A DNA stretch of 64,000 nt. It comes from Verrucomicrobiia bacterium (GTDB lineage Bacteria > Verrucomicrobiota > Verrucomicrobiia > JABWAM01). Where the stretch lies: NCBI GenBank assembly GCA_028687435.1, contig JAQUAF010000016.1, positions 1 through 64,000 of the forward strand, written 5' to 3'. A model generated the notes under the pieces. It did not search any database. It saw only the letters and a list, made by a program, of their open reading frames with translations, and was not told where the DNA came from. The position numbers and the translations under genes are program-made. This document shows positions 1-64,000 of this stretch, piece by piece (the first letter of the stretch is position 1; each line of letters starts with the position of its first letter).

Positions 1-28
1 TGTGAGGGGCGTTGAAGTTTTCCTCACA
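1..28. other. Short inverted repeat at window edge
   Basis: TGTGAGG and CCTCACA form a perfect 7-bp inverted repeat around a 14-nt loop. It could be the end of a terminator or an operator for a gene left of the window. No T-tract follows it directly. The rest of 29-599 carries no convincing gene. Confidence 0.35.
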
Positions 29-299
29 CGGTTAGAATACTGAGGCACTCTTCATATCGAAAGAGAAGAGAAACAGACAAATCAAACTTAACCTAAAAGA
101 AGAAAACCATATTATGTCTACTCGACAGAATGGAAATAAATTAAAATATATATATGGAAAAATCAGACTAAAAACAGTAAAAAATCTCATGTGCGCGGCT
201 GAAAAAGCCAATAATCCATATCTCATCGGTGTCGCGACCATGTTGAGCGCATCGACGAGGCCATGGCGGTATTTCGCCGGCGCGCTTCTTTGGGGAGAT

Positions 300-360
300 A
301 GACCGGATTTTGCGTCAAAATCCGAAAAATTCGAATGTCGAAAGTCGAACCCCTGCTCGG
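300..360. repeat. Dispersed intergenic repeat, copy A
   Basis: The core CGGATTTTG-CGT-CAAAATCCG (304-324) is a perfect 9-bp stem with a 3-nt loop. It is followed by a TCGAA-rich stretch. A diverged copy with the same core and flanks lies at 9538-9590, upstream of another gene set. ORFs called across it (114..512, 223..426) are low-complexity shadows. It looks like a genome-specific hairpin repeat, not a gene. Confidence 0.5.
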
Positions 361-556
361 CCGCCGAAGGCTTCCCCCGTCATTCCGCAGAGAGTGGGAA
401 GCCTTCGGCAGAGCGTGGGGCGTCATGGCGAAGGCCCGCGTTTCCAGACCGCTGGCCAGATGCTTTTAAGTGCAGGGGCAAACCGGAGTTCGGCGCTTCT
501 CAGAAGGAATGAAATCTGAAAAATGATGGGATGAGTGTGAAAATTTTCAAAAAAAC

Positions 557-585
557 TTGCATGATTAATAAAACGTGTTATATTA
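557..585 (+). promoter_or_regulatory. Promoter and candidate LacI operator upstream of lacI-family gene
   Basis: TTGCAT and TATATT are separated by 16 bp and fit a sigma70-type promoter. Overlapping the -10 is TAATAAAACGTGTTATATTA (566-585), a near-palindrome with 8 of 10 arm positions paired around a central CG, as expected for a LacI-family operator. The position suggests autoregulation. A related AAAGCGTTATATATTA lies at 9416-9430 upstream of the ceramidase-family/MFS pair, so the regulator may also control that pair. Confidence 0.4.
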
Positions 586-599
586 AGCCTGTGATTACA

Positions 600-1664
600 A
601 TGGCTGACATTGCGCGCAAGGCCGGGGTTTCCTATCCGACCGTTTCTGTGGTTTTGAACAACCGAAATCACTCCGGCACGGTGCGAATCAGTGAAGCAAC
701 CCAACAACGGGTGCGTCAGGCCGCCAAGGAACTGGGATACTGTCGAAATGAGATTGCCCGAGCGATGGCCGGGGGAAGCATGCGGGTCATTGGTTTTCTG
801 ACCAGCGGGCTGCGGCATGAGTATTTGGGAGAGATGCTGGAAGGGGTGCTCGAGGTGGCTGAGGAAAATGGTTATCTTGTCAAAGTCGTGTTGGTTCAGG
901 AAAAAGAAAACGCTGCCGAGACCATCCAAAAATGCATTGAGCATCGGGTTGCGGGATTGATTTGCACCAACATGATCAACCCCTTGATCCAGCAGGCGCG
1001 GGAGATGGCTGACCGGTACTTGATTCCGCTGGTGATCGTGGACAATACCTTGCAGCATAAACACAAAATTCGAGTTCTTTCCGATGACCGCCAAGGGGTA
1101 TGCGATGCGGTCGATCATTTGATTTCGCTTGGGCACCGGCGCATTGCCTTTCTATCGGGCAGCCCTCAGCAACCTGAGTGTGTCGAACGGGAAGCGGGCT
1201 ATCGTCAACAAATGCAAAAAGCCGGAGTGGAGGTTTCCGAAGATTTTTTGGTTTACGGTCATTGGAAGCGATTTGAGGCGGAACAAGCCGCCGCTTGCCT
1301 TCTGAAGAAACCGGATCGACCGACGGCCATTATTTGCGTGAGCGATTTCATGGCGATGGCGGCGATCCGGGCGGCGCGCAGTTTGGGGATTGGCGTTCCG
1401 GGAGATTTTTCGGTTGTGGGCTTTAGCAATTGCAAGGCATCAGATTTTGCCGATCCACCGTTGACGACGGTGTTTCAGCCCTTTGCCGAAATGGGGCAGA
1501 CAGCGGTTCAACACCTTTTAGGCCAAATTCAGAAGAAGAGAACCGCCTTGCGAAAGGTTGACAACCTATGTCGAATTTCCACGAAATTGGTTGTCCGCGA
1601 ATCAACCGCCCGCGCGCCGGCCACGGTTGTTCCCGCAATGCAAGGGATGCCGGCAACTGGCTGA
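600..1664 (+). CDS. LacI-family transcriptional regulator
   Basis: This is a DNA-binding sugar-responsive repressor or activator of about 354 residues, the usual length of the family. The N-terminus MADIARKAGVSYPTVSVVLN is a classic LacI helix-turn-helix followed by the hinge region. A periplasmic-binding-protein-like effector domain follows (IGFLTSG near residue 65, VVGFSN and TTVFQP near the end). The ORF track starts at 531, but 531 and 561 lie in or before the promoter, so ATG 600 is preferred. The gene lies just upstream of a pseudopilin and two glycoside-hydrolase-like genes, as in PVC polysaccharide-use loci. Ligand and targets are not readable from sequence. Confidence 0.9.
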   Translation: MADIARKAGVSYPTVSVVLNNRNHSGTVRISEATQQRVRQAAKELGYCRNEIARAMAGGSMRVIGFLTSGLRHEYLGEMLEGVLEVAEENGYLVKVVLVQEKENAAETIQKCIEHRVAGLICTNMINPLIQQAREMADRYLIPLVIVDNTLQHKHKIRVLSDDRQGVCDAVDHLISLGHRRIAFLSGSPQQPECVEREAGYRQQMQKAGVEVSEDFLVYGHWKRFEAEQAAACLLKKPDRPTAIICVSDFMAMAAIRAARSLGIGVPGDFSVVGFSNCKASDFADPPLTTVFQPFAEMGQTAVQHLLGQIQKKRTALRKVDNLCRISTKLVVRESTARAPATVVPAMQGMPATG

Positions 1665-1690
1665 CTTGGGATCATGAAATAAAACGCAAC

Positions 1691-2425
1691 ATGAAAACCG
1701 TTTGCAAAAGTTCATCGAAACATAAGCCATTGCCAAAAACGCGGAGAATGTGTTATATACATGCATTTACATTAATTGAATTGCTTGCTGTTATATGTCT
1801 GATATCCATCCTTTATGCGATTTTCGCCCCAACCTTAAAAGCGGCGAGGGACAAGGCCAAGAGCATCCAATGCATGGTCAATCTCAAAAATATCGGCATG
1901 GCGGTGGCTTCCTATGAAACTGACCATAATGGCTGGCTGCCACATGGGGGATCATCAGCGTGTATTCCAGGAGGGGAGACGAATCCAAGCTGGAAAGAAT
2001 TATTGGCGCCCTACCTTGGAGTGACAACCATAACGAAATTTTGTTTAGAACATGGCATTTATCATTGCCCAAGCCAATCGAAAATAACTTGTGGTGATGT
2101 TGGATACGGTGACAACGGTTTTTATGGAGGCTACGGATGGAACTTTCTGAATCTTGGATCGTATTCTTCCAGCACAGTTCCATGGGTTCATAGCTCGCAA
2201 GTAAACAATCCAGCTGACGTTTTTATGGTGGGAGACACCAGCGACGGCTATGCCAACACAGCAACATCCTATAACTGTTTTTATATCAGAATAGGCACTG
2301 ATCTGACATGCCAAAGCAGCCGCCATAATGGAGGAGGCAACTATTTGTGGGCCGATAAACATGTTAGTTGGCATTCTGCTGAAGAAGTTTACCAGAAACG
2401 CAATGCTTGGTATCCATGCCATTAG
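1691..2425 (+). CDS. Type II secretion pseudopilin-like protein (DUF1559-type)
   Basis: The protein has about 244 residues. After a basic leader it has a prepilin-like segment HAFTLIELLAVICLISILYA, with Glu at +5 after Phe and a roughly 20-residue hydrophobic helix. The -1 residue is Ala instead of the usual Gly. The C-terminal part resembles the H-X9-DG family found in many paralogues in Planctomycetes and Lentisphaerae, ending in NYLWADKHVSWHS, where Asp-Lys replaces the usual Asp-Gly. The track ORF begins at 1568 inside the lacI gene; ATG 1691 gives a sensible leader. The role is unknown. Proteins of this type are presumed to be envelope pseudopilins, often beside sugar-degradation genes. 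Confidence 0.75.
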   Translation: MKTVCKSSSKHKPLPKTRRMCYIHAFTLIELLAVICLISILYAIFAPTLKAARDKAKSIQCMVNLKNIGMAVASYETDHNGWLPHGGSSACIPGGETNPSWKELLAPYLGVTTITKFCLEHGIYHCPSQSKITCGDVGYGDNGFYGGYGWNFLNLGSYSSSTVPWVHSSQVNNPADVFMVGDTSDGYANTATSYNCFYIRIGTDLTCQSSRHNGGGNYLWADKHVSWHSAEEVYQKRNAWYPCH

Positions 2426-2651
2426 TGTTGAAGCCATATATTCCTTCTAGGCTCGACAAAATTGACAACGTTATAGGTGATGCCCTTTCTCAAAGCAGTT
2501 TGAACATTCCACATGCCTGGCTCATTTTATTTGAGGAGCCTCCTTTGACAAGCTTATCCCTCGACACCTTGTTTGAGATGCGTTTCGAGCAAGACGTGCC
2601 AGAGTTTCGAAATCCAGGCCAGGAGAATTTTATGCTCATATGAATGGTCAA

Positions 2652-2706
2652 CGACAATTAAAAGTTTCTATCGCGACAATTATAATTTTACAACTTTTAA
2701 TCGTCG
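2652..2706. other. Hairpin in the 2426-2871 intergenic gap
   Basis: CGACAATTAAAAGT (2652-2665) pairs with ACTTTTAATCGTCG (2693-2706) with one mismatch around a 27-nt AT-rich loop. The surrounding 450 bp between the pseudopilin and the first glycoside-hydrolase-like gene is AT-rich and holds no convincing CDS; the 78-aa ORF at 2407 is unsupported. The hairpin could be a terminator-like structure or a regulatory leader. Confidence 0.3.
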
Positions 2707-2871
2707 CTAGCCACATATGAACTCAGGGCAAGATAAAAAGGGTAAATGCAACTTTTAAAATTAGAACACAAATCTTGGAAAGGAAGACCGATGAAGAAAA
2801 AAACCATTGCGGTGCTTGACAATTTGAAAATCTTTACTCGTTTTTCAATTTTTATAAGAGGATTTCTTACA

Positions 2872-5800
2872 ATGAACAAAACAGTGGTTTACAGAGGGAT
2901 AATGCACTTTTTGACTGGGATATTGATCTCAGTTTCTTGTCTGGGTGAAATGCACGAATGCAAACCGGAGGTTGTGCAATTAAATTTATTGAAGAATGGA
3001 AACTTTGAGAATGGCTTGGAGAACTGGAGTCGACCTAATTGGATTTGTGATCTAATAACCCCCCGCATAGTTCATCAAAATGAAGGTGATGCTATTTTGA
3101 AAATGGAAGGCAGAGAAGGGCAAGATGGATATGTAATGCAATCGGTCAGGATCAACCCTCAAGTAAAGCGGTATAAGTTTATCGGTTGGATAAAAACACA
3201 CGGTTTGGCTGAAGGATCGAGCGCGATTATGGAGGGATCTACATTTCCTTTGGGGGGGCGGAAGGGAATAACCCATTTTACTTGCTCCGTCTCTGAAAGT
3301 CGACCGGGTTGGACGAAGTGCGAAAAAGAGTTCGATGTTCCCAATGGCACACCCATCATTAATATAGCACTCAAGGCAAGAGGTCCTGTCAAAAACTCGA
3401 AAAATAACAAACATAATTTTGGAGAATGCTTGTTTTGCAATATCAGTCTGGAAGAAATGCCTGAACCAACGAATAAGGTGACGATTCAGAATATTGTGCC
3501 ATCTGGCGAATATGGGTTGTTTCTTCCTCACCAGGCGCCCCAGTTTTCCCTTTTTATAACGAATGGATGCAAAGAGGCCAAAGAACTTGCTCTCAGCCTT
3601 CAACTATTCGATTTCTATAATAAACCGATATACAATCGCGAAGAGGTGTTGCAGTTGCAGCAAGGGCCGGCATTTTTTAAACATGTCATTAAGATCCCTC
3701 GACAGGAGGATACAGGATTTTACAGCCTCAAAGTTGCGCTCAAAGAAAAGGATCGGCCTTGCGCTGAAGATCAAAGCGCTTTTTGCATTGTTGTGCCTCC
3801 GGATTCCAACGATCCCTTCTTTGGCCTATCGGAAATAGCTCTATCGACGTCTTTTGCAAAGGCAGCACAGTTGATGGGGATTGGCACGGTGGGAATGGCC
3901 TTCCCGCACAAATGCGAAAGTGAAAAGGGGGTCTACGAGTGGCAGGATACGGATCGCGAAATGGAGGTTTATCTTGCTCATGGCTTCAGAATTGTAGGCT
4001 TTTTCTTTTTGACCCCCATCGAATCACGAGATCCCCTTTGGTTAAGGAAGGAAACTGCAGAAAAGAGAAAGAATGGCAAAAAACCTTTTGATAGCGAATA
4101 TTTCGGTCATTGGCGGGAATTTGTCCGGCATGCAATAAAGCGATACCATAAAGAAATTAAAACATGGTCGCTTGCCGCAGAGATAAACTGGATGACGCAG
4201 GATTGGGAGTTCGATTATTATCAGAAAAAAGTGGAGGCAACTTATCCGATTGCCAAGGAGATAGATCCCCATTGCATCATTGGAGGTGTGGGCGTAAGTG
4301 GAAGTGATTGGCAGCAGGACAACTTTAGGGCGGCAAAAATGATGTGGCCCCGGATCAATGCTTTTTTAGACGGCATGTTTTTTGATCCTTATGTTGGCCC
4401 CTGTGTTTTTGGTCCGGGTTATCAGCCAATCGGGGAGGAAAGGGGGGGATTGGCGGACATGCTTCTTGCGGCAAAGGATATCATAGCTCCCTATGGGAAG
4501 AAGAAACTTGCCATTGATGAAAAAGGTTACCGGATAATACGGACTCTTCCGGTAGACAGCCCCTACGTAAAAGATGCGGCGAGAGTTCTGTCTCGCGGAC
4601 TCATTATAGCCAAAAGCATTCCAGAAGTGGACCGATGGCTTTTCTTTGCCGCGGCAGGCGCGCCAGAAGGCAGCGTTGACTACGGTCTCTGGAAGATAAG
4701 GCCTGACGGCAGGACTCTGGAACCACGGCCCATGGCGGCAGCTTATGCCACGGTTGCAAAACTATTCGCCGGGGCACATGACGCCAAAAGAGTTTCACTC
4801 CATAAGGATATTTACGTTTATCTTTTTGAAAAGGATAAGGAAGTGGTTGGCGCGTTATGGGCTATCACTGAAGAGCCAGTTCCGTTTCAGTTTGAAAACC
4901 CGAATGAGGCGGCTCTTTATGACTGCATGGGCAAGCTGGTGAAAAGACTGTCGAAAGGCAAGAATGAAATTTTTTTATCGAAAGATCCTTTGTTTTTGAC
5001 GAGCAAGGCAGCCCGCCTTCTCATGGCAGAGAAACTGGGCGGAGGAACTTTCTCGCTTCCTTCGATCAAAGGAACGATCCAGATTGTCTCCGCTAACAAT
5101 TTGGCCGTGAATATTGCCAATCAGGTCGAGAGGAAGATGGAAGGTTCAGTGGAGATTTGCCTCCCGGATGAAGGCTTATCGGAGAAACGCGAGTTTGCCC
5201 TTGAAGGACAACAAAATATCCCGCTTATTTTCGATCTCGGAAAAAAGGATATTACTGGCTTCAACAAAAAAGAAATTGTGGCAAAAATCGTTTCAGAAGG
5301 AAAATCCTTGGAGATAAAAAAATATCTTGATATATATAAAATATTTCGTTCAAAAGAAGAGATGAAGATTGATGGCGACCTGTCGAAATACAAAAGAATC
5401 ATGCCTATTTGTATTGAAGGCGTAGATTGCCTTACCCCAGTGGACGCATGGTCACAAAGATTGTGGACGGACAATAACGATTGCAGTTTCAAAGCTTGGT
5501 GGACATACGATAAGGATTATCTTTACTTTTCTGCCACGGTAACCGACGATCGATTTATCCAAGAACAGAAAGGGGGCAATATTTGGATGAACGATGCGTT
5601 TCAAATTGCCTTTGACACCATGGGCGATGCCGTTAAGACTGGCCAGCCGGGATACGACAGCAATGACTACGAATATGGCATTGCCCTAACCGCACAAGGG
5701 CCTCAATGTTATTGTTGGAAGGCAGCTGAAGTGCGGAAAGAATTACAGGGCAAGCTAATGGATTTTCCGCTTGCAATCAAGAGGATCAACGATACCACTA

Positions 5801-5997
5801 CGAATTACGAATTGGCTATTCCATGGAGCGCTCTTGCACCCTTAAGGCCGGAGAATGGAAGGGCTTTTGGAATGGACTTTATCTATATGGACAGCGATCA
5901 AGCAAAAACAACCGCCAATTACTTCATGGGGCTTTCAAAGGGATTTTGCGGTGGAAAAATGCCATTATATTATAAAACATTTTTCCTAATGCCGTGA
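2872..5997 (+). CDS. Large secreted glycoside-hydrolase-like protein (paralogue 1)
   Basis: About 1041 residues. A signal-like segment (HFLTGILISVSCLG) is followed by a CBM4/9-like module (LLKNGNFENGLENW near residue 40). A central (beta/alpha)8-like region spans roughly residues 330-640, and a C-terminal CBM9/DOMON-like module begins at DGDLSKY. Glu437 in LAAEINW and Glu550 in LAIDEKGY are 113 residues apart, which fits the acid/base and nucleophile of clan GH-A enzymes; this role is inferred. ATG 2872 has AGAGG 10 nt upstream and precedes the signal peptide, so it is preferred to the track start at 2746. It is followed by a full-length paralogue. The substrate is unknown. Confidence 0.7.
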   Translation: MNKTVVYRGIMHFLTGILISVSCLGEMHECKPEVVQLNLLKNGNFENGLENWSRPNWICDLITPRIVHQNEGDAILKMEGREGQDGYVMQSVRINPQVKRYKFIGWIKTHGLAEGSSAIMEGSTFPLGGRKGITHFTCSVSESRPGWTKCEKEFDVPNGTPIINIALKARGPVKNSKNNKHNFGECLFCNISLEEMPEPTNKVTIQNIVPSGEYGLFLPHQAPQFSLFITNGCKEAKELALSLQLFDFYNKPIYNREEVLQLQQGPAFFKHVIKIPRQEDTGFYSLKVALKEKDRPCAEDQSAFCIVVPPDSNDPFFGLSEIALSTSFAKAAQLMGIGTVGMAFPHKCESEKGVYEWQDTDREMEVYLAHGFRIVGFFFLTPIESRDPLWLRKETAEKRKNGKKPFDSEYFGHWREFVRHAIKRYHKEIKTWSLAAEINWMTQDWEFDYYQKKVEATYPIAKEIDPHCIIGGVGVSGSDWQQDNFRAAKMMWPRINAFLDGMFFDPYVGPCVFGPGYQPIGEERGGLADMLLAAKDIIAPYGKKKLAIDEKGYRIIRTLPVDSPYVKDAARVLSRGLIIAKSIPEVDRWLFFAAAGAPEGSVDYGLWKIRPDGRTLEPRPMAAAYATVAKLFAGAHDAKRVSLHKDIYVYLFEKDKEVVGALWAITEEPVPFQFENPNEAALYDCMGKLVKRLSKGKNEIFLSKDPLFLTSKAARLLMAEKLGGGTFSLPSIKGTIQIVSANNLAVNIANQVERKMEGSVEICLPDEGLSEKREFALEGQQNIPLIFDLGKKDITGFNKKEIVAKIVSEGKSLEIKKYLDIYKIFRSKEEMKIDGDLSKYKRIMPICIEGVDCLTPVDAWSQRLWTDNNDCSFKAWWTYDKDYLYFSATVTDDRFIQEQKGGNIWMNDAFQIAFDTMGDAVKTGQPGYDSNDYEYGIALTAQGPQCYCWKAAEVRKELQGKLMDFPLAIKRINDTTTNYELAIPWSALAPLRPENGRAFGMDFIYMDSDQAKTTANYFMGLSKGFCGGKMPLYYKTFFLMP

Positions 5998-6062
5998 GAA
6001 AACAGTGAAATTTGCTGAAGAGACATAGATTTTATTTGTTGGCCGTCAATGGCGATGCCAAA

Positions 6063-9000
6063 ATGAGAAATTTCATCTATTTTTTGTTCGAAATGCTGCT
6101 GACAATCTCCTGCTTTGGCGGGGCACAGATCGTAAAGCTTGAACCGTCAGGAGAAAATCTGTTGAAGAATGGGGGGTTTGAGGATGGTTTGACCCATTGG
6201 ACCGTGCCTTCAAGGATAAAGAATTCGGCCTTTTCGATCGACAGGGCGAACTTTCATGAAGGAGGTCTTGCCTCCTTGAAAATGGAAGGCAGGGGGGGGG
6301 AAAGTGGATGTGTGATGCAGTCCGTAAAGATCCATTCGAAGACAAAGAAATATAGACTTTCCGGTTGGATTAAAACCTCAAAATTTGTGGATGGTTGGCA
6401 CGCCACCATTGCCGCAGAATGTCTTTTCAGCGAGCAAGGGCGGACGGCAAGCAAGCGCTTTTCTGTGTCTAGCAGCGGAAATCAGATGGAATGGGCGAGA
6501 TATGAAAAAGAGTTTGAAGTGGCGGAGATAACAACCTGGATCAAAGTGACACTGGAGTCTGACTGCTCCTGTGGAAAGCATGAAGCCGAACAGTCTTCCC
6601 TGGGAATTTGTTGGTTCGATAGTATTCGCCTTGAAGAAATCCCTATGGAGACGAAAGATGCAGCCATTCAGAATATTATTCCTGCAGGTGAACATGGAAT
6701 ATTTCTTCCGCATCAGTCTCCCCATTTTTCATTGTATATTTTCAATGGATATAAAGAACCTAAAAAGATGGTGCTCCGCATTAAAATTGAGAATTTTTAT
6801 AACGATTTAGTTTTTCAAAATGAAAAAACCATAGAGATGCTGGATGGACCGGGAATATTTAATGGTGACTTCAGCATTTCATCTCTCGAAAAAACCGGTT
6901 TTTATAGCCTGAAGGTGACTCTCATGGAAAAGGATTGTCACATATCCGAAGATCGGAGCGCGTTTTGTGTCGTTGCTCCCCCGGATTCTGCCGATCCTTT
7001 TTTTGGTTTATCAGGGATCGGGTTAAACGCTTCTTTTTCCAAAGCTGCTCGGTTGATGGGCGTGGGCACAGTGGGGATTATCATTCCGCACAAATGTGCG
7101 ATAGAAAAGGGGATCTATGACTGGCATGGCATAGACTCCCAATTAGAAGGCTATCTTACTTATGGATTTAGAATGATCGGTTTTTTCCTTTTAAGTCCTT
7201 TTGAACGAAGAGATCCCTCGTGGCTGAGAAATAAAAGCGCGGAAAAGAAAAAAAATGGAAGACATCCTTTCGATCAGGAATATTTTGATTGTTGGGGGGA
7301 TTTTGTTCAGCAGGCGGTAAAACGGTACCATAAGGAAATCTCAAATTGGTCGCTAGCGGCAGAGATAAACTGGTTTACGCAGGATTGGGAGTTCGACTAT
7401 TACCAGAAAAAAGTCGAGATGACATATCCAGCCGCCAAGGGGATCGATCCTGATTGTGTTATTGGAGGAGTGGGAGTCACAGGCAGTGATTGGCAACATG
7501 GTAATTTCAAAACGGCCAGAATGATGTGGCCCCGGATACATGCTTTTCTCGATGGCATGTTTTTTGATGCCTATGTTGGCCCTTGTGTTTATGGGCCAGG
7601 CCATCAGCCTATCGGGGAGGAGAAGGGCGGTCTGGAGGATATGCTTCTGGCGGCAAAGGATATTGTGGCTGAGTATGGAAAAAGTAAGCTTGCCATCGAT
7701 GAAAAAGGTTATCGGATCATGCGCAGTCTTCCTGTGGACAGCCCTTGCATAAAGAATGCGGCCAGAGATCTGTCGCGCGGCCTGATTATCGCCAAAAGCG
7801 TTTCTGAAGTGGATCGGTGGCTTTTTTTCGCTGCAGCCGGCGCGCCCGAAGGGAATTTTGATTATGGACTTTGGAAGGTGAGGTCTGACCGCAAGACTCT
7901 GGAGCCACGGCCCATGGCGGCAGCTTATGCCACTGTCGCGAAACTGTTTGCCGGCGCGCGCAATGCCAGAAAAATTCCACTGCACAAAGATATCTATGCC
8001 TATGTTTTTGAAAGGGGCAGTGAAATAATCGGCGCATTATGGAGTGTAACCGAAGAGCCAGTTTCATTTCTATTTGATTCGCCGGAAACGTTGACTCTTT
8101 ACGATCTGATGGGAAACAGAGTTAAAGAGCTGCCAAAAGGGAAAAACGAATTGTTCCTTACAAGCGAACCGATGTTTTTTACGTGCAACGCTTTCGTGTC
8201 TGTCATGGCGAAGCGATTGGCCGCCAGTTCCTACTCTTTTTCGTCGGTTAAGGGGGCGCTTCGCATCGGGTCCTTTCGCACGCTAATCGTCGACGTTAAA
8301 AATCAAACCGATCAAAATTTGGGAGTCAAGACAGAGATCTACCTTTCTGGAACGGGAAAATTGGGCGGACAAAAACTGAATCTCAAAGCCAGGGAATGCC
8401 TTCCGATAATTTTTGACCTCGGTCATCGAGATCTTATTTCATATAACAAAAAAGAATTGGGAGTCAAAATTGCGGAGGCGGGATGCGCAGTCGATGTTAA
8501 AAGATATATCGATATCCATCCCATCTTGCGTGTAGAAGGGAACAGAGTTGATGGCGATGTGTCGAAGTATAAAGGCAATCCTCTTGTATTTGCGGGAGGG
8601 GACTTTCTCGTGCCGATTGATGCCTTGTCGGATGGACGCTGGACAGGCAACGATGATGCTTCCTGCAGGGTGTGGTTGGCCTACGATGATGAGCATTTTT
8701 ACTTTGCAGCTTCGGTGATTGACGATCAATTCATTCATGAGCAGGCGGAAAGCAAAATATGGATGAATGATGGGTTTAAAATTGTATTCGATACAATGAA
8801 CGACGCCGTATTGAATAATTTGAATGGCAAAAAGGGGTATGACCCTAACGACTGCATCTATAGGATTGCCCTGACTCCAAAAGGTCCGCAATGCTGGTGT
8901 GATAGGGCCGCTGAAGAACGAAAAGAATTGCAAGGCATGCAGATGCATTTTTCACTTTCAATCCAAAGGACGGACGCCGCCACGACGACTTATGAAGTGG

Positions 9001-9179
9001 CCATTCCCTGGAGCGCTCTTGGCCGGTTAAAACCGGAGCAGGGGGCTTTTGGAATGAACATTGAATACTGGGACTGCGATGCCTCAAGTACGCGTCCGAA
9101 TTATTCCTTGCGGTTATCCGGCGGTGTATCCGGAGAAACAGATCCATTATATTTCAAGACATTTATTTTTATGCCATAA
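6063..9179 (+). CDS. Large secreted glycoside-hydrolase-like protein (paralogue 2)
   Basis: About 1038 residues, a tandem paralogue of the preceding gene with the same order of parts: signal peptide (MRNFIYFLFEMLLTISCFGG), CBM4/9-like module (LLKNGGFEDGLTHW), TIM-barrel-like core and C-terminal CBM9-like module. The putative catalytic pair is kept as Glu434 (LAAEINW) and Glu547 (LAIDEKGY), again 113 residues apart. The track start at 6012 is a TTG; ATG 6063 begins directly with a signal peptide. The short gap suggests co-transcription with paralogue 1. The most conserved parts lie in the barrel, while the linkers and carbohydrate-binding ends diverge, so the substrates may be related but different. 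Confidence 0.7.
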   Translation: MRNFIYFLFEMLLTISCFGGAQIVKLEPSGENLLKNGGFEDGLTHWTVPSRIKNSAFSIDRANFHEGGLASLKMEGRGGESGCVMQSVKIHSKTKKYRLSGWIKTSKFVDGWHATIAAECLFSEQGRTASKRFSVSSSGNQMEWARYEKEFEVAEITTWIKVTLESDCSCGKHEAEQSSLGICWFDSIRLEEIPMETKDAAIQNIIPAGEHGIFLPHQSPHFSLYIFNGYKEPKKMVLRIKIENFYNDLVFQNEKTIEMLDGPGIFNGDFSISSLEKTGFYSLKVTLMEKDCHISEDRSAFCVVAPPDSADPFFGLSGIGLNASFSKAARLMGVGTVGIIIPHKCAIEKGIYDWHGIDSQLEGYLTYGFRMIGFFLLSPFERRDPSWLRNKSAEKKKNGRHPFDQEYFDCWGDFVQQAVKRYHKEISNWSLAAEINWFTQDWEFDYYQKKVEMTYPAAKGIDPDCVIGGVGVTGSDWQHGNFKTARMMWPRIHAFLDGMFFDAYVGPCVYGPGHQPIGEEKGGLEDMLLAAKDIVAEYGKSKLAIDEKGYRIMRSLPVDSPCIKNAARDLSRGLIIAKSVSEVDRWLFFAAAGAPEGNFDYGLWKVRSDRKTLEPRPMAAAYATVAKLFAGARNARKIPLHKDIYAYVFERGSEIIGALWSVTEEPVSFLFDSPETLTLYDLMGNRVKELPKGKNELFLTSEPMFFTCNAFVSVMAKRLAASSYSFSSVKGALRIGSFRTLIVDVKNQTDQNLGVKTEIYLSGTGKLGGQKLNLKARECLPIIFDLGHRDLISYNKKELGVKIAEAGCAVDVKRYIDIHPILRVEGNRVDGDVSKYKGNPLVFAGGDFLVPIDALSDGRWTGNDDASCRVWLAYDDEHFYFAASVIDDQFIHEQAESKIWMNDGFKIVFDTMNDAVLNNLNGKKGYDPNDCIYRIALTPKGPQCWCDRAAEERKELQGMQMHFSLSIQRTDAATTTYEVAIPWSALGRLKPEQGAFGMNIEYWDCDASSTRPNYSLRLSGGVSGETDPLYFKTFIFMP

Positions 9180-9402
9180 CCGTTTAGTTGCCATCTTTCG
9201 ATGGGCTGAGATCAAATTCAATAAAAGATGTTTCACAGCCATCCCATAATTTTCAGTGATTGCTCTCTCCTTGTCGGAGCTTTTGGCTTAGCGCGGGTCG
9301 GTCCCTTTTTCCCGAACCTCGCAATGCCCCCCTAAAATGTCATTGCGAAACCGGGGAAACAGGGGGTGAAACAATTTTGAAAAATTTTTACTGAAAAAAT
9401 AT

Positions 9403-9590
9403 TTGTTTGATGATAAAGCGTTATATATTATGCGTATGATCTATGAAATGGATATGGTTTGCAAGGGGAGCCCCAGGTGGCGTCGTTCTGGAAGCGTTCC
9501 AAGTTGCGATGCGGCGGGACGGTGTGTCCTTAATCCAGATTTTGCGTCAAAATCCGGAAGCTTCGAATATCGCAGATCGAAATCGCACTC
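9403..9590. promoter_or_regulatory. Promoter-like segment and dispersed repeat copy B (gap 9180-9844)
   Basis: TTGTTT (9403-9408) and TATATT (9424-9429) form a weak promoter, and the stretch TGATAAAGCGTTATATATTA resembles the lacI operator region. The inverted repeat GATTTTG-CGT-CAAAATC (9538-9554) and its TCGAA-rich flank match copy A near position 304. The 149-aa ORF 9403..9852 runs through these elements and is not credible as a protein. Nothing else is evident in the gap. Confidence 0.35.
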
Positions 9591-9844
9591 GGCCACCGTA
9601 GTTTTTCGTCTCGCCCGTTTGTTCCCCAAAGTCCCGCAATGCGGAACGGCGGGGGAAGCCTTTGGCGCAACGCGGGGCGGCGAAGGAGGCAGGAAAGCCC
9701 GAATATTCAATGATCAGAATTTAAAATGGCGCAGGGGACAAATCGTTTCCGCCCTTGATGCCGGGTGGGAGCATTGTCGGGATAAAATGATTCGGACAAG
9801 GCCAACCGGCGCCGACAGGTTTCATCGCATTCTTTCTGCGTTTT

Positions 9845-11062
9845 ATGTCTAATTCTTTTCAAATCGGCATGGGAGCGGCAACGATTACTCCCGCAATAGG
9901 TTGCAGGATGGGGGGGATGGGCAAGGTGTTGTCCGATAAGATTCATGATGATTTGTACGCTCGAGCCCTTGTTTTTTCCCATGGTGGAAGCCGTTGGGCT
10001 ATTGTCAGCGCCGATTTGGTGGCGCTGGGGCGCGATACGATTGACAGCGCCAAGGATTTGATTTTTCACGAGACAGGAATACCGCCGCAGAATATTTGCA
10101 TCCACGCCTTGCACAATCATTCCGGACCGCTGACTTATCAGTTTTTTGAGGGATACGAGCCTGAGTCGGATTACATGCAGGAGTTGATTTGTAAAGTCGC
10201 GGGGGGAGTCGAACAAGCGATGCGCAACCAGCAGGAGGCCGAGATTGGTTTTGGGAGTGGATATGCGATCCTAAATGTCAACCGACGAGTCAGAATGGCC
10301 AATGGGTCTGTTCAAATGCTTTTTAAACCGCCGACTTTGACGGCTGACCCGGATTTGCCGCCCAATGGGCCGACCGACCACGAACTGGGGATCATGGCAT
10401 TTCGAGGGGGGGATGGCCGGTTGTTGGGAATTCTTGCCAATTACAGCGCGCATGTGATTTGTGCGGCAAAGACTTCTCATTTGGGGACGGTTAGCGCCGA
10501 TTTTCCCGGTGAATTAGTTGGTTTTCTTCAATCTCAAACCGGGGCGTTCGCGATTCATACCAATGGCGCATGCGGCAATGTGCATCCTATCGGGTTTTCG
10601 GAAGGATTTGACCGCGCCAAAAAGACCGGGGAAGAACTTGGACGGACAGTTTTAGGTGTTCTGCCAGGCATTCATTTCGAACGCTGCTCCCGATTGCGTG
10701 CAAGAATGGAGTCTTTGGATTTGCCTTACAACCGGGAATTCATGGAAACGGGCAAAGGCCGGTTAAAACGCCGGGGAGATCGTTCCCTATCCGTGTTGCA
10801 GGTGATGGCCATCAATGACACGGCTTTCGTGAATGTGCCGTGCGAATTGTTTGTCGAGATCGGGTTGGCCATCAAGCGAAAATCCCCCTTTAAACGCACC
10901 TTTATCGTAAGCAACTCGAATGATTACCTCTCCTATGTTCCAACACGAGAGGCGTTTGCCGAGGGGGGGTATGAACCGAATCTCGCCCGTCACATTTCCG
11001 AAGCGGGAGCAATGCTTGAACGCCAGACCTTGAGAATGCTGGCGGAGATCTGGAATGGCTGA
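9845..11062 (+). CDS. Neutral/alkaline ceramidase-family protein
   Basis: 405 residues, matching the N-terminal catalytic domain of the neutral/alkaline non-lysosomal ceramidase family (PF04734-like). Visible features are GMGAATITPAIG at the start, ALHNHSGP in place of the family's THTHSGP metal-binding segment, ISAHVIC-like text (YSAHVIC), SADFPGELVGFL and NGACGNVHP. It is shorter than true ceramidases (about 650-780 residues) and I see no signal peptide. In PVC bacteria such short homologues often sit beside sugar genes and may act on something other than ceramide. It is three nucleotides from the downstream MFS gene, so the two are probably co-transcribed. Confidence 0.75.
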   Translation: MSNSFQIGMGAATITPAIGCRMGGMGKVLSDKIHDDLYARALVFSHGGSRWAIVSADLVALGRDTIDSAKDLIFHETGIPPQNICIHALHNHSGPLTYQFFEGYEPESDYMQELICKVAGGVEQAMRNQQEAEIGFGSGYAILNVNRRVRMANGSVQMLFKPPTLTADPDLPPNGPTDHELGIMAFRGGDGRLLGILANYSAHVICAAKTSHLGTVSADFPGELVGFLQSQTGAFAIHTNGACGNVHPIGFSEGFDRAKKTGEELGRTVLGVLPGIHFERCSRLRARMESLDLPYNREFMETGKGRLKRRGDRSLSVLQVMAINDTAFVNVPCELFVEIGLAIKRKSPFKRTFIVSNSNDYLSYVPTREAFAEGGYEPNLARHISEAGAMLERQTLRMLAEIWNG

Positions 11063-11065
11063 CCG

Positions 11066-12496
11066 ATGAACGCTTCTTTTCCAACTCCCTGTTATCGAGC
11101 GGGTTCGCTTTCCTATTCAAGAGCGGGATTGATGCTGCTGTTTGGATGGCTTTTGTGGGGGGATGTTTGCTACACCATTATGGAGGCCGTTGTTCCCACC
11201 ATTCTCCCGATCAAACTCAAGCAGTTAGGCGCTTCCAATGTCATCCTGAGTGTTATTATGACCATGTTGCCGGGCATCTTGAGTTCCGTGCTTTGCCCTT
11301 GGATCAGTTTCTGGAGCGATCGATATCGAAGCCGGCTTGGACGGCGGATTCCCTTTATTCTCTTTACGGCGCCGTTGTTGGCGCTATCCCTGATTTGTCT
11401 TGGTTATTGCGATGAGATCGGAAACGCTGTGCATTCGTGGGGCTTTTTCCATCTCCCCATTGACGCCGTTCGGATTGCCGTTATCATGGTTTTTATGGTT
11501 AGTTTTACTTTTTTCAATGATTTTGTGGGGTCTGTTTTCTGGTATCTGTTCAACGATGTCGTGCCGGAGATGTTCCTGGCCCGGTTCATGTCCATGTTCC
11601 GGGTTGTTGGAATATTGGCCGCCACTTTTTATCATGTCTATATCTTCAGATATGCGGAGACACATATGACGGCTATTTTTACCGGCGCCGCCTTGTTGTA
11701 TCTGTTTGGATTCGGACTGATGTGTTGGAAGGTGAGGGAAGGCGTCTATGCGCCCCCGCCGCCGACTGGAGAGCCTGGGATGGGAATTTTTCGAGGGGTA
11801 AAAATATTTATCCGCGAATGTTATTCGATTCCCCATTACTGGTTTCTTTTTGCAATGAATATGTTCACGGCCATTTCTCTTGCAACGAGCATTTTTACTA
11901 TATTCTGGCACCAATCCTTAGGGCTGCAGATGGATGAGATTGGAAAGATCAATGGGGTTATGTGCGCGGTTGGCGCTGTGATGATCCTTCTGTCCGGCTG
12001 GATTGCGGACCGCTATCATCCGATTCGTGCGGTTTTGGCGGGCCGGATTTTGTCTCTTGCGGTGGTCACACCTTTTGGTTTGATTTGGTTGTTCGTAACA
12101 CCTTGTCCCTCGGTTGTATTCTGGATTTTTATCGCCGCGACGATTGTTTTCAGCCCGGTTAAAGCTTTGATTGGCATTGGGGATCCTCCGCTTTTGATGA
12201 AAGTGTTTCCGCGAGAGCGATATGGACAGTTTTGCTCGGCAAATGCCCTGTTGACGTGTTTGGGACGGATTTGTGGCGGAGTGGCAGCGGGCGCTTTTTT
12301 TGATTTGATTCGACGCCTTGGCGCGACCGGTGACTTTGTGTATCGGTTTATTCCGGTTTGGACATGGTTTTTCGAGGCATTGACCCTGGTTTGTTTGATT
12401 TGTTTTTATCGGAGTTGGAAAAAACACGGCGGAGATGAGTCCTATCAAGCTCCCATGGTTTCCACTGATTTGATTCACGGGAAACCTGTTCTTTGA
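11066..12496 (+). CDS. MFS transporter, GPH/SLC45-like sugar symporter
   Basis: 476 residues with about 12 hydrophobic segments. The first loop carries WISFWSDRYRSRLGRRIPFI, which fits the MFS loop 2-3 signature (D-R-x-x-x-R-x-G-R-R), and SGWIADRYHPIRAV marks the corresponding loop of the second half. The pattern is closest to glycoside-cation symporters and their SLC45-like relatives. It starts four bases after the ceramidase-family stop codon. It probably imports the product released by a neighbouring hydrolase; the substrate is not visible. The 3' end overlaps the convergent recombinase by 22 bp. Confidence 0.8.
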   Translation: MNASFPTPCYRAGSLSYSRAGLMLLFGWLLWGDVCYTIMEAVVPTILPIKLKQLGASNVILSVIMTMLPGILSSVLCPWISFWSDRYRSRLGRRIPFILFTAPLLALSLICLGYCDEIGNAVHSWGFFHLPIDAVRIAVIMVFMVSFTFFNDFVGSVFWYLFNDVVPEMFLARFMSMFRVVGILAATFYHVYIFRYAETHMTAIFTGAALLYLFGFGLMCWKVREGVYAPPPPTGEPGMGIFRGVKIFIRECYSIPHYWFLFAMNMFTAISLATSIFTIFWHQSLGLQMDEIGKINGVMCAVGAVMILLSGWIADRYHPIRAVLAGRILSLAVVTPFGLIWLFVTPCPSVVFWIFIAATIVFSPVKALIGIGDPPLLMKVFPRERYGQFCSANALLTCLGRICGGVAAGAFFDLIRRLGATGDFVYRFIPVWTWFFEALTLVCLICFYRSWKKHGGDESYQAPMVSTDLIHGKPVL

Positions 12497-13098
12497 CAGT
12501 CAATCTGAGTTTTTGCATCAACGGCATGAAACAATCGGAAAGCGGTTGTTTTTGAGATGCCAAGTTCCTTGGCGATACGGCTCAAGGAAAACCCTTTCCG
12601 GCGTAATGTCAGAGCTTGGGCGGCCAAGGCGGAATGAACAGGGGGGCGCCCCAACTTTGATCCGCGCTGGCGTGCGCGTTGCAAACCGGCCTTGGTGCGT
12701 TCTCCAATTCGGATGCGCTCTTGTTTGGCCAGGGTGGCCAGAAGGGCAAGGATCGCATCCTTGAAGATTCCAAGGCTGTCCATGTACGGTTTGGTGAAAG
12801 ATCGAAACCCCACCCCCCAAGATTCAAGAAGCTGAAGGTAGTGGAGAGTTCGGGCCACCCCCTCACGGCTGAAGCGGTCAAGGGACCAGAACAACACCAG
12901 GGCAAACCGATGTTGGGCGGCCGCCGCCATCAGTTTTTGAAATTCTTTCCGGTCGGACCGGCTTCCGGATGCGGTGTCCGTAAATGTTTGGGCCACCTTC
13001 CATTTTTGAGATCGGGCAAACCGGATGAGCTGGGCCTGTTGGTTGCCGACGTCCTGGTCGCCGGTGGAAATGCGGGTGTAGAGGGCAACACGGATCAT
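12475..13098 (-). CDS. Serine recombinase (resolvase/invertase family)
   Basis: 207 residues, the normal size of a small serine resolvase. The N-terminal catalytic domain shows VALYTRISTGDQ with the nucleophilic Ser, then LVLFWSLDRFSREG with the conserved Asp-Arg-x-x-Arg. The long E helix is followed by GSKLGRPPVH and a C-terminal helix-turn-helix (FSLSRIAKELGISKTTAFRLF). The protein cuts and rejoins DNA at paired sites. No transposase lies beside it, so it may be a remnant of a mobile element or control a local inversion. It converges on the MFS gene with a 22-bp overlap of the coding ends. Confidence 0.9.
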   Translation of the reverse strand: MIRVALYTRISTGDQDVGNQQAQLIRFARSQKWKVAQTFTDTASGSRSDRKEFQKLMAAAAQHRFALVLFWSLDRFSREGVARTLHYLQLLESWGVGFRSFTKPYMDSLGIFKDAILALLATLAKQERIRIGERTKAGLQRARQRGSKLGRPPVHSALAAQALTLRRKGFSLSRIAKELGISKTTAFRLFHAVDAKTQIDCQRTGFP

Positions 13099-13244
13099 GA
13101 TTGAGCGCGCCGGTGGTCAAATGCATGAAAACCGCCGGTTTGGAAATGTTGGTTGAAAAATTCATGTCCCACACATTTGAGCGTGTTTATCCAGGTTGGA
13201 ACAATGAACAAAAGCTTTTTTTGAAGTTTTGAACAATAAAAACA

Positions 13245-13286
13245 GACATTTTGAAACCGCCAAAAAAAGGACATTTTCAGACCGGC
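13245..13286. repeat. Two direct repeats upstream of the recombinase
   Basis: GACATTTTGAAACCGCC (13245-13261) and GACATTTTCAGACCGGC (13270-13286) are imperfect 17-bp direct repeats set 25 bp apart. Multiple short terminal repeats of this kind occur at IS21-type ends and in recombinase binding sites. No istA or istB is visible. The rest of 13099-13531 has no supported gene. Confidence 0.4.
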
Positions 13287-13398
13287 GTTTACACTTTCTC
13301 CTCTGAACAAAAATGAAAAATTGGCCGTTTCACGAAATTATGGGATGGCTGTGTTAAAAATCGATGAGCAGGATTCATGGGATGTTTTAACTTTTATG

Positions 13399-13440
13399 GT
13401 CTTGCCCGGAATTGATCCTGTCCATCGCTGTGAATTCATC
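13399..13440. repeat. Dispersed repeat 'ATTGATCCTGTCCATC', copy 1
   Basis: GTCTTGCCCGGAATTGATCC continues into TGTCCATCGCTGTGAATTCA. Related copies lie at about 36213-36262 and 37441-37490, each shortly upstream of a gene. It is an intergenic repeat of unknown function. Confidence 0.5.
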
Positions 13441-13531
13441 CCGCATTTTTATGTAAAATTCGCCGCAATCGCGCGCTTGACTCCCCCCAATGTTTGCTCA
13501 AACAATCCGCCCGATTCAACCAAGGTATTCC

Positions 13532-15790
13532 ATGCCCCCAAAAAACAGCAAATCCCCATCCCGTTCGTCCAACATTTCCAAAAATCGTCCCGGAGCGACG
13601 ACGCCGGGGGCGGACCTCAAATGGTGGCAGCGTCCGGTGCGGATGATGCGGCGGGATTATGTGGGCGATTTCGAGAGGTTCATGAAATCCGACCTGGCAA
13701 AGCTGGCGCGGGAATCGCGCGACCGGTGGCACATCAATTGCGAATGGGTGATGGCCACGCCGGGATGCGCGCCGGGGTTGGCGCACCAGACATTGTTCAA
13801 TTCGTCCAAGTTCGAGAAATTTCCCAAGCTCGGGAATTTCGACATGTTGCGGGAATACCTGCCCCACGCGAAAAAATACGGCGTTCACCTGGTTCCCTAT
13901 GTCAACATGCACTGGTATTCCTACGATTTTGCCGCCCAGCATCCGGGATGGGAACAACTGCTGGAGGACGGCACGCCTTACGGGCGGAAACATCCGCTCT
14001 ATGGCAATGGCACCACGTTGTGCGTCAACAGCCCCTGGCGCGACTGGGCGTTTGAGATGATCCGCGAAGTCATGCGCACGGGAGTGGACGGTTGTTTTCT
14101 CGACGGTCCGGTGATCTTTCCCTCCTGCTGTTACTGCGAGACCTGCCGCCGGCTTTTTGCGGAAATGGATGGGGGCGGAAAACTGCCGTCCTTCGGGGAT
14201 TGGAGCGATCCGCTGTGGAAACCGTTTTTGCAATTCCGAGCCGAATCCTGGGCGAATTTCATGAAGGGCGCGCAGGAAGCCGCAGTGTCGGTGAATCCGG
14301 AAGCGGTCATCTTCCTCAATGGCGGAGGTTTTCATACTTCCGCGCTCGAAACGGCGCGCGATCCGTCGCGGATGGAAAAATTCCAGAATTTTTCGGGGGC
14401 GGAGGAGTTCTTCCATTGTTCCACCGAGTACAAATCGCCGTTCTGTTCGCTCAATCTGGCGCGTTTCCTGGCCGCGGGCGAAAAACCGGCGGTGGTGTTC
14501 ACGCACCATGCCTTGTCCACCTGGCATTACAACCCATTGCCGCCCGCGGAAATGAGCAACGCCCTGGCCCAGACCGCGGCGGGCGGGGCCAACACCTGGT
14601 TTGCCATCTTCATGGACGCCATGGATACGCGGGCCGGGGAGGCGTTTGAAGGCATGTCCGTGGCAAAATTCCTGGCGGAAAATGATCCCCTTTACACCGC
14701 CACCTCATCAGCGGCGGAAACCGCCATCATTCACTCCAACCGCACGCTCTATTATTACCTCACCCGTCACAAGGCGCTTGTGGCGGAGGCTGGCGGGGGC
14801 AGGGAAAAGGATCTGGTTTTCGAGGCCGCCCAAAAACCGGCAAGGGAAGATCTGAGCGCGTGCCGGACTGTGTCCGCAAAAATCCTGAACAACGAAATTT
14901 CCGGTTCTTTTGACGCGTTCAATTTTGCCCATATCCCCGTGAAAGTGTTGTGGGACGAGCATCTGGTTCCGGAAAAGCTTCAGGGTGTGAAGACGCTGGT
15001 GTTGCCCAACATGGCCTGTCTTTCCGACAGGCAGCTTGCCGCCATCCGCGCGTTTGTCGAGGCGGGCGGCGGTCTGGTGGCGACCTTTGAATCCGGGTGT
15101 TATGACGAATGGGGCGAACCGGCCCGGCGCCCGGAATGGCTCAAATTCCTTGGGATCGAAAAAATCGAGGGTGTTTTCGCCCCCTCCCGCGTCGAGGAAT
15201 ACATGACGGTCAAGGGACGCGCCCTGCGCGGATTTGCCGACGGTTATGTCATGCCCCGGACGGTCAACGCGCTGAAGGTCAAAGCGGCGAAGGATGCCCA
15301 GGCGCTGGTTTATTTCAATCATCCCATCGGTTTGGCTTACGCGAAGATGCAAGGCGCATCCGAATGGCCCGCGGTTTTGCTAAGCAAACGGGGCAAAGGC
15401 CGGGTTGTTTACGCGGCTGCGCCGTTGTTTGAAAGCTTCAATCTTCATCATCTGGCGGATCACAAGGAATTGACCCGCGCCATGACGCGCCTGGCGGCTG
15501 GAACGGCGGGACTCCAGGTCGAAACCTGCGCCCCGGGCAGTGTGGCGATCGAAACCCGCGCCCAGAAGGGACGGCTGCTGGTTCACTTGGTCAACACCAC
15601 CAGCGAGATGAAACGGCCCATGGAACGCATCATCCCCCTGCGCGACATCAAACTCTCCATTCGCGCCAAAGGCATCCGCCGCATCAAAGCCTGCCGGTTG
15701 AACAAAACGCTTTCCTTCACCGCCGCCAAGGGGCGCGTCGCCGTCCGCCTGCCCGCGATCAACGATTACGAACTGCTGGTTTTGGAATAG
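13532..15790 (+). CDS. GH42/GHL6-like putative glycoside hydrolase
   Basis: About 752 residues without an evident signal peptide. The first half looks like a TIM-barrel hydrolase of the GHL6/GH42 type, with VDGCFLDGPVIFPSCCYCETC joining a putative catalytic Asp to a CxxC-containing segment. The second half fits a beta-galactosidase trimerisation (glutamine-amidotransferase-like) domain: VLPNMACLSDRQLAAIRAFV then EAGGGLVATFESG. ATG 13532 is preferred to the ORF-track ATG at 13490. The gene is clearly more GC-rich than the tandem hydrolases at 3-9 kb, hinting at a different history. Substrate unknown. Confidence 0.65.
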   Translation: MPPKNSKSPSRSSNISKNRPGATTPGADLKWWQRPVRMMRRDYVGDFERFMKSDLAKLARESRDRWHINCEWVMATPGCAPGLAHQTLFNSSKFEKFPKLGNFDMLREYLPHAKKYGVHLVPYVNMHWYSYDFAAQHPGWEQLLEDGTPYGRKHPLYGNGTTLCVNSPWRDWAFEMIREVMRTGVDGCFLDGPVIFPSCCYCETCRRLFAEMDGGGKLPSFGDWSDPLWKPFLQFRAESWANFMKGAQEAAVSVNPEAVIFLNGGGFHTSALETARDPSRMEKFQNFSGAEEFFHCSTEYKSPFCSLNLARFLAAGEKPAVVFTHHALSTWHYNPLPPAEMSNALAQTAAGGANTWFAIFMDAMDTRAGEAFEGMSVAKFLAENDPLYTATSSAAETAIIHSNRTLYYYLTRHKALVAEAGGGREKDLVFEAAQKPAREDLSACRTVSAKILNNEISGSFDAFNFAHIPVKVLWDEHLVPEKLQGVKTLVLPNMACLSDRQLAAIRAFVEAGGGLVATFESGCYDEWGEPARRPEWLKFLGIEKIEGVFAPSRVEEYMTVKGRALRGFADGYVMPRTVNALKVKAAKDAQALVYFNHPIGLAYAKMQGASEWPAVLLSKRGKGRVVYAAAPLFESFNLHHLADHKELTRAMTRLAAGTAGLQVETCAPGSVAIETRAQKGRLLVHLVNTTSEMKRPMERIIPLRDIKLSIRAKGIRRIKACRLNKTLSFTAAKGRVAVRLPAINDYELLVLE

Positions 15791-15889
15791 CTTTTTGTTT
15801 GGAACGGCGGTGCGGGCGACCATAGTCGCTTGGAAATAAAGTTCCGCTCAAAATGCGCAGAAGTTGGCGTGCGTCTATGTCGCCGCTGT

Positions 15890-15938
15890 TGTCATTGCGA
15901 GGAGTTCGCTCCAGCGAACGACGAAGCAATCTCCGTTG
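15890..15938. repeat. REP-like 'CATTGCGAGGAG' intergenic repeat
   Basis: CATTGCGAGGAG, then the perfect hairpin GTTCGCT-CC-AGCGAAC, then GACGAAGCAATCTC. This pattern is a widespread intergenic palindrome in environmental bacteria. It lies in a decayed stretch (15791-16247) that also has the low-complexity text TTTTTGCCACAAAAGGCAC. Confidence 0.55.
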
Positions 15939-16033
15939 CGCGATTTTGTTTCAACCAGGGCATTTCACTTAAAACTGCAGCCATTTTTTGCCACAAAAGG
16001 CACAAAAAGCTCAAAATAAGATGGTTGCTCAAT

Positions 16034-16236
16034 GAGGTGAGCAAATTCGATGGATGTAATGTTCTGGTCACCGATCTTGCCCCCCAAAGCGCAAGCAAAG
16101 AAACGGTTCATCAGCGGTACAAGGATCTGGCCGAAGTGGAACAAATTTTTCGCAGTTCAAAAACGGTCAACCTGGAAATGCGTCCCGTCCATGTTCGCAA
16201 TGAGATCAGCACACGGGCGCATGTCATGGTCGAAAG
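16034..16236 (+). pseudogene. IS1634/IS4-type transposase remnant
   Basis: The in-frame text FDGCNVLVTDL, VHQRYKDLAEVEQIFRSSKT and NLEMRPVHVR followed by RAHVMVE matches the C-terminal part of IS1634-type DDE transposases (a YxxLxxVExxFRxxK signature with its catalytic Glu). Only about 65 residues remain, with no upstream catalytic domain and no downstream tail. The longer track ORF 15830..16318 is a chance extension of this fragment. It abuts the broken end of hdrA and may mark the event that damaged the locus. Confidence 0.65.
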
Positions 16237-16247
16237 GAAGGAGGAAT

Positions 16248-17623
16248 TCATTTTTCAGGGGATTTGGCATCGCGCTCCGGCGCGGCTTGATTCAGCAACT
16301 CCCCGATTTCGGCGGTGATTTGCCGGTCGGTGAAATGGTTGCCGGTGATGGATGCGGATGGGCAGGCGGCCACACAGGTTCCGCAGCCGCGGCACAGGGC
16401 GGCATGGACTCTGGCCACCCCCTTGGCGGCGTCGAACGAAATGGCTTTGTAGGGGCAGACCGGCAGACAGGAACGGCAGCCCGAGCATTTTTCCTCATCC
16501 ACTTGGGCGACGATGGGCTCGATCTCCAGCTTTTTTCCGGATGTGAGATCGGAAAGGATGAATCCGGCAGCTTGCCGTAACCCAGGCCGGGTAATTGACT
16601 GCAGTCATAGAGGTCCGCCCCCACCGCGACCAAAACGGCGCCCACCTTGCGTTCCACCAGCCGGTTTTCCTGTTCGTAAAGGATGGTTTTTTCCACAGGG
16701 CAGGCTTCCAGGCATTTCCGGCAATCATTTTTCCGGGTCCATCTGGCGCAGGATGACTCGTCGAGAAATGGCGTGTTGGGAAGACCTCCAAAGAAAGCCA
16801 GGTCGATGGCTTTGCGTTGATTGAAGTTGCAATTGAATTCATTGGTCGCGGATGCCGGGCAGGCGTTGACACATTCCATGCAAGAGATGCAGGAACCGGT
16901 GTTGATGTGACGGGGCGCCTGCCGGATTTTGGCGGTAAAATTTCCGAAAAAGCCGGTCAATTCCGCCAGGTCCGATTGCAACAACAATTCGATGTTGGCG
17001 GCGTGGGGACCGTGCAGGATTTCGGATTCCACGGGCTCCAGCATGCAGGGGCCGCATTCCATGTCGGGAAAGAGTTCGTCGTACATGGCGGCCATTCCGC
17101 CGATGACCGGACGGCGTTCCACAACGGTGACTTTGCGTCCGGCCTCAGCCAGGGTCAGGGCGGATTTCAATCCGGCAGCGCCCGCGCCGAGGATCAACAC
17201 ATCCGGGCAGGCATTCACGATGATTTTTTCCAGGGGGACATGGTGTTGAACCCTCCGGATGGCGGCCCGGATCTGGATGCATGCCTTTGCCGTGGCCTGT
17301 TCCCTGCCGGGAGCGACCCAGGCAATGAGTTCCCGGATATTGACCATCTGCATGAGATAAGGGTTCATGCCCGCCCTGACCATGACGCTGCGAAAAGTTT
17401 CCTCGTGTTTGCGCGGGGAGCAGGCGGCGATGACCACCCGGTCGGGCGGATTTTCCCTCAAATCCTTTTCGATGAAGACGCTCCCTGCCTCGCCGCAGGG
17501 CAAGGAAATGATCTTGAATGAAATTTTCCCGCCGCAATCCTCAATGACGGATCGGATTTTTTCAGCGTCGATTTGTTCGCTGATGCGGTTGCCACAGGTG
17601 CAGAAATAGACGGCAATTTTCAT
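16248..17623 (-). pseudogene. hdrA: Heterodisulfide reductase subunit A-like, internally deleted and frameshifted
   Basis: The N-terminal part (ATG 17623) is HdrA-like: AVYFCTCGNRI, an FAD-binding GAGAAGLKSALTLAEAG, and a [4Fe-4S] segment CISCMECVNACP. It runs to GLGYGKLPDSS and then leaves the family pattern. The adjacent frame resumes at SGKKLEIEPIVAQVDEEKCSGC with two C-terminal ferredoxin motifs (CSGCRSCLPVCP, CRGCGTCVAACP) and stops at 16248. About 200 residues expected between these points, including the rest of the flavin domain, are absent and the frame changes. HdrA is normally about 650 residues and bifurcates electrons with HdrB/HdrC, neither of which is here. I read this as a pseudogene; a sequencing frameshift alone would not explain the missing segment. 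Confidence 0.75.
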
Positions 17624-17781
17624 TGTTGCGCGCTTTCCGGGTGTGGAGGTTTGGCGAAGAAGAGAAGAGGGATTCACCCGGCGAATGTCAAAAGCTAAAA
17701 TCTTGGATTACCATGGCATGATTTGACGGAAATTTCATGTTTAGACGTCATGATAACCTGTTCGGCCCCAAAGCTTTTTGC

Positions 17782-17811
17782 TTGTCATAAGACCTTTTGC
17801 CGTCCTAGACT
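17782..17811 (+). promoter_or_regulatory. Promoter of the gspF-like gene
   Basis: TTGTCA and TAGACT are spaced 18 bp apart, and only 8 nt separate the -10 from ATG 17820. There is no room for a Shine-Dalgarno sequence, so the transcript may be leaderless or nearly so. Confidence 0.4.
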
Positions 17812-17819
17812 GGCCGCGC

Positions 17820-19115
17820 ATGCCGAAGTTCACCTACACCGCCATGGACTCGAAGGGCACCGAGAAAAAGGGCTCGATCGACGCTGACAATCAGGGCAGC
17901 GCGATCAACCGGCTCCGCGAAATGGGGCTTTTCCCCACGAATCTGGCAGAGGAAGGCACTGGCAAAAGGGTTGAAGCCAGCGCCTCGTCTGCCAAAGGGC
18001 AGCCTGCCAGGGGGGGCGGGATAAATCTGAACATCGACATTGGGAAATTTTTGGGCGGCGGCGGTGTCAAACCCAAGATTCTCTGCCTGTTTACGCGCCA
18101 GCTTGCCACACTGGTGGATGCCGGTCTTCCTTTGCTCAAAGGGTTGAATGTGCTGCAACGGCAGGAAAGAAACGCCACGCTGAAGGCTGCGCTTGGGGAT
18201 CTGGCCCAGTCGCTTGAGAGCGGCAGCACTTTTTCGGAGGCGCTCTACAAACATCCGAAGCTTTTCAACAAGCTTTATATCAACATGGTGAAGGCGGGCG
18301 AGGTCGGCGGCGTGCTGGAAGTCGTGCTGAACCGTCTGGCCCAGTTCATGGAAAAGGCGGAGAAAATCAAGGGCAAGGTCAAGTCCGCCATGTTTTATCC
18401 CGTGGCTGTGTTGATCATCGCGGTGGTCATTCTGGGTTTTTTGCTGGTTAAGATTGTTCCGAAGTTCGAGGAGATTTTCAAAGACCTGTTGGCGGGTCAG
18501 GAACTGCCGGACTTCACCCGGTTTGTGCTGGGAATCAGCCGGCAGACCAAGGATCATTTTCTGGTGGTGATTGGTTCCATTGTGGGTCTTTTTATTGTCA
18601 TCAAACTTCTGACCAGGACAGAGAAGGGCGGGATTGTGGTGGATCAACTGAAACTTCACATGCCGGTTTTTGGCGACTTGATACGGATGACTGCCATTTC
18701 CCGGTTTGCCCGTACTTTGGGCACGTTGCTCTCATCGGGTGTTCCGATTCTTCAGGCCCTTCAAATTGTCAAGGATACCAGCGGCAATCGAATCATTGCC
18801 GATGCGGTTTCAAAGGTTCACGATAGCGTCAAGGAAGGCGAAAGCATCGTCCAGCCATTGGAAGCCTCCAAGGTGTTTCCACCCATGGTTGTCAGCATGA
18901 TTGACGTGGGTGAGACGACTGGCGCCCTGCCCGACATGCTGACCAAGATTGCCGACATTTATGAGGATGAGGTGGACAATGCCATCACCGCCGCCACCTC
19001 ACTATTGGAACCCGTAATGATTGTGTTTTTGGCCGTGGTGGTCGGAAGCATTGTCATTGCCCTCTTCCTGCCTTTGATCAAAATCATTACCACTCTCGGT
19101 CAGCAAACCGGCTAA
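17820..19115 (+). CDS. Type II secretion/type IV pilus inner-membrane platform protein (GspF/PilC family)
   Basis: About 431 residues. The start MPKFTYTAMDSKGTEKKGSI is the typical GspF/PilC N-terminus. Two repeated T2SSF domains follow (about 100-225 and 290-415), each with the LFTRQLATLVDAGLPLLKG or FARTLGTLLSSGVPILQA signature. Three hydrophobic segments are visible: AMFYPVAVLIIAVVILGFLL, HFLVVIGSIVGLFIVIKLL and one at the C-terminus. The protein would organise the pseudopilus assembly machine at the inner membrane. No GspE, GspG or secretin gene is adjacent, but it could serve the two isolated pseudopilins in this window. ATG 17820 gives the family N-terminus. Confidence 0.9.
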   Translation: MPKFTYTAMDSKGTEKKGSIDADNQGSAINRLREMGLFPTNLAEEGTGKRVEASASSAKGQPARGGGINLNIDIGKFLGGGGVKPKILCLFTRQLATLVDAGLPLLKGLNVLQRQERNATLKAALGDLAQSLESGSTFSEALYKHPKLFNKLYINMVKAGEVGGVLEVVLNRLAQFMEKAEKIKGKVKSAMFYPVAVLIIAVVILGFLLVKIVPKFEEIFKDLLAGQELPDFTRFVLGISRQTKDHFLVVIGSIVGLFIVIKLLTRTEKGGIVVDQLKLHMPVFGDLIRMTAISRFARTLGTLLSSGVPILQALQIVKDTSGNRIIADAVSKVHDSVKEGESIVQPLEASKVFPPMVVSMIDVGETTGALPDMLTKIADIYEDEVDNAITAATSLLEPVMIVFLAVVVGSIVIALFLPLIKIITTLGQQTG

Positions 19116-19343
19116 GGAGCCGCGCAAAAATTTCTTCGGCAGCGCGTACGACCGGCGTTTTGCATCTGGTTTGAATGTCAATGGGAACTTTCCGTGTCTT
19201 TTCACGTCCGGCTTGTCTTTTGTCCCGTGACGTTGTAGGATGCCTGTTCATTTCATTTCTTCACCCCTGAATATTTCATGTTTCGCATGAAGCATTTGAC
19301 GGGTTAAGGCAACACAATCTTCCGTAAACCACCAACCACGATT

Positions 19344-20171
19344 ATGATCAAATCCATCAATCTCTGGTCATTCCCGGCCAAACTTGACTTGGAGGGATGT
19401 TTTAAAATGGCAAAGCAAATGGGTTTTCCCGCTGTGGAAATGACCTGCGATTTGAAGGGACGTTTTAACATTGGAGCAAGCGAGGAGGATTGCCAGAACG
19501 TCCGCCGCATGGCTCACCAGATGGGGGTTCAGCTGACTTCATTGGCGAGCGGCATTGCATGGACTTACTGTCCCACTTCCGAACAGGCCGCCCATCGCGA
19601 AAAGGCTGTGGAGTCCTACCGGCGGATGATTCAAATTTCGCGCTGGCTGGGGGTCGATTCGATTCTGGTGGTGCCTGGCGCCGTCCAGATCCCGTGGGAT
19701 CCGAAGTTCAAGCCTGTCCGTTATGACACGGCCTACGAACGGGCTGCGGACTTCATCGAGAAACTCCTGCCTTTTGCGGAGAAGTACCAGATTCGTGTTT
19801 GCATTGAAAATGTCTGGAACCACTTCCTGATGTCGCCTCTTGAACTTTGTGATTTCGTGGATTCCTTCGATCATCCCAGTGTGCGGGTTTATTTCGATGT
19901 GGGCAATGTGCTGCGTTTTGGCGTTCCCCAGCATTGGATTGAGATCCTTGGCAAACGCATCCATCGCGTACATGTGAAGGATTACAAGCTTTCGGGCAAT
20001 TGGTTGCAGGGATTCTGTCCATTGTTTGAGGGCGATGTGCCGTTCAAGGAGGTGATCTCCGCGCTCAAAAAAGCCGGTTATGATCGCAGCCTGACCGCGG
20101 AAGTCAATCCGCCGACGGAAGCCACGCTCAAGGCCGCTTCCAAGGCGCTCGACAAGATCGTCAAAATGTAG
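19344..20171 (+). CDS. Sugar phosphate isomerase/epimerase (xylose-isomerase-like TIM barrel)
   Basis: 275 residues, the usual size for this family. It opens with IKSINLWSFPAKLDLEGCFK and carries barrel motifs typical of AP-endonuclease-2-type isomerases: VCIENVWNHF (metal-binding Glu), VYFDVGNVLRFG (Asp/Gly), VHVKDYKL (His/Asp) and AEVNPP (final Glu). These would hold a divalent metal and interconvert a keto-aldose or epimerise a sugar. The gene stands alone with a downstream transglycosylase 25 bp away. The 228-bp gap before it contains TTGACG but no clear -10. Substrate unknown. Confidence 0.8.
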   Translation: MIKSINLWSFPAKLDLEGCFKMAKQMGFPAVEMTCDLKGRFNIGASEEDCQNVRRMAHQMGVQLTSLASGIAWTYCPTSEQAAHREKAVESYRRMIQISRWLGVDSILVVPGAVQIPWDPKFKPVRYDTAYERAADFIEKLLPFAEKYQIRVCIENVWNHFLMSPLELCDFVDSFDHPSVRVYFDVGNVLRFGVPQHWIEILGKRIHRVHVKDYKLSGNWLQGFCPLFEGDVPFKEVISALKKAGYDRSLTAEVNPPTEATLKAASKALDKIVKM

Positions 20172-20196
20172 TTCACCGGAAGCGGACCCCGCTGGC

Positions 20197-20766
20197 ATGC
20201 GCCGATTCACTGGAGCTGTTTGGTTTGGTCTGTTGCTTGGGCTGTTCATTCTTGGTGTGCCGCTTTGGCGGATGCGCCAGTCGTCCTTGCGCGAAAGCCG
20301 CTTTGATGCGCTTATCCTGTGGGCTGCGGCGGAGAACGGGGTTGATCCGGCCCTTGTCAAAGCCGTGGCATGGCGCGAAAGCAAATTTGATCCCGCCGTG
20401 CGCGGGCGCAACGGGGAGATCGGCCTCATGCAGGTGATGCCCACACCGGCCAATGAATGGGCGGCGGCTCATGGCGGCAGGGAGATGGATCCTTCCAGAC
20501 TCTTTGATCCATTGACCAATTTGCGTGTTGGCTCCTGGCATCTGACCCGCGCGCTTCAAAATTGGGCTCACGCGGCCGATCCGGTTCCTCTGGCCCTTGC
20601 CCAATACAATGCCGGACGCGGCAACCTTCTCAAATGGGTCGATGCCGCCTCGATGGGCGATGGCGAGTATTTTGTTTGCGAACGGATTCAGTTTGCCTCC
20701 ACCAGGAGCTATGTTCGCGACATTCTCCGCCAATGCCGGACCTATCGCCAGCGCGGCGAGTTTTGA
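20197..20766 (+). CDS. Lytic transglycosylase (SLT domain)
   Basis: 189 residues. An N-terminal hydrophobic segment (VWFGLLLGLFILGVPLW) serves as signal anchor, followed by a soluble-lytic-transglycosylase fold. AVAWRESKFDP has the catalytic Glu, GEIGLMQVMP is the conserved substrate-groove motif, and ALAQYNAGRGNLLKW is the family AYNAG box. The enzyme cleaves peptidoglycan glycan strands in the periplasm with formation of 1,6-anhydro ends. It starts 25 bp after the isomerase gene. Its 3' end faces gyrA, and the two stop codons are about 60 bp apart. Confidence 0.85.
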   Translation: MRRFTGAVWFGLLLGLFILGVPLWRMRQSSLRESRFDALILWAAAENGVDPALVKAVAWRESKFDPAVRGRNGEIGLMQVMPTPANEWAAAHGGREMDPSRLFDPLTNLRVGSWHLTRALQNWAHAADPVPLALAQYNAGRGNLLKWVDAASMGDGEYFVCERIQFASTRSYVRDILRQCRTYRQRGEF

Positions 20767-20827
20767 TTGGCCAATCCCTGAAAAGGCCGCCCGGGGTGGT
20801 TGCAGCCTTGGAACGTCCGCCTTCCAC

Positions 20828-23455
20828 TTACGCTGCGTCTTCCTCTTGTTCGGTGACAACCTTGGCGATGGCCTGGAGGCGGTCTCCCTCCTCGAGGTTC
20901 AACAGTTTGACGCCCTGTGTGTTGCGCCCGGTCTGGCGGATATCCTTCACCGCGGTGCGCACCATCTGGCCCTTGGCGGTGATGAGCATGATTTCGTCGG
21001 TTTCCAGCACGGTCAGGGCGCCCGCCACGCCACCGGTCTTTTCGGTGGTCTTCATGGTGATGATGCCCTTGCCGCCGCGCGACTGGCGCCGGTATTCTTC
21101 AAAAGATGTGCGTTTGCCGATGGCGTTTTCCCCGGCCACCAACAGGGTGGCGTTCGAGTCAACCACGGCGAGAGCCACCACGGCGTCGCCTTTCTCAAGG
21201 CTGATGCCCCGGACGCCGTAAGTTGCCCGTCCCATGGGCCGCGAATCCTCCTCGTGGAAGCGGATGCTCATGCCGCCGTGCGTGATGAGAACCACCTCGT
21301 CGTTGCCGCGGGTGAGTTTGGCGTCGATGAGGTAATCCCCCTGGTCGATGTTGATGGCAATGATGCCGCCTTTGCGGATGTTGGCGAACTCGCTGAGGGC
21401 CGTCTTTTTGATCGTGCCGTTGCGGGTGGCCATGAGGAGAAATTCGGTTTCGCTCCAGGTCTGGTCCTCGTCATTGGAGCCCTTGCGCGAAGTGATCCGG
21501 ATCAACTCGGCGATTTTCTCGTCGGGCTTGAGTTCCAGCAGGTTGGCGATGCTGCGTCCCTTGGCGGCGCGTCCCATGTCGGGAATCTCATGGACCCGTT
21601 CCACATAGCACCGGCCGGTGTTGGTGAAGAACATCAGGTAATCGTGGGTGGAGGCTGTGAAGAGATGCTCGATGAAATCGCTGTCTTCCCCCTCGGTCTG
21701 GCCTTCGCGGGTGGTCATGCCGATGACGCCCTTGCCGCCCCGGCGCTGCGACCGGTAGGAGCTGACATTGGTGCGCTTGATGAGTCCGGCGTGGGTGATG
21801 GTGATGATGACGCCTTCGTTGGCGATGAGGTCTTCGATGGCGATTTCGCCCTCGTCGGGCACCAGGTCGGTTTTGCGCGGCGTGGCGTGTTTTTCCTTCA
21901 CCTCGCGCAATTCCTCCTTGATGATGGCCAGCACGCGGGATTCCTTGGCGAGGATGTCCATGAGGTCCTTGATCCTGCCCATCAACTCGTTGTATTCGGC
22001 GCGCACCTTGTCCACTTCGAGGCCGGTCAACTGGTAAAGGCGCAATTCAAGGATGGCGTCGGCCTGTTTTTCGCTGAACACATACCGGTCGTCCACCAAT
22101 CGGGCGGGGCTGCGGATGAGAATGCCGAATTTTTCCACCTGTTTGCGGGTGAATTCAAAGGCCAGCAATTTGACGCGGGCCTCGTCGCGGTTGGAGGATT
22201 CCCGGATCAGGCGGATGAACTGGTCGAGATTGGCCAGGGCGATGAGATAGCCTTCCAGCACCTCGGCGCGGGCCTCGGCTTCCTGCAGTTGAAAACGGGT
22301 GCGCCGCAAAATCACGTCGCGCCGGTGTTCGATGTAGCAGGCCAGGATTTCCTTGAGGGAAAGGGTCTTGGGCCGGCCATGGTCGATGGCCAGCATGTTG
22401 ATCGAAAAGGTCGTCTCGAGCTGGGTGTGTTTGTAGAGATTATTGATGACCACCTTGGCCACCGCGTCGCGCTTGAGTTCGATGACCACCCTCGTGTTTT
22501 CGTCGGACTCGTCGCGGACGCCGCTGATGTCCATGATCTGCTTGTTGTTGACCAGATCGGCGATCTTTTCCACCAGCACCGCGCGATTGACGTTGAAGGG
22601 GATTTCCGTGACGACGATCTGTTCGCGTCCGCCCTTGAGCTGTTCCACGCCCACCCTGCCGCGCACCTTGACGCTGCCGCGTCCGGTTTCGAAATAGGTT
22701 TTGATCGGGTCCACGCCGCAAATCATGCAACCGGTCGGGAAATCCGGCCCCTTGATATGCTTCATCAATTTGGCGAGGGTGATTTCCGGATCGTCGATCT
22801 GGGCGCAAATGCCATCGACCACCTCGCCGAGGTTGTGTGGGGGGATGTTGGTGGCCATGCCCACCGCGATGCCGGTGCCGCCGTTGACCAGGAGATTGGG
22901 AAAGGCTGCCGGAAAAACCGTGGGTTCGGTGCGCGTCTCGTCGTAGTTGGGGACAAAATCGACGGTGTCCTGCTCCATGTCCTTCATCAGGATGGCGCCC
23001 AGGTGCGTCATGCGCGCTTCCGTATAACGCATGGCGGCGGGGGGATCGCCTTCCACGGAGCCGAAATTTCCCTGTCCGTCCACCAACATTTCGCGCATGG
23101 CCCAAGGCTGGGCCATGTGGACCAGGGTGGGATAGATCACCGCCTCGCCGTGCGGATGGTAGTTACCGGAGGTGTCGCCGCAGATTTTGGCGCACTTACG
23201 ATGCTGGCGGTTGGGATAAAGCGACAAATCCCGCATGGCGAAAAGAATGCGGCGCTGCGAGGGCTTGAGGCCGTCGCGCACGTCCGGCAGCGCGCGCGAA
23301 ATGATGACCGACATGGAGTAGTCGAGGAACGAGTTCTTGATTTCATCCGCAACGTTGATTTTGCTCAGGCGCTCGTTCTGGGCGTAGAGCGAAGCGGCCG
23401 CGGGCGCCGGGGTTTCCGGAGGTGTCGGGGACGGGGTGTTGTTTTGTTCTGCCAT
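20828..23455 (-). CDS. gyrA: DNA gyrase subunit A
   Basis: 875 residues, full length. The breakage-reunion domain starts at SYLDYSM-like text (FLDYSMSVIISRALPDVRDG), and AMRYTEARM contains the catalytic Tyr. The C-terminal beta-pinwheel includes the GyrA box QRRGGKG that wraps DNA and permits negative supercoiling. The quinolone-determining region reads HPHGEAVIYPT, so the positions equal to E. coli Ser83 and Asp87 are Ala and Pro. It lies 31 bp downstream of gyrB on the same strand, forming a gyrB-gyrA unit. The 956-aa ORF on the opposite strand is a coding-bias shadow. Confidence 0.97.
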   Translation of the reverse strand: MAEQNNTPSPTPPETPAPAAASLYAQNERLSKINVADEIKNSFLDYSMSVIISRALPDVRDGLKPSQRRILFAMRDLSLYPNRQHRKCAKICGDTSGNYHPHGEAVIYPTLVHMAQPWAMREMLVDGQGNFGSVEGDPPAAMRYTEARMTHLGAILMKDMEQDTVDFVPNYDETRTEPTVFPAAFPNLLVNGGTGIAVGMATNIPPHNLGEVVDGICAQIDDPEITLAKLMKHIKGPDFPTGCMICGVDPIKTYFETGRGSVKVRGRVGVEQLKGGREQIVVTEIPFNVNRAVLVEKIADLVNNKQIMDISGVRDESDENTRVVIELKRDAVAKVVINNLYKHTQLETTFSINMLAIDHGRPKTLSLKEILACYIEHRRDVILRRTRFQLQEAEARAEVLEGYLIALANLDQFIRLIRESSNRDEARVKLLAFEFTRKQVEKFGILIRSPARLVDDRYVFSEKQADAILELRLYQLTGLEVDKVRAEYNELMGRIKDLMDILAKESRVLAIIKEELREVKEKHATPRKTDLVPDEGEIAIEDLIANEGVIITITHAGLIKRTNVSSYRSQRRGGKGVIGMTTREGQTEGEDSDFIEHLFTASTHDYLMFFTNTGRCYVERVHEIPDMGRAAKGRSIANLLELKPDEKIAELIRITSRKGSNDEDQTWSETEFLLMATRNGTIKKTALSEFANIRKGGIIAINIDQGDYLIDAKLTRGNDEVVLITHGGMSIRFHEEDSRPMGRATYGVRGISLEKGDAVVALAVVDSNATLLVAGENAIGKRTSFEEYRRQSRGGKGIITMKTTEKTGGVAGALTVLETDEIMLITAKGQMVRTAVKDIRQTGRNTQGVKLLNLEEGDRLQAIAKVVTEQEEDAA

Positions 23456-23486
23456 GGGAATATTTGAAAAAAGGATGGGGAAAGGA

Positions 23487-26075
<2,589 letters not shown>

Positions 26076-26346
26076 TTAAAAGGCATCTATTTTAGTGGTA
26101 AACCCCAATGGATGCAATGATTTTTTAAAAAAAAGCCCAAGGGAATTGGTGTGCTATTCAGACCAACCACAACAGGTTGTGGTTTTTGTTTTGTCAATTG
26201 GTTAATGTGTTTTGATCTCAGATGGGTTGAAAAAATGTGATACAGATGGACTTTTTCATGTGGAATTGAGATGGGATTTATTCTGGCTATCTTGTTTTTG
26301 GAACCCCGCAAAAAGGGGTATCCAGTCGGGTCTTTTTCAAGAATCG

Positions 26347-26385
26347 CGCCTTATAAGGCGATATTAAGCGGTGCGTGTCTTGACA
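26347..26385 (+). promoter_or_regulatory. Palindrome and -35-like box in the gyrB/26.4-kb divergent gap
   Basis: CGCCTTATAAGGCG (26347-26360) is a perfect 14-bp palindrome. TTGACA (26380-26385) follows, but no good -10 is seen at the right distance. The 26061-26422 gap otherwise holds AT-rich sequence, including ACAACAGGTTGTGGTTTTTG near 26170, and must contain the gyrB promoter. Confidence 0.3.
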
Positions 26386-26422
26386 AATGGTTTTTAGGAT
26401 GCGATTTTTCCGCAAGTTGATC

Positions 26423-26746
26423 ATGGAAAAATCAAAAAAATGCGTCGGACAGCATGGCAATGGATGGCTTGATCCCGAGGGAAGGTTTTATGCCTTTTCG
26501 GAGTCCAATCATCATTGCATTTGGTGCGAGAAGAATTTTGACCAAAGTTGCCGGGCGGCTCACCGGGGAACCCGGGCATGCGGAATGGACGTCTCGGGCT
26601 GGTTCAAGTTGACGGAAGGACGGTGGATCATTGCCCATCCGATGAAGATGAAACAGGCCCAATACGATTTCATCATGGAGTGGCACAACCGGACCGGCAG
26701 GGTGCTGGATGAGTTCATGCAGCTGGTCAAGGAACGATGGGAGTGA
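26423..26746 (+). CDS. Small Cys/His-containing hypothetical protein
   Basis: About 107 residues from ATG 26423 (MEKSKKCVGQHGNGW). I do not recognise the family. Cysteines and histidines cluster in HHCIWCEKNFDQSCRAAH and TRACGM, which could bind a metal. Aromatic residues are frequent and the C-terminus is a likely helix (DEFMQLVKERW). No signal peptide or membrane segment is seen. It lies alone, 90 bp upstream of the response regulator-kinase gene on the same strand. The track start at 26387 lies next to the TTGACA box and is less likely. Confidence 0.55.
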   Translation: MEKSKKCVGQHGNGWLDPEGRFYAFSESNHHCIWCEKNFDQSCRAAHRGTRACGMDVSGWFKLTEGRWIIAHPMKMKQAQYDFIMEWHNRTGRVLDEFMQLVKERWE

Positions 26747-26835
26747 TTTTAGGCGGCGGCGGGGCTTGTCATTTTTTGAGTCTTTGACTAAGTTTTGTTC
26801 ATGTCATTGAAAATGATTGGGGGAGGATGTTGACC

Positions 26836-28038
26836 ATGGAACCGGAAGACATCGGGCGCCCCAAGGTATTGCTGGTCGATGATGAGAGGATCGTGCTTGA
26901 GGCATGCCTGCGGCTGTTGCGAAAGGAACCGTTTGATTTGTCCGTTACCACATCGCCCGGGGAGGCCCTGGAGTGGATTGGAAGGGAGACCTATGCGGTG
27001 GTGCTGGCCGATCATCGAATGGCCGGGATGACGGGAACCCGTTTGCTGGAGGAAGCAAAGGCCGTTTCCCCCGACACCATCCGGCTTATGTTGACCGGTC
27101 ATGCCGAGGCGTCCATCGCCATTGAAGCCATCAACCGCGGAGCCGTTCATCGTTTTTTGGTCAAACCATGGGACAATGAGGAACTTCGTTCCGTCATCAG
27201 ACAGTCCGTGGAACAGTTTCAACTGGTTCGCGATCATCGGCGCCTTCAGGAATTGACGCTCCGGCAGAATCGCGAGTTGCAGGATCTGAATCAGGTTTTG
27301 GAAAATAAAAACGCCGAACTGGAAAAACTCAACGACCTGAAAAATCAATTCCTCGGCATGGCCGCCCATGATTTGAGAAATCCCCTCTCCATCGTTCGGG
27401 GATACAGCGATCTGTTGTCCAGGGATGCCGCCGGCGCCCTGAGCGAGTCTCAGCGGATGTTTATTGATGAAATCAAAAACGCCAGCAAACTGATGGGCGA
27501 TTTGATTGGCAACCTGCTTGACACCTCGGCCATTGAGGCGGGAGAGCTGAGATTGTTCCCTCGACAGGTCCGGATCGAAGAGATCATCCGCCATAATGTG
27601 GAGTTGAACAATTTTTTGGCGGAGAGAAAACAGATCAAGGTGCGGTTTGTTTCGCGTTCAATTCCCCCGCCTCTGTCCGCGGACCCTGGAAAGATTGAGC
27701 AGGTGCTCAACAATCTCATCGGCAATGCCATCAAGTTTTCCCCCGCCGGTTCCCAGGTGGTGGTGGAGTTGAATGTCCAGGGCGGTTCAGCGGTTGTCAG
27801 TGTGAAGGATTACGGGCAGGGCATCCCCGGGCAGGAATTGGACAAGCTGTTCAAGCCTTTTGGGGTGACAAGCGCCAGGGCCACTGGCGGCGAAAAGAGC
27901 ACGGGGTTGGGGCTGGCCATCGTTCGCAAAATTGTCGAGGGACACGGCGGAAAGGTGGGCGTGAAAAGCCAGGTGGGCATGGGAACTGTTTTTTTCTTTT
28001 CCCTGCCTCTTTCAAACCAGAACCCGGCCCTGAAGTGA
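26836..28038 (+). CDS. Hybrid response regulator-histidine kinase
   Basis: About 400 residues with the receiver domain first: VLLVDDE, phosphoacceptor Asp59 in VVLADHRMAG, and FLVKPWD with the conserved Lys. A coiled-coil linker follows (LQDLNQVLENKNAELEKLND). The kinase has an H-box GMAAHDLRNPL with His178, an N-box NNLIGNAIKFSP, and G boxes KDYGQGIPG and GLGLAIVRKIVEGHGG. There is no membrane segment, so it is a cytoplasmic phosphorelay protein. ATG 26836 has GGGAGG 9 nt upstream; the track ATG 26827 abuts that site. Targets unknown. Confidence 0.9.
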   Translation: MEPEDIGRPKVLLVDDERIVLEACLRLLRKEPFDLSVTTSPGEALEWIGRETYAVVLADHRMAGMTGTRLLEEAKAVSPDTIRLMLTGHAEASIAIEAINRGAVHRFLVKPWDNEELRSVIRQSVEQFQLVRDHRRLQELTLRQNRELQDLNQVLENKNAELEKLNDLKNQFLGMAAHDLRNPLSIVRGYSDLLSRDAAGALSESQRMFIDEIKNASKLMGDLIGNLLDTSAIEAGELRLFPRQVRIEEIIRHNVELNNFLAERKQIKVRFVSRSIPPPLSADPGKIEQVLNNLIGNAIKFSPAGSQVVVELNVQGGSAVVSVKDYGQGIPGQELDKLFKPFGVTSARATGGEKSTGLGLAIVRKIVEGHGGKVGVKSQVGMGTVFFFSLPLSNQNPALK

Positions 28039-28088
28039 TTCGGGACGGCTGGCTTTGGCCATGCAGTCCGGAGTTCCCGCACCGCCTT

Positions 28089-28448
28089 TCAGTCAGCGGA
28101 ATCCGGTGGTTGAATGGCGGACTGCTTCTTGATTTTTACCCAGGTGTCGCGCAGTTCCTGCAACGTCCGGATGGGTTCCTCGAAATCCCCGGCTTGGATC
28201 TGTTGACGGCAGCGGGCGTAAACTTCCGACAGGGCGCGGGCCAGTTCAGGGCCGGCTTCAGGCCGGAGCGAGTCCTGCAGCATGTCGAGGGCGTTTGCAA
28301 CGCGGTTGGGATCCTTTTCGATGCATCCTCGCAAGGCCGCATCATAGGTCATGACAATCAAATCGGCGGCTGAAGCTGAAGCAGCCGCGGCTTGCAGATA
28401 GGTTCTGGTTGCCGCGCCAGCGGGGGGATTGTTGGAGAACCTGGTCAC
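28089..28448 (-). CDS. FliS-like flagellin chaperone
   Basis: 119 residues, the family size. TYLQAAAASASAADLIVMTY matches the FliS N-terminal pattern (Y-x5-AS-x-x-x-Li-x-m-Y-d-x-a). The C-terminal LQELRDTWVKI matches the last FliS helix. FliS binds the C-terminal disordered D0 region of flagellin in the cytoplasm and prevents premature assembly. It lies 45 bp downstream of a gene whose product has a flagellin-like C-terminus, which supports both calls. No other flagellar genes are in the window. Confidence 0.7.
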   Translation of the reverse strand: MTRFSNNPPAGAATRTYLQAAAASASAADLIVMTYDAALRGCIEKDPNRVANALDMLQDSLRPEAGPELARALSEVYARCRQQIQAGDFEEPIRTLQELRDTWVKIKKQSAIQPPDSAD

Positions 28449-28493
28449 AACGGGCGGGACGGTAAAGGGGGATGAGGAAAATGAATCCCTGGT

Positions 28494-29483
28494 TCAGGCA
28501 AACAGACTGACAAGATTTTTCTGATTAATGTTGCCTTGCACCGCAAGGGCCACGCTGCTTTGGGCCAGAAGTTGATGGCTGAGAAACTGGCTGTTCTGAG
28601 CCGTCTCAACGGAATCTTTGGTGGTGGTGGCGGCGCTTTTTGATGAAGGGGTTGGATTGGTGGCTGAACCGGCGGCGGTTCCCCTGGCGGGAACGTTGGG
28701 AGTTTGGGGGGTGAGCGTGGCAGCCTGTTGATCGACCACTTTCTCTTCCTTGACGATTTGTTCGCGGTCTGGCGCCGCCGCGCTTGTGGTGCTGTCGATG
28801 GTCTTGAATGCCCGGATTTGCCCTTCTTCGGTGGTCAGATCCAGATTATTGTTGACGGAGAAAACACCCGCTCCCATCCCCGATGTTTCGGTCTGGGCGC
28901 TGGCCTCGGCTTCGACCTTGTTGGAAAAGGATTGATTGTCCTGCCGGACGAGGATGGATTCTTTGGCTTTTTGATCAGCCTTTTTTTCAGCGGCGATGGC
29001 AGCATTGGAGTCCAAAGCCAAGGTTTCGGCGCCCCGGGTTTGTCCGGTGTTCTCCTGGGAATCGCGAAGAGAATACTGTGTGTATTTTGAACTGTTAAGT
29101 CTGCCGTTGATTTGATCCCGCAAATTCCACGCCTGGTTCTGGAGATCCGACCGGGTTTCATCCGCAAGTGAACCGGTCCCGTTTTTCATGACAAGCTCGG
29201 CCATCTCCTTGAGATTCCCCTTGATGTTGCCTTCGACTTCGGCAGCCCCTTCTCCGGTCAGGGCATACCTGTTCTGATTCTGGCCAGCCGTGCGCATGGC
29301 AATGCGAAGATCACTGGTTCCTTCGGATGAACCCGCTTGGGTGGATGTCCCGGTGATGGTGAAACCTGCCTCGGTGTTCCCGGTCCCCTTCCGCTTGATC
29401 GCTTCGGAAGTCTGTTGAACCTCCTGGTACCCCATGAGCCTGGAGGTTGAAGCAGCTATTTGAGTGATCGTTGCCATAGCCAT
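28494..29483 (-). CDS. Flagellin-like protein
   Basis: 329 residues. The C-terminus LAQSSVALAVQGNINQKNLV followed by SLFA resembles the flagellin D0 helix (ILaQa-x-aNQ-x-p-q-nvlsLl). An internal stretch (NLKEMAELVMKNGT, then a 30-residue helix with LRDQINGRL and YTQYSLRD) resembles the D1 helix region. QQTSEAIKRKGTGN near the N-terminus weakly resembles the RLSSG segment. The conserved N-terminal D0 sequence and the usual DDAAG motif are missing. A FliS-like chaperone gene follows. It may be a divergent flagellin, a flagellin-related filament protein, or a cap or junction relative. The middle is Ser/Thr/Ala-rich low complexity. Confidence 0.55.
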   Translation of the reverse strand: MAMATITQIAASTSRLMGYQEVQQTSEAIKRKGTGNTEAGFTITGTSTQAGSSEGTSDLRIAMRTAGQNQNRYALTGEGAAEVEGNIKGNLKEMAELVMKNGTGSLADETRSDLQNQAWNLRDQINGRLNSSKYTQYSLRDSQENTGQTRGAETLALDSNAAIAAEKKADQKAKESILVRQDNQSFSNKVEAEASAQTETSGMGAGVFSVNNNLDLTTEEGQIRAFKTIDSTTSAAAPDREQIVKEEKVVDQQAATLTPQTPNVPARGTAAGSATNPTPSSKSAATTTKDSVETAQNSQFLSHQLLAQSSVALAVQGNINQKNLVSLFA

Positions 29484-29672
29484 AGAGCTTTTTTAAATGA
29501 AAAGAGATGGTGTTAGAATGACAATCAACCATCTAAAATTAATCACTTTTTGAGGAGAAGTCAATTGATTTGCAAAGATTTTTTGCTTTACATTCATTCT
29601 TTAGGAATTTTTTTAACTTTTTTGGACCCGAGTGAAAGCGAAAAATTGTCGTTTTGGGGTTGCAAACGAAAG

Positions 29673-29700
29673 TTGCTTTGAAAGCGGTTGTTGTTATAAA
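29673..29700 (+). promoter_or_regulatory. Promoter for the 29.76-kb membrane protein gene
   Basis: TTGCTT and TATAAA are separated by 16 bp, leaving a 5' leader of about 50 nt before ATG 29757. The divergent gap 29484-29756 must also carry the promoter of the flagellin-like gene, which I could not place. Confidence 0.4.
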
Positions 29701-29756
29701 GTCCGCCTTTCTCCCGATCCCATCGGCTGAATTGCGCAATGGACAGTTTTTGAACC

Positions 29757-31712
29757 ATGCCGAATTCGATTTTTGATCTTTCCGCTTCCAAGCCGTCCGG
29801 CCTTTCCTGGCGGTGGATCCTTCTTTGTTGGGGCGCCGCGTTGTTTTTGAATCTGGGGTTTCTGGTCAACAGCCTGGTTTGGAACAAGGGGGTGGCGCAG
29901 GCATATCCGGTGGCTTCCGACTCGTTGATTCATCCTGTTTACATTCAAAAGGCGGCGGCTGGTTTTGTTCATGGCGATCCTTTCCTGTGGGAACATCGGG
30001 CTGATTCCGCAGCCATTGTTTCCTTTTTCAACATTTGGTTTCGAATTTATGGATGGTTTTACCAATGGGGTGGTGATTGGAGCATGGTTTGTCTGAGAAC
30101 CCTTTTTTCAGGGCTGTGGTTTTATTCCCTGTTCCGTTTTTGTTGCATGCTGGGATTTCCCGCTCCCGGGGCTTTTCTCACCGCCGGGGTGCAGGCCTTT
30201 TTCGTGGTGAATTTTGCCTATCAGTTGATCGGGTTCAAAACCCATTTCTCCGCCTACAATCTGGAAGTCAGCGAGCATGTCCGTCTTTTCCCGACGGTGA
30301 CCGCCATGGCTGTTTACAATCTGGCGGTCTGGCTGGTGGCGCGGGCGTTGGAATCTCCCGCGCAGCGGCGATTCTGCGGCTGGATGTGTCCGGCGGCCGG
30401 GGCCGCAGTGGCGCTGACAGCTTACGGACGCCCCTTTGACTGGATGGCGGTGACGGGGGCGGTGGGGGTCTTGACCTTGTTTTATCTTTTCCGGCGGAAT
30501 CGGGAACTGGCCGGATTGAGTCTCGAAATTGCCGTCTGGACCGCCGTTTTCAGCGCATATTTTGTTTTCCGGTATTTTCAATACAATCACGATCATCAAC
30601 AGGCTTTTTCCGATCAGATTACACGGGGCATTCTTCAGGTGAAAAATATCTGGCATTATGTGAAATACGGAGTGGTGGCCGGGGTTTTGATTGCATGGAT
30701 GGGACTGGCGCGGCGCCGGGAGTTGATTGGCGCAGATGCGGGACGGACGGGAGCGTCATCGGTGGTGTGGTTGTGCGCCCTGGCGGTTTCATCGTTGCTG
30801 GTTCATTATAAAACCGCCCTGGATGGCGGAAAAACGCTGGTCGGACCGGGTTATCTGATGGTTTTCAGCATTTTTCCATGGTTTTTTTTGTTGTCAGCCT
30901 GTGATTTTTTGCGCCGGGGCTGGTTCAAGGGAAGGTCTCGTTGGTGTGTGGCGTGGTTGTTTCTTTTGCTTGCCTGGCAGCAGTATCGCGTGGCCGCCGC
31001 ATGGTCGGCAAACGGATCGGCCATGTCGGTTTCAAATGAGCGCCACCGGATTTATGAGCGCATCAAAACGCTGTCATCCGGACGGCAGCCGGTGGTTTTG
31101 ACCCTGGGGGGCGGTGTGGAGGCGGCGAAACTCACGGATTGCTGGCTTTTTTTCACCGATCCCTGCGTGATTTCCTATGTCGCGGCGGCGCCCACCACCG
31201 AATTGCTGGAACGGTTTTTAACCGCCAAATTATTGACGACCGGCACGGTTGCCGATCTTGCCCCGGTTTTTTCCCCGGATGGATTGTCCTGTTTTGAGCA
31301 ATGGGAGGCCGGACGCCCCCCGGATCAACGCTTCTGGCTGCATTTGCTGACCCAGGCGGTCGGGCGGAACACGTTTGTGATTCATCCCCTGAAAAATCGT
31401 GGCGAACTGAGGGTGCGGAAGATGGAACTCCCGCCGGGATTGAGGGACCAGGCTGAATTTGCCGCATGGACAACCCCGGAACTGCGGGCGGTTTTTGAGC
31501 GGTGTCTGAATTGGGAGACTGAAATGAGGGGCGGACGTTTGCCGGGAGAATGGAGATCGAAGTATCGTCTGGATTTCCTTTATGTTCCCGGGGCGGCTCT
31601 GCCATTTGTGCGGCCCGAATGCATCCAAAAAAATCTGAATGCCCGGGAAATTCCCTTTTCCGAAAAAGTGGACGGAAAATTGTGGGAGATGGCCGCCTCA
31701 CCGCAAGGCTGA
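29757..31712 (+). CDS. Polytopic membrane protein of unknown function
   Basis: 651 residues. I count about eight to ten hydrophobic segments in the first 430 residues (for example WILLCWGAALFLNLGFLVNS and VSSLLVHYKTALDGG-flanked helices), then a soluble C-terminal part of about 220 residues. The layout, with an acidic first loop after TM1 (AYPVASDSLIHPVYIQKA), recalls GT-C glycosyltransferases and O-antigen-type membrane proteins, but I see no diagnostic motif. It stands between the flagellin-like gene (divergent) and an outer-membrane barrel gene (convergent, 24 bp away). Confidence 0.6.
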   Translation: MPNSIFDLSASKPSGLSWRWILLCWGAALFLNLGFLVNSLVWNKGVAQAYPVASDSLIHPVYIQKAAAGFVHGDPFLWEHRADSAAIVSFFNIWFRIYGWFYQWGGDWSMVCLRTLFSGLWFYSLFRFCCMLGFPAPGAFLTAGVQAFFVVNFAYQLIGFKTHFSAYNLEVSEHVRLFPTVTAMAVYNLAVWLVARALESPAQRRFCGWMCPAAGAAVALTAYGRPFDWMAVTGAVGVLTLFYLFRRNRELAGLSLEIAVWTAVFSAYFVFRYFQYNHDHQQAFSDQITRGILQVKNIWHYVKYGVVAGVLIAWMGLARRRELIGADAGRTGASSVVWLCALAVSSLLVHYKTALDGGKTLVGPGYLMVFSIFPWFFLLSACDFLRRGWFKGRSRWCVAWLFLLLAWQQYRVAAAWSANGSAMSVSNERHRIYERIKTLSSGRQPVVLTLGGGVEAAKLTDCWLFFTDPCVISYVAAAPTTELLERFLTAKLLTTGTVADLAPVFSPDGLSCFEQWEAGRPPDQRFWLHLLTQAVGRNTFVIHPLKNRGELRVRKMELPPGLRDQAEFAAWTTPELRAVFERCLNWETEMRGGRLPGEWRSKYRLDFLYVPGAALPFVRPECIQKNLNAREIPFSEKVDGKLWEMAASPQG

Positions 31713-31736
31713 CGGGCCCCGGGGAGATGGATCAAA

Positions 31737-33089
31737 TTAGAAGCTGTATTTGATGCCCATCGTCGCCAGATGACGCGTCAAATCGCGTCCCACCGGCTGG
31801 GTTGCGCCGGGAATATAAGCGCTGCCGCCGCGATCCAGGGAATATCCCAAGTCAAGAGTGATGTGCTTGTTGAACTGATAAACCAGGGTCAACCCATAGG
31901 TTTCAACATTGTCGTCGCGGTTGAGAGGGGTGTCGTAATTGTAATCGCCGTATTGGGCAAAAACTTCGGAGGAAAACTCCTTGGTCCATTGGCGTTTGTA
32001 ACCGATCCGGTAGGTTTCATCCTCCAGAGGCGTGACGCTGGTGGTGGAGAGCCATTGCCATTGTTTGATCAGGAGGGAGATGGTGTCGTCTTTGGTCACG
32101 AGGAAATTGATCCTGGAGTCGCTGTAGATGCGGTTGAAATTCCGGTCCTGGTTTGACGGAATGTCGTTCCCGTAATGGCGAAAATCGGGGCCGGCGCTGA
32201 CATTCAATTGGAGCCACGACCAGGGTTTGCCCTCGAGGCCCGCCAGGGCGCGCATGTAATTGTTGTTGTCGCTGGTGGCCGAGGCGCCGGCGTTGCCGCC
32301 GTCAAACATGCTCTGGCCCTGATGGCCCGCGCGAAAACCGAGGGCGACCGCGAATTCCTTGGTGACGTTGTAGCCGATATCCGGTCCCACGTTGACATCG
32401 TAACGGTCGATGAAGTTCAAATAACCGGGCACCGTGCTCATCATGCGGACGCCAAAATCCTGGTAGACGGTTTGGGCGACGGTGCGCACAAACCAATCCG
32501 AATTCAGATCGTAGCGGAGGGTCAACTTGCCGATTTCAGCGATCTGCGCCCGGCGGTTGCGGATGACCGGGGCGGGGGCATAGGCATTGAAGCCATTGGG
32601 ATAGGCCAGGGAGGTGTCGTTGCCGTCCACGACCATGAAGAGGCTGTTCAGGTCGTAAGAAAAATCCTCCACCCTGCCCTTGATCTGGTTGCCGATGTTG
32701 TGAGCGGTGTGATTTTCGCTTGTCTCGGCGTGATAGTAATTGATGACCGGGCTGTAAGCGAGAGTCAGTTTTTCAAAGCCATCGTCCTTGATGCCCAGGA
32801 GCGGGACAAAGTTGATGCCAAACTTGGGGTTGATCGTGGAGATCATCGAATCCTGATTGCCCAAGGGGGGGACATTGCAATAATAAACGTTGCTGTCGTA
32901 GGATTCGCGGAAGGTCAGCGAGACTTCCGTGAGCCAGTCCGGCTTTTTCCATTCGCCCGGGGATTCGGCGGCAATGGGAACGGCTTGTTTTTTTGGTGCC
33001 GCGATTTTGGAGCCGTCGTCCGCCGGCAATGACAAAGAAGTTAACACAAAAAGACCCGCCATCGACAAAAACCATGATTTCATGTCCAT
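31737..33089 (-). CDS. Outer-membrane beta-barrel protein
   Basis: 450 residues with a signal peptide (FLSMAGLFVLTSLSLPA). The rest is rich in alternating aromatic/polar strands such as ETYRIGYKRQW and SSEVFAQYGDYNY, and it ends in a C-terminal Phe (MGIKYSF), the usual signal for BAM-dependent insertion. The repeated strand pattern suggests 16 or more strands, as in the surface-exposed barrels seen beside exopolysaccharide genes. Function beyond a barrel is not readable. Start 33089 (MDMKSWF) or 33083 (MKSWF) are equally possible. Confidence 0.75.
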   Translation of the reverse strand: MDMKSWFLSMAGLFVLTSLSLPADDGSKIAAPKKQAVPIAAESPGEWKKPDWLTEVSLTFRESYDSNVYYCNVPPLGNQDSMISTINPKFGINFVPLLGIKDDGFEKLTLAYSPVINYYHAETSENHTAHNIGNQIKGRVEDFSYDLNSLFMVVDGNDTSLAYPNGFNAYAPAPVIRNRRAQIAEIGKLTLRYDLNSDWFVRTVAQTVYQDFGVRMMSTVPGYLNFIDRYDVNVGPDIGYNVTKEFAVALGFRAGHQGQSMFDGGNAGASATSDNNNYMRALAGLEGKPWSWLQLNVSAGPDFRHYGNDIPSNQDRNFNRIYSDSRINFLVTKDDTISLLIKQWQWLSTTSVTPLEDETYRIGYKRQWTKEFSSEVFAQYGDYNYDTPLNRDDNVETYGLTLVYQFNKHITLDLGYSLDRGGSAYIPGATQPVGRDLTRHLATMGIKYSF

Positions 33090-33212
33090 CGTGTGAAAAT
33101 GTCATCAAAGCATGGCGATGTCGAGGAAGAATTCATTGTGGCCATATTGTCATCCCACGGCATTTGTGTGTCGTGCCGGGAGACAATTGCCGGGGCATGG
33201 GCCCGGCCTAAT

Positions 33213-33935
33213 TTAGAACCTTCGGCCCGGTCCCGGCGCATGACGCATGTATTTTTTTCGTTTGGCTTTTGGGAATCTTTCTATCGCATAGCGCAGCATG
33301 GTGCGCGGCATCTTTTGGCTGTGGATCTTGAGAAATTTTTCTTCCGCTGCCAGGTTGCGCTTGCCGGTTTCGCGCAACATCCATCCAACGGCCTTGTGGA
33401 TCAGGTCGTGTGGGTCGTGCAGGAGTTTTTTGGCGATCGCGAAGGTTTCATTGAACCGTCCCTGCCGGAGAAAGGCGAAGGTGGCGAGGATGGCGATCCT
33501 TCGGGACCAGAGATGTTTTGAAGAGGCCAGTTTGAAGAGGAGGGTTTTGTCTCGATCCAGGAGCCAGCCTCCGACGATTTGGGGCGCCGAGAGATCCACC
33601 AGATCCCAGTTGTTGATCCAGCGCAGATGGCGGCAGTAGAAGCGGAAAACCGCCCCTTGTTCGCCTTCACCGCCTTTTTGGAACTTTATGACGAGGATCA
33701 ACAAGGCCAGCAGACGTTCCTCGTGGATGGGGGAGCGGAGGAGCAACCGGACCTGCTCCATGGGCAAATCCCTCCCTTGCGCCGCCAGTTTCCGCAGGGT
33801 GGGAACCACCACGCCGATGAACACATCGCCCTCGCCATACTCGCCCGGCCCGGTCTTGAAGAACCTCTGGAGAATGGCGGCCTTGGCGGGATTGGCAAAA
33901 GAATGAAGTTGTTTCCGGATGGACGGGGATTTCAT
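33213..33935 (-). CDS. DNA alkylation repair protein, AlkD-like
   Basis: About 240 residues of HEAT-like helical repeats. Family features are FFKTGPGEYGEGDVFIGV near the start, HLRWINNWDLVDLSAPQIVG in the middle, and IHKAVGWMLRETGKR toward the end. AlkD-type glycosylases remove bulky alkylated purines by trapping the damaged nucleotide without base flipping. ATG 33935 (MKSPSIRKQL) is chosen; the longer form from 33962 would overlap the upstream pseudopilin gene by 7 bp. It is the downstream member of a same-strand run with the pseudopilin. Confidence 0.85.
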   Translation of the reverse strand: MKSPSIRKQLHSFANPAKAAILQRFFKTGPGEYGEGDVFIGVVVPTLRKLAAQGRDLPMEQVRLLLRSPIHEERLLALLILVIKFQKGGEGEQGAVFRFYCRHLRWINNWDLVDLSAPQIVGGWLLDRDKTLLFKLASSKHLWSRRIAILATFAFLRQGRFNETFAIAKKLLHDPHDLIHKAVGWMLRETGKRNLAAEEKFLKIHSQKMPRTMLRYAIERFPKAKRKKYMRHAPGPGRRF

Positions 33936-33955
33936 GTTTTTTGATGAAGGCTTTC

Positions 33956-34732
33956 TCACCATGTCACAATCGTGCCATCCTTTTCGCTGGCGCCCCTGAG
34001 GCCGTATCCGGTCAGCATTGCCTTGTCGCATACCTCAACATGACCGTCGGCAAAAACCGCGTTGGCCATCCCTTGATGCCGGAGGTGAATGCATTTTGCT
34101 GCGTCAGTATCTTCGATGAGGCAATATTGGGTGTCCTTGCCGCTGGCAATGGGGTTTCCGTCCTCAAGGTTGTTGATGCTGTCGATCAACAGGACATAAC
34201 TCGCCGGCCGGGACAAGTTGAACAGATTCAAATAGAAAAATTTGCCGCCCTCATCCGATCTTTTTATGTTGATCAACTGGCCATCGGCCATGCTGTAACC
34301 GATATCCTTGATGATGGCATAGGTCCGGTATTTGTCGTTGGTGGTGCGCCACCTGGTTGGTGTATAAGAGGGGCAATAGCCAACATCCCGATTTTTCAAG
34401 TAATCAGGATATAGCCGTTCGATCCATCTGCTCCAATCAAGCGCTGGAAGTCCTGTTGTGCAGATGGCGGCCTTGCCCTCCCATTCGTTGGCGTACATGA
34501 CAAAGGCGGCCTGGCATTGGCGCAAATTGCTCATGCATACGATGGCCCGGCTCTTTTCCCTGGCCATTTTAAGGGCGGGAAGAAGCAATGCCGAAAGAAT
34601 GCTCAAGAGAGTTATGACCATCAGGAGTTCCACAAGCGTGAAGCCCGGCTGATTTTTTAAAAACTCCAACGGGACTTTCCCCGAAAAGCTGTTTAAACGG
34701 CGAACCGGACAAAGGGAAAAAAACGGAGACAT
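33956..34732 (-). CDS. Type II secretion pseudopilin-like protein (H-X9-DG type)
   Basis: About 258 residues from ATG 34732. The leader ends NQPG and is followed by FTLVELLMVITLLSILSALL, a canonical prepilin peptidase site and membrane helix with Glu at +5. The C-terminal RHQGMANAVFADGHVEV is the H-X9-DG motif, complete here, unlike the first pseudopilin in this window. The protein would be cleaved by a PilD-type peptidase and held in the inner membrane or assembled into a pseudopilus. It lies 120 bp from the HpcH/HpaI aldolase on the same strand. Proteins of this group are amplified in PVC bacteria with unknown specific roles. Confidence 0.85.
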   Translation of the reverse strand: MSPFFSLCPVRRLNSFSGKVPLEFLKNQPGFTLVELLMVITLLSILSALLLPALKMAREKSRAIVCMSNLRQCQAAFVMYANEWEGKAAICTTGLPALDWSRWIERLYPDYLKNRDVGYCPSYTPTRWRTTNDKYRTYAIIKDIGYSMADGQLINIKRSDEGGKFFYLNLFNLSRPASYVLLIDSINNLEDGNPIASGKDTQYCLIEDTDAAKCIHLRHQGMANAVFADGHVEVCDKAMLTGYGLRGASEKDGTIVTW

Positions 34733-34851
34733 GCCATCGGGAGTCTTTCTTGAGGAAGAGTGAAAAGCAAGTTGAAAAGGGAGATTCTTTCCATCTCCGT
34801 TGAACAGGCCTTGCCCGACAGAATGGTGTTCAAAGCAAGGCGGATTGACGA

Positions 34852-35649
34852 TCATGCGGCGAGTTTTTTAAGGCCGCGCTTTTGTTGAAACTCGCGGCAG
34901 GTTTGGATGGCCGCGCTGCCTGCCATTTCCATGAATACGTTGTCCAGGCCAAGGGCCACCAATGAGTATTTTTGCCCAAGGGCCGTCGCAATCGCGGGTT
35001 GGGTGGGGCGCACCACGTGGAAGCCGGCGGCTTTGCCGTGGCGTTGGCAGGCGTCGCGAAAAGCGCACATGGCCTCTTGCATCCGCGGGTGGTCAAGCTG
35101 TCCGGTGATTCCCATCGAACCGCTCAGGTCCAGCGGTCCAATGAACAATCCATCGACCCCATCCACGGAAAGAATGTCGTCCAGCGCATCAATGGCGCGG
35201 TGATGCTCGATTTGCATGATCATGGCAATTTCGTCGTTGGCTTCGCCAATGCTCTCTTTGAATGCCATGCCGTGGCGATTGGCCCGGCTGTAGCCGTAAC
35301 CGCGGACCCCCCGGGGCGGATATTTGGCCTGCTTCACCGCCGCCTCCGCTTCCTCCGCGCTGTTGACCATGGGAATGATGAGGCCTCGGGCGCCGGCATC
35401 CAGCACGCGGTGGATCCACACGGGATCATTGGCGGGCAACCGGGCCACGGGAACGCAGTCAAACGCATCAATGGCGCGAAAAATGTTGGCGGTGGTTTCC
35501 AGGTCGATGGCGCCATGTTCCAGATCCACGCAAAGCCAATCAAAGCCGGCGCCCGCCAGAACCTCGGCGCAGGCCGGGTGGCCGATTTGAATCCAGCCGC
35601 CGATGGTCAGGCGCCGGTCGAGAAGGTTGACACGAAGGGGATTTTTCAT
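34852..35649 (-). CDS. HpcH/HpaI-type aldolase (2-keto-3-deoxy acid aldolase)
   Basis: 265 residues, the typical length. Class II aldolase features are GFDWLCVDLEHGAID with the base His, VARLPANDP with the catalytic Arg, IMQIEHHRAID with the metal-ligand Glu, and VDGLFIGPLDLSGSMG with the metal-ligand Asp. Family members cleave 2-keto-3-deoxy acids such as 2-keto-3-deoxy-L-rhamnonate or 4-hydroxy-2-oxo-heptanedioate into pyruvate and an aldehyde. The carbohydrate setting favours a deoxy-sugar acid. The substrate cannot be decided from motifs alone. Confidence 0.88.
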   Translation of the reverse strand: MKNPLRVNLLDRRLTIGGWIQIGHPACAEVLAGAGFDWLCVDLEHGAIDLETTANIFRAIDAFDCVPVARLPANDPVWIHRVLDAGARGLIIPMVNSAEEAEAAVKQAKYPPRGVRGYGYSRANRHGMAFKESIGEANDEIAMIMQIEHHRAIDALDDILSVDGVDGLFIGPLDLSGSMGITGQLDHPRMQEAMCAFRDACQRHGKAAGFHVVRPTQPAIATALGQKYSLVALGLDNVFMEMAGSAAIQTCREFQQKRGLKKLAA

Positions 35650-35844
35650 CTGTCATGAACCTAGTTGTTTTGGCCCCATGTCCCAAACGGCTTCCTGCTC
35701 GCAAAACGGACAAAAATGACGCAATTCGGACATGGGTCGGAGATGCGCGGGATGATGCGGGTTTTTCCCTCCTTCATTTCCCCAAAAGCGCATACGTGAC
35801 AACCTGAGGCATCTGGCCGGATTTATTGAACATCGATGAATAGG

Positions 35845-36189
35845 GAGGCTCTTGCAAAACTACAATGTGTGGCGCGATAAGTTCCTTTGGCCGAATCCCA
35901 GGCGGCGAGGCAGGAAAATCCCCCAAGCGGGCTTTGATCCGCCTTCCCCGAGCGCTTCGGCGAGACAAGCTGCCGACTTGTTCCGAGCGAAGTCGAGGAG
36001 GTCAACGCCGGAGTCGGCCAAAGGAACTGTCGCCCAACGGGTTGCGCGGCTTTTTTCCAGCGACGGTCCCGCTTTGCGGGATCGACTGTGCCGCACAGCG
36101 GCACCACTATGGGGATTGGCCAGTCGCCAAGCCTTGTCGCTGAAAAAAATACGCTGCAACGCCACATATCGTAGTTTTGCAAGAGCCTC
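35845..36189. mobile_element. Non-autonomous MITE-like element with TAGG target duplication
   Basis: Left end GAGGCTCTTGCAAAACTAC is matched in inverted orientation by the right end (GTAGTTTTGCAAGAGCCTC); the ends agree over about 30 bp with two mismatches. Both sides are flanked by TAGG (35841-35844 and 36190-36193), a 4-bp target-site duplication as made by IS5-type transposases. Inside are a perfect 14-bp inverted repeat GTTCCTTTGGCCGA (35881-35894 / 36014-36027) and an arm pair TTTTTTCCAGCGAC / GTCGCTGAAAAAA. The 345-bp length has no room for a transposase; the ORFs of 92-119 aa on both strands are hairpin shadows. An IS5 relative elsewhere in the genome would have to mobilise it. Confidence 0.8.
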
Positions 36190-36212
36190 TAGGATATTTT
36201 AAATTCTGAAAG

Positions 36213-36262
36213 GTCGGTTTGAATTTGATCCTGTCCATCCTGTTTATCGATGTGAATTTCAC
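36213..36262. repeat. Dispersed repeat 'TTGATCCTGTCCATC', copy 2
   Basis: TTTGATCCTGTCCATCCTGT continues into TTATCGATGTGAATTTC and matches copies at 13399 and 37441. It lies directly right of the MITE and upstream of the araC gene. Confidence 0.5.
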
Positions 36263-36370
36263 TCATCACTCAATCCTTGCTTCATGTTTTTTCCATCTAA
36301 TGACGCTATGCGCAAAAACGGGAATCCAGCTCTTGATTGCGCTTGATGAGCGCTGTGTTACACTGGTGGC

Positions 36371-37315
36371 ATGTTGATTAAAAAAACATCGGGGGATTTG
36401 CGCCGGGTTTTGAACTCGCCGGGAACTCTGGAGTTGGCAAACAGCCGTTTGCTGGCGGCGTTGGAACAATCACCGGCGTTGGAGCTCGATGGGGTAACCT
36501 TCAACTGGCGGCATCTGCATCTTGGGCCGGGTGTTTATGCCAAGGGTTTTGAGGCGGTCATCCATCGGCATGACGAATTGCAGATCGAGTATGCGGCGGA
36601 CGGCAGAGTTTGCTTCATTGCCGGCGGCGACAAACAGATGATTCTTCCGGGACAGGGCTGCATGATCATGCCCGGGGTTTATCATCGATGGATGGCTGTT
36701 GACGCGCTGCTGATGGCCGGCGCCTTGATCAATGTGGGGGGGCATGCGGGTTCGTCTTTTCTGGCGGCCTTGAATGAAGCGTCCAAAAAAGGGATGCGGG
36801 TTTTCGGAGGAAAAGATTTGGTTGCCTGGATGGAGCAGATTCTGGCCATGGCGGTGTCATCCGGTCCGGACGCCTGGCGGATCGAGATCATGGGAAGCCT
36901 GCTCCGGGCCTGGCTGGCGCGCTGTTTTGAGGCGGTTTTTGATCTGAAACCCTGGAAATGTCCGGTGCCGTCCGCAAAACGTGAAATGAACCGCCGCCAG
37001 GTTTTATGCGACACCGCTGTTGCGTTTTTGCGCGCCAATTATGGCCGGCCCCTGCAAGTGGCGGATGTGGCGGCGCAAGTGGGGGTCAGCCCCCGCCACC
37101 TCAACCGTTTGTTTTGTGAGAATCTCAAGGATAGCGTGGCCGGCATTCTTTCGGAGATCCGGCTTCAGAAAGCGAAGGCTTTGCTGGCGGGCAATCCTTC
37201 CCTGTCCGTCAAAGAGATCTCTTATGCCTCGGGCTTTTCCAGTCCGGGCCATTTCACCCAGAAATTCAAAAAACGTTTTGGCGTGGTTCCGGGCCGGGTG
37301 AACAACCGCGCCTGA
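36371..37315 (+). CDS. AraC-family transcriptional regulator
   Basis: 314 residues. The N-terminal half is a cupin-like effector domain, with HRHDELQIEYAADGR and LPGQGCMIMPGVYHRW giving the metal/sugar pocket pattern. The C-terminal half has two helix-turn-helix motifs: LQVADVAAQVGVSPRHLNRL and VKEISYASGFSSPGHFTQKF, followed by the AraC signature around FKKRFGVVPG. It probably responds to a carbohydrate. It precedes a sialidase-like gene and a large secreted protein gene on the same strand, likely targets, with a dispersed repeat between. Confidence 0.9.
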   Translation: MLIKKTSGDLRRVLNSPGTLELANSRLLAALEQSPALELDGVTFNWRHLHLGPGVYAKGFEAVIHRHDELQIEYAADGRVCFIAGGDKQMILPGQGCMIMPGVYHRWMAVDALLMAGALINVGGHAGSSFLAALNEASKKGMRVFGGKDLVAWMEQILAMAVSSGPDAWRIEIMGSLLRAWLARCFEAVFDLKPWKCPVPSAKREMNRRQVLCDTAVAFLRANYGRPLQVADVAAQVGVSPRHLNRLFCENLKDSVAGILSEIRLQKAKALLAGNPSLSVKEISYASGFSSPGHFTQKFKKRFGVVPGRVNNRA

Positions 37316-37424
37316 TTTTTCCCCGTTATTTCCGCGAAAGCGCATTCGCTTAAGCAGCCATGGAGGCCTCACGATGAAGCTTGGAACCGATGGATTGAGC
37401 ATCGAGGAACAGGATTTACGGGAC

Positions 37425-37492
37425 GGTTTGACTGGCCACGGTCTTGTCCGGGATTGATCCTGCTTATCCTGTCCATCGATGTGAATTTTACT
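37425..37492. repeat. Dispersed repeat 'ATTGATCCTGCTTATCCTGT', copy 3
   Basis: GTCTTGTCCGGGATTGATCC continues into TGCTTATCCTGTCCATCGATG. It shares the GTCTTG-CCGG lead with copy 1 and the CATCGATGTGAATTT tail with copy 2. It sits between araC and the sialidase-like gene. Confidence 0.5.
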
Positions 37493-37595
37493 GTCTTTCG
37501 ATCCATGCCGTTTCGGCTGCCATGTCCCGATTCCGACAAGTTTGGCCGGAATTGGATGGTGCTGTCTTTTGCGCATCGCCATCGACGGGGCTAAA

Positions 37596-38900
37596 ATGAT
37601 GGGCAAGGAGACAAAAATCGTGACAACACCCGTTGATTTTGAGCGTGAGATTGGAATGACAAAGCCGGACCATGTGGTTTACCGCCCCAGAGGCGGTGAT
37701 TCCGGCGACACCGGCAACGAACATTTCCTGGTTTTTGACGGGCCGGATGGTTCCCTGATGACGGTCTGGACCCAGAGCACGGCGGAAGGCAGGAGCGACC
37801 AGCATATTGTCTTTTCGCGCAGCGATGACGAGGGACAGACATGGACAAAGCCCCGCAAGCTTGCGGGCGCCGATCCCAAAACCGGCAAGGGGATGGCCAG
37901 TTGGGGTTTTCCATTGGTTTCCAAGTCGGGACGAATCTATGTTCTTTACAGCCGGCATATTGGAATGAACGACATTTTCACCCATACCACCGGCTGGCTG
38001 GGCGCGATTTGCAGCGACGATGCCGGAAAAACGTGGTCGGAGGAGGAACTTGTCCCCATGCGGCGCACGATTTATGACAATCCCGATTCAACGATTCCCC
38101 CCAATATTATTGTCTGGCAAAAACCGATCCGGCTTTCCTGCAATGGCAAATATTACACGGGGCTTACCCGCTGGGTCAGTCCCAGCCGCGGATATCCGCC
38201 GCCCACAAAAAGCTGGACGTCGCACGCGTCGGTGGTCGAGTTCATCAGGTTTGAAAATTTGGATGAGAACCCCAGACCCCGCGACTTGCGCCTGACTTTT
38301 TTTGCCCAGGATGATCAGGCCATCAAGGTGGGGATGAAAGAACATCCTCATCAACCTGTTGTCCAGGAACCCAGTCTTGTGAATCTTCCCAATGGGTGGC
38401 TGTTTTGCGCCATGCGCACGATGAGCGGCCATCCTTATTACACCGTTTCGGAGGATGGGGGGGAGACCTGGCGGAAGCCCGAACCCATGCGGCGTTTTGA
38501 CAACGGGCCGCTGCTCCTGCATCCCCTGAGCCCGTGTCCGATTTATCAAACGCATGAGGGGGATTATTTTTTCCTGTTTCACAACCACGACGGTCATTGG
38601 GGAAAGTGGGGTCCCGAGGATACAAGCCAGCACCGGCGCCCCATCTGCATTGCCCGCGGAGAATTCAGGAAGGGGGCGCATCAACCCGTGTGGTTCAGCG
38701 AACCCAAGGTGTTGATGGATCATGATGGCGTTGGTTTGGGGCCGCCGCCCCCCGGAACGACCCGCACAGACCTTGCCATGTATGCCAGTTGCACCTGCGG
38801 ACGGGGAAAAACCACGCTATGGTATCCGGACCGGAAATTCTTTCTGCTTGGCAAAAAAATCGGACGTGTTCTTATGGATGCGTTGCCGGTAAAACAATGA
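37596..38900 (+). CDS. Sialidase/BNR-repeat-like protein
   Basis: About 434 residues from ATG 37596 or 37599. Several Asp-box (BNR) motifs mark a six-bladed propeller: SRSDDEGQTWTKP, CSDDAGKTWSEE and VSEDGGETWRKP. Family members include exo-alpha-sialidases and other glycan hydrolases or lyases. I do not see the full set of catalytic Arg residues with certainty, and there is no signal peptide from the chosen start, so the exact activity is open. It lies between an AraC regulator and a secreted DUF4091-type protein on the same strand, suggesting a shared glycan target. Confidence 0.75.
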   Translation: MMGKETKIVTTPVDFEREIGMTKPDHVVYRPRGGDSGDTGNEHFLVFDGPDGSLMTVWTQSTAEGRSDQHIVFSRSDDEGQTWTKPRKLAGADPKTGKGMASWGFPLVSKSGRIYVLYSRHIGMNDIFTHTTGWLGAICSDDAGKTWSEEELVPMRRTIYDNPDSTIPPNIIVWQKPIRLSCNGKYYTGLTRWVSPSRGYPPPTKSWTSHASVVEFIRFENLDENPRPRDLRLTFFAQDDQAIKVGMKEHPHQPVVQEPSLVNLPNGWLFCAMRTMSGHPYYTVSEDGGETWRKPEPMRRFDNGPLLLHPLSPCPIYQTHEGDYFFLFHNHDGHWGKWGPEDTSQHRRPICIARGEFRKGAHQPVWFSEPKVLMDHDGVGLGPPPPGTTRTDLAMYASCTCGRGKTTLWYPDRKFFLLGKKIGRVLMDALPVKQ

Positions 38901-38951
38901 AAAACCACGGCTTTCATCAGGAAAACCATCGACCCTCAATTTTGATCCACC

Positions 38952-41693
38952 ATGAAAATTGTCTCATCGACCCGCAGGATTTGCATTGAAACAGGAAAGA
39001 CGGCAAGGGGCCTGCTGGCCGCGTTGATGTTGCTTGCCGCATTCCCGGCGGCGTGGGCCGGTCTGGTCAGCGAATGGAAATTTGCCGGGGATTTCAAGGA
39101 CAGCGCCGGCAGGAGCAATGGCGGCTTGAAAAATGAAGAGGCTCAATGGGCGCCGGACCGGTTCGACAATCCTGATCATGCCATTTTGCTTTCCGGCAAG
39201 GGGGGGTACATTGATTGCGGCAATGCCGAGGGTTTGAGTTTTGGCAATGGAAAAAAGGATCGCCCGTTTACGATCGAGGCCTGGGTTAAGATGAAGGACC
39301 GGGCGGGTTTTGTGATTGCGGGAAAGAAGGGCGAATACGCGCTGACGAACAATAATAATTTGAGATTGTATTTTTGGAACGGAAACACCGGGGCGCGGGT
39401 GTCAAGATCGGCGGTGGATTTGGCGGGTTATGAAAACAACTGGGTGCATATCATCGTTGCTTACAATGGAAGCGGGGATCCTGATGGCGTTGTTTTTTAT
39501 CTGAATGGCGGGAAAACAGATGGGAAAAAGGAGGGGGATTGGGAGAAATATGAGGCGATGAAAGAGGGGGGGGCCTCTTTTTGCATTGGCGGTCCGGCGG
39601 ATCAGGATGAGGATTTCGAAAAAGTTACAGCCAATGGAAGCGTGGGGGAAGTTCGTGTTTACAATCATGCATTGACCGCGAATGAGGCCAGGGACCGATA
39701 TGAACAGACCTTTCCTTGCCGGATCAAAAGCATGCGCCCGTTGGTTGATCTGATTGAAAGTGATGAGCGGGAATTGCGGCGGTTGTCGAAAGTTCATCCC
39801 CATGGAAAAGCTTATGCCCAATCCGTGGGCGCTGATTTGGCCGATTTGAAGGCGAAAGCTGAAAAATGCGGGGATGGAGAACAGTCCCTGTCCTATTCCG
39901 GGTTTGCAGCCATGAAGGAGGAAAGGGATATGATCGAGAAAAGGCTGGGCAATCATATCGATGAGCTTAAAAAAACATTGAAAGCTGTGGAAAATGGAGT
40001 GGTGGCAAAGGAGGCGCCCTTCATATGTCATAGGATTGATCCCATGAGCCGGGACGTCCGGCAGATATTGCCGTTTTGGGGAGGGGCGATTCCGGGTGAA
40101 ATTTCCAACGAGATCAAGATCGCGGCGTGCGCCGGCGAATACGAACCGGCCAGTTTTGTGATTGTCGCGCTTGCGGATTTGAACTCGCTCCAGGTCAGGA
40201 CAAGTGACTTGAAACTCATGGGAGCCAAATCACAAACAGAAATTATTCCGGCTTCGGCGTTGGATGTGAAACTGGTCAAATGCTGGTACCAATCGGGCAG
40301 CGCCGGGTGGGGGTTCAAACAGAATAAATTGACGAGGAAACTTATTCCCGAGCTGCTTGTGAATGACGATTCCCTGGTGAAGGTTGATTTTAAAAAGGGG
40401 GAAAATTATCTGAGGCTTGGTTTCCCAAAAGGAAATGAATACATCTGGATCAGCGATCCTGCATGGGATGCCGCAAAGGAAAAAGAATGGAAACCGGAGG
40501 CGGTCAGCATTGACAAATTTCCCGTCAAGGACAGCCCTGTTTTGCTGCCGGTGAATATTCCAGCCGGCAGGAATCAGCAGTTTTGGCTGACAGTCAGGGC
40601 GCCGGCGGACGCAAAACCCGGTCTGTATGAAGGCAAAATCAGCTTGATGACTCCGGGAAGGGAAGTCGGATCTCTTTCGCTGAAATTACAGGTGCTTCCT
40701 TTTGAGCTTTCAGCGCCCTATTACACCTTTTCCATCGATTATCACGCAAAGTTGTCGGAGATTGGAACCGTTTCATCGGTTTATAAGAACCGAAGTCAAT
40801 TCAAGAGAGAATTGGAGAATATGGTTGCGCATGGCCTGTCCAATTGCCAGCACTACGGAATAAAAAAGGGCATGTTGGGGGAGGTTCTGAAAATACGAAA
40901 GGAAGCGGGGATGGACAATGGAACGCTGTATTTGAAGGGAACCATTCCAATTGGGAATCCCACGGAACCGAAAGCGTTGGAGCAGGTGGGAAAAAATGTG
41001 CGCGCGATTTTGGAATTTGTGCGGCCCTTTGGCGTCCAAACGGTTTATTTTTATGGCATCGATGAGGCAAGAGGATCCCGGTTGAAATCCCAACGGCAGG
41101 CGTGGGAAACCGCGCGCGCGGCGGGTGGCAGGATCTTTGTGGCCGGCGGTGAGGATAACATCAAGTTCATGGGCGACATTCAGGATATGCATGTCCGCGC
41201 CGGTCCTCCCTCCGCAAAGGAGGTCGCGCAATGGCATTCGCGCGGGCATAAAATATTTTGTTACAACAATCCGCAATGCGGAGTGGAGGATCCGGAAATT
41301 TATCGCCGAAATTTCGGGCTTCTTTTGTGGAAAAATGATTATGACGGCGCGGCGGATAACGCCTACCAACATTCCTTTGGCTTTACCTGGAATGATTTTG
41401 GGCATCCATTTTACCGATCCCCTAACCAGACCTATGCGACGGCCGAAGGTCCCATCGACACCATCCAATGGGAGGGGTATCGCGAGGCGGTGGATGATGT
41501 CCGGTATGTCACCACCCTTCAGAAAACGATTGAGACGGCAAGGAAATCCGGGGATGAAAAACTCCTGCAACGTGCAGATGTGGCCGAGGATTATCTGAAA
41601 AAACTTAAGAGTGGGGATGCCATAGACAAGGGGAATCTGGGTGTCATCCGGTCGGAAATCATCTCGCAGATCCTTGGATTGCAGGGAAAATGA
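38952..41693 (+). CDS. Secreted LamG plus DUF4091-type glycoside-hydrolase-like protein
   Basis: 913 residues. A signal peptide (LLAALMLLAAFPAAWA) is followed by a laminin-G/concanavalin-A-like lectin module (about 40-270) with FTIEAWVKMKDRAGFVIAGK and VRVYNHALTANEARDRY-like closure. A middle helical stretch leads to a C-terminal region with a beta-sandwich and a barrel that ends EGYREAVDDVRYVTTLQKTI. That end is characteristic of DUF4091/GH123-like proteins, with the Asp-Asp placed as in the catalytic end of the family. It likely binds and cleaves a glycan outside the cell. It is 51 bp from the sialidase-like gene. Confidence 0.7.
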   Translation: MKIVSSTRRICIETGKTARGLLAALMLLAAFPAAWAGLVSEWKFAGDFKDSAGRSNGGLKNEEAQWAPDRFDNPDHAILLSGKGGYIDCGNAEGLSFGNGKKDRPFTIEAWVKMKDRAGFVIAGKKGEYALTNNNNLRLYFWNGNTGARVSRSAVDLAGYENNWVHIIVAYNGSGDPDGVVFYLNGGKTDGKKEGDWEKYEAMKEGGASFCIGGPADQDEDFEKVTANGSVGEVRVYNHALTANEARDRYEQTFPCRIKSMRPLVDLIESDERELRRLSKVHPHGKAYAQSVGADLADLKAKAEKCGDGEQSLSYSGFAAMKEERDMIEKRLGNHIDELKKTLKAVENGVVAKEAPFICHRIDPMSRDVRQILPFWGGAIPGEISNEIKIAACAGEYEPASFVIVALADLNSLQVRTSDLKLMGAKSQTEIIPASALDVKLVKCWYQSGSAGWGFKQNKLTRKLIPELLVNDDSLVKVDFKKGENYLRLGFPKGNEYIWISDPAWDAAKEKEWKPEAVSIDKFPVKDSPVLLPVNIPAGRNQQFWLTVRAPADAKPGLYEGKISLMTPGREVGSLSLKLQVLPFELSAPYYTFSIDYHAKLSEIGTVSSVYKNRSQFKRELENMVAHGLSNCQHYGIKKGMLGEVLKIRKEAGMDNGTLYLKGTIPIGNPTEPKALEQVGKNVRAILEFVRPFGVQTVYFYGIDEARGSRLKSQRQAWETARAAGGRIFVAGGEDNIKFMGDIQDMHVRAGPPSAKEVAQWHSRGHKIFCYNNPQCGVEDPEIYRRNFGLLLWKNDYDGAADNAYQHSFGFTWNDFGHPFYRSPNQTYATAEGPIDTIQWEGYREAVDDVRYVTTLQKTIETARKSGDEKLLQRADVAEDYLKKLKSGDAIDKGNLGVIRSEIISQILGLQGK

Positions 41694-41774
41694 CAGTGTG
41701 GAATTTCCGCGTTTTTTTCTTGGAATAGGAAAAATTGCGTCCGTATTTGTCCTTTTGTTTCAGCTGTTTTCAGC

Positions 41775-41818
41775 TTGACTGTTTTGGGCGGTTATTTACT
41801 AATTGATCAGTTAATAAA
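41775..41818 (+). promoter_or_regulatory. tetR promoter with overlapping palindromic operator
   Basis: TTGACT (41775-41780) and ACTAAT (41798-41803) form a promoter with 17-bp spacing. TTTACTAATTGA-TCAGTTAATAAA (41795-41818) is a 24-bp inverted repeat with 10 of 12 pairs and covers the -10, as expected for an autoregulating TetR-family repressor. Confidence 0.55.
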
Positions 41819-41840
41819 ATTTTCAACCAGCGGAATCTCC

Positions 41841-42443
41841 ATGCCATCCAAACGACGAAAACGCAACGCCCCCCTGACCCGCAAGGCCATTCTTGGCGCG
41901 GCGGAGAAATTGTTCGCGCAAAACGGGTTCAACGGGGTTTCCATGCGGGACCTTTCCCGGTTGTCCGGGATTTCCCAGCCTCTCATTCATCATCACTTCG
42001 GAACCAAGGAGGCCCTTTATCAGGCCGTCAAACAGCGGGCCATGGATCAGTTCAAGACGGTCTGGCCTTCGACAGGGGCGGGGCGGGACATTCTTGGGCG
42101 TCTCCAGACGGCCGCCCGCAACATCTTCACGAAACTGGTGGATGACCGCAAGCTTCTGCGCCTTTCCTCCTGGACCCGTCTGGAGGATGGGAATGAGCTG
42201 TGGCCCGGCGAGGACCGGATGATGGAGCAGCTTCGCGGGGAATTGGTGGCGGCGCAAAAGGCGGGCGAACTTCGCCGGGATGTTGATCCGCTTTTGATGG
42301 CCATCATGCTGGAGGCGCTCATCTGCTTTTGGTGCGAGGAACGGCTGCGGCTGAAGGCGTTGTTCAAGGATTGGGTGGGGGTGGACGAGCGGTATTTGAG
42401 GGAAATGTGGAAGGTGCTGGAGAGGGGCATGAAAGTTCGTTGA
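41841..42443 (+). CDS. TetR-family transcriptional regulator
   Basis: About 200 residues. The N-terminal helix-turn-helix reads ILGAAEKLFAQNGFNGVSMR then LSRLSGISQPLIHHHFGTKE, a typical TetR DNA-binding domain. The C-terminal two-thirds would bind a ligand and form the dimer. ATG 41841 follows the operator region; the ORF-track start at 41775 would include promoter sequence. It ends 15 bp upstream of the squalene-hopene cyclase gene and is probably in one unit with it, so it may sense membrane lipid state or a related compound. Confidence 0.88.
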   Translation: MPSKRRKRNAPLTRKAILGAAEKLFAQNGFNGVSMRDLSRLSGISQPLIHHHFGTKEALYQAVKQRAMDQFKTVWPSTGAGRDILGRLQTAARNIFTKLVDDRKLLRLSSWTRLEDGNELWPGEDRMMEQLRGELVAAQKAGELRRDVDPLLMAIMLEALICFWCEERLRLKALFKDWVGVDERYLREMWKVLERGMKVR

Positions 42444-42457
42444 AAAACCGGTTTTTC
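42442..42457. promoter_or_regulatory. Perfect 16-bp palindrome between tetR and shc
   Basis: GAAAAACCGGTTTTTC overlaps the tetR stop and ends one base before the cyclase start codon. It could be a protein-binding site or a short hairpin affecting translation of the cyclase gene. Confidence 0.35.
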
Positions 42458-42458
42458 C

Positions 42459-44555
42459 ATGAAAACACTGACTGAAACCTTGTTGAGTGGACGAAGCGCG
42501 GAAAACTTTTCGCTGACGATTGCGGAGAAGTCCGGGGAACTGCAGGCGCCCCGTCCGGGGTTGGAGGAGGGGTTGGGGCGGGCATTGGACTGGCTTTATC
42601 GCAAACAGGAGGACGACGGTTTCTGGGTGGGCATGCTGGAATCCAATTCCTGCATGGAAGCCGAATGGATCCTGGCGATGCATTTTCTTGGGCTTCGCGA
42701 CGAAAAACGATGCGAAAAAATCGCGCGCAGCATTCTCAACGAGCAGCGACCGGATGGTTCCTGGGAGGTTTACCACCACGCGCCCAGCGGCGACATCAAT
42801 ACCACTGTGGAATGCTACGCGGCTTTGCGGGCCATGGGGCATGACCGGGACAGCGAACCCATTCGCAAGGCGCGGGAATGGATTTTTGCCCATGGAGGGC
42901 TCAAAGGGATTCGCAATTTCACCAAGTACTGGCTGGCCTTGATCGGCGAATGGCCGTGGGACGGCACACCCACCATGCCGCCCGAGCTGATCTATCTGCC
43001 CATGTGGATGCCTTTCAACATCTACCGGTTTGCGTCATGGGTCAGGGGCACCCTCGTTCCCTTGTGCATCCTTTCGGCGCGTTGCCCCTCCCGTCCGCTG
43101 CCCGCCCGGGCGCGGCTGGACGAGTTGTTTCCCGGGGGACGGGATCGTTTCGATTACCGGCTGCCGCGAAAGGGAAGCTGGGCTTCGTGGGAGGGGATTT
43201 TCCACATGGCCGACCGGGTGTTGCGCCGTTATTTTCCGTTCCGCGGACGGCGCACCCGCGAAATCGCCATCAAGATTTGCATCGAATGGATCATCCGCCA
43301 CCAGGAGGCCGACGGGGTTTGGAGCGGAATCCAGCCGCCCTGGGTTTATTCCCTGATGGCCTTGAATGTGGAAGGGTACGGTCTGGAACATCCGGTGTTG
43401 AAGAGCGGCTTGGACGCCCTGGACCGGCATTGGTCCTACGAAAAGGACGGCGGCATTTATGTGCAGGCCAGCGAATCCCCGGTGTGGGACACGGTGTTGT
43501 CCATGCTGGCCTTGCTGGACAGCGGACAGACGCCGGCCACCTGCCCGTCCCTGACGTCCTCCTTGCGCTGGCTGCTCAAGCAGCAGATCCGCGCATGGGG
43601 GGACTGGAGCACCTACATTCGCGATGTTCGCGGAGGAGGCTGGGCTTTTCAACGCGCCAACCAATGTTATCCCGACGTGGACGACACGTCCGTGGCGTTG
43701 ATTGTGCTGGCCCGCCTGCGTCCGTTACTTTCGGATCCGACCGAGGTGGATCATGCGATCGAGCTTGCGACGGAGTGGATGTTGGGCATGCAATGTTCCA
43801 ACGGCGGGTGGGCCGCGTATGACCGGGATAACGACACGCGGCTGCTCACCAAGATTCCCTTTTGCGACTTTGGCGAATTGCTCGATCCGCCGAGCGTGGA
43901 TGTGACCGCGCATGTGGCGGAGGCGCTGGCCTGTCTTGGCCGCGGCATGGGCGATCTCGCAGTGGCGCGCGCGGTGCGGTTCATCCGCCAGGAACAGGAA
44001 TCGGACGGAAGCTGGTTTGGCCGCTGGGGCGTCAACCATATTTACGGCACCGGCGCGGTTTTGCCCGCGTTGCGGGCGGTGGGGGAGGACATGAGCTCCC
44101 GTTACGTCCGCCGGGCGGCCGACTGGGTGGCGCACCATCAGAATCACGACGGCGGCTGGGGGGAAACCCCGGCGTCCTACATGGATGACTCCATGCGCGG
44201 CGTGGGCGAAAGCACCGCTTCCCAGACCGCCTGGGCCTTGATGGCGCTGATGGCCGTGGAACACCCGTGCTACGACGAGGCGATCATTCAGGGCGTGGAG
44301 TATCTCCTGAGCTCCCAGCAGGCGGGAACCTGGAGCGAACCCCAGTACACCGGCACCGGATTTCCCGGGTACAGCGTGGGCGGGCGCGTGAACCTCAAGG
44401 AAAAAGCCGCCTCCATCGACCAGGGACACGAACTCCAACGCGGTTTCATGATCAATTACAACCTCTACCGCCACTATTTTCCCGTCATGGCCCTTGGCCG
44501 CGCCCGGAGATATTTTCAAAGGAAATGGGACGCGGCAAAGGCGAAAAAGTTGTAG
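42459..44555 (+). CDS. shc: Squalene-hopene cyclase family terpene cyclase
   Basis: 698 residues, slightly longer than usual. The two-barrel triterpene cyclase fold is marked by repeated QW motifs (QEDDGFWVGML, NEQRPDGSWEVY, QEQESDGSWFGRWG, HHQNHDGGWGE). The DxDD catalytic motif is present as DVDDTSVAL (Asp406 to Asp409), which protonates squalene to start cyclisation to hopene or hopanol. GTGFPGYSVG near the C-terminus also fits the family. The enzyme acts at the inner membrane. No hpn genes for squalene synthesis or hopanoid side chains are in the window. It is preceded by a tetR gene 15 bp away. Confidence 0.93.
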   Translation: MKTLTETLLSGRSAENFSLTIAEKSGELQAPRPGLEEGLGRALDWLYRKQEDDGFWVGMLESNSCMEAEWILAMHFLGLRDEKRCEKIARSILNEQRPDGSWEVYHHAPSGDINTTVECYAALRAMGHDRDSEPIRKAREWIFAHGGLKGIRNFTKYWLALIGEWPWDGTPTMPPELIYLPMWMPFNIYRFASWVRGTLVPLCILSARCPSRPLPARARLDELFPGGRDRFDYRLPRKGSWASWEGIFHMADRVLRRYFPFRGRRTREIAIKICIEWIIRHQEADGVWSGIQPPWVYSLMALNVEGYGLEHPVLKSGLDALDRHWSYEKDGGIYVQASESPVWDTVLSMLALLDSGQTPATCPSLTSSLRWLLKQQIRAWGDWSTYIRDVRGGGWAFQRANQCYPDVDDTSVALIVLARLRPLLSDPTEVDHAIELATEWMLGMQCSNGGWAAYDRDNDTRLLTKIPFCDFGELLDPPSVDVTAHVAEALACLGRGMGDLAVARAVRFIRQEQESDGSWFGRWGVNHIYGTGAVLPALRAVGEDMSSRYVRRAADWVAHHQNHDGGWGETPASYMDDSMRGVGESTASQTAWALMALMAVEHPCYDEAIIQGVEYLLSSQQAGTWSEPQYTGTGFPGYSVGGRVNLKEKAASIDQGHELQRGFMINYNLYRHYFPVMALGRARRYFQRKWDAAKAKKL

Positions 44556-44590
44556 CCTTCGCTCTTTTTTAGAGGAAAAAAATGCGAGGG
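44556..44590 (+). terminator. Hairpin after the cyclase gene
   Basis: CCTTCGC-TC-TTTTTT-agagg-AAAAAA-AT-GCGAGGG folds into a long stem with one wobble pair directly after the stop codon. No U-tract follows, so termination strength is uncertain. Confidence 0.45.
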
Positions 44591-44593
44591 TAA

Positions 44594-44610
44594 GGTCACA
44601 AATTGTGACC
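44594..44610. promoter_or_regulatory. Perfect palindrome GGTCACAAATTGTGACC
   Basis: Two 8-bp arms GGTCACAA and TTGTGACC around a single A form a strong operator-like site ending directly at ATG 44611. The regulator is unknown. Confidence 0.4.
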
Positions 44611-44754
44611 ATGCCTTTGCGCTTCGTCAGCCGTGAGCTGAAACATAAACTGAGTTGGCAAGCCCAAAGCGGTCATGATTTCCGGCTTCTTCAAAGAATG
44701 GTGCCCGATTGGAAGGCTCGAAAAGCGCGTTTGGAAAGGGTTGCCAACAACTGA
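44611..44754 (+). CDS. Possible 47-residue ORF
   Basis: MPLRFVSRELKHKLSWQAQS opens a short basic, helical-looking ORF that begins at the edge of the palindrome. I do not recognise it. It could be a fragment of a larger lost gene; 44755-44907 has no other gene. Support is weak. Confidence 0.2.
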   Translation: MPLRFVSRELKHKLSWQAQSGHDFRLLQRMVPDWKARKARLERVANN

Positions 44755-44871
44755 AAGATGAACACGGTATGGGAAGGCAATTCGTGGGGCGCTGTCGGTC
44801 TGGATCATGCGGCTCGACTTTGAGCCTGGTGGTGGCATGATTTGGCCGGCATGGAAACGCCCCCGCGCTTC

Positions 44872-44900
44872 TTGCTGAAAACCAGTCCTTCTGCTAACTT
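44872..44900 (+). promoter_or_regulatory. Promoter copy 1 of a near-duplicate pair (predicts a leaderless start)
   Basis: TTGCTG (44872-44877) and TAACTT (44895-44900) are 17 bp apart. The preceding block CATGGAAACGCCCCCGCGCT plus TCTTGCTGAAA is shared almost exactly with copy 2 at 45590. ATG 44908 begins 7 nt after the -10, where the transcript itself should start. Confidence 0.5.
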
Positions 44901-44907
44901 ATGAATG

Positions 44908-45144
44908 ATGAAACTTCGCTTCGATCTGGTCGAGAAGATCACGCCGGAAATGCTGATGGAGAGCGTGCTGGCCAACAATCACCGTTACAAGGCCGAGCCG
45001 CTTTTCTCAAAAACTGGGACTGGCAGCTTGTCGTCAGCCTCAACCGAGGATCGTGCGAAAGAGGAAAAGCTCAGCATGGAAGCAACACGGAAACTCATGA
45101 ACGAGTCCGGCAAGAATGGGAACGACGGCGACAAGCCGAGTTGA
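44908..45144 (+). CDS. Small hypothetical protein, first gene of a coupled pair
   Basis: 78 residues starting MKLRFDLVEKITPEMLMESV. I do not recognise a domain. The second half is charged and low in hydrophobics (EDRAKEEKLSMEATRKLMNE), so it is likely soluble and helical. The start at 44908 is chosen because the promoter -10 lies 7 nt upstream, matching the layout of the GDPD gene; the track ATG 44905 is one codon earlier. Its TGA stop overlaps the TTG start of the next gene (TTGA), suggesting translational coupling. An alternative is that this is the 5' part of one frameshifted gene, with the shift at the A5 run at 45009. Confidence 0.45.
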   Translation: MKLRFDLVEKITPEMLMESVLANNHRYKAEPLFSKTGTGSLSSASTEDRAKEEKLSMEATRKLMNESGKNGNDGDKPS

Positions 45145-45548
45145 GCCTGGGTGAGTTGCTGAAATTTCTTTTGGAATGTCATCGGTCCGCTCCCTTTTTA
45201 TTTTTTAACGGCAATACCTTTGGTGAAATCGCCCGGCGTGTCGTTGATGCCGTATTTATTGAGTTTCCCATGGTCCGCCGCCGCGAAGCCGCTTCTTTAA
45301 CGGCACATTATGTGGCGGGGGTGCTGGACTGGCCGGCAATGGAAGACGGGTTGCGGGTGTTGTCTGAATTAACCCGTTTCAGTCCCGGCGATCGCGTCAG
45401 GACGTTGCGTGGATCGGCCTCGGGAGTGATCATCCGGCTTTTGGATGACGGCCGCGTGGTCTGGCGTCCGGATGGCGCCACGATGGATATTTTTTCATTG
45501 CCGGAAAGTCTGGTTCCCGTTTCCGAGAAGAAAAATTTCTCTTCTTGA
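45141..45548 (+). CDS. Conserved hypothetical protein (TTG start)
   Basis: About 135 residues from TTG 45141: SLGELLKFLLECHRSAPFLF, then GNTFGEIARRVVDAVFIEFP, then a small beta-rich C-terminal part PGDRVRTLRGSASGVIIRLL followed by DDGRVVWRPDG. The C-terminal part looks like an SH3/KOW-like barrel. The text pattern seems familiar from conserved hypothetical proteins but I cannot name a function. The track ORF runs upstream to 44901 in the same frame; the TTGA overlap with the previous stop is a better start. Both genes appear to share the promoter at 44872. Confidence 0.6.
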   Translation: MSLGELLKFLLECHRSAPFLFFNGNTFGEIARRVVDAVFIEFPMVRRREAASLTAHYVAGVLDWPAMEDGLRVLSELTRFSPGDRVRTLRGSASGVIIRLLDDGRVVWRPDGATMDIFSLPESLVPVSEKKNFSS

Positions 45549-45610
45549 TCTCCATTCCCAATTTATCCGGGGATGGGTGATGGTTGTGCATGGAAATACC
45601 CCCGCGCTTC

Positions 45611-45639
45611 TTGCTGAAAGCCCGGGCAACTGTTATTGA
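45611..45639 (+). promoter_or_regulatory. Promoter copy 2 of the near-duplicate pair
   Basis: TTGCTG (45611-45616) and TATTGA (45634-45639), spacing 17 bp, lie in a block nearly identical to 44850-44880. ATG 45647 follows the -10 by exactly 7 nt, as in copy 1. Confidence 0.5.
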
Positions 45640-45646
45640 ATGAGGG

Positions 45647-46435
45647 ATGAAACCCACTCTCGACGGAATCTTTGCGGATCCAAAACGGAAGGTCATTACC
45701 GCTCACAGGGGATTGTCCGGGCGGCACCCGGAGAACACGTTGTCGGCTTTCCTGGCGGCTATTGAGTCGGGAGCGGATATTGTGGAGTTCGATGTGCGCG
45801 ACACGCAGGATGAGGTGCCGGTGATTTTGCATGACGACTCATTGGATCGAACCACCAACGGAGCCGGTCTTCTCAGGGAATCGCCCTGGAAGGTTGTGCG
45901 GACGCTCGAGGCAAGTTACTGGAGCGGCACGCATGACGCGGGGCGGCGTCTCCCGGCGCCCGCCGAGCCGGGCGTCCGCATTCCAAGTCTCGAAGAGGTG
46001 TTTGAAACCTTGGGCGGCAGAACGTGCATGAACATCCAAGTCTATGTCAGTTCCGAGGCCATTCTGCGCCGCATTTGCGACATGGTGCGCCAATTCGATC
46101 TGTATTCATCCATTTTCCTCATGGTCCAGGATTTCGCGACCGCCGCCTGCGTGCGCGGGGCGGACCGTGAAATTCAGCTCTGCATTGGCGTTGACCGGGA
46201 TCAACCAGGGCGGCATTTTGAGGCGGGCGCCCGTTATCTTCAGCCCTGGCGCGGCATCCTGACGCCGGCTTTTCGCGACGAGGTCGCCAGGCTTGGCCTG
46301 CGCACGAGCGTGTTCTTTGCGAATACGCCGGAGGATATGGCCGCGATTTGGGACATGGGATTCCAAGGCATCCTGACCGATTGCTGCGATGTCGCGGTTC
46401 AGGTGCGCAAAGAACGATTCAAGGTCGGATTCTAA
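45647..46435 (+). CDS. Glycerophosphodiester phosphodiesterase (GDPD) family
   Basis: 262 residues, typical for bacterial GDPD. VITAHRGLSGRHPENTLSAF has the catalytic His-Arg and Glu-Asn. DIVEFDVRDTQDEVPVILHD holds the metal-binding Glu/Asp and the second catalytic His, followed by DDSLDRTTNGAG. A C-terminal stretch (NTPEDMAAIWDMGFQGILTD) closes the barrel as in the family. It cleaves glycerophosphodiesters to glycerol-3-phosphate and an alcohol in lipid turnover. No signal peptide is seen, so it is probably cytoplasmic. The stop overlaps the convergent toxin gene by 4 bp. Confidence 0.9.
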   Translation: MKPTLDGIFADPKRKVITAHRGLSGRHPENTLSAFLAAIESGADIVEFDVRDTQDEVPVILHDDSLDRTTNGAGLLRESPWKVVRTLEASYWSGTHDAGRRLPAPAEPGVRIPSLEEVFETLGGRTCMNIQVYVSSEAILRRICDMVRQFDLYSSIFLMVQDFATAACVRGADREIQLCIGVDRDQPGRHFEAGARYLQPWRGILTPAFRDEVARLGLRTSVFFANTPEDMAAIWDMGFQGILTDCCDVAVQVRKERFKVGF

Positions 46436-46686
46436 CCGATCAAGCGATCATATTCCTTGTGATGACCAATCCAAAACCAATGGATGCAGTCTTCCTTGAT
46501 CAATCCCAAAGCCCGGTAGTCTCGCCCGATTCGCACTGACCAATAACCGTGCACTTTTTTAAAGTGAAGGGATGGATGCCGGGGATTTATCATCCAGAGA
46601 ACATACGCCTTGGCCGCTGTTTCCCGGACTTCAAGAGGCAATTTAAGAAAAAGCTCCCGAAAACTATGGGTTACGGAGGAATTCAT
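46432..46686 (-). CDS. RelE/ParE-like toxin
   Basis: 84 residues with the RelE/ParE fold pattern: HSFRELFLKLPLEVRETAAK for the two N-terminal helices, then FKKVHGYWSVRIGRDYRALG with the Arg-rich strands and WFWIGHHKEYDRLIG at the end. Members of this group act as mRNA interferases or gyrase poisons. The start overlaps the end of the upstream antitoxin gene by 23 bp, the normal order and coupling of a type II toxin-antitoxin module. Confidence 0.8.
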   Translation of the reverse strand: MNSSVTHSFRELFLKLPLEVRETAAKAYVLWMINPRHPSLHFKKVHGYWSVRIGRDYRALGLIKEDCIHWFWIGHHKEYDRLIG

Positions 46687-46888
46687 CGAGAGGAATCGTT
46701 TTGCCGGAAGTAATTTCCTTCACAGCCTGCTGCGCCAGTTTGTCCAATGGTTCGCCGGGTTTTGCGTCGGCCTCAATTTCATGGTCCCACACGCCGTTCC
46801 GGTGTTTTTCGAACCATTCCGCCAATTTCCAAAAGTCTTTTTTGGGAAGTTTGACGATGGCTTGCTCGATTTCCTCAACCGTGCTCAT
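46664..46888 (-). CDS. Antitoxin partner of the RelE/ParE-like toxin
   Basis: 74 residues from ATG 46888 (MSTVEEIEQAIVKLPKKDFW). The N-terminal part is helical with EEIEQAIVKL and FWKLAEWFEKHRNG. The acidic middle leads to LDKLAQQAVKEITSGKTIPL followed by DEFLRNP, typical of RelB/YefM-like C-terminal segments that wrap around toxin. The longer track start at 46948 overlaps the neighbouring AAA gene and is unlikely. It is the first gene of the module, and its product likely represses its own promoter. Confidence 0.7.
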   Translation of the reverse strand: MSTVEEIEQAIVKLPKKDFWKLAEWFEKHRNGVWDHEIEADAKPGEPLDKLAQQAVKEITSGKTIPLDEFLRNP

Positions 46889-46944
46889 GCCAACAATGTA
46901 GCGATTGCGAGCTTCAAAATCAACTGTGCAGGGTTTTATGAAAA

Positions 46945-47787
46945 TCATGATTTTTCTCCGGTTTTGTCCGGGCAGGCTCCCAGCAAGGGGCGCAGTTTGA
47001 GTCCCAGGTAGGACGGTTTGTCAATTCGGGATTGGTCTGCGGGGCGGGGGGCGATGGCGCGGACGTAATATTCGCCAAGGGTCAGGGATGTCGCGCCCGC
47101 GGCGGCGAGTCGCAGAAGATCCCGGGCCACCCGGATCAGTTCCGGAGTGGAGGGCGGCCGGCGCACTTCGGGATGTTCGCGCAGCATCCAGGCGGGACCG
47201 ATCAATGCCTCGCACGCGGCAACCGTCAATTTCGGGATCTGCTGTTGGAGGATGCGCGTTTCCACCTCGGGCGAGGGCCAGCGCATCATGACCATGCGGC
47301 AACGCCGCGCCAGGGGACCGGTGACATCGCGGTGGTCATTCTTGGTGATGACCACCAGCAACTGGTCGCTCCTGGCCTTGAACAATCCCACCTGGGGAAC
47401 CAGCAGATGTCCTTCTTGCAACAGGGCCAGCAAAAAGGCGTCCACGCTTTCCTCCGCCTTGTCCAGTTCGTCCAGGAGCAGCACCACCTTGCGTTCCTGC
47501 GAAAGACGCATCGCCTTGGGAAGAATGCCCAGTTCGCGTTCGCCGGTCCGCCCCGGCAGGGTGTCGAGCAGCAATTCCTCGCGTCCCGCGCCCCGCATAC
47601 ATGTGAAATGCATCAATTCCGCCCCCAGCCGCCATGCCGCGTGCTTGCCCAGAAATGTTTTTCCGCATCCCGGCGGACCGTCCAGCAGAATGGCGCTGAT
47701 GCCCGGCGCGAGTCCCATGTCCGCCAGCGCCTGTTCCAGCATCGCCATCGCCACCTCGTCGGTGACGATATATTCGGGAATGTTCAT
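46945..47787 (-). CDS. MoxR/AAA_5-type ATPase
   Basis: 280 residues. GPPGCGKTFLGKHAAW is Walker A and VVLLLDELDKAEES is Walker B, with ITKNDHRDVTGPLARRC as sensor 1/arginine region. The family uses ATP hydrolysis to remodel or mature partner complexes, often with VWA proteins. No VWA gene is next to it. It lies on the minus strand of a divergent locus whose other arm encodes VirB2/3/4-like proteins, separated by a small gene and a regulatory region. I infer a role with that operon but cannot prove it. Confidence 0.8.
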   Translation of the reverse strand: MNIPEYIVTDEVAMAMLEQALADMGLAPGISAILLDGPPGCGKTFLGKHAAWRLGAELMHFTCMRGAGREELLLDTLPGRTGERELGILPKAMRLSQERKVVLLLDELDKAEESVDAFLLALLQEGHLLVPQVGLFKARSDQLLVVITKNDHRDVTGPLARRCRMVMMRWPSPEVETRILQQQIPKLTVAACEALIGPAWMLREHPEVRRPPSTPELIRVARDLLRLAAAGATSLTLGEYYVRAIAPRPADQSRIDKPSYLGLKLRPLLGACPDKTGEKS

Positions 47788-47841
47788 TTTGGGGAAAGAT
47801 TGAAGGTTGTCAGGCTGAAGGCATGAAGCGCTTTACCGGCA

Positions 47842-48012
47842 TCAGGGAAACAGCAAAAAATTTTTGCGGGGCGGTTTGGGGGCGCGGCTGGAAAACTCGC
47901 GCCGGATTCCCTCCAGATGCATTCCCATCCGCCTCGGCATGCGGCAGGCCAGGCACAAGTGCAGCGCCACCCGTCCCCAACGATAATCGGCAAGAAACAA
48001 TCCAATGTTCAT
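47842..48012 (-). CDS. 56-residue basic hypothetical protein, too short for the ORF track
   Basis: MNIGLFLADYRWGRVALHLC then LACRMPRRMGMHLEGIRREF. AAGGAGG lies 5 nt upstream of ATG 48012, one of the best ribosome binding sites in the window. The N-terminal half is moderately hydrophobic and the C-terminal half is Arg/Lys/Pro-rich. It is 54 bp upstream of the AAA ATPase on the same strand and faces the VirB-like operon. Function unknown; it may be a small membrane-associated partner. Confidence 0.6.
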   Translation of the reverse strand: MNIGLFLADYRWGRVALHLCLACRMPRRMGMHLEGIRREFSSRAPKPPRKNFLLFP

Positions 48013-48029
48013 GGCAACCTCCTTGAGAT

Positions 48030-48059
48030 TCCCATGGGATGATATGCATCGGGCGTCAA
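48030..48059 (-). promoter_or_regulatory. Regulatory element, minus-strand copy (TTGACG-N14-TCCCATGGGA)
   Basis: On the minus strand TTGACG is followed after 14 bp by the palindrome TCCCATGGGA. An inverted copy with the same spacing lies at 48241-48270, matching at about 25 of 30 positions. It sits upstream of the small gene and the AAA ATPase. Confidence 0.5.
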
Positions 48060-48110
48060 GCCGCCTGGCGGTGTCCCTCCCAATGCCGCTAACTTTTCGT
48101 CTGAAGCTAA

Positions 48111-48176
48111 GCGGTGCGGGAACCCCGCCCTCCTATGTCTGCACGGAAAAAATGGAGGGCGGGGCTCCCGCACCGC
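48111..48176. repeat. Long GC-rich inverted repeat
   Basis: The arms at 48111-48133 and 48154-48176 match at 22 of 23 positions around a 20-nt loop. They would form a very stable hairpin with the core GCGGTGCGGGA and TCCCGCACCGC. Its place between two divergent promoters suggests an insulator, a bidirectional terminator or a REP-type repeat. Confidence 0.65.
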
Positions 48177-48240
48177 CGCCGAGCAGAGCGGAATCCAGCC
48201 GCATTTTTGAGGGGGATGATAAAAAAATGATCCCGGCCGC

Positions 48241-48270
48241 TTGACGCCGCATGCACGTCGTCCCATGGGA
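48241..48270 (+). promoter_or_regulatory. Regulatory element, plus-strand copy (TTGACG-N14-TCCCATGGGA)
   Basis: This is the inverted partner of the element at 48030-48059. ATG 48275 starts only 4 nt after its palindrome. Both copies also encode a similar short peptide in frame (MHIIPWE versus MHVVPWD) with mostly synonymous or conservative changes, so a translated leader is another reading. Confidence 0.5.
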
Positions 48271-48274
48271 TGGT

Positions 48275-48643
48275 ATGAAAACATTATTTTCCCCATTTCC
48301 GGCGGCCCCCGCTTTCTGGCGCGGGATTTTCAGGCGGCAGGCCAGGCTTTTCCTTGCCATTCTGTTTTTTGCGGGGCTTTCGCCGTCCGGCGCGTGGCTG
48401 GCGGTTCCGGCGGCGGCGCAGACGGTCATTCCCGCCAGTTCGCAGGGCGAAACGCAGTTTGCGGCGCTTCATTTCGCCTTCAAGCGTTATGTGTGGCTTT
48501 TTATCGCCATCGCCGGCCTGATTGCCGCCGTTTTGTCCTCCTTTGGCAAGCACGGGTGGCTGATCAACGTGGTGATCGGCGCAGTAGCCGCCGGCTTTCT
48601 GGTTTACATCATCGCCCTGGCCCACGACACCGGCAACGTCTGA
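48275..48643 (+). CDS. VirB2/TrbC-like small membrane protein 1
   Basis: About 122 residues from ATG 48275. An N-terminal signal-like hydrophobic segment (LFLAILFFAGLSPSGAWLAV) ends near PAAAQ. Two further hydrophobic segments (YVWLFIAIAGLIAAVLSSFG and GWLINVVIGAVAAGFLVYII) are joined by a short basic loop. That is the size and topology of VirB2/TrbC pilins, though similarity by eye is only structural. The track start at 48251 lies within the regulatory element and is less likely. It is the first gene of a tightly packed operon. Confidence 0.6.
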   Translation: MKTLFSPFPAAPAFWRGIFRRQARLFLAILFFAGLSPSGAWLAVPAAAQTVIPASSQGETQFAALHFAFKRYVWLFIAIAGLIAAVLSSFGKHGWLINVVIGAVAAGFLVYIIALAHDTGNV

Positions 48644-48652
48644 GGAACAGCC

Positions 48653-48961
48653 ATGCGCATTCGATGCATCCTGCTCGCCTGCTTGTTTTTCTGTGCGACT
48701 GCCGCACCGGCCGCGGACGCCGCAGCATCCCCGGCGCCCCTTGCGGTTGCCGGCGTTGTGCGGGAGCTTTTCGATGAAATACAGGTTTTGATGGCAAAGA
48801 TGTCGATGGTGGTGGCGGCGTTCATCGGGCTTTTTTTATCCCTTGGCATCGCATTCGGGCTCACCAGCCGCGAAGCCGCGCTCGGCCCCTATATCCTCGG
48901 CGTCATCGTCATCTGCTTCGCCCACCTGATCGCCGCCACCTTTCACATGGTTTTCGAATGA
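48653..48961 (+). CDS. VirB2/TrbC-like small membrane protein 2
   Basis: 102 residues with a signal peptide (RCILLACLFFCATAAPAADA), a short linker, then two hydrophobic segments (MVVAAFIGLFLSLGIAFGLT and GPYILGVIVICFAHLIAATF). It shares topology, not obvious sequence, with the preceding protein. VirB2-type pilins polymerise into type IV secretion pili. Two candidate pilins next to a VirB3- and a VirB4-like gene strengthen the call. It begins 9 bp after the previous stop. Confidence 0.6.
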   Translation: MRIRCILLACLFFCATAAPAADAAASPAPLAVAGVVRELFDEIQVLMAKMSMVVAAFIGLFLSLGIAFGLTSREAALGPYILGVIVICFAHLIAATFHMVFE

Positions 48962-48977
48962 ACGCACGATGGCGGCG

Positions 48978-49004
48978 CAAATCCAAAATCTAAAATCTAA
49001 AATT
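48978..49004. repeat. Short CAAAATCTAAAATCT repeat
   Basis: CAAATCCAAAATCTAAAATC extends to TAAAATT between two operon genes. Similar AATCCAAAATCTAAAATC strings are common intergenic spacers in many genomes. No function is assigned. Confidence 0.4.
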
Positions 49005-49012
49005 CCCCAAAC

Positions 49013-49369
49013 ATGAACTCCGATCAAACCGATCTGCCTGTGATCCGCTCCAGCATGGCCACGGAAGACCCGGGAACCTTTCTCGGCCTGGAGGGAATGG
49101 GCGTTTTGTATGTGTTGATTCTTTTCGCCGTGACCATGGCGCTGGCCGACAACCTGCCGTTGGCCGTTGTCCTTGCCGGCGGTTTGTATTTCGCCCTGAA
49201 ACTCTATCTGCGCGGCAAACCCCCGCGGTTTCTATTGCATCTGTGCGTGTTTCAAATCCGGACCTGGACGGGCGCCACGACGTTCACCCACCACGTTTCG
49301 GAACGCGATGCCCCCTTTGCACGCCAAGGGGACGGGTTGTTTGAACTGAAGACTGAAGGAAAAACCTGA
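49013..49369 (+). CDS. VirB3/TrbD-like inner-membrane protein
   Basis: 118 residues. A polar N-terminus is followed by two close hydrophobic segments (GVLYVLILFAVTMALADNLP and LAVVLAGGLYFALKLYL) and a basic cytoplasmic tail with KPPRFLLHLCVFQIRT. The size and two-helix topology fit VirB3, which anchors the VirB4 ATPase at the inner membrane. The stop is one base before the VirB4-like start codon, as in many virB3-virB4 pairs. Confidence 0.65.
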   Translation: MNSDQTDLPVIRSSMATEDPGTFLGLEGMGVLYVLILFAVTMALADNLPLAVVLAGGLYFALKLYLRGKPPRFLLHLCVFQIRTWTGATTFTHHVSERDAPFARQGDGLFELKTEGKT

Positions 49370-49370
49370 C

Positions 49371-52049
49371 ATGACTTCTTTCTTTCAAAAATTTTTCGCG
49401 AATCCGCTGCAAAGATGGCTCCGGCTTGGTCCGGATCGGACCCCGATCCATCACGATCTGGCGGACGAATTGCCTTACATCGACCTCTGGCAACGCCACC
49501 TGATCGACAAATACGGCTGTGTTCACGGCTTTTACGAGGTGGATTCCCCTCCCGCCGATGTCGCTTCCACCGATCGGCTTGTCCGGTTGCAGGATCAACT
49601 GGTCCAGATCATGGACAAGATGCCGGATCGCATCGTGCAGCAGCAATTTCATTACACCACCAACGGGGATTACCGTCCGCTGCTTTTGGAGCACGCCCGT
49701 CATGAATGCCGCGATCCCCTGGCCGCCCATTTGCGCCAGCTCCGAACCCGGCGTCTTCTGAAGGAATGCGCCGCCCGGCGGCTGGTGAGGGCCTCCACCA
49801 TGATGGTTCTTTCCTGCGCCCCCCAGACGGCGACCGATGCCGCCTCCCCGTTGACTCGCGAATTCCGCCGCTTGGGGGATGCCCAGACCGCCCTGCAACC
49901 CCGAATTCTTCGCGAGGTCGAGTTCGATCAGGCCCTTGGCGCGCTGCATTCCGCCGAAAATGTCATCCGCGACGCCTTTGAACCCCTCGGCATCCGGTTC
50001 AGGCCTCTGGCCTCGGAGGAGATCGCCTCTTACTTTCATCGTTTGTTCAATCCGGATCTCGCCATCGAACAAGGTTTGCCGCTCCCCTACGATTACGACA
50101 CCACCCCTTTTCTGGACGCCTGGTTGATCAACGAAATCCGTCTTCATCCCGACTCCATGCAATGGGGCGGTTATCATCATGCCGTTGTTTCCCTTTTCCA
50201 AAAGCCCCATTCCTGCACGGCGCGAACCCGTCTCATCGACCGTCTTACCCGCGCGCTTCCATTTCATGATCTCCGTGTCAGCCTTTCCATCAGGCGATTG
50301 GACAAGGATGCCGTCCTTGACCAACTGAAACGCAAACGCGCCCAGACACACGGACGCCGTCTGGAGGGCATCAATCCCCTGTTGGACCGCATTGATCCCC
50401 TGTCGAACAAGGACAGGACGGGGCAGGGACAGCAGATGGATATTGAAGCCAATGATGAGATTGAGGAGATCAACAACATTCTCTCCGATCTCAGGGCTGG
50501 CAGGGATCTGTTTGTTCAAGCCCAACTGACCGTTCACTTGTGGCATCGCGATCCGGAAGTTTTGAACCGCCGGCGCGAAATCCTGCTGGCGCGGATGGCC
50601 GACATGAACAAGGCCCGCGCCTACTGGGACCGCAGCAGCACGCTGCCGGTGATGGTCAGTTCGCTGCCCGGCGTTTACCGTCCCATGGAACGCCCGTTGA
50701 AGATGTTCGGACGCATGGCCGCCAGCCTGATTCCCTTGCATCGCGGGTTTGAAGGCGGCCAGCCTCCCGTCTGCATCCTGCGCAACAGCACGGGCGGCCT
50801 GGCGGCGCTCGACCTTTTTTCCACGCGCAACACCGATGCGCCCCTGGCCATCATTTCCGGCGCCATGGGCAGCGGCAAATCCACCCTTGCCAATCAGTTG
50901 TTGCTGCAACACCTCGTCAATGACCCGCTGCTGATCATTTTGGATGTCGGAGGCAGTTACGATCCCCTGGTGCAACTGTTGCGGGGGCGCACCCTTCGTT
51001 TCGACGAAAAGGAACCTTGCGCATTCAATCCGTTGCAGCTTTACGCCACCATCCGCCAGGGAGTCCTGGCCGAACCCGACGCGCTGGCCCGCCAGCGTTT
51101 GATGGCCAATCTTGAAGCCATGCTGTCCAAGCCGGACGATCCCGGCGGCAGCCTGAGCGATTCCCAGCGCAACAGTCTCAGCACCGCCATTGTGAAAACC
51201 TTTGCGGAGGTTGCCCGCCGGAAACTGCCCGCGGCCCGGCTGACGCACCTGCTCGAGTCTCTTGTGAAACTGGCCGATCCGGCTTCGCTCAATCTGGCGG
51301 ACCGGCTCAGGCTTTACGTCCAGGGCGGCGAGTATGGAGCGTGGTTTGACGCTCCGACGCAGCTTGGCGTCCGCGGCGATGATCGTGTGCTTTATTTCGA
51401 CCTGAAAGGCATTCGCCAGCATCCCGCATTGTTGCGCGCCCTGATTCCGCTGGTGGTGAATCTCATTTACGATTTGTTGATGGCCGACCGGAGCCGCCGC
51501 AAGATTCTGCTGGCGGATGAAATGTGGCAGCATATCGCCAATCCCCGGCTCATGGATTTCATTGTCGAGATCGGCAAAACCATTCGCAAGGAGAACGCCG
51601 CCTTTATTGGTTCCACCCAGAGCCTGGCGGACATCACGGCGATTCCCGCGGTTGCCAACGCCCTTGTTCAAAACACCGAGACATGGTTTTTGTTCGATCA
51701 GGGAACCCTGTCTTTCCAGAAACAAGCCGCCGAATTGCTTTCCCTGACTGACGGCGAAACCGGCATTTTGCAATCCCTGCAACGCCGGCAAACGGCGGAT
51801 GACGTCGGAAATCCCGAAACGTGGCGCGAATGCCTGATGGTTCAGGGACGCGGCAAATCGCGCAATTCCGGACGCGTGCGGGTGCAACTGATGCCCGAGG
51901 AATACTGGCTCTCCACAACCAAACCGGACGAATACACCCTGCGCCGGCAGGTGGTGGACCAGTTCAAAGGTGATGTCCTGCGCGCCCTCGATCATCTCGC
52001 CCAACAACACCCGTCCGGTCTCCGGGATCAAAACAAGGCGGTTTCATGA
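49371..52049 (+). CDS. VirB4/TrbE-like conjugative ATPase
   Basis: 892 residues. The N-terminal half matches the VirB4 N-terminal domain in layout and length. The C-terminal RecA-like motor has Walker A GAMGSGKST (497-505), NQLLLQHLVNDPLLIILDVG with a Walker-like strand, KILLADEMW as Walker B (Glu717), and IGSTQSLADI typical of VirB4 motif C. GSYDPLVQLLRGRTLRFDEK and EPCAFNPLQ also fit the family. VirB4 energises pilus biogenesis and substrate transfer. The stop overlaps the next start codon (ATGA). The 915-aa ORF on the opposite strand is a shadow. Confidence 0.85.
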   Translation: MTSFFQKFFANPLQRWLRLGPDRTPIHHDLADELPYIDLWQRHLIDKYGCVHGFYEVDSPPADVASTDRLVRLQDQLVQIMDKMPDRIVQQQFHYTTNGDYRPLLLEHARHECRDPLAAHLRQLRTRRLLKECAARRLVRASTMMVLSCAPQTATDAASPLTREFRRLGDAQTALQPRILREVEFDQALGALHSAENVIRDAFEPLGIRFRPLASEEIASYFHRLFNPDLAIEQGLPLPYDYDTTPFLDAWLINEIRLHPDSMQWGGYHHAVVSLFQKPHSCTARTRLIDRLTRALPFHDLRVSLSIRRLDKDAVLDQLKRKRAQTHGRRLEGINPLLDRIDPLSNKDRTGQGQQMDIEANDEIEEINNILSDLRAGRDLFVQAQLTVHLWHRDPEVLNRRREILLARMADMNKARAYWDRSSTLPVMVSSLPGVYRPMERPLKMFGRMAASLIPLHRGFEGGQPPVCILRNSTGGLAALDLFSTRNTDAPLAIISGAMGSGKSTLANQLLLQHLVNDPLLIILDVGGSYDPLVQLLRGRTLRFDEKEPCAFNPLQLYATIRQGVLAEPDALARQRLMANLEAMLSKPDDPGGSLSDSQRNSLSTAIVKTFAEVARRKLPAARLTHLLESLVKLADPASLNLADRLRLYVQGGEYGAWFDAPTQLGVRGDDRVLYFDLKGIRQHPALLRALIPLVVNLIYDLLMADRSRRKILLADEMWQHIANPRLMDFIVEIGKTIRKENAAFIGSTQSLADITAIPAVANALVQNTETWFLFDQGTLSFQKQAAELLSLTDGETGILQSLQRRQTADDVGNPETWRECLMVQGRGKSRNSGRVRVQLMPEEYWLSTTKPDEYTLRRQVVDQFKGDVLRALDHLAQQHPSGLRDQNKAVS

Positions 52050-54637
52050 AAACAATTTTCTTGTTGGCCATTCATTTGTTCGTCTCCTCCCTTTATTCCC
52101 AACCGCCAACGGTCACTGCGAAGCAATTGGATGAATTGGACCGGGCGCCCAGTCTGACCCATGCCCTTGGATATGACCGCATCCTCAAATGGCTTTTTCT
52201 TGCCGGTCAGCCGGGCAACGGACGCCTGAGGATCGAATTATTGGATCAAGCCATTCGCAAGGGAATTGCGGATCGTTCCGCCCTGCCCTTGATCCGCGCC
52301 GATTTGCTGCGCGGGGATGACGAACTGCGGGATGCGATCATCCGGTTGCTTCTTCATGCCAATCATTCCCCAGCCGATGCCCGGACTTTTCTGGATGCAT
52401 GCGCAACCGGCCGGGGGGAAACCCTGTTGAGACCTTTTCTTGACCTTGCCGCCGGCGATCCTTCCGCGATGAATATTTTGAGGGGTTTTTTCCTCAAGAC
52501 ACCCGAAGAATGGCCCGATCTTGTCGCCGGGTTGGATGCGGCGTTGGCGGGCGGAACAAATCTTTCCGCGTCCATCTGGCGGCAGACCCTTGCCCGCGCA
52601 TCGGGGTTGGATGAGAAAGAGTCCGTTGATTTGTGGAACAGAGCTGTTCAAGGCGGTGCGGAGGCGCGCGGACGCATGCTCCAGGCTTTCCGGATGCACT
52701 GGATGGATTATTATCCGCTGGCCCGTCTTTTGCGCGAAACGACTGTGTCAGAGCCCGGCTGGCACCGGCGGGTTTGGCGCGATTTGATGAAGAAGGTGGC
52801 TGACGATCCGGAACTGCTTTGCGAATACGGAACGAGATTGCAACAGGCGGCGCCTTTGCACGGGGAAATCCGATCCCTGCTGGAGGAAACCGTGCGCCGG
52901 GCCGGGGCGGAAATTGCCGCCGGTTGCGAGGCGGGCGCTGTCATTCCGGACAGCCGTCATGCCTGGCTTTGCCGCCAGATCAATCCTTTCCGTGAACGTT
53001 ACGCATCGGCGGAACGCCGCCGGGAACAGTTCCGAACGGCGTTGACGCGTCTGGTTCATGAATCCACTGACTGGGCCGATGCCATTCTCTGGCATCTGAC
53101 ACGCCCGGCTGAGGCGGCGGCGGCCGCCACCCGGCAGGCCATCCGGTCCGGTCTGGCGGACGATATTGCCGCCGCGCGGCTGGCCGCCGGTGAATATCCC
53201 CTGTTCAGCGCCGAATTTCAGGAAAAACTTGAAGCTCTTGGCCCCTATGATCCGGGAATCACCGCCGGGGCTTTTCGCAAGGCGTGGAACAACGGTTCAT
53301 TGGAAAGAAGATCCATTTTGAAATATGCCTCCGCCGCCGGACATTTGTTGGCCAGCCAGGATGAAGCGTGGAGCGAGGCTTTCAAATCGCAAACCGAAGA
53401 CGCCGAGCGATTGTTGCGCTCGCTGGCGGCCATTGCGATAAAAGGCGATCCGGACGCCGCCGCTGCATGGCTGCAAACCATGCTGGCCAACAATTCCCTG
53501 TTGCGGGACAACTTTTGTCTTTGGATGGATAAGAATCGGGGCTGTCAGGCCGGCGGATTGACCTCCTTGCATTGGCTTCGCCGATTGGATGCGCAACTTC
53601 AACAGGGTTTGTGGATCAATCAGTCCGGCGTATCGCAGTTTAAAACGCATTTTGCCGCCTATGCGCAAACAGAAGAGGGATGGAAATGGGTCCGGCTTCA
53701 TCTGGCCATCGAATCGTTTGCCTTTCCAAACATCCTGCGCCGCCAATTGGTTCAAACGCTGGCCGGCGATCCGAAAAGGCTTTGGAGAATTTACGACATA
53801 ACGGTTTCCATGCCGGCAACTGCGGGAACAGCTTGGACGCCGTCTTTTTGCCGGCTGGCTCTGGCCCATCAGCTTCCCTTGTGGTTGTTGCGCGAAGTCA
53901 GCCGCCGGAATCCCGCTGCTGCGCATGCGGCAGGCCTTTTATGGGATGCCTTGCTTGAACCCGGTTCATCCGTGCTGGAAACACTTCGCCAAAGCGTCAT
54001 TCTCCATGCGGCGCCCAGCGATCTGCGGCATCTTCATGCGCTGGCCCTGGATTTTGCCTGCCATGCCCCAGCCGGGTGGAACATCTGGAAACCGCTCGCG
54101 CAGCAGGCGTTTCCCGATTGGAAACAAAAAACCGATGAACAGTTGAGGATGCTGTCCTCCTCGCTGATTGAAAAGGGAGGTCTGACAGGCGATCTTTTGC
54201 AAAAAGTTCTTCAGGACCAAACCCTCGCCGAATCCTGGCGGCGGGGAATTTTGCGCGCGGTCAAGTTTCAGGACAATGCCTATGTCCTGGCCGACATCCT
54301 TTTGCGGCGCGCCGATTTGAGGGCGGAGTGGGCAAAGATCGCGCAACAGACGCTGGATCGGGAGCCCTGCCTGATGCGGCAGATGGTTGAATCCCTGGCC
54401 AGACAACGCGCCGGCGAATCAGGCGCCAGGGCGGCTGTCGAACGCCTGCGCTGCGGCATGGCCGGGCAAATCGTCCATGACCGGATTTTTTTCGAACAAA
54501 TTCTCGCCGACCGGCAGGCCGGCTTCAGGCAGGAAGCCGCACGGCAGGCGGAACTCATCCTCGGCAAAAGGGTTGTTGCCGGCTGGGTGAACTCACAATC
54601 CAACCCTCAACAAACAAAGAAAAAGGAATCATCATGA
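52046..54637 (+). CDS. Large exported alpha-helical protein of unknown function
   Basis: 863 residues with a signal peptide (KTIFLLAIHLFVSSLYS). The rest is alpha-helical, Ala/Leu/Arg-rich and repetitive in look, with helix pairs such as DELRDAIIRLLLHANHSPAD, suggesting a HEAT/TPR-like solenoid of about 20 repeats in the periplasm. I recognise no known family. Its start overlaps the VirB4-like stop and its stop overlaps the next start, both ATGA, so it is part of the operon. It is the best candidate for a system-specific component. Confidence 0.6.
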   Translation: MKTIFLLAIHLFVSSLYSQPPTVTAKQLDELDRAPSLTHALGYDRILKWLFLAGQPGNGRLRIELLDQAIRKGIADRSALPLIRADLLRGDDELRDAIIRLLLHANHSPADARTFLDACATGRGETLLRPFLDLAAGDPSAMNILRGFFLKTPEEWPDLVAGLDAALAGGTNLSASIWRQTLARASGLDEKESVDLWNRAVQGGAEARGRMLQAFRMHWMDYYPLARLLRETTVSEPGWHRRVWRDLMKKVADDPELLCEYGTRLQQAAPLHGEIRSLLEETVRRAGAEIAAGCEAGAVIPDSRHAWLCRQINPFRERYASAERRREQFRTALTRLVHESTDWADAILWHLTRPAEAAAAATRQAIRSGLADDIAAARLAAGEYPLFSAEFQEKLEALGPYDPGITAGAFRKAWNNGSLERRSILKYASAAGHLLASQDEAWSEAFKSQTEDAERLLRSLAAIAIKGDPDAAAAWLQTMLANNSLLRDNFCLWMDKNRGCQAGGLTSLHWLRRLDAQLQQGLWINQSGVSQFKTHFAAYAQTEEGWKWVRLHLAIESFAFPNILRRQLVQTLAGDPKRLWRIYDITVSMPATAGTAWTPSFCRLALAHQLPLWLLREVSRRNPAAAHAAGLLWDALLEPGSSVLETLRQSVILHAAPSDLRHLHALALDFACHAPAGWNIWKPLAQQAFPDWKQKTDEQLRMLSSSLIEKGGLTGDLLQKVLQDQTLAESWRRGILRAVKFQDNAYVLADILLRRADLRAEWAKIAQQTLDREPCLMRQMVESLARQRAGESGARAAVERLRCGMAGQIVHDRIFFEQILADRQAGFRQEAARQAELILGKRVVAGWVNSQSNPQQTKKKESS

Positions 54638-55263
54638 ACACCAGACAAATCCTCATCACCATGCTCGGCGCCACGCTCAGCCTCGGCTCGCTTTGCGCCA
54701 AGGACATCACCCTGCGCGCGACCGTCATCGAACGGGAACTCGCTAGGCCGGAGGAGGCGGAGAAATTGAAGGCCGATGGCGGCGCGTTGTCCTCGTCAAA
54801 GGCGCAGCAACTGATCGAAGCGGGCAAAAGCCTGCAAGCGGTGGTGAAGCAGAAGAACGTCCAGCTTGATTACGGCAAATCCGTCAGCGTTGCCGGAGCC
54901 AAGACCACCCGGTGCGAGTACACAAGCCAGGTGGATGACAAGACCCTGCAACCGAAAAAGAAGGGGAAAAAGGCGCTCGGTTTTTCCGCGCGAATCACCC
55001 CACGCGCCTGCGGTGACGGCGTCTGGCTGTCCGCGGATGCCAGGGATACCCGGATTTCCGGTTTCAAGAACCTGAAAACGGGCGACGGAAAACAAGTGGA
55101 AATCCCGACGTTTGTCCAGCAGTCGGCCACCGGCGCCGGAGCGGTTCTTCCTGCGGACGGATCAAGCAGTTATGTCCTTCCCATGCTGAGTTCCTTCTGC
55201 GATCCCGAATCGAAGAAGATCAAGTATGTGCAGACCATCCTGGTGCTGGACATCATGAAATGA
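54634..55263 (+). CDS. Secreted protein with a weak secretin-like C-terminal part
   Basis: 209 residues with a signal peptide (LITMLGATLSLGSLCA). A Lys-rich charged middle is followed by GFSARITPRACGDGVWLSAD and a beta-rich stretch to QQSATGAGAVLPADGSSSYV, then a Cys-containing end. The beta-rich part recalls the barrel-proximal segment of secretins (G-x-x-l-x-v-x-P), but the similarity is weak and it is too short to form a pore alone. It is coupled to the previous gene by an ATGA overlap. Confidence 0.5.
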   Translation: MNTRQILITMLGATLSLGSLCAKDITLRATVIERELARPEEAEKLKADGGALSSSKAQQLIEAGKSLQAVVKQKNVQLDYGKSVSVAGAKTTRCEYTSQVDDKTLQPKKKGKKALGFSARITPRACGDGVWLSADARDTRISGFKNLKTGDGKQVEIPTFVQQSATGAGAVLPADGSSSYVLPMLSSFCDPESKKIKYVQTILVLDIMK

Positions 55264-55277
55264 CAAGGAATCCCCAC

Positions 55278-55309
55278 GATGGCGCGGGCGGATCACCGCC
55301 CGCGCCATC
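55278..55309. terminator. Strong hairpin between operon genes
   Basis: GATGGCGCGGGCGG and CCGCCCGCGCCATC form a perfect 14-bp stem around the loop ATCA, just after the stop at 55263. There is no T-tract, so it may be an attenuating or stabilising stem, not a full terminator. The lipoprotein gene downstream follows 16 bp later. Confidence 0.5.
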
Positions 55310-55324
55310 AACATCCGGTTTCCC

Positions 55325-55828
55325 ATGAAAATTTTTAACCCCATGTTTTTCCAACGGTTCGCCGCAGCCCTTTTATGCGGGGTGGCATTTCTTTTTTCCT
55401 CCTGCGCCCAGTCTTCGAAAACAGCCGCGTCCGACCATCCCACCCGGCAATTGGTCGACAACGCCGTGCGTTACGGCGCCATTGGAACAGCAGGAACGGC
55501 CGGATTTTTTGCCGGCAAGGAACTTGGCGGCGACAATGCCGCGGGCGCCGTTGGCGCGGCGGTGGGCGCGGGCGGCCTGTATGCGCTGGAGAAATTCACC
55601 GATCGCAAACAGCGGGATGAGTACGAACGGGGAATTGCCGCCGGCGCGGCCCAGGCCCGCGCGGAACAGCTTGAGGAACGGTGGACCAGGGAAGCCAGAT
55701 ACGGGCTGCCGCCCGATGGCGCATCCGCCCCGCCCCAGTTCAAATACCGGCGGGTGTACGTTCCCTCCCGTGTCATCAATGGTGTGAAGATGGAGGGGCA
55801 ATATCAAACCGTCGTCGTTTCGCCATGA
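55325..55828 (+). CDS. Glycine-rich lipoprotein
   Basis: 167 residues. The N-terminus FQRFAAALLCGVAFLFSSC is a lipoprotein signal with Cys as the acylated residue. It is followed by a glycine-zipper-like stretch (AIGTAGTAGFFAGKELGGDN, GAVGAAVGAGGL) that could insert in a membrane. A coiled or helical Arg/Glu-rich segment (AQARAEQLEERWTREARYG) and a short beta end follow. It may be the outer-membrane component of the VirB-like assembly, as small lipoproteins (VirB7-type) are in T4SS; this is inference from position. Confidence 0.6.
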   Translation: MKIFNPMFFQRFAAALLCGVAFLFSSCAQSSKTAASDHPTRQLVDNAVRYGAIGTAGTAGFFAGKELGGDNAAGAVGAAVGAGGLYALEKFTDRKQRDEYERGIAAGAAQARAEQLEERWTREARYGLPPDGASAPPQFKYRRVYVPSRVINGVKMEGQYQTVVVSP

Positions 55829-55859
55829 CAGGACTCGCTCTGAGCCGCGCAAAATTAAA

Positions 55860-56000
55860 TTAGGCCGCGCCCAAGGCCTGGCGGCTTGATGCTCGATCCG
55901 CCTTCGCTCTGCGAGCTTGCGTCTTCGCCAAAGCTTCGGCGGCACAAGCTGGCGGGACAAGTGCTCGACGCAGAAAACCAGCAAGGCGGCGCGGGTTGGG
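55860..56000. repeat. GC-rich intergenic repeat resembling the MITE interior
   Basis: GATCCGCCTTC, AGCTTCGGCGG and ACAAGCTGGCGGGACAAGTG appear here in the same order as similar strings inside the element at 35845-36189. The MITE-like terminal repeats were not found, so this is either a degraded copy or a separate repeat. The rest of 55829-56163 has no supported gene. Confidence 0.4.
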
Positions 56001-56163
56001 GAGCGTTGTTTTGCCTGATTTTGCGACTTTGAAATATTGAAACGAAGGGATTCGTTTCAGGCGGACTGGAGAAAGAGCTTGAATAAAATAGCGCAACAAA
56101 AGAAGGTTTGCCGATGCGCGAAAATAAAACAACTGCCACATTGAAGGGGGGTGGCTTTGGGGA

Positions 56164-57213
56164 GTGGAAACGATGAAAGGGAAGTATTCTTTGGCTGTTT
56201 CTGTGGGGTCGTTTTTGTTTTGCTGGGGATTGTTTTTGATGTGGGGGATGCATCAGGCGCGGGAACGCGCCCAAGGACATTACCTGCGATGTCAAGCAGG
56301 GGTGAGGGATCCCCATTTTTATCCCGGCTGGCTGTTGGCGCATGCGCGCCAGGAACGGCCGAACGTGCCCAAAATCGTGTTTTTGGGCGATTCAACGGTC
56401 TATGGCACTTCATCCTCGGCGGCCGGCAAAACGGTGACCGGCGCTTTTGGCAAGAGGTTTGCCCCGGCGCAAGCGCAGATTTTTTCTTTTTCGATCATCA
56501 ACATTGGACCCAAGGCTTTTGACCGGATCATCAACAACTACGTGACGCCTCGGGATTATGTGATCATTCAACTTTTGCCCACCGACAGCTCGCTGCAGGT
56601 CGATTCTCACCTGCAATCAATCAAATCCCGAAACATGGCGCAAGGCTGGATGATTCCTTTTTGGGTGTGTCGCGATGAAATCAACACCCTGTATGGACGG
56701 CCTGTTTCCTTGTTCATTTTTGATGTTTTTGAACGCGTCAAACAGATGTTGCGGCAAAAAACCTTTTTTCCCTTGCCGGACAATGAGCAGTGGAGGCCTT
56801 TCACCGTCGGAAAACTGGCGCATGATGAGGCATATCTGAGGGGATGGGCCCAAAAGATCAGCACCCCCCTGGAAAAGAAATCGCTGCAAATTGTCAGGGA
56901 ATTATTGTCCAATCCCCATCTTGATCCAAAAAAAACAATGGTTTATTTTACTCCCATTAATCCGGCTTTATGGCGGCCGGAAGATCTTCAGCCGGAAGGC
57001 GGTTTCTATCGGAGTTTGACGGCGTTGGAGCGGGTTGTCCGGGAGGCGGGCGTCGTCTGTTTTGATTACAATCGTCTCCCCCCGCCATTCACCGTCGATC
57101 TGTTTCACGACTATTCCCATCTCACCGACGATGGCAGCATAATGCTGGGTGAGCGTTTAGGCATGGATTGGCAGCATGCCTTTCAATCGTCCATCGCAAA
57201 AGTCACTCCCTGA
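56164..57213 (+). CDS. SGNH-fold O-acyltransferase partner of an MBOAT
   Basis: 349 residues. One N-terminal membrane helix (FLFCWGLFLMWGM) anchors a periplasmic SGNH domain. IVFLGDSTVYG contains the catalytic Ser77 in a GDS motif, and LFHDYSHLTDDG holds Asp316 and His319 of block V. Such proteins take an acyl group from an MBOAT partner and place it on an envelope polymer. The MBOAT gene begins 3 bp downstream. Start 56164 (METMKGK) or 56173 (MKGKYSL) are both possible. Confidence 0.8.
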   Translation: METMKGKYSLAVSVGSFLFCWGLFLMWGMHQARERAQGHYLRCQAGVRDPHFYPGWLLAHARQERPNVPKIVFLGDSTVYGTSSSAAGKTVTGAFGKRFAPAQAQIFSFSIINIGPKAFDRIINNYVTPRDYVIIQLLPTDSSLQVDSHLQSIKSRNMAQGWMIPFWVCRDEINTLYGRPVSLFIFDVFERVKQMLRQKTFFPLPDNEQWRPFTVGKLAHDEAYLRGWAQKISTPLEKKSLQIVRELLSNPHLDPKKTMVYFTPINPALWRPEDLQPEGGFYRSLTALERVVREAGVVCFDYNRLPPPFTVDLFHDYSHLTDDGSIMLGERLGMDWQHAFQSSIAKVTP

Positions 57214-57216
57214 CCC

Positions 57217-58386
57217 ATGCTTTTTGCCAGTTTCAGTTTTGTTCTTATTCTTGCCGTTGCGGTGCCGCTGTTCTATTGGATCCGGCCCGAGCGGCGGTAT
57301 GCGGTGATTATTGTCTCCGGCGTGTTTTTTTATGCGTGGAACGCCACTTGGTGGGTGCTCCTGTTTTTTTCCGAATTGCTGATCAGCCGTTTTTATTGCC
57401 GGGGGGCGCGCGCCTGTTGGATCGGCATCGTGCAGGCCATGCTCGTGCTGGGGATTTTCAAATACGGCAGTTTTGTTGAGAATAATGTGAGAGCCGTCCT
57501 GGGCCTTGATCCCGGCCGCACGCTGCCGGTGTTGGCCGTGTTGCCCCTGGCCGTTTCCTTTTTCACCTTTGAATTCGTCCATTTTGCCAGCGACTTTTAC
57601 CGGGAAAAAATAACCGAGCGCAATTTCACCAAATATGCCGCTTTTATTTTCTTCTTTCCAACCTTGGTTGCAGGCCCAATCAAACGCTACCAGGATTTTA
57701 TTCCCAAAGTGGAGGCGGCTGTCCTTGATTGGGAAGGCATCTCTTGCGGCATCACGCGCATTTTCTGGGGATTCTTTAAAAAATTTGCAATTGCGGATGC
57801 CATGGTGGAATGGACCAAATTTCTCGTGCCGGAACATATTCCCTCCCTTACCGGGATTTGGCTGTGGCAGGGGGTGTTTGCCTACGGATTGCGCATATAC
57901 TTTGATTTCAGCGGCTATGCCGACATTGCCATTGGAGCTTCATTGCTCTTTGGCATCACGGTGCCGGAAAATTTTAGCAATCCCTATTTTGCCTCCAATA
58001 TTTCCGATTTCTGGAAACGGTGGCATATTTCCCTTTATCGGTGGCTCGTGGATTACATTTTCATCCCTTTGGGCGGCAGCCGTTGCGGCCGATGGAGGGT
58101 GTGCCTGAACATCATGGCCGTCACGGGTTTCAGCGGATTTTGGCACGGCGCTTCGTGGAATTTTTTAATATGGGGATGGTTCCATGGCATTATGCTGTGC
58201 ATTTTCCATTGGTACAGCCATTGGCGGGGAGAACAGACGGAAGAGCCGCCGTCCTGGTGGTCCTATTCAAAACGCATCGGCGCAATTCTTTTTACCTACA
58301 TTCTGGTGAATTTTGGCTGGACGTTTTTCATCATGGACTTTCATTCCCTGGGCATCGCCTTGCCCAAGATGTTTTTTCTCAAATGA
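57217..58386 (+). CDS. MBOAT-family membrane O-acyltransferase
   Basis: 389 residues, shorter than most (about 460-500). Multiple hydrophobic segments are visible. YFDFSGYADIAIGASLLFGI, FWKRWHISLYRWLVDYIFIP and GFSGFWHGASWNFLIW (His310, the conserved MBOAT active His) identify the family. The protein moves an acyl group across the inner membrane to a periplasmic carrier. It ends MFFLK, while many Gram-negative homologues continue with a further helix and an acyl-shuttle motif. Here that part appears to be the separate overlapping ORF downstream. Confidence 0.88.
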   Translation: MLFASFSFVLILAVAVPLFYWIRPERRYAVIIVSGVFFYAWNATWWVLLFFSELLISRFYCRGARACWIGIVQAMLVLGIFKYGSFVENNVRAVLGLDPGRTLPVLAVLPLAVSFFTFEFVHFASDFYREKITERNFTKYAAFIFFFPTLVAGPIKRYQDFIPKVEAAVLDWEGISCGITRIFWGFFKKFAIADAMVEWTKFLVPEHIPSLTGIWLWQGVFAYGLRIYFDFSGYADIAIGASLLFGITVPENFSNPYFASNISDFWKRWHISLYRWLVDYIFIPLGGSRCGRWRVCLNIMAVTGFSGFWHGASWNFLIWGWFHGIMLCIFHWYSHWRGEQTEEPPSWWSYSKRIGAILFTYILVNFGWTFFIMDFHSLGIALPKMFFLK

Positions 58387-58499
58387 ATGCCTCGCCTCTT
58401 CTCAAAGCCATCGGCATCGGTGTGCTCTGGTTTTTTCTCAGCGCCACGGCCTGGATCTGCTGCAACAGCGACTTGGAGTTTATTTATATCAATTTTTGA
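58383..58499 (+). CDS. 38-residue membrane microprotein ending FIYINF (DltX-like acyl shuttle)
   Basis: MNASPLLKAIGIGVLWFFLS then ATAWICCNSDLEFIYINF. One transmembrane helix spans about residues 9-26, followed by a short periplasmic tail. The final hexapeptide FIYINF fits F-x-Y-x-x-F. In the Dlt pathway the Tyr of such a C-terminal hexapeptide, carried on the microprotein DltX, receives the acyl group from the MBOAT and passes it to the serine acyltransferase. The ATG overlaps the MBOAT stop (ATGA), and the SGNH gene lies upstream, so all three expected parts are adjacent. It is below the ORF-track cutoff. Its role here is inferred from motif, topology and position. Confidence 0.75.
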   Translation: MNASPLLKAIGIGVLWFFLSATAWICCNSDLEFIYINF

Positions 58500-58624
58500 G
58501 GCGTTTGCAAAGCCACAAGGCGTTGCGTTTCAGTGAAAAACAGACGCGCAACCCCCTGGCGGCGATTGCTTCGGCCAAAGTTATTCATTGCGGCGCATGG
58601 GATGGTTTTGCGGGCGCCCTTTGA

Positions 58625-59335
58625 TCAAGATTTAATCATGCCGTCGTGCAGTTCGTTGGCCCGCTGATAGCTTGCCGGCGAACCGATATCCACCAGCAAA
58701 TCCGCGCTTTCCCATCCCAACAGGCGCGGAAGCAGGCGGGGGATGAAGTCGCGGGCGATGTCGGCGGGGGCGGCGGGCGGCAAGAGAGCCAGCGATTCCC
58801 GCGAAAAAACATAAATGCCGGAATTGGCCAGGTTGGAAACCGGGGCGGCGGGTTTTTCCTCAAAAGCCGTCACCCAGCCGCGGGCATCCAGGGTGGCGAT
58901 GCCGCATTCCTTGGGGCGGGCGGTGCGATGGAGAAGCATGGTCCCCAAAGGATGTTCGCCATGGTGTTGTTCATGACAGCGGATCAGTTCGGCGGCATTG
59001 AACAGGGTCCAGTTGTCCGCATAACACACCAGGAAGGATTCATCGTTTTCCACGAATGAACGGTTTGCCCGCAACGTTCCGGCGCTGCCCAGCAACACCG
59101 GCTCGTAAGCGGTGTGGACGCGCATGTTTCCCCGCCAGCTTTTCACAAAGGCATCAACCTGCTGGCTCAGATAATGGGTGTTCAAAAGAACATCTTTCAC
59201 CCCGGCCCGTTGCAGGGAGTCAAACCAGTGCCCCAAAAGCGGTTTCCCGCCAATGGGCAGCAGACACTTTGGAGTGTCCAAGGTCAAAGGACGGAGCCGG
59301 ACTCCCAGCCCCGCCGCCAGAAGGAAGGCTTTCAT
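58625..59335 (-). CDS. Sugar-1-phosphate nucleotidyltransferase (HddC/MPG-like)
   Basis: About 236 residues from ATG 59335. LLAAGLGVRLRPLTLDTPKC followed by LLPIGGKPLL is the nucleotidyltransferase signature G-x-G-x-R-l-x-P-l-T-x-x-x-P-K. Other features are EPVLLGSAGTL, FLVCYADNWTLF with a metal-binding Asp, and VTAFEEKP with a metal-binding Glu. It forms an NDP-sugar from a sugar-1-phosphate. Divergent to a heptose-kinase-like gene 140 bp away, it likely makes a nucleotide-activated heptose or mannose-type sugar. The longer track start has no support. Confidence 0.8.
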   Translation of the reverse strand: MKAFLLAAGLGVRLRPLTLDTPKCLLPIGGKPLLGHWFDSLQRAGVKDVLLNTHYLSQQVDAFVKSWRGNMRVHTAYEPVLLGSAGTLRANRSFVENDESFLVCYADNWTLFNAAELIRCHEQHHGEHPLGTMLLHRTARPKECGIATLDARGWVTAFEEKPAAPVSNLANSGIYVFSRESLALLPPAAPADIARDFIPRLLPRLLGWESADLLVDIGSPASYQRANELHDGMIKS

Positions 59336-59475
59336 GATGGATGCGGCAGGTTGAATGTCCCTGCGGAGGATGTCAAGCCATGGGCAACCGGCAGGTTTTT
59401 CTTGTTTCACCCCAAAGGAAATGCATCTAATAAACGGCTCGCTTGGACAAGAGGCTTGATCCGGCGCGCCCATCC

Positions 59476-60468
59476 ATGATTATCACTCAAACCCCCCTTC
59501 GTGTCAGCCTTGCGGGCGGAGGCACGGATATTCCCCAATACTACACCCGGCATGGCGGTGAGGTGCTTGGCCTTGGCATCGACAAGTACCTTTTTGTCTG
59601 GATCAAGGAACGGTTTGACCGCCAGATCATTGTCAATTGGACGCGCAAGGAGGTGGTTTCCCAGCTTGATGAAATCCAGCATGAATTGGTGCGGGAAGCG
59701 GCGCGAATGGCGGACCTGGCTCATGGATTCGAGGTCACCACCCTGGCGGATATTCCCTCGGAGGGTTCCGGTTTGGGATCGTCGAGCGCCTTGACGGTCT
59801 GCCTGTTGAACGCCTTTTTTCAGCATCAGGGGATGCAGCTTTCAAATGCCGAGCTGGCCCAGCGGGCCTGCGATATTGAATTGCGCGTTCTCGGCAAACC
59901 CATGGGCAAGCAGGATCAGTACCTGGCGGCTTTCGGCGGCTTGCAGCATCTTTTTTTTCATCCGGACGAAACGGTCACCCGCGAGACCGTCAAAACCACT
60001 CCTGACGCCCTGCGGCAGCTCAATCACAACCTGCTGTTGTATTATACCGGCATCACCCGGAAAGCCTCCGCGCCGCTTAAGGTCCAGATCGATGGAATGG
60101 AGAAGCTGTTTCCGCTTTATCATCAGATCAAACAAATGGCGGGGCGAATGCGCAAGGTGATCGAGGCGGGCCAGATGGATGAAGTGGGGGTGTTATTGCA
60201 CGAGGCATGGGAGATCAAACGTCAATTTGCCGCGGTGACGATGCCGGAGATTGATCGCATGTATGAGACGGCCCGGCAGAATGGCGCCTCGGGCGGAAAA
60301 TTGTGCGGCGCGGGAGGAGGCGGTTTTCTTCTGGTTTATTGCCCCCTGCATGAGCAGGAACGCTTGCGCCGGGCCATGAGCGCCTATCCGGAAATGCCTT
60401 TTGAAATCGATCGGATCGGCACGCGGGCCATCCTTAATGTTCAACGCCGCATGTGGAAGATTCGCTGA
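59476..60468 (+). CDS. GHMP kinase, D-glycero-D-manno-heptose 7-phosphate kinase-like
   Basis: About 330 residues. IITQTPLRVSLAGGGTDIPQ is the typical start of HddA-type kinases. IPSEGSGLGSSSALTVCLLN is the GHMP ATP-binding loop and SGGKLCGAGGGGFLLVYC is motif 3. HddA phosphorylates D-glycero-D-manno-heptose 7-phosphate at C1 on the route to GDP-heptose. Fucose or other sugar kinases of this fold remain possible. The stop overlaps the epimerase start (TGATG). ATG 59476 is chosen for the conserved N-terminus. GmhA and GmhB partners are not in the window. Confidence 0.8.
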   Translation: MIITQTPLRVSLAGGGTDIPQYYTRHGGEVLGLGIDKYLFVWIKERFDRQIIVNWTRKEVVSQLDEIQHELVREAARMADLAHGFEVTTLADIPSEGSGLGSSSALTVCLLNAFFQHQGMQLSNAELAQRACDIELRVLGKPMGKQDQYLAAFGGLQHLFFHPDETVTRETVKTTPDALRQLNHNLLLYYTGITRKASAPLKVQIDGMEKLFPLYHQIKQMAGRMRKVIEAGQMDEVGVLLHEAWEIKRQFAAVTMPEIDRMYETARQNGASGGKLCGAGGGGFLLVYCPLHEQERLRRAMSAYPEMPFEIDRIGTRAILNVQRRMWKIR

Positions 60469-61601
60469 TGACCGGAAAAGAAAAAGTATTGGTGACAGGC
60501 GGCGCGGGATTCATTGGTTCGCATACGGTCCGCCAGCTTCTGGCCGCCGGTTATGCCGTCAGAGCGCTGGATAATTTGTCGCCCCCTGTGCATGAGGGCA
60601 ATCATGAATGGCCTTCCTGGCTGCCGGACGAAGTCGAGCGGTTGGAGGGGGATGTCCGCCGTCCGGAGGATTGGGCGGCCGCGCTTGAAGGGGTGGATTT
60701 TGTCATCCATCTTGCCGCGTATCAGGATCTGCTGCCTGATTTCTCCAAGTTTTTCAGCGTCAATGCCACGGGCACCGCCCTGCTTTATGAGACAATTGTG
60801 GCGCGCAAGCTGCCTGTGCGCAAGGTGTTGATTGCCAGCTCCCAATTCGTCTATGGCGAAGGCCAGGGACTCTGCGCCGCTCACGGGGAAGTGTCTTTGC
60901 CGGGAAGGAATCCCGATGCCCTTGAAAAGGGGCTTTGGGAACCGGTTTGTCCGCTTTGCGGCGGACCGGTTGAAACGCAGCCTTTGAGGGAAAACCATGC
61001 CGCGCCAAACAACCAATACGCCATTTCCAAATATTCACAGGAACTGACAGCCATCGCCATCGGACGCAATTACGGCATTCCCAGCGTGGCCCTGCGTTAT
61101 TCGATTGTTCAAGGGCCGCACCAATCCTTTCGCAACGCTTATTCCGGAGTGATGCGCGTTTTCACGCTTCAATTGTTGAACGGCCAGCGTCCCACGGTTT
61201 TTGAGGACGGCAGCCAGAAGCGGGACTTCGTGAATGTCACGGATGTGGCCGGAGCCAATCTTTTGGTGTTGAAAAATCCGGAGGCCGATTACCAGGTATT
61301 CAATGTCGGAGGGGGCAAGGCATGGACGGTGGTTGATTTTGCGCGTTTGGCGGCGGAAGTGACGGGAAGGAAGATTGAGCCCCGGATTACCGGTGAATAC
61401 CGGGTGGGGGATACCCGGCACAGTTTTTCGGACATCTCGAAAATTCAGCGCCTCGGTTGGCAGCCTTCCAAAACCGTGCGCGAAAGCATTGAAGAGTATT
61501 CCTCCTGGATCACCAGTCAGCGTTTGGAAATTGATTATGTCGGCGAAGCCTTGCGCAACCTCAGAACCTCGGGCATTCTCAAACGCCCTTCCCCTGTATG
61601 A
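60468..61601 (+). CDS. NAD-dependent sugar epimerase/dehydratase with a Cys-rich insert
   Basis: About 377 residues. VLVTGGAGFIGSHTVRQLLA is the NAD-binding TGxxGxxG motif, and QYAISKYSQE supplies the catalytic Tyr-x-x-x-Lys. Between these is an insert, EPVCPLCGGPVETQ, with a CxxC pair seen in a subset of extended SDR epimerases such as dTDP-L-rhamnose 4-epimerase-like proteins. Only one CxxC is evident. It acts on a nucleotide sugar. It is translationally coupled to the GHMP kinase gene by the ATG-TGA overlap. The track start at 60453 is a GTG, less likely than ATG 60468. Confidence 0.85.
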   Translation: MTGKEKVLVTGGAGFIGSHTVRQLLAAGYAVRALDNLSPPVHEGNHEWPSWLPDEVERLEGDVRRPEDWAAALEGVDFVIHLAAYQDLLPDFSKFFSVNATGTALLYETIVARKLPVRKVLIASSQFVYGEGQGLCAAHGEVSLPGRNPDALEKGLWEPVCPLCGGPVETQPLRENHAAPNNQYAISKYSQELTAIAIGRNYGIPSVALRYSIVQGPHQSFRNAYSGVMRVFTLQLLNGQRPTVFEDGSQKRDFVNVTDVAGANLLVLKNPEADYQVFNVGGGKAWTVVDFARLAAEVTGRKIEPRITGEYRVGDTRHSFSDISKIQRLGWQPSKTVRESIEEYSSWITSQRLEIDYVGEALRNLRTSGILKRPSPV

Positions 61602-61707
61602 GCGATGAATTGTTTCCGGGCATGATTCTCTTTGGTTGCGGTCTGCAACAGCCGCAACCACCACCGGATCGGCGGAAAAAAGGGAGGCATTATCCATTGG
61701 CTGGCTG

Positions 61708-63141
61708 ATGGCAACGGAAAAGGACCCTTTTATCATGCGTTTTCAATCGCTCGCCTCAAAAGTTTTTTGGTGGCAACAGGCCGCCAATGTGCTGACTTTT
61801 GGCCGGTCCATTCTGTTGATGTGCCTGATCAGCGCCGAAGGTTATGGAACCTTTGCGCTGGCCAGCGTGTTGCTTTCGTATTTTTCAATTTTGCGCAGCT
61901 TTGATTTTCGCGCCCCGGTTGTGACGGCGCCGGAGGCGCATCAGCGGTTGTTGCGAACGCAATACGCGGTGGAGACGGGCCTTTGCCTTGTCAACATTGT
62001 CTTGTTTGCGATCGCGACGCCGCTTCTGGCGCGATGGTATCAGAATTCCCTGCTTCTGGTGACGGGAGCCTTGCTTTTGGCGGACGGGGTGGATGGCTGC
62101 GCCGGCACGCCCCTGTATCTCACGGAACGGGCGTTGGAGTTTCCATACCTCACACGGCTCAAAGCGATGATCGGTTATTTTTCCTTTGCGATCTGCCTGG
62201 TCTTGGCGTGGTTTGGTTGGGGCGCATGGGCCCTGGCGGTGGATCGGATGGTGGTTTCCTCCCTGGTGGCCCTCTGCATTTGGCGGCGCAAAGTCTGGTC
62301 GCCGGGCTTTGCTTTTGATCGGGAAAGTTTTCGTTATCTTTTGAATTTTGGCGGCGCCTTGTTTTTTGCCGGTTTGTGGGGGAAAATCCTGTTTGGATTC
62401 GATATTTTTCTTGTGGGCACCCTGCTGGGTGAAACGTCCGCGGGTTTCTATTCCCGCGCCCAGGTTTTCGCGCGCCTGCCGATGGATCTTGGCACGGGTT
62501 TTCTCGGATTGATGGCTCTTGCCCTTTACGCAGCCGCCCGGAGGGAATCCAACGAACAGACTTATCAGCGCTATGAAATGATGAGCGCCAACATCGCCCG
62601 CATCAGCATGTGGATGGCGGGTGGAATCGCCCTGGCGCTGGATCAAGCCCTGCCGTTTCTTTTGAAAAAAAAGGGTCAGGAGTGGTTGCCCATGGTCCCG
62701 ATTTTTTGGGCCCTGTTGCCCTATGCGGTGGGACGGCCGCTGTTCCAAAACGCGGCCCAATGCATCACCTCTTTGCATGAACAGAGGTTTTTTCTATTGG
62801 TCGTGTCAGTCTTGAGCGTGATTTACGGGGCCCTTCTGATTTGGTTGGTAAAGGTGAGTATTTTGTGGACTGCCGCAGCCAGCGGACTGGTATTGATCAT
62901 CGGGTTCTTCTGGCTGGAACACCGGCTTCACCGGCGATTGGGGGGCACGAGTTGGCGGACCGCGTTGATGCCTCTGCTATTGCTGGCCGCGGCATTGGCT
63001 TTGCGGCTCGGATTGGACCGGCTTTCCCTGGACGCGGCGTGGAAAATGACCGCGATCGTCATCCTGGGCCTGGTTTATACCGCCGCCGCCTATGGCGAAT
63101 GGCGCTTCCACTGCCATAAAAAGATCGGCCTGGAGACGTAA
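61708..63141 (+). CDS. Wzx-like polysaccharide flippase (MATE/PST superfamily)
   Basis: About 477 residues with 12 or more hydrophobic segments, no signal peptide, and the pattern of PST/Wzx transporters: LTFGRSILLMCLISAEGYGT and FALASVLLSYFSI early, ETSAGFYSRAQVFARLPMDL in the middle, and paired helices at the end. Such proteins flip lipid-linked glycan units to the periplasm. It is downstream of the sugar-nucleotide genes on the same strand. Start ATG 61708 (MATEKDPF) is chosen, but 61735 (MRFQSLA) is possible; the track start at 61636 has no support. Confidence 0.75.
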   Translation: MATEKDPFIMRFQSLASKVFWWQQAANVLTFGRSILLMCLISAEGYGTFALASVLLSYFSILRSFDFRAPVVTAPEAHQRLLRTQYAVETGLCLVNIVLFAIATPLLARWYQNSLLLVTGALLLADGVDGCAGTPLYLTERALEFPYLTRLKAMIGYFSFAICLVLAWFGWGAWALAVDRMVVSSLVALCIWRRKVWSPGFAFDRESFRYLLNFGGALFFAGLWGKILFGFDIFLVGTLLGETSAGFYSRAQVFARLPMDLGTGFLGLMALALYAAARRESNEQTYQRYEMMSANIARISMWMAGGIALALDQALPFLLKKKGQEWLPMVPIFWALLPYAVGRPLFQNAAQCITSLHEQRFFLLVVSVLSVIYGALLIWLVKVSILWTAAASGLVLIIGFFWLEHRLHRRLGGTSWRTALMPLLLLAAALALRLGLDRLSLDAAWKMTAIVILGLVYTAAAYGEWRFHCHKKIGLET

Positions 63142-63148
63142 AGGCAAT

Positions 63149-63691
63149 TCACATAAAAAGCGGATGGGCCGATTGGGAAAATTGAATTTCCGTTTCACGG
63201 CGATGTCCCACAACCCGGGCCGGATTGCCGGCCACCACCTCCCACGGCGCAACCGATTTTACCACCACCGCGCCGGCGGCCACCACCGCGCCCTTGCCAA
63301 TGGTGACTCCCTTCAAAATGATGGCATGCGAGGCAATCCAAGCCCCATCTTCAATGCGGATGGGCGCGGTGCGCATGCGAAAATCGGGAGAGTTAATATC
63401 GTGATCGGCAGTATGGAGGCTCACGCGGTGGGCTAAAACGACATGCCTGCCGATTTCAATGGCATCGGAAGCGTTGAGCAGGCAATCGGGATTGACGGCG
63501 CTCATTTCGCCAATATGGATACGGTTGATGCAATTGCCCATGAGAACAAGCCCCGCAAAAAGATGCGCACCGTTGTCGATCCTCATTTTTAGCGCCGTCC
63601 GGTACCAGAGGAGGCGAAACGCATGCCACGGCACGCGATTCACGACATGGTTGGTTAAATAGTAAATCAAGTAAAAACAAAAGGTTTTCAT
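63149..63691 (-). CDS. Hexapeptide-repeat acetyltransferase (WcaF-like)
   Basis: About 180 residues from ATG 63691. Left-handed beta-helix repeats are visible: IHIGEMSAVNPDCLLNASDA, IEIGRHVVLAHRVSL, IRIEDGAWIASHAIILKGVT and IGKGAVVAAGAVVVKSVAPW followed by EVVAGNPARVVG. HTADHD supplies the catalytic His region. The family O-acetylates sugars of exopolysaccharide. It is convergent to the flippase gene with 7 bp between stops. The gene to its right is on the same strand and 8 bp away. Confidence 0.85.
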   Translation of the reverse strand: MKTFCFYLIYYLTNHVVNRVPWHAFRLLWYRTALKMRIDNGAHLFAGLVLMGNCINRIHIGEMSAVNPDCLLNASDAIEIGRHVVLAHRVSLHTADHDINSPDFRMRTAPIRIEDGAWIASHAIILKGVTIGKGAVVAAGAVVVKSVAPWEVVAGNPARVVGHRRETEIQFSQSAHPLFM

Positions 63692-63699
63692 GATGGATT

Positions 63700-64000
63700 T
63701 TACTGCGGTTTGCGAAGGCATCCGCGAAAACGGAGGCCAAACCAAAAAGCCAGAAGGGAATTTTCGAGCCATGGCAAACGATCAACCAAACGATTGGGAA
63801 AAGTGCAAAAGCGGGTGTAGGGGCGCACCTTTCCATCGAAGCCAACCTTGCGAAAAATCCGATTGATCGAAAAGGGGGAAGGCTTGTTGACGTGACAGGG
63901 AGCATGATCAATTTTGAACCATGGACGGTTGGTCCATTTGAGCGCGCGCAATAGAGCGAGCAAGGGATTCAAAAGGAGGCAAAACCATTCAGCCACAATA
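63700..64000 (-). CDS. C-terminal part of a probable SAM-dependent methyltransferase (partial)
   Basis: The reading frame is open to the window edge, so the 5' part lies beyond 64000. The visible about 100 residues include IDHAPCHVNKPSPFSINRIF and RKVGF, which resemble the final segment of class I methyltransferases (H-VN-x-F/S-x-x-x-L-x-x-lf-x-x-aGF) found in glycan clusters. The Rossmann motifs would be outside the window, so the call is tentative. The TAA at 63700-63702 is 8 bp from the acetyltransferase start. Confidence 0.4.
   Translation of the reverse strand, partial: IVAEWFCLLLNPLLALLRALKWTNRPWFKIDHAPCHVNKPSPFSINRIFRKVGFDGKVRPYTRFCTFPNRLVDRLPWLENSLLAFWFGLRFRGCLRKPQ

Follow-up and report, generated by a model that had tools for sequence, protein, structure and literature searches.

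In the tyrosine-shuttle model of MBOAT-SGNH polymer acylation, the acyl group is passed on by the tyrosine of a hexapeptide: an acyl-Tyr gives rise to an acyl-Ser on the SGNH protein, which then acylates the polymer. This chemistry has been shown for PatA/PatB and reported for DltX (PMC12148441). In PatA-PatB, AlgI and WssH/CcsH, the hexapeptide is fused to the MBOAT, which carries two extra helices (PMC12148441). In DltX-DltB-DltD, a short MBOAT is served by a separate single-helix microprotein ending in FxYxxF, next to an SGNH partner. According to a mechanism paper from 2025, a DltX-like microprotein is missing from MBOAT/SGNH pathways outside Dlt (PMC12148441). Our literature search, subscription papers aside, returned no report contradicting such a Dlt-only microprotein.

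The locus described here, from a Verrucomicrobia-like bacterium, has features of both systems. With PatA-PatB, AlgI and WssH/CcsH it shares the MBOAT family, probably the SGNH family, the hexapeptide and probably an acyl-CoA donor, but its motif lies on a separate one-helix protein and the other helix of the fused form is absent. Its short MBOAT, separate microprotein and probable SGNH partner resemble those of DltX-DltB-DltD, from which it differs by the absence of a nearby DltA, a microprotein outside Pfam DltX, another gene order and a surface-polysaccharide context; in contrast to Dlt, such split systems occur mostly in Gram-negative phyla. The parts are of known kinds; their arrangement outside Dlt appears to be unreported.

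Organization of the locus

The window, i.e. the whole stretch of 64,000 nucleotides that was analysed, contains the following genes.

56173..57213, + strand: SGNH-like acyl acceptor/transferase gene (ATG, 346 aa; or from 56164, GTG, 349 aa), with an N-terminal helix, GDS (Ser74) and DYSH (Asp313, His316)
57217..58386, + strand: MBOAT acyltransferase, 389 aa, without C-terminal motif, conserved His270 and His310
58383..58499, + strand: candidate acyl-shuttle microprotein of 38 aa with one membrane helix, ending in FIYINF, candidate acceptor Tyr35
58625-59344, - strand: sugar nucleotidyltransferase (Pfam)
59479-60468, + strand: GHMP kinase (Pfam)
60471-61601, + strand: NAD epimerase (Pfam)
61636-63141, + strand: flippase-like protein (Pfam)
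63149-63772, - strand: hexapeptide acetyltransferase (Pfam)

The stop codon of the MBOAT gene and the start codon of the micro-ORF share the sequence ATGA, a 4-nt overlap. Translation from the ATG at 58383 to the TGA at 58499 gives MNASPLLKAIGIGVLWFFLSATAWICCNSDLEFIYINF, with a single hydrophobic helix at residues 9-27 approximately (mean hydropathy 1.96). The preliminary description had reported an SGNH-MBOAT pair with an overlapping 38-codon ORF encoding one helix and FIYINF; the genes, their coordinates and the helix are confirmed. By their Pfam assignments, the genes between 58625 and 63772 place the triad in a surface-polysaccharide context. A gene for a TraG P-loop (VirB4-like) ATPase (window positions 49371-52049, 8.7e-36) lies some 4 kb before the MBOAT cluster, on its upstream side, and is possibly the edge of a conjugative element.

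The MBOAT and its SGNH partner

The 389-aa protein is an MBOAT with certainty. It passes the Pfam MBOAT model PF03062 (1.6e-32, 113.5 bits against a cut-off of 27), and His310 is invariant among 17 aligned proteins. Its nearest sequence relative in the PDB is DltB (3e-26), which is also the top fold match (6bug/8jem, TM-score 0.71-0.77) of its AF2 model (pLDDT 88.7). The chain terminates at FFLK, with no tail: both the hexapeptide and the two extra helices of a fused PatA/AlgI-type protein are missing. It had been noted that this MBOAT is short and that its motif lies on a separate gene, and both points hold. A single terminal helix had been thought missing; the tail helix is indeed absent, but the fused form has two, of which the micro-ORF supplies the last only.

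The SGNH-like protein is probably an SGNH enzyme and is the least certain of the three parts. Ser74, Asp313 and His316 are invariant among 16 aligned proteins, and in split loci the gene adjoining the microprotein bears GDS or GNS, plus DxxH. The window protein itself has no Pfam match; 11 of 16 relatives from split loci match Lipase_GDSL_2 and three match DltD. With a profile made from the SGNH proteins of split loci, it comes top of 350 window ORFs, at a weak E-value of 0.0076. Its structure model is poor (pLDDT 63), with weak fold matches that include DltD and esterases.

Relation to Dlt

The likeness to DltB raises the question of whether the window encodes Dlt proper, that is DltX/DltB/DltD with a D-alanyl carrier protein. 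DltB is the closest relative of the MBOAT both by fold and in NCBIfam, and true dlt operons with a Pfam DltX occur in the same class (L131 and L137). Against the DltB equivalog TIGR04091, however, the window MBOAT scores 171 bits, under the cut-off of 375, and the MBOAT tree sets it apart from the dlt pair. The microprotein has no match to Pfam DltX (PF12459) at E-values up to 10, and its membership of that family was rejected, whereas the microproteins of the dlt-type loci L131 and L137 are recognised by that model (33 and 29 bits against 25). Neither the window nor the regions around the genome's two other split loci contain the DltA signature. Of 52 split or dlt loci scanned, 49 lack it; the signature occurs in L131, in L137 and once 2.4 kb upstream of L164. 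A Dlt operon has DltA and DltC beside DltB: judged on DltA, whose motif is absent, the window has none. Dlt proper is therefore very unlikely. Since the microprotein falls outside Pfam DltX and nearly all of these loci lack DltA, the window system is a DltX-like split architecture outside Dlt.

The two dlt loci (genomes G132 and G231, for L131 and L137) belong to a Gram-negative class; there the Pfam-DltX microprotein is followed directly by the gene with the DltA signature, then by the MBOAT. Seven further MBOATs (L072, L074, L075, L080, L084, L090 and L091) carry a long hydrophilic extension at the C-terminus and lack their own motif; no microprotein was found within about 1-1.5 kb. L137 is a longer stretch of the L074 locus, in which DltX is present further upstream.

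A family of microproteins with a conserved C-terminus

The window microprotein combines the traits of a DltX-like shuttle: a single helix, a C-terminal FxYxxF and a position beside a motif-less MBOAT. Separate shuttle-type proteins across bacteria have 36-65 residues and a strongly conserved C-terminal tail, typically GQSSKFIYIDF. With a profile trained without it, the window ORF ranks first of 682 small window ORFs (E-value 0.0014, 14 bits; runner-up 0.0079). As this leave-one-out E-value is just 0.0014, we count the microprotein, on its sequence, as a diverged member of the family. Pfam and NCBIfam yielded no model for these short genes, nor did the microprotein profile pick up a sensible homolog among PDB sequences.

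Conservation counts for the motif are partly selected for, and the unselected test used a profile from which the last six residues had been left out: all 43 distinct matches end in FxYxxF, many of them being training members. The tyrosine and the final phenylalanine are retained across the family while the remainder of the protein varies; the preliminary description had proposed these two residues for a conservation test. In L129, L130 and L071, the microprotein lies directly upstream of the MBOAT and the first motif phenylalanine is substituted (VVYQGF, AVYQNF), so that the first Phe may be less important than Tyr and the last Phe.

Pairs of Paenibacillus microproteins show dN of 0.03-0.12 against dS of 0.5-1.05 (dN/dS about 0.05-0.2); in Acidobacteria, dN is 0.05-0.30 against a dS of 0.7 to saturation, again a low ratio. 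These values, which come from relatives as the window gene has no close one, indicate that the family is translated and constrained. Charges on either side of the helix point to no single orientation across the family: among 51 microproteins, the N-terminal side is more positive in 20, equal in 16 and less positive in 15. In the window microprotein they are +1 and -2.

Distribution of the split architecture

The nearest relatives of the window MBOAT (42-46% identity) are all split and have the same kind of separate microprotein; they come from Verrucomicrobia, Acidobacteria, Planctomycetes, Myxococcota and Armatimonadetes. A scan of 80 loci found split systems in these five groups as well as in Sericytochromatia and Paenibacillus. 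In searches of the class and phylum, MBOATs are mostly fused, with split ones in several families, each accompanied by a small ORF ending in FIYVAF or FIYIDF. The split architecture thus recurs in at least seven phyla, extending the Gram-negative case first proposed, and is found three times in this genome alone. Loci across so many phyla contradict the statement that non-Dlt MBOAT/SGNH pathways lack a microprotein (PMC12148441). The order of genes in the triads varies (MBOAT-X-SGNH, MBOAT-SGNH-X, SGNH-X-MBOAT, SGNH-MBOAT-X, where X is the microprotein) and the three are kept together, with gene overlaps of 1-8 nt at many split loci. The few plasmid records examined held no annotated split example.

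Co-occurrence was assessed on 161 distinct closed MBOATs, 50 without a terminal F.Y..F of their own and 111 fused. A microprotein was defined as a small ORF, separate from the MBOAT gene and adjoining it on the same strand, that encodes a helix and a terminal F.Y..F. It is found beside 47 of the 50 non-fused MBOATs. As for the three exceptions, L128 is a contig end, L216 is in fact fused and has Tyr in the first position, and L161 is an archaeal contig. Frameshifted fused genes account for two of the 47 (L011 and L167), which makes the clean count 45/47. Among fused MBOATs, 2/111 were flagged, the supposed microprotein being a neighbouring fused MBOAT in both cases, leaving no true separate copy (0/111). 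Controls gave 0/161 with permuted motifs and 1/161 on the opposite strand, and exclude a chance motif. Fisher's p of 2e-34 is overstated, because the MBOAT sequences are related and the trait changes once on the tree. The conservation of the ORF in relatives, on which the preliminary description had staked its reading, is borne out: in the split clades, practically no MBOAT is without an adjoining FxYxxF microprotein.

The split form is not a broken fused gene

Could the small ORF be the remnant of a fused MBOAT, broken by a local frameshift, a deletion or an assembly error? Fusion is common among homologs from the same family and class, and L011 and L167 show that genuine frameshifted copies do occur elsewhere. 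Past the end of the split MBOATs, fused tails extend over 64-94 aa, many with two helices recognisable by hydropathy, which agrees with the pair of additional helices reported in PMC12148441. At the window locus, however, the DNA for the penultimate helix is absent. The nearest homologs of the window MBOAT are, moreover, all split: in the MBOAT tree, the fused form makes up one group (support 99) and the window falls in an all-split group of 27 members (support 95). Fused and split MBOATs part at one branch, where the trait changes once. The tree and the missing DNA together rule out a frameshift remnant, which we consider extremely improbable; the local frameshift, named at the outset as one possible refutation of the split reading, did not materialise.

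It is an evenly balanced proposition that polymer acylation by non-Dlt MBOAT-SGNH systems has a second general architecture, that with the separate microprotein, spread over at least seven phyla and overlooked because its genes are short, with the fused PatA/AlgI form derived by a single fusion.

Proposed function

The locus very probably encodes a three-part surface-glycan acyltransferase: a tail-less MBOAT, a 38-residue single-helix shuttle microprotein and an SGNH transferase. The MBOAT would move an acyl group, probably acetyl from acetyl-CoA, across the membrane to Tyr35 of FIYINF. The acylated tail of the microprotein would then swing to the SGNH serine, and the SGNH protein would esterify the polymer. 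Complex formation, the acyl-Tyr intermediate, donor and polymer are all inferred, the shuttle chemistry by analogy with DltX and PatA/PatB. The sugar-nucleotide, flippase and acetyltransferase genes nearby make a surface polysaccharide the probable target. As no DltA is present, an acyl-CoA is the probable donor.

A different role has been discussed for DltX, a regulatory one (PMC11035591), and the microprotein could likewise serve to stabilise the MBOAT, as a structural or regulatory subunit whose tyrosine carries no acyl group; the carrier role is, after all, drawn here from analogy. We find this improbable: Tyr and the final Phe are kept amid an otherwise variable protein, PatA and DltX use this very hexapeptide as their carrier (PMC12148441), and a separate copy occurs only where the MBOAT has no motif of its own. 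The shuttle reading is further supported by the fact that fused tail and separate microprotein exclude each other, and by the best fold match of the MBOAT, DltB, which is the one MBOAT known to work with a separate shuttle.

These natural two-piece systems allow mutation, tagging or exchange of the acyl carrier by itself, which opens the tyrosine-shuttle model to direct tests beyond teichoic acids. The loci also point to a whole family of short genes that Pfam and NCBIfam do not appear to cover.

Other MBOATs of the same genome

The assembly contains four MBOATs, three of them split. Besides that of the window, the short MBOATs of C66 (L002) and of C123 at about 67 kb (L004) have their own microproteins, in the order SGNH-X-MBOAT. 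These microproteins overlap the SGNH stop codon by an ATGA and end in EFVYAVF and AFVYSLF. The L004 system (G000:C123, about 66568-68999) lies just outside the window; it is complete, is encoded by the other strand and belongs to the same polysaccharide gene cluster as the window triad, at a distance of about 8 kb. The fourth MBOAT, in C108 (L003), is fused: it has 538 aa and ends in FIYFQF. Directly upstream of it is a carrier-protein gene (PP-binding, 7e-05), which may indicate a carrier-bound donor.
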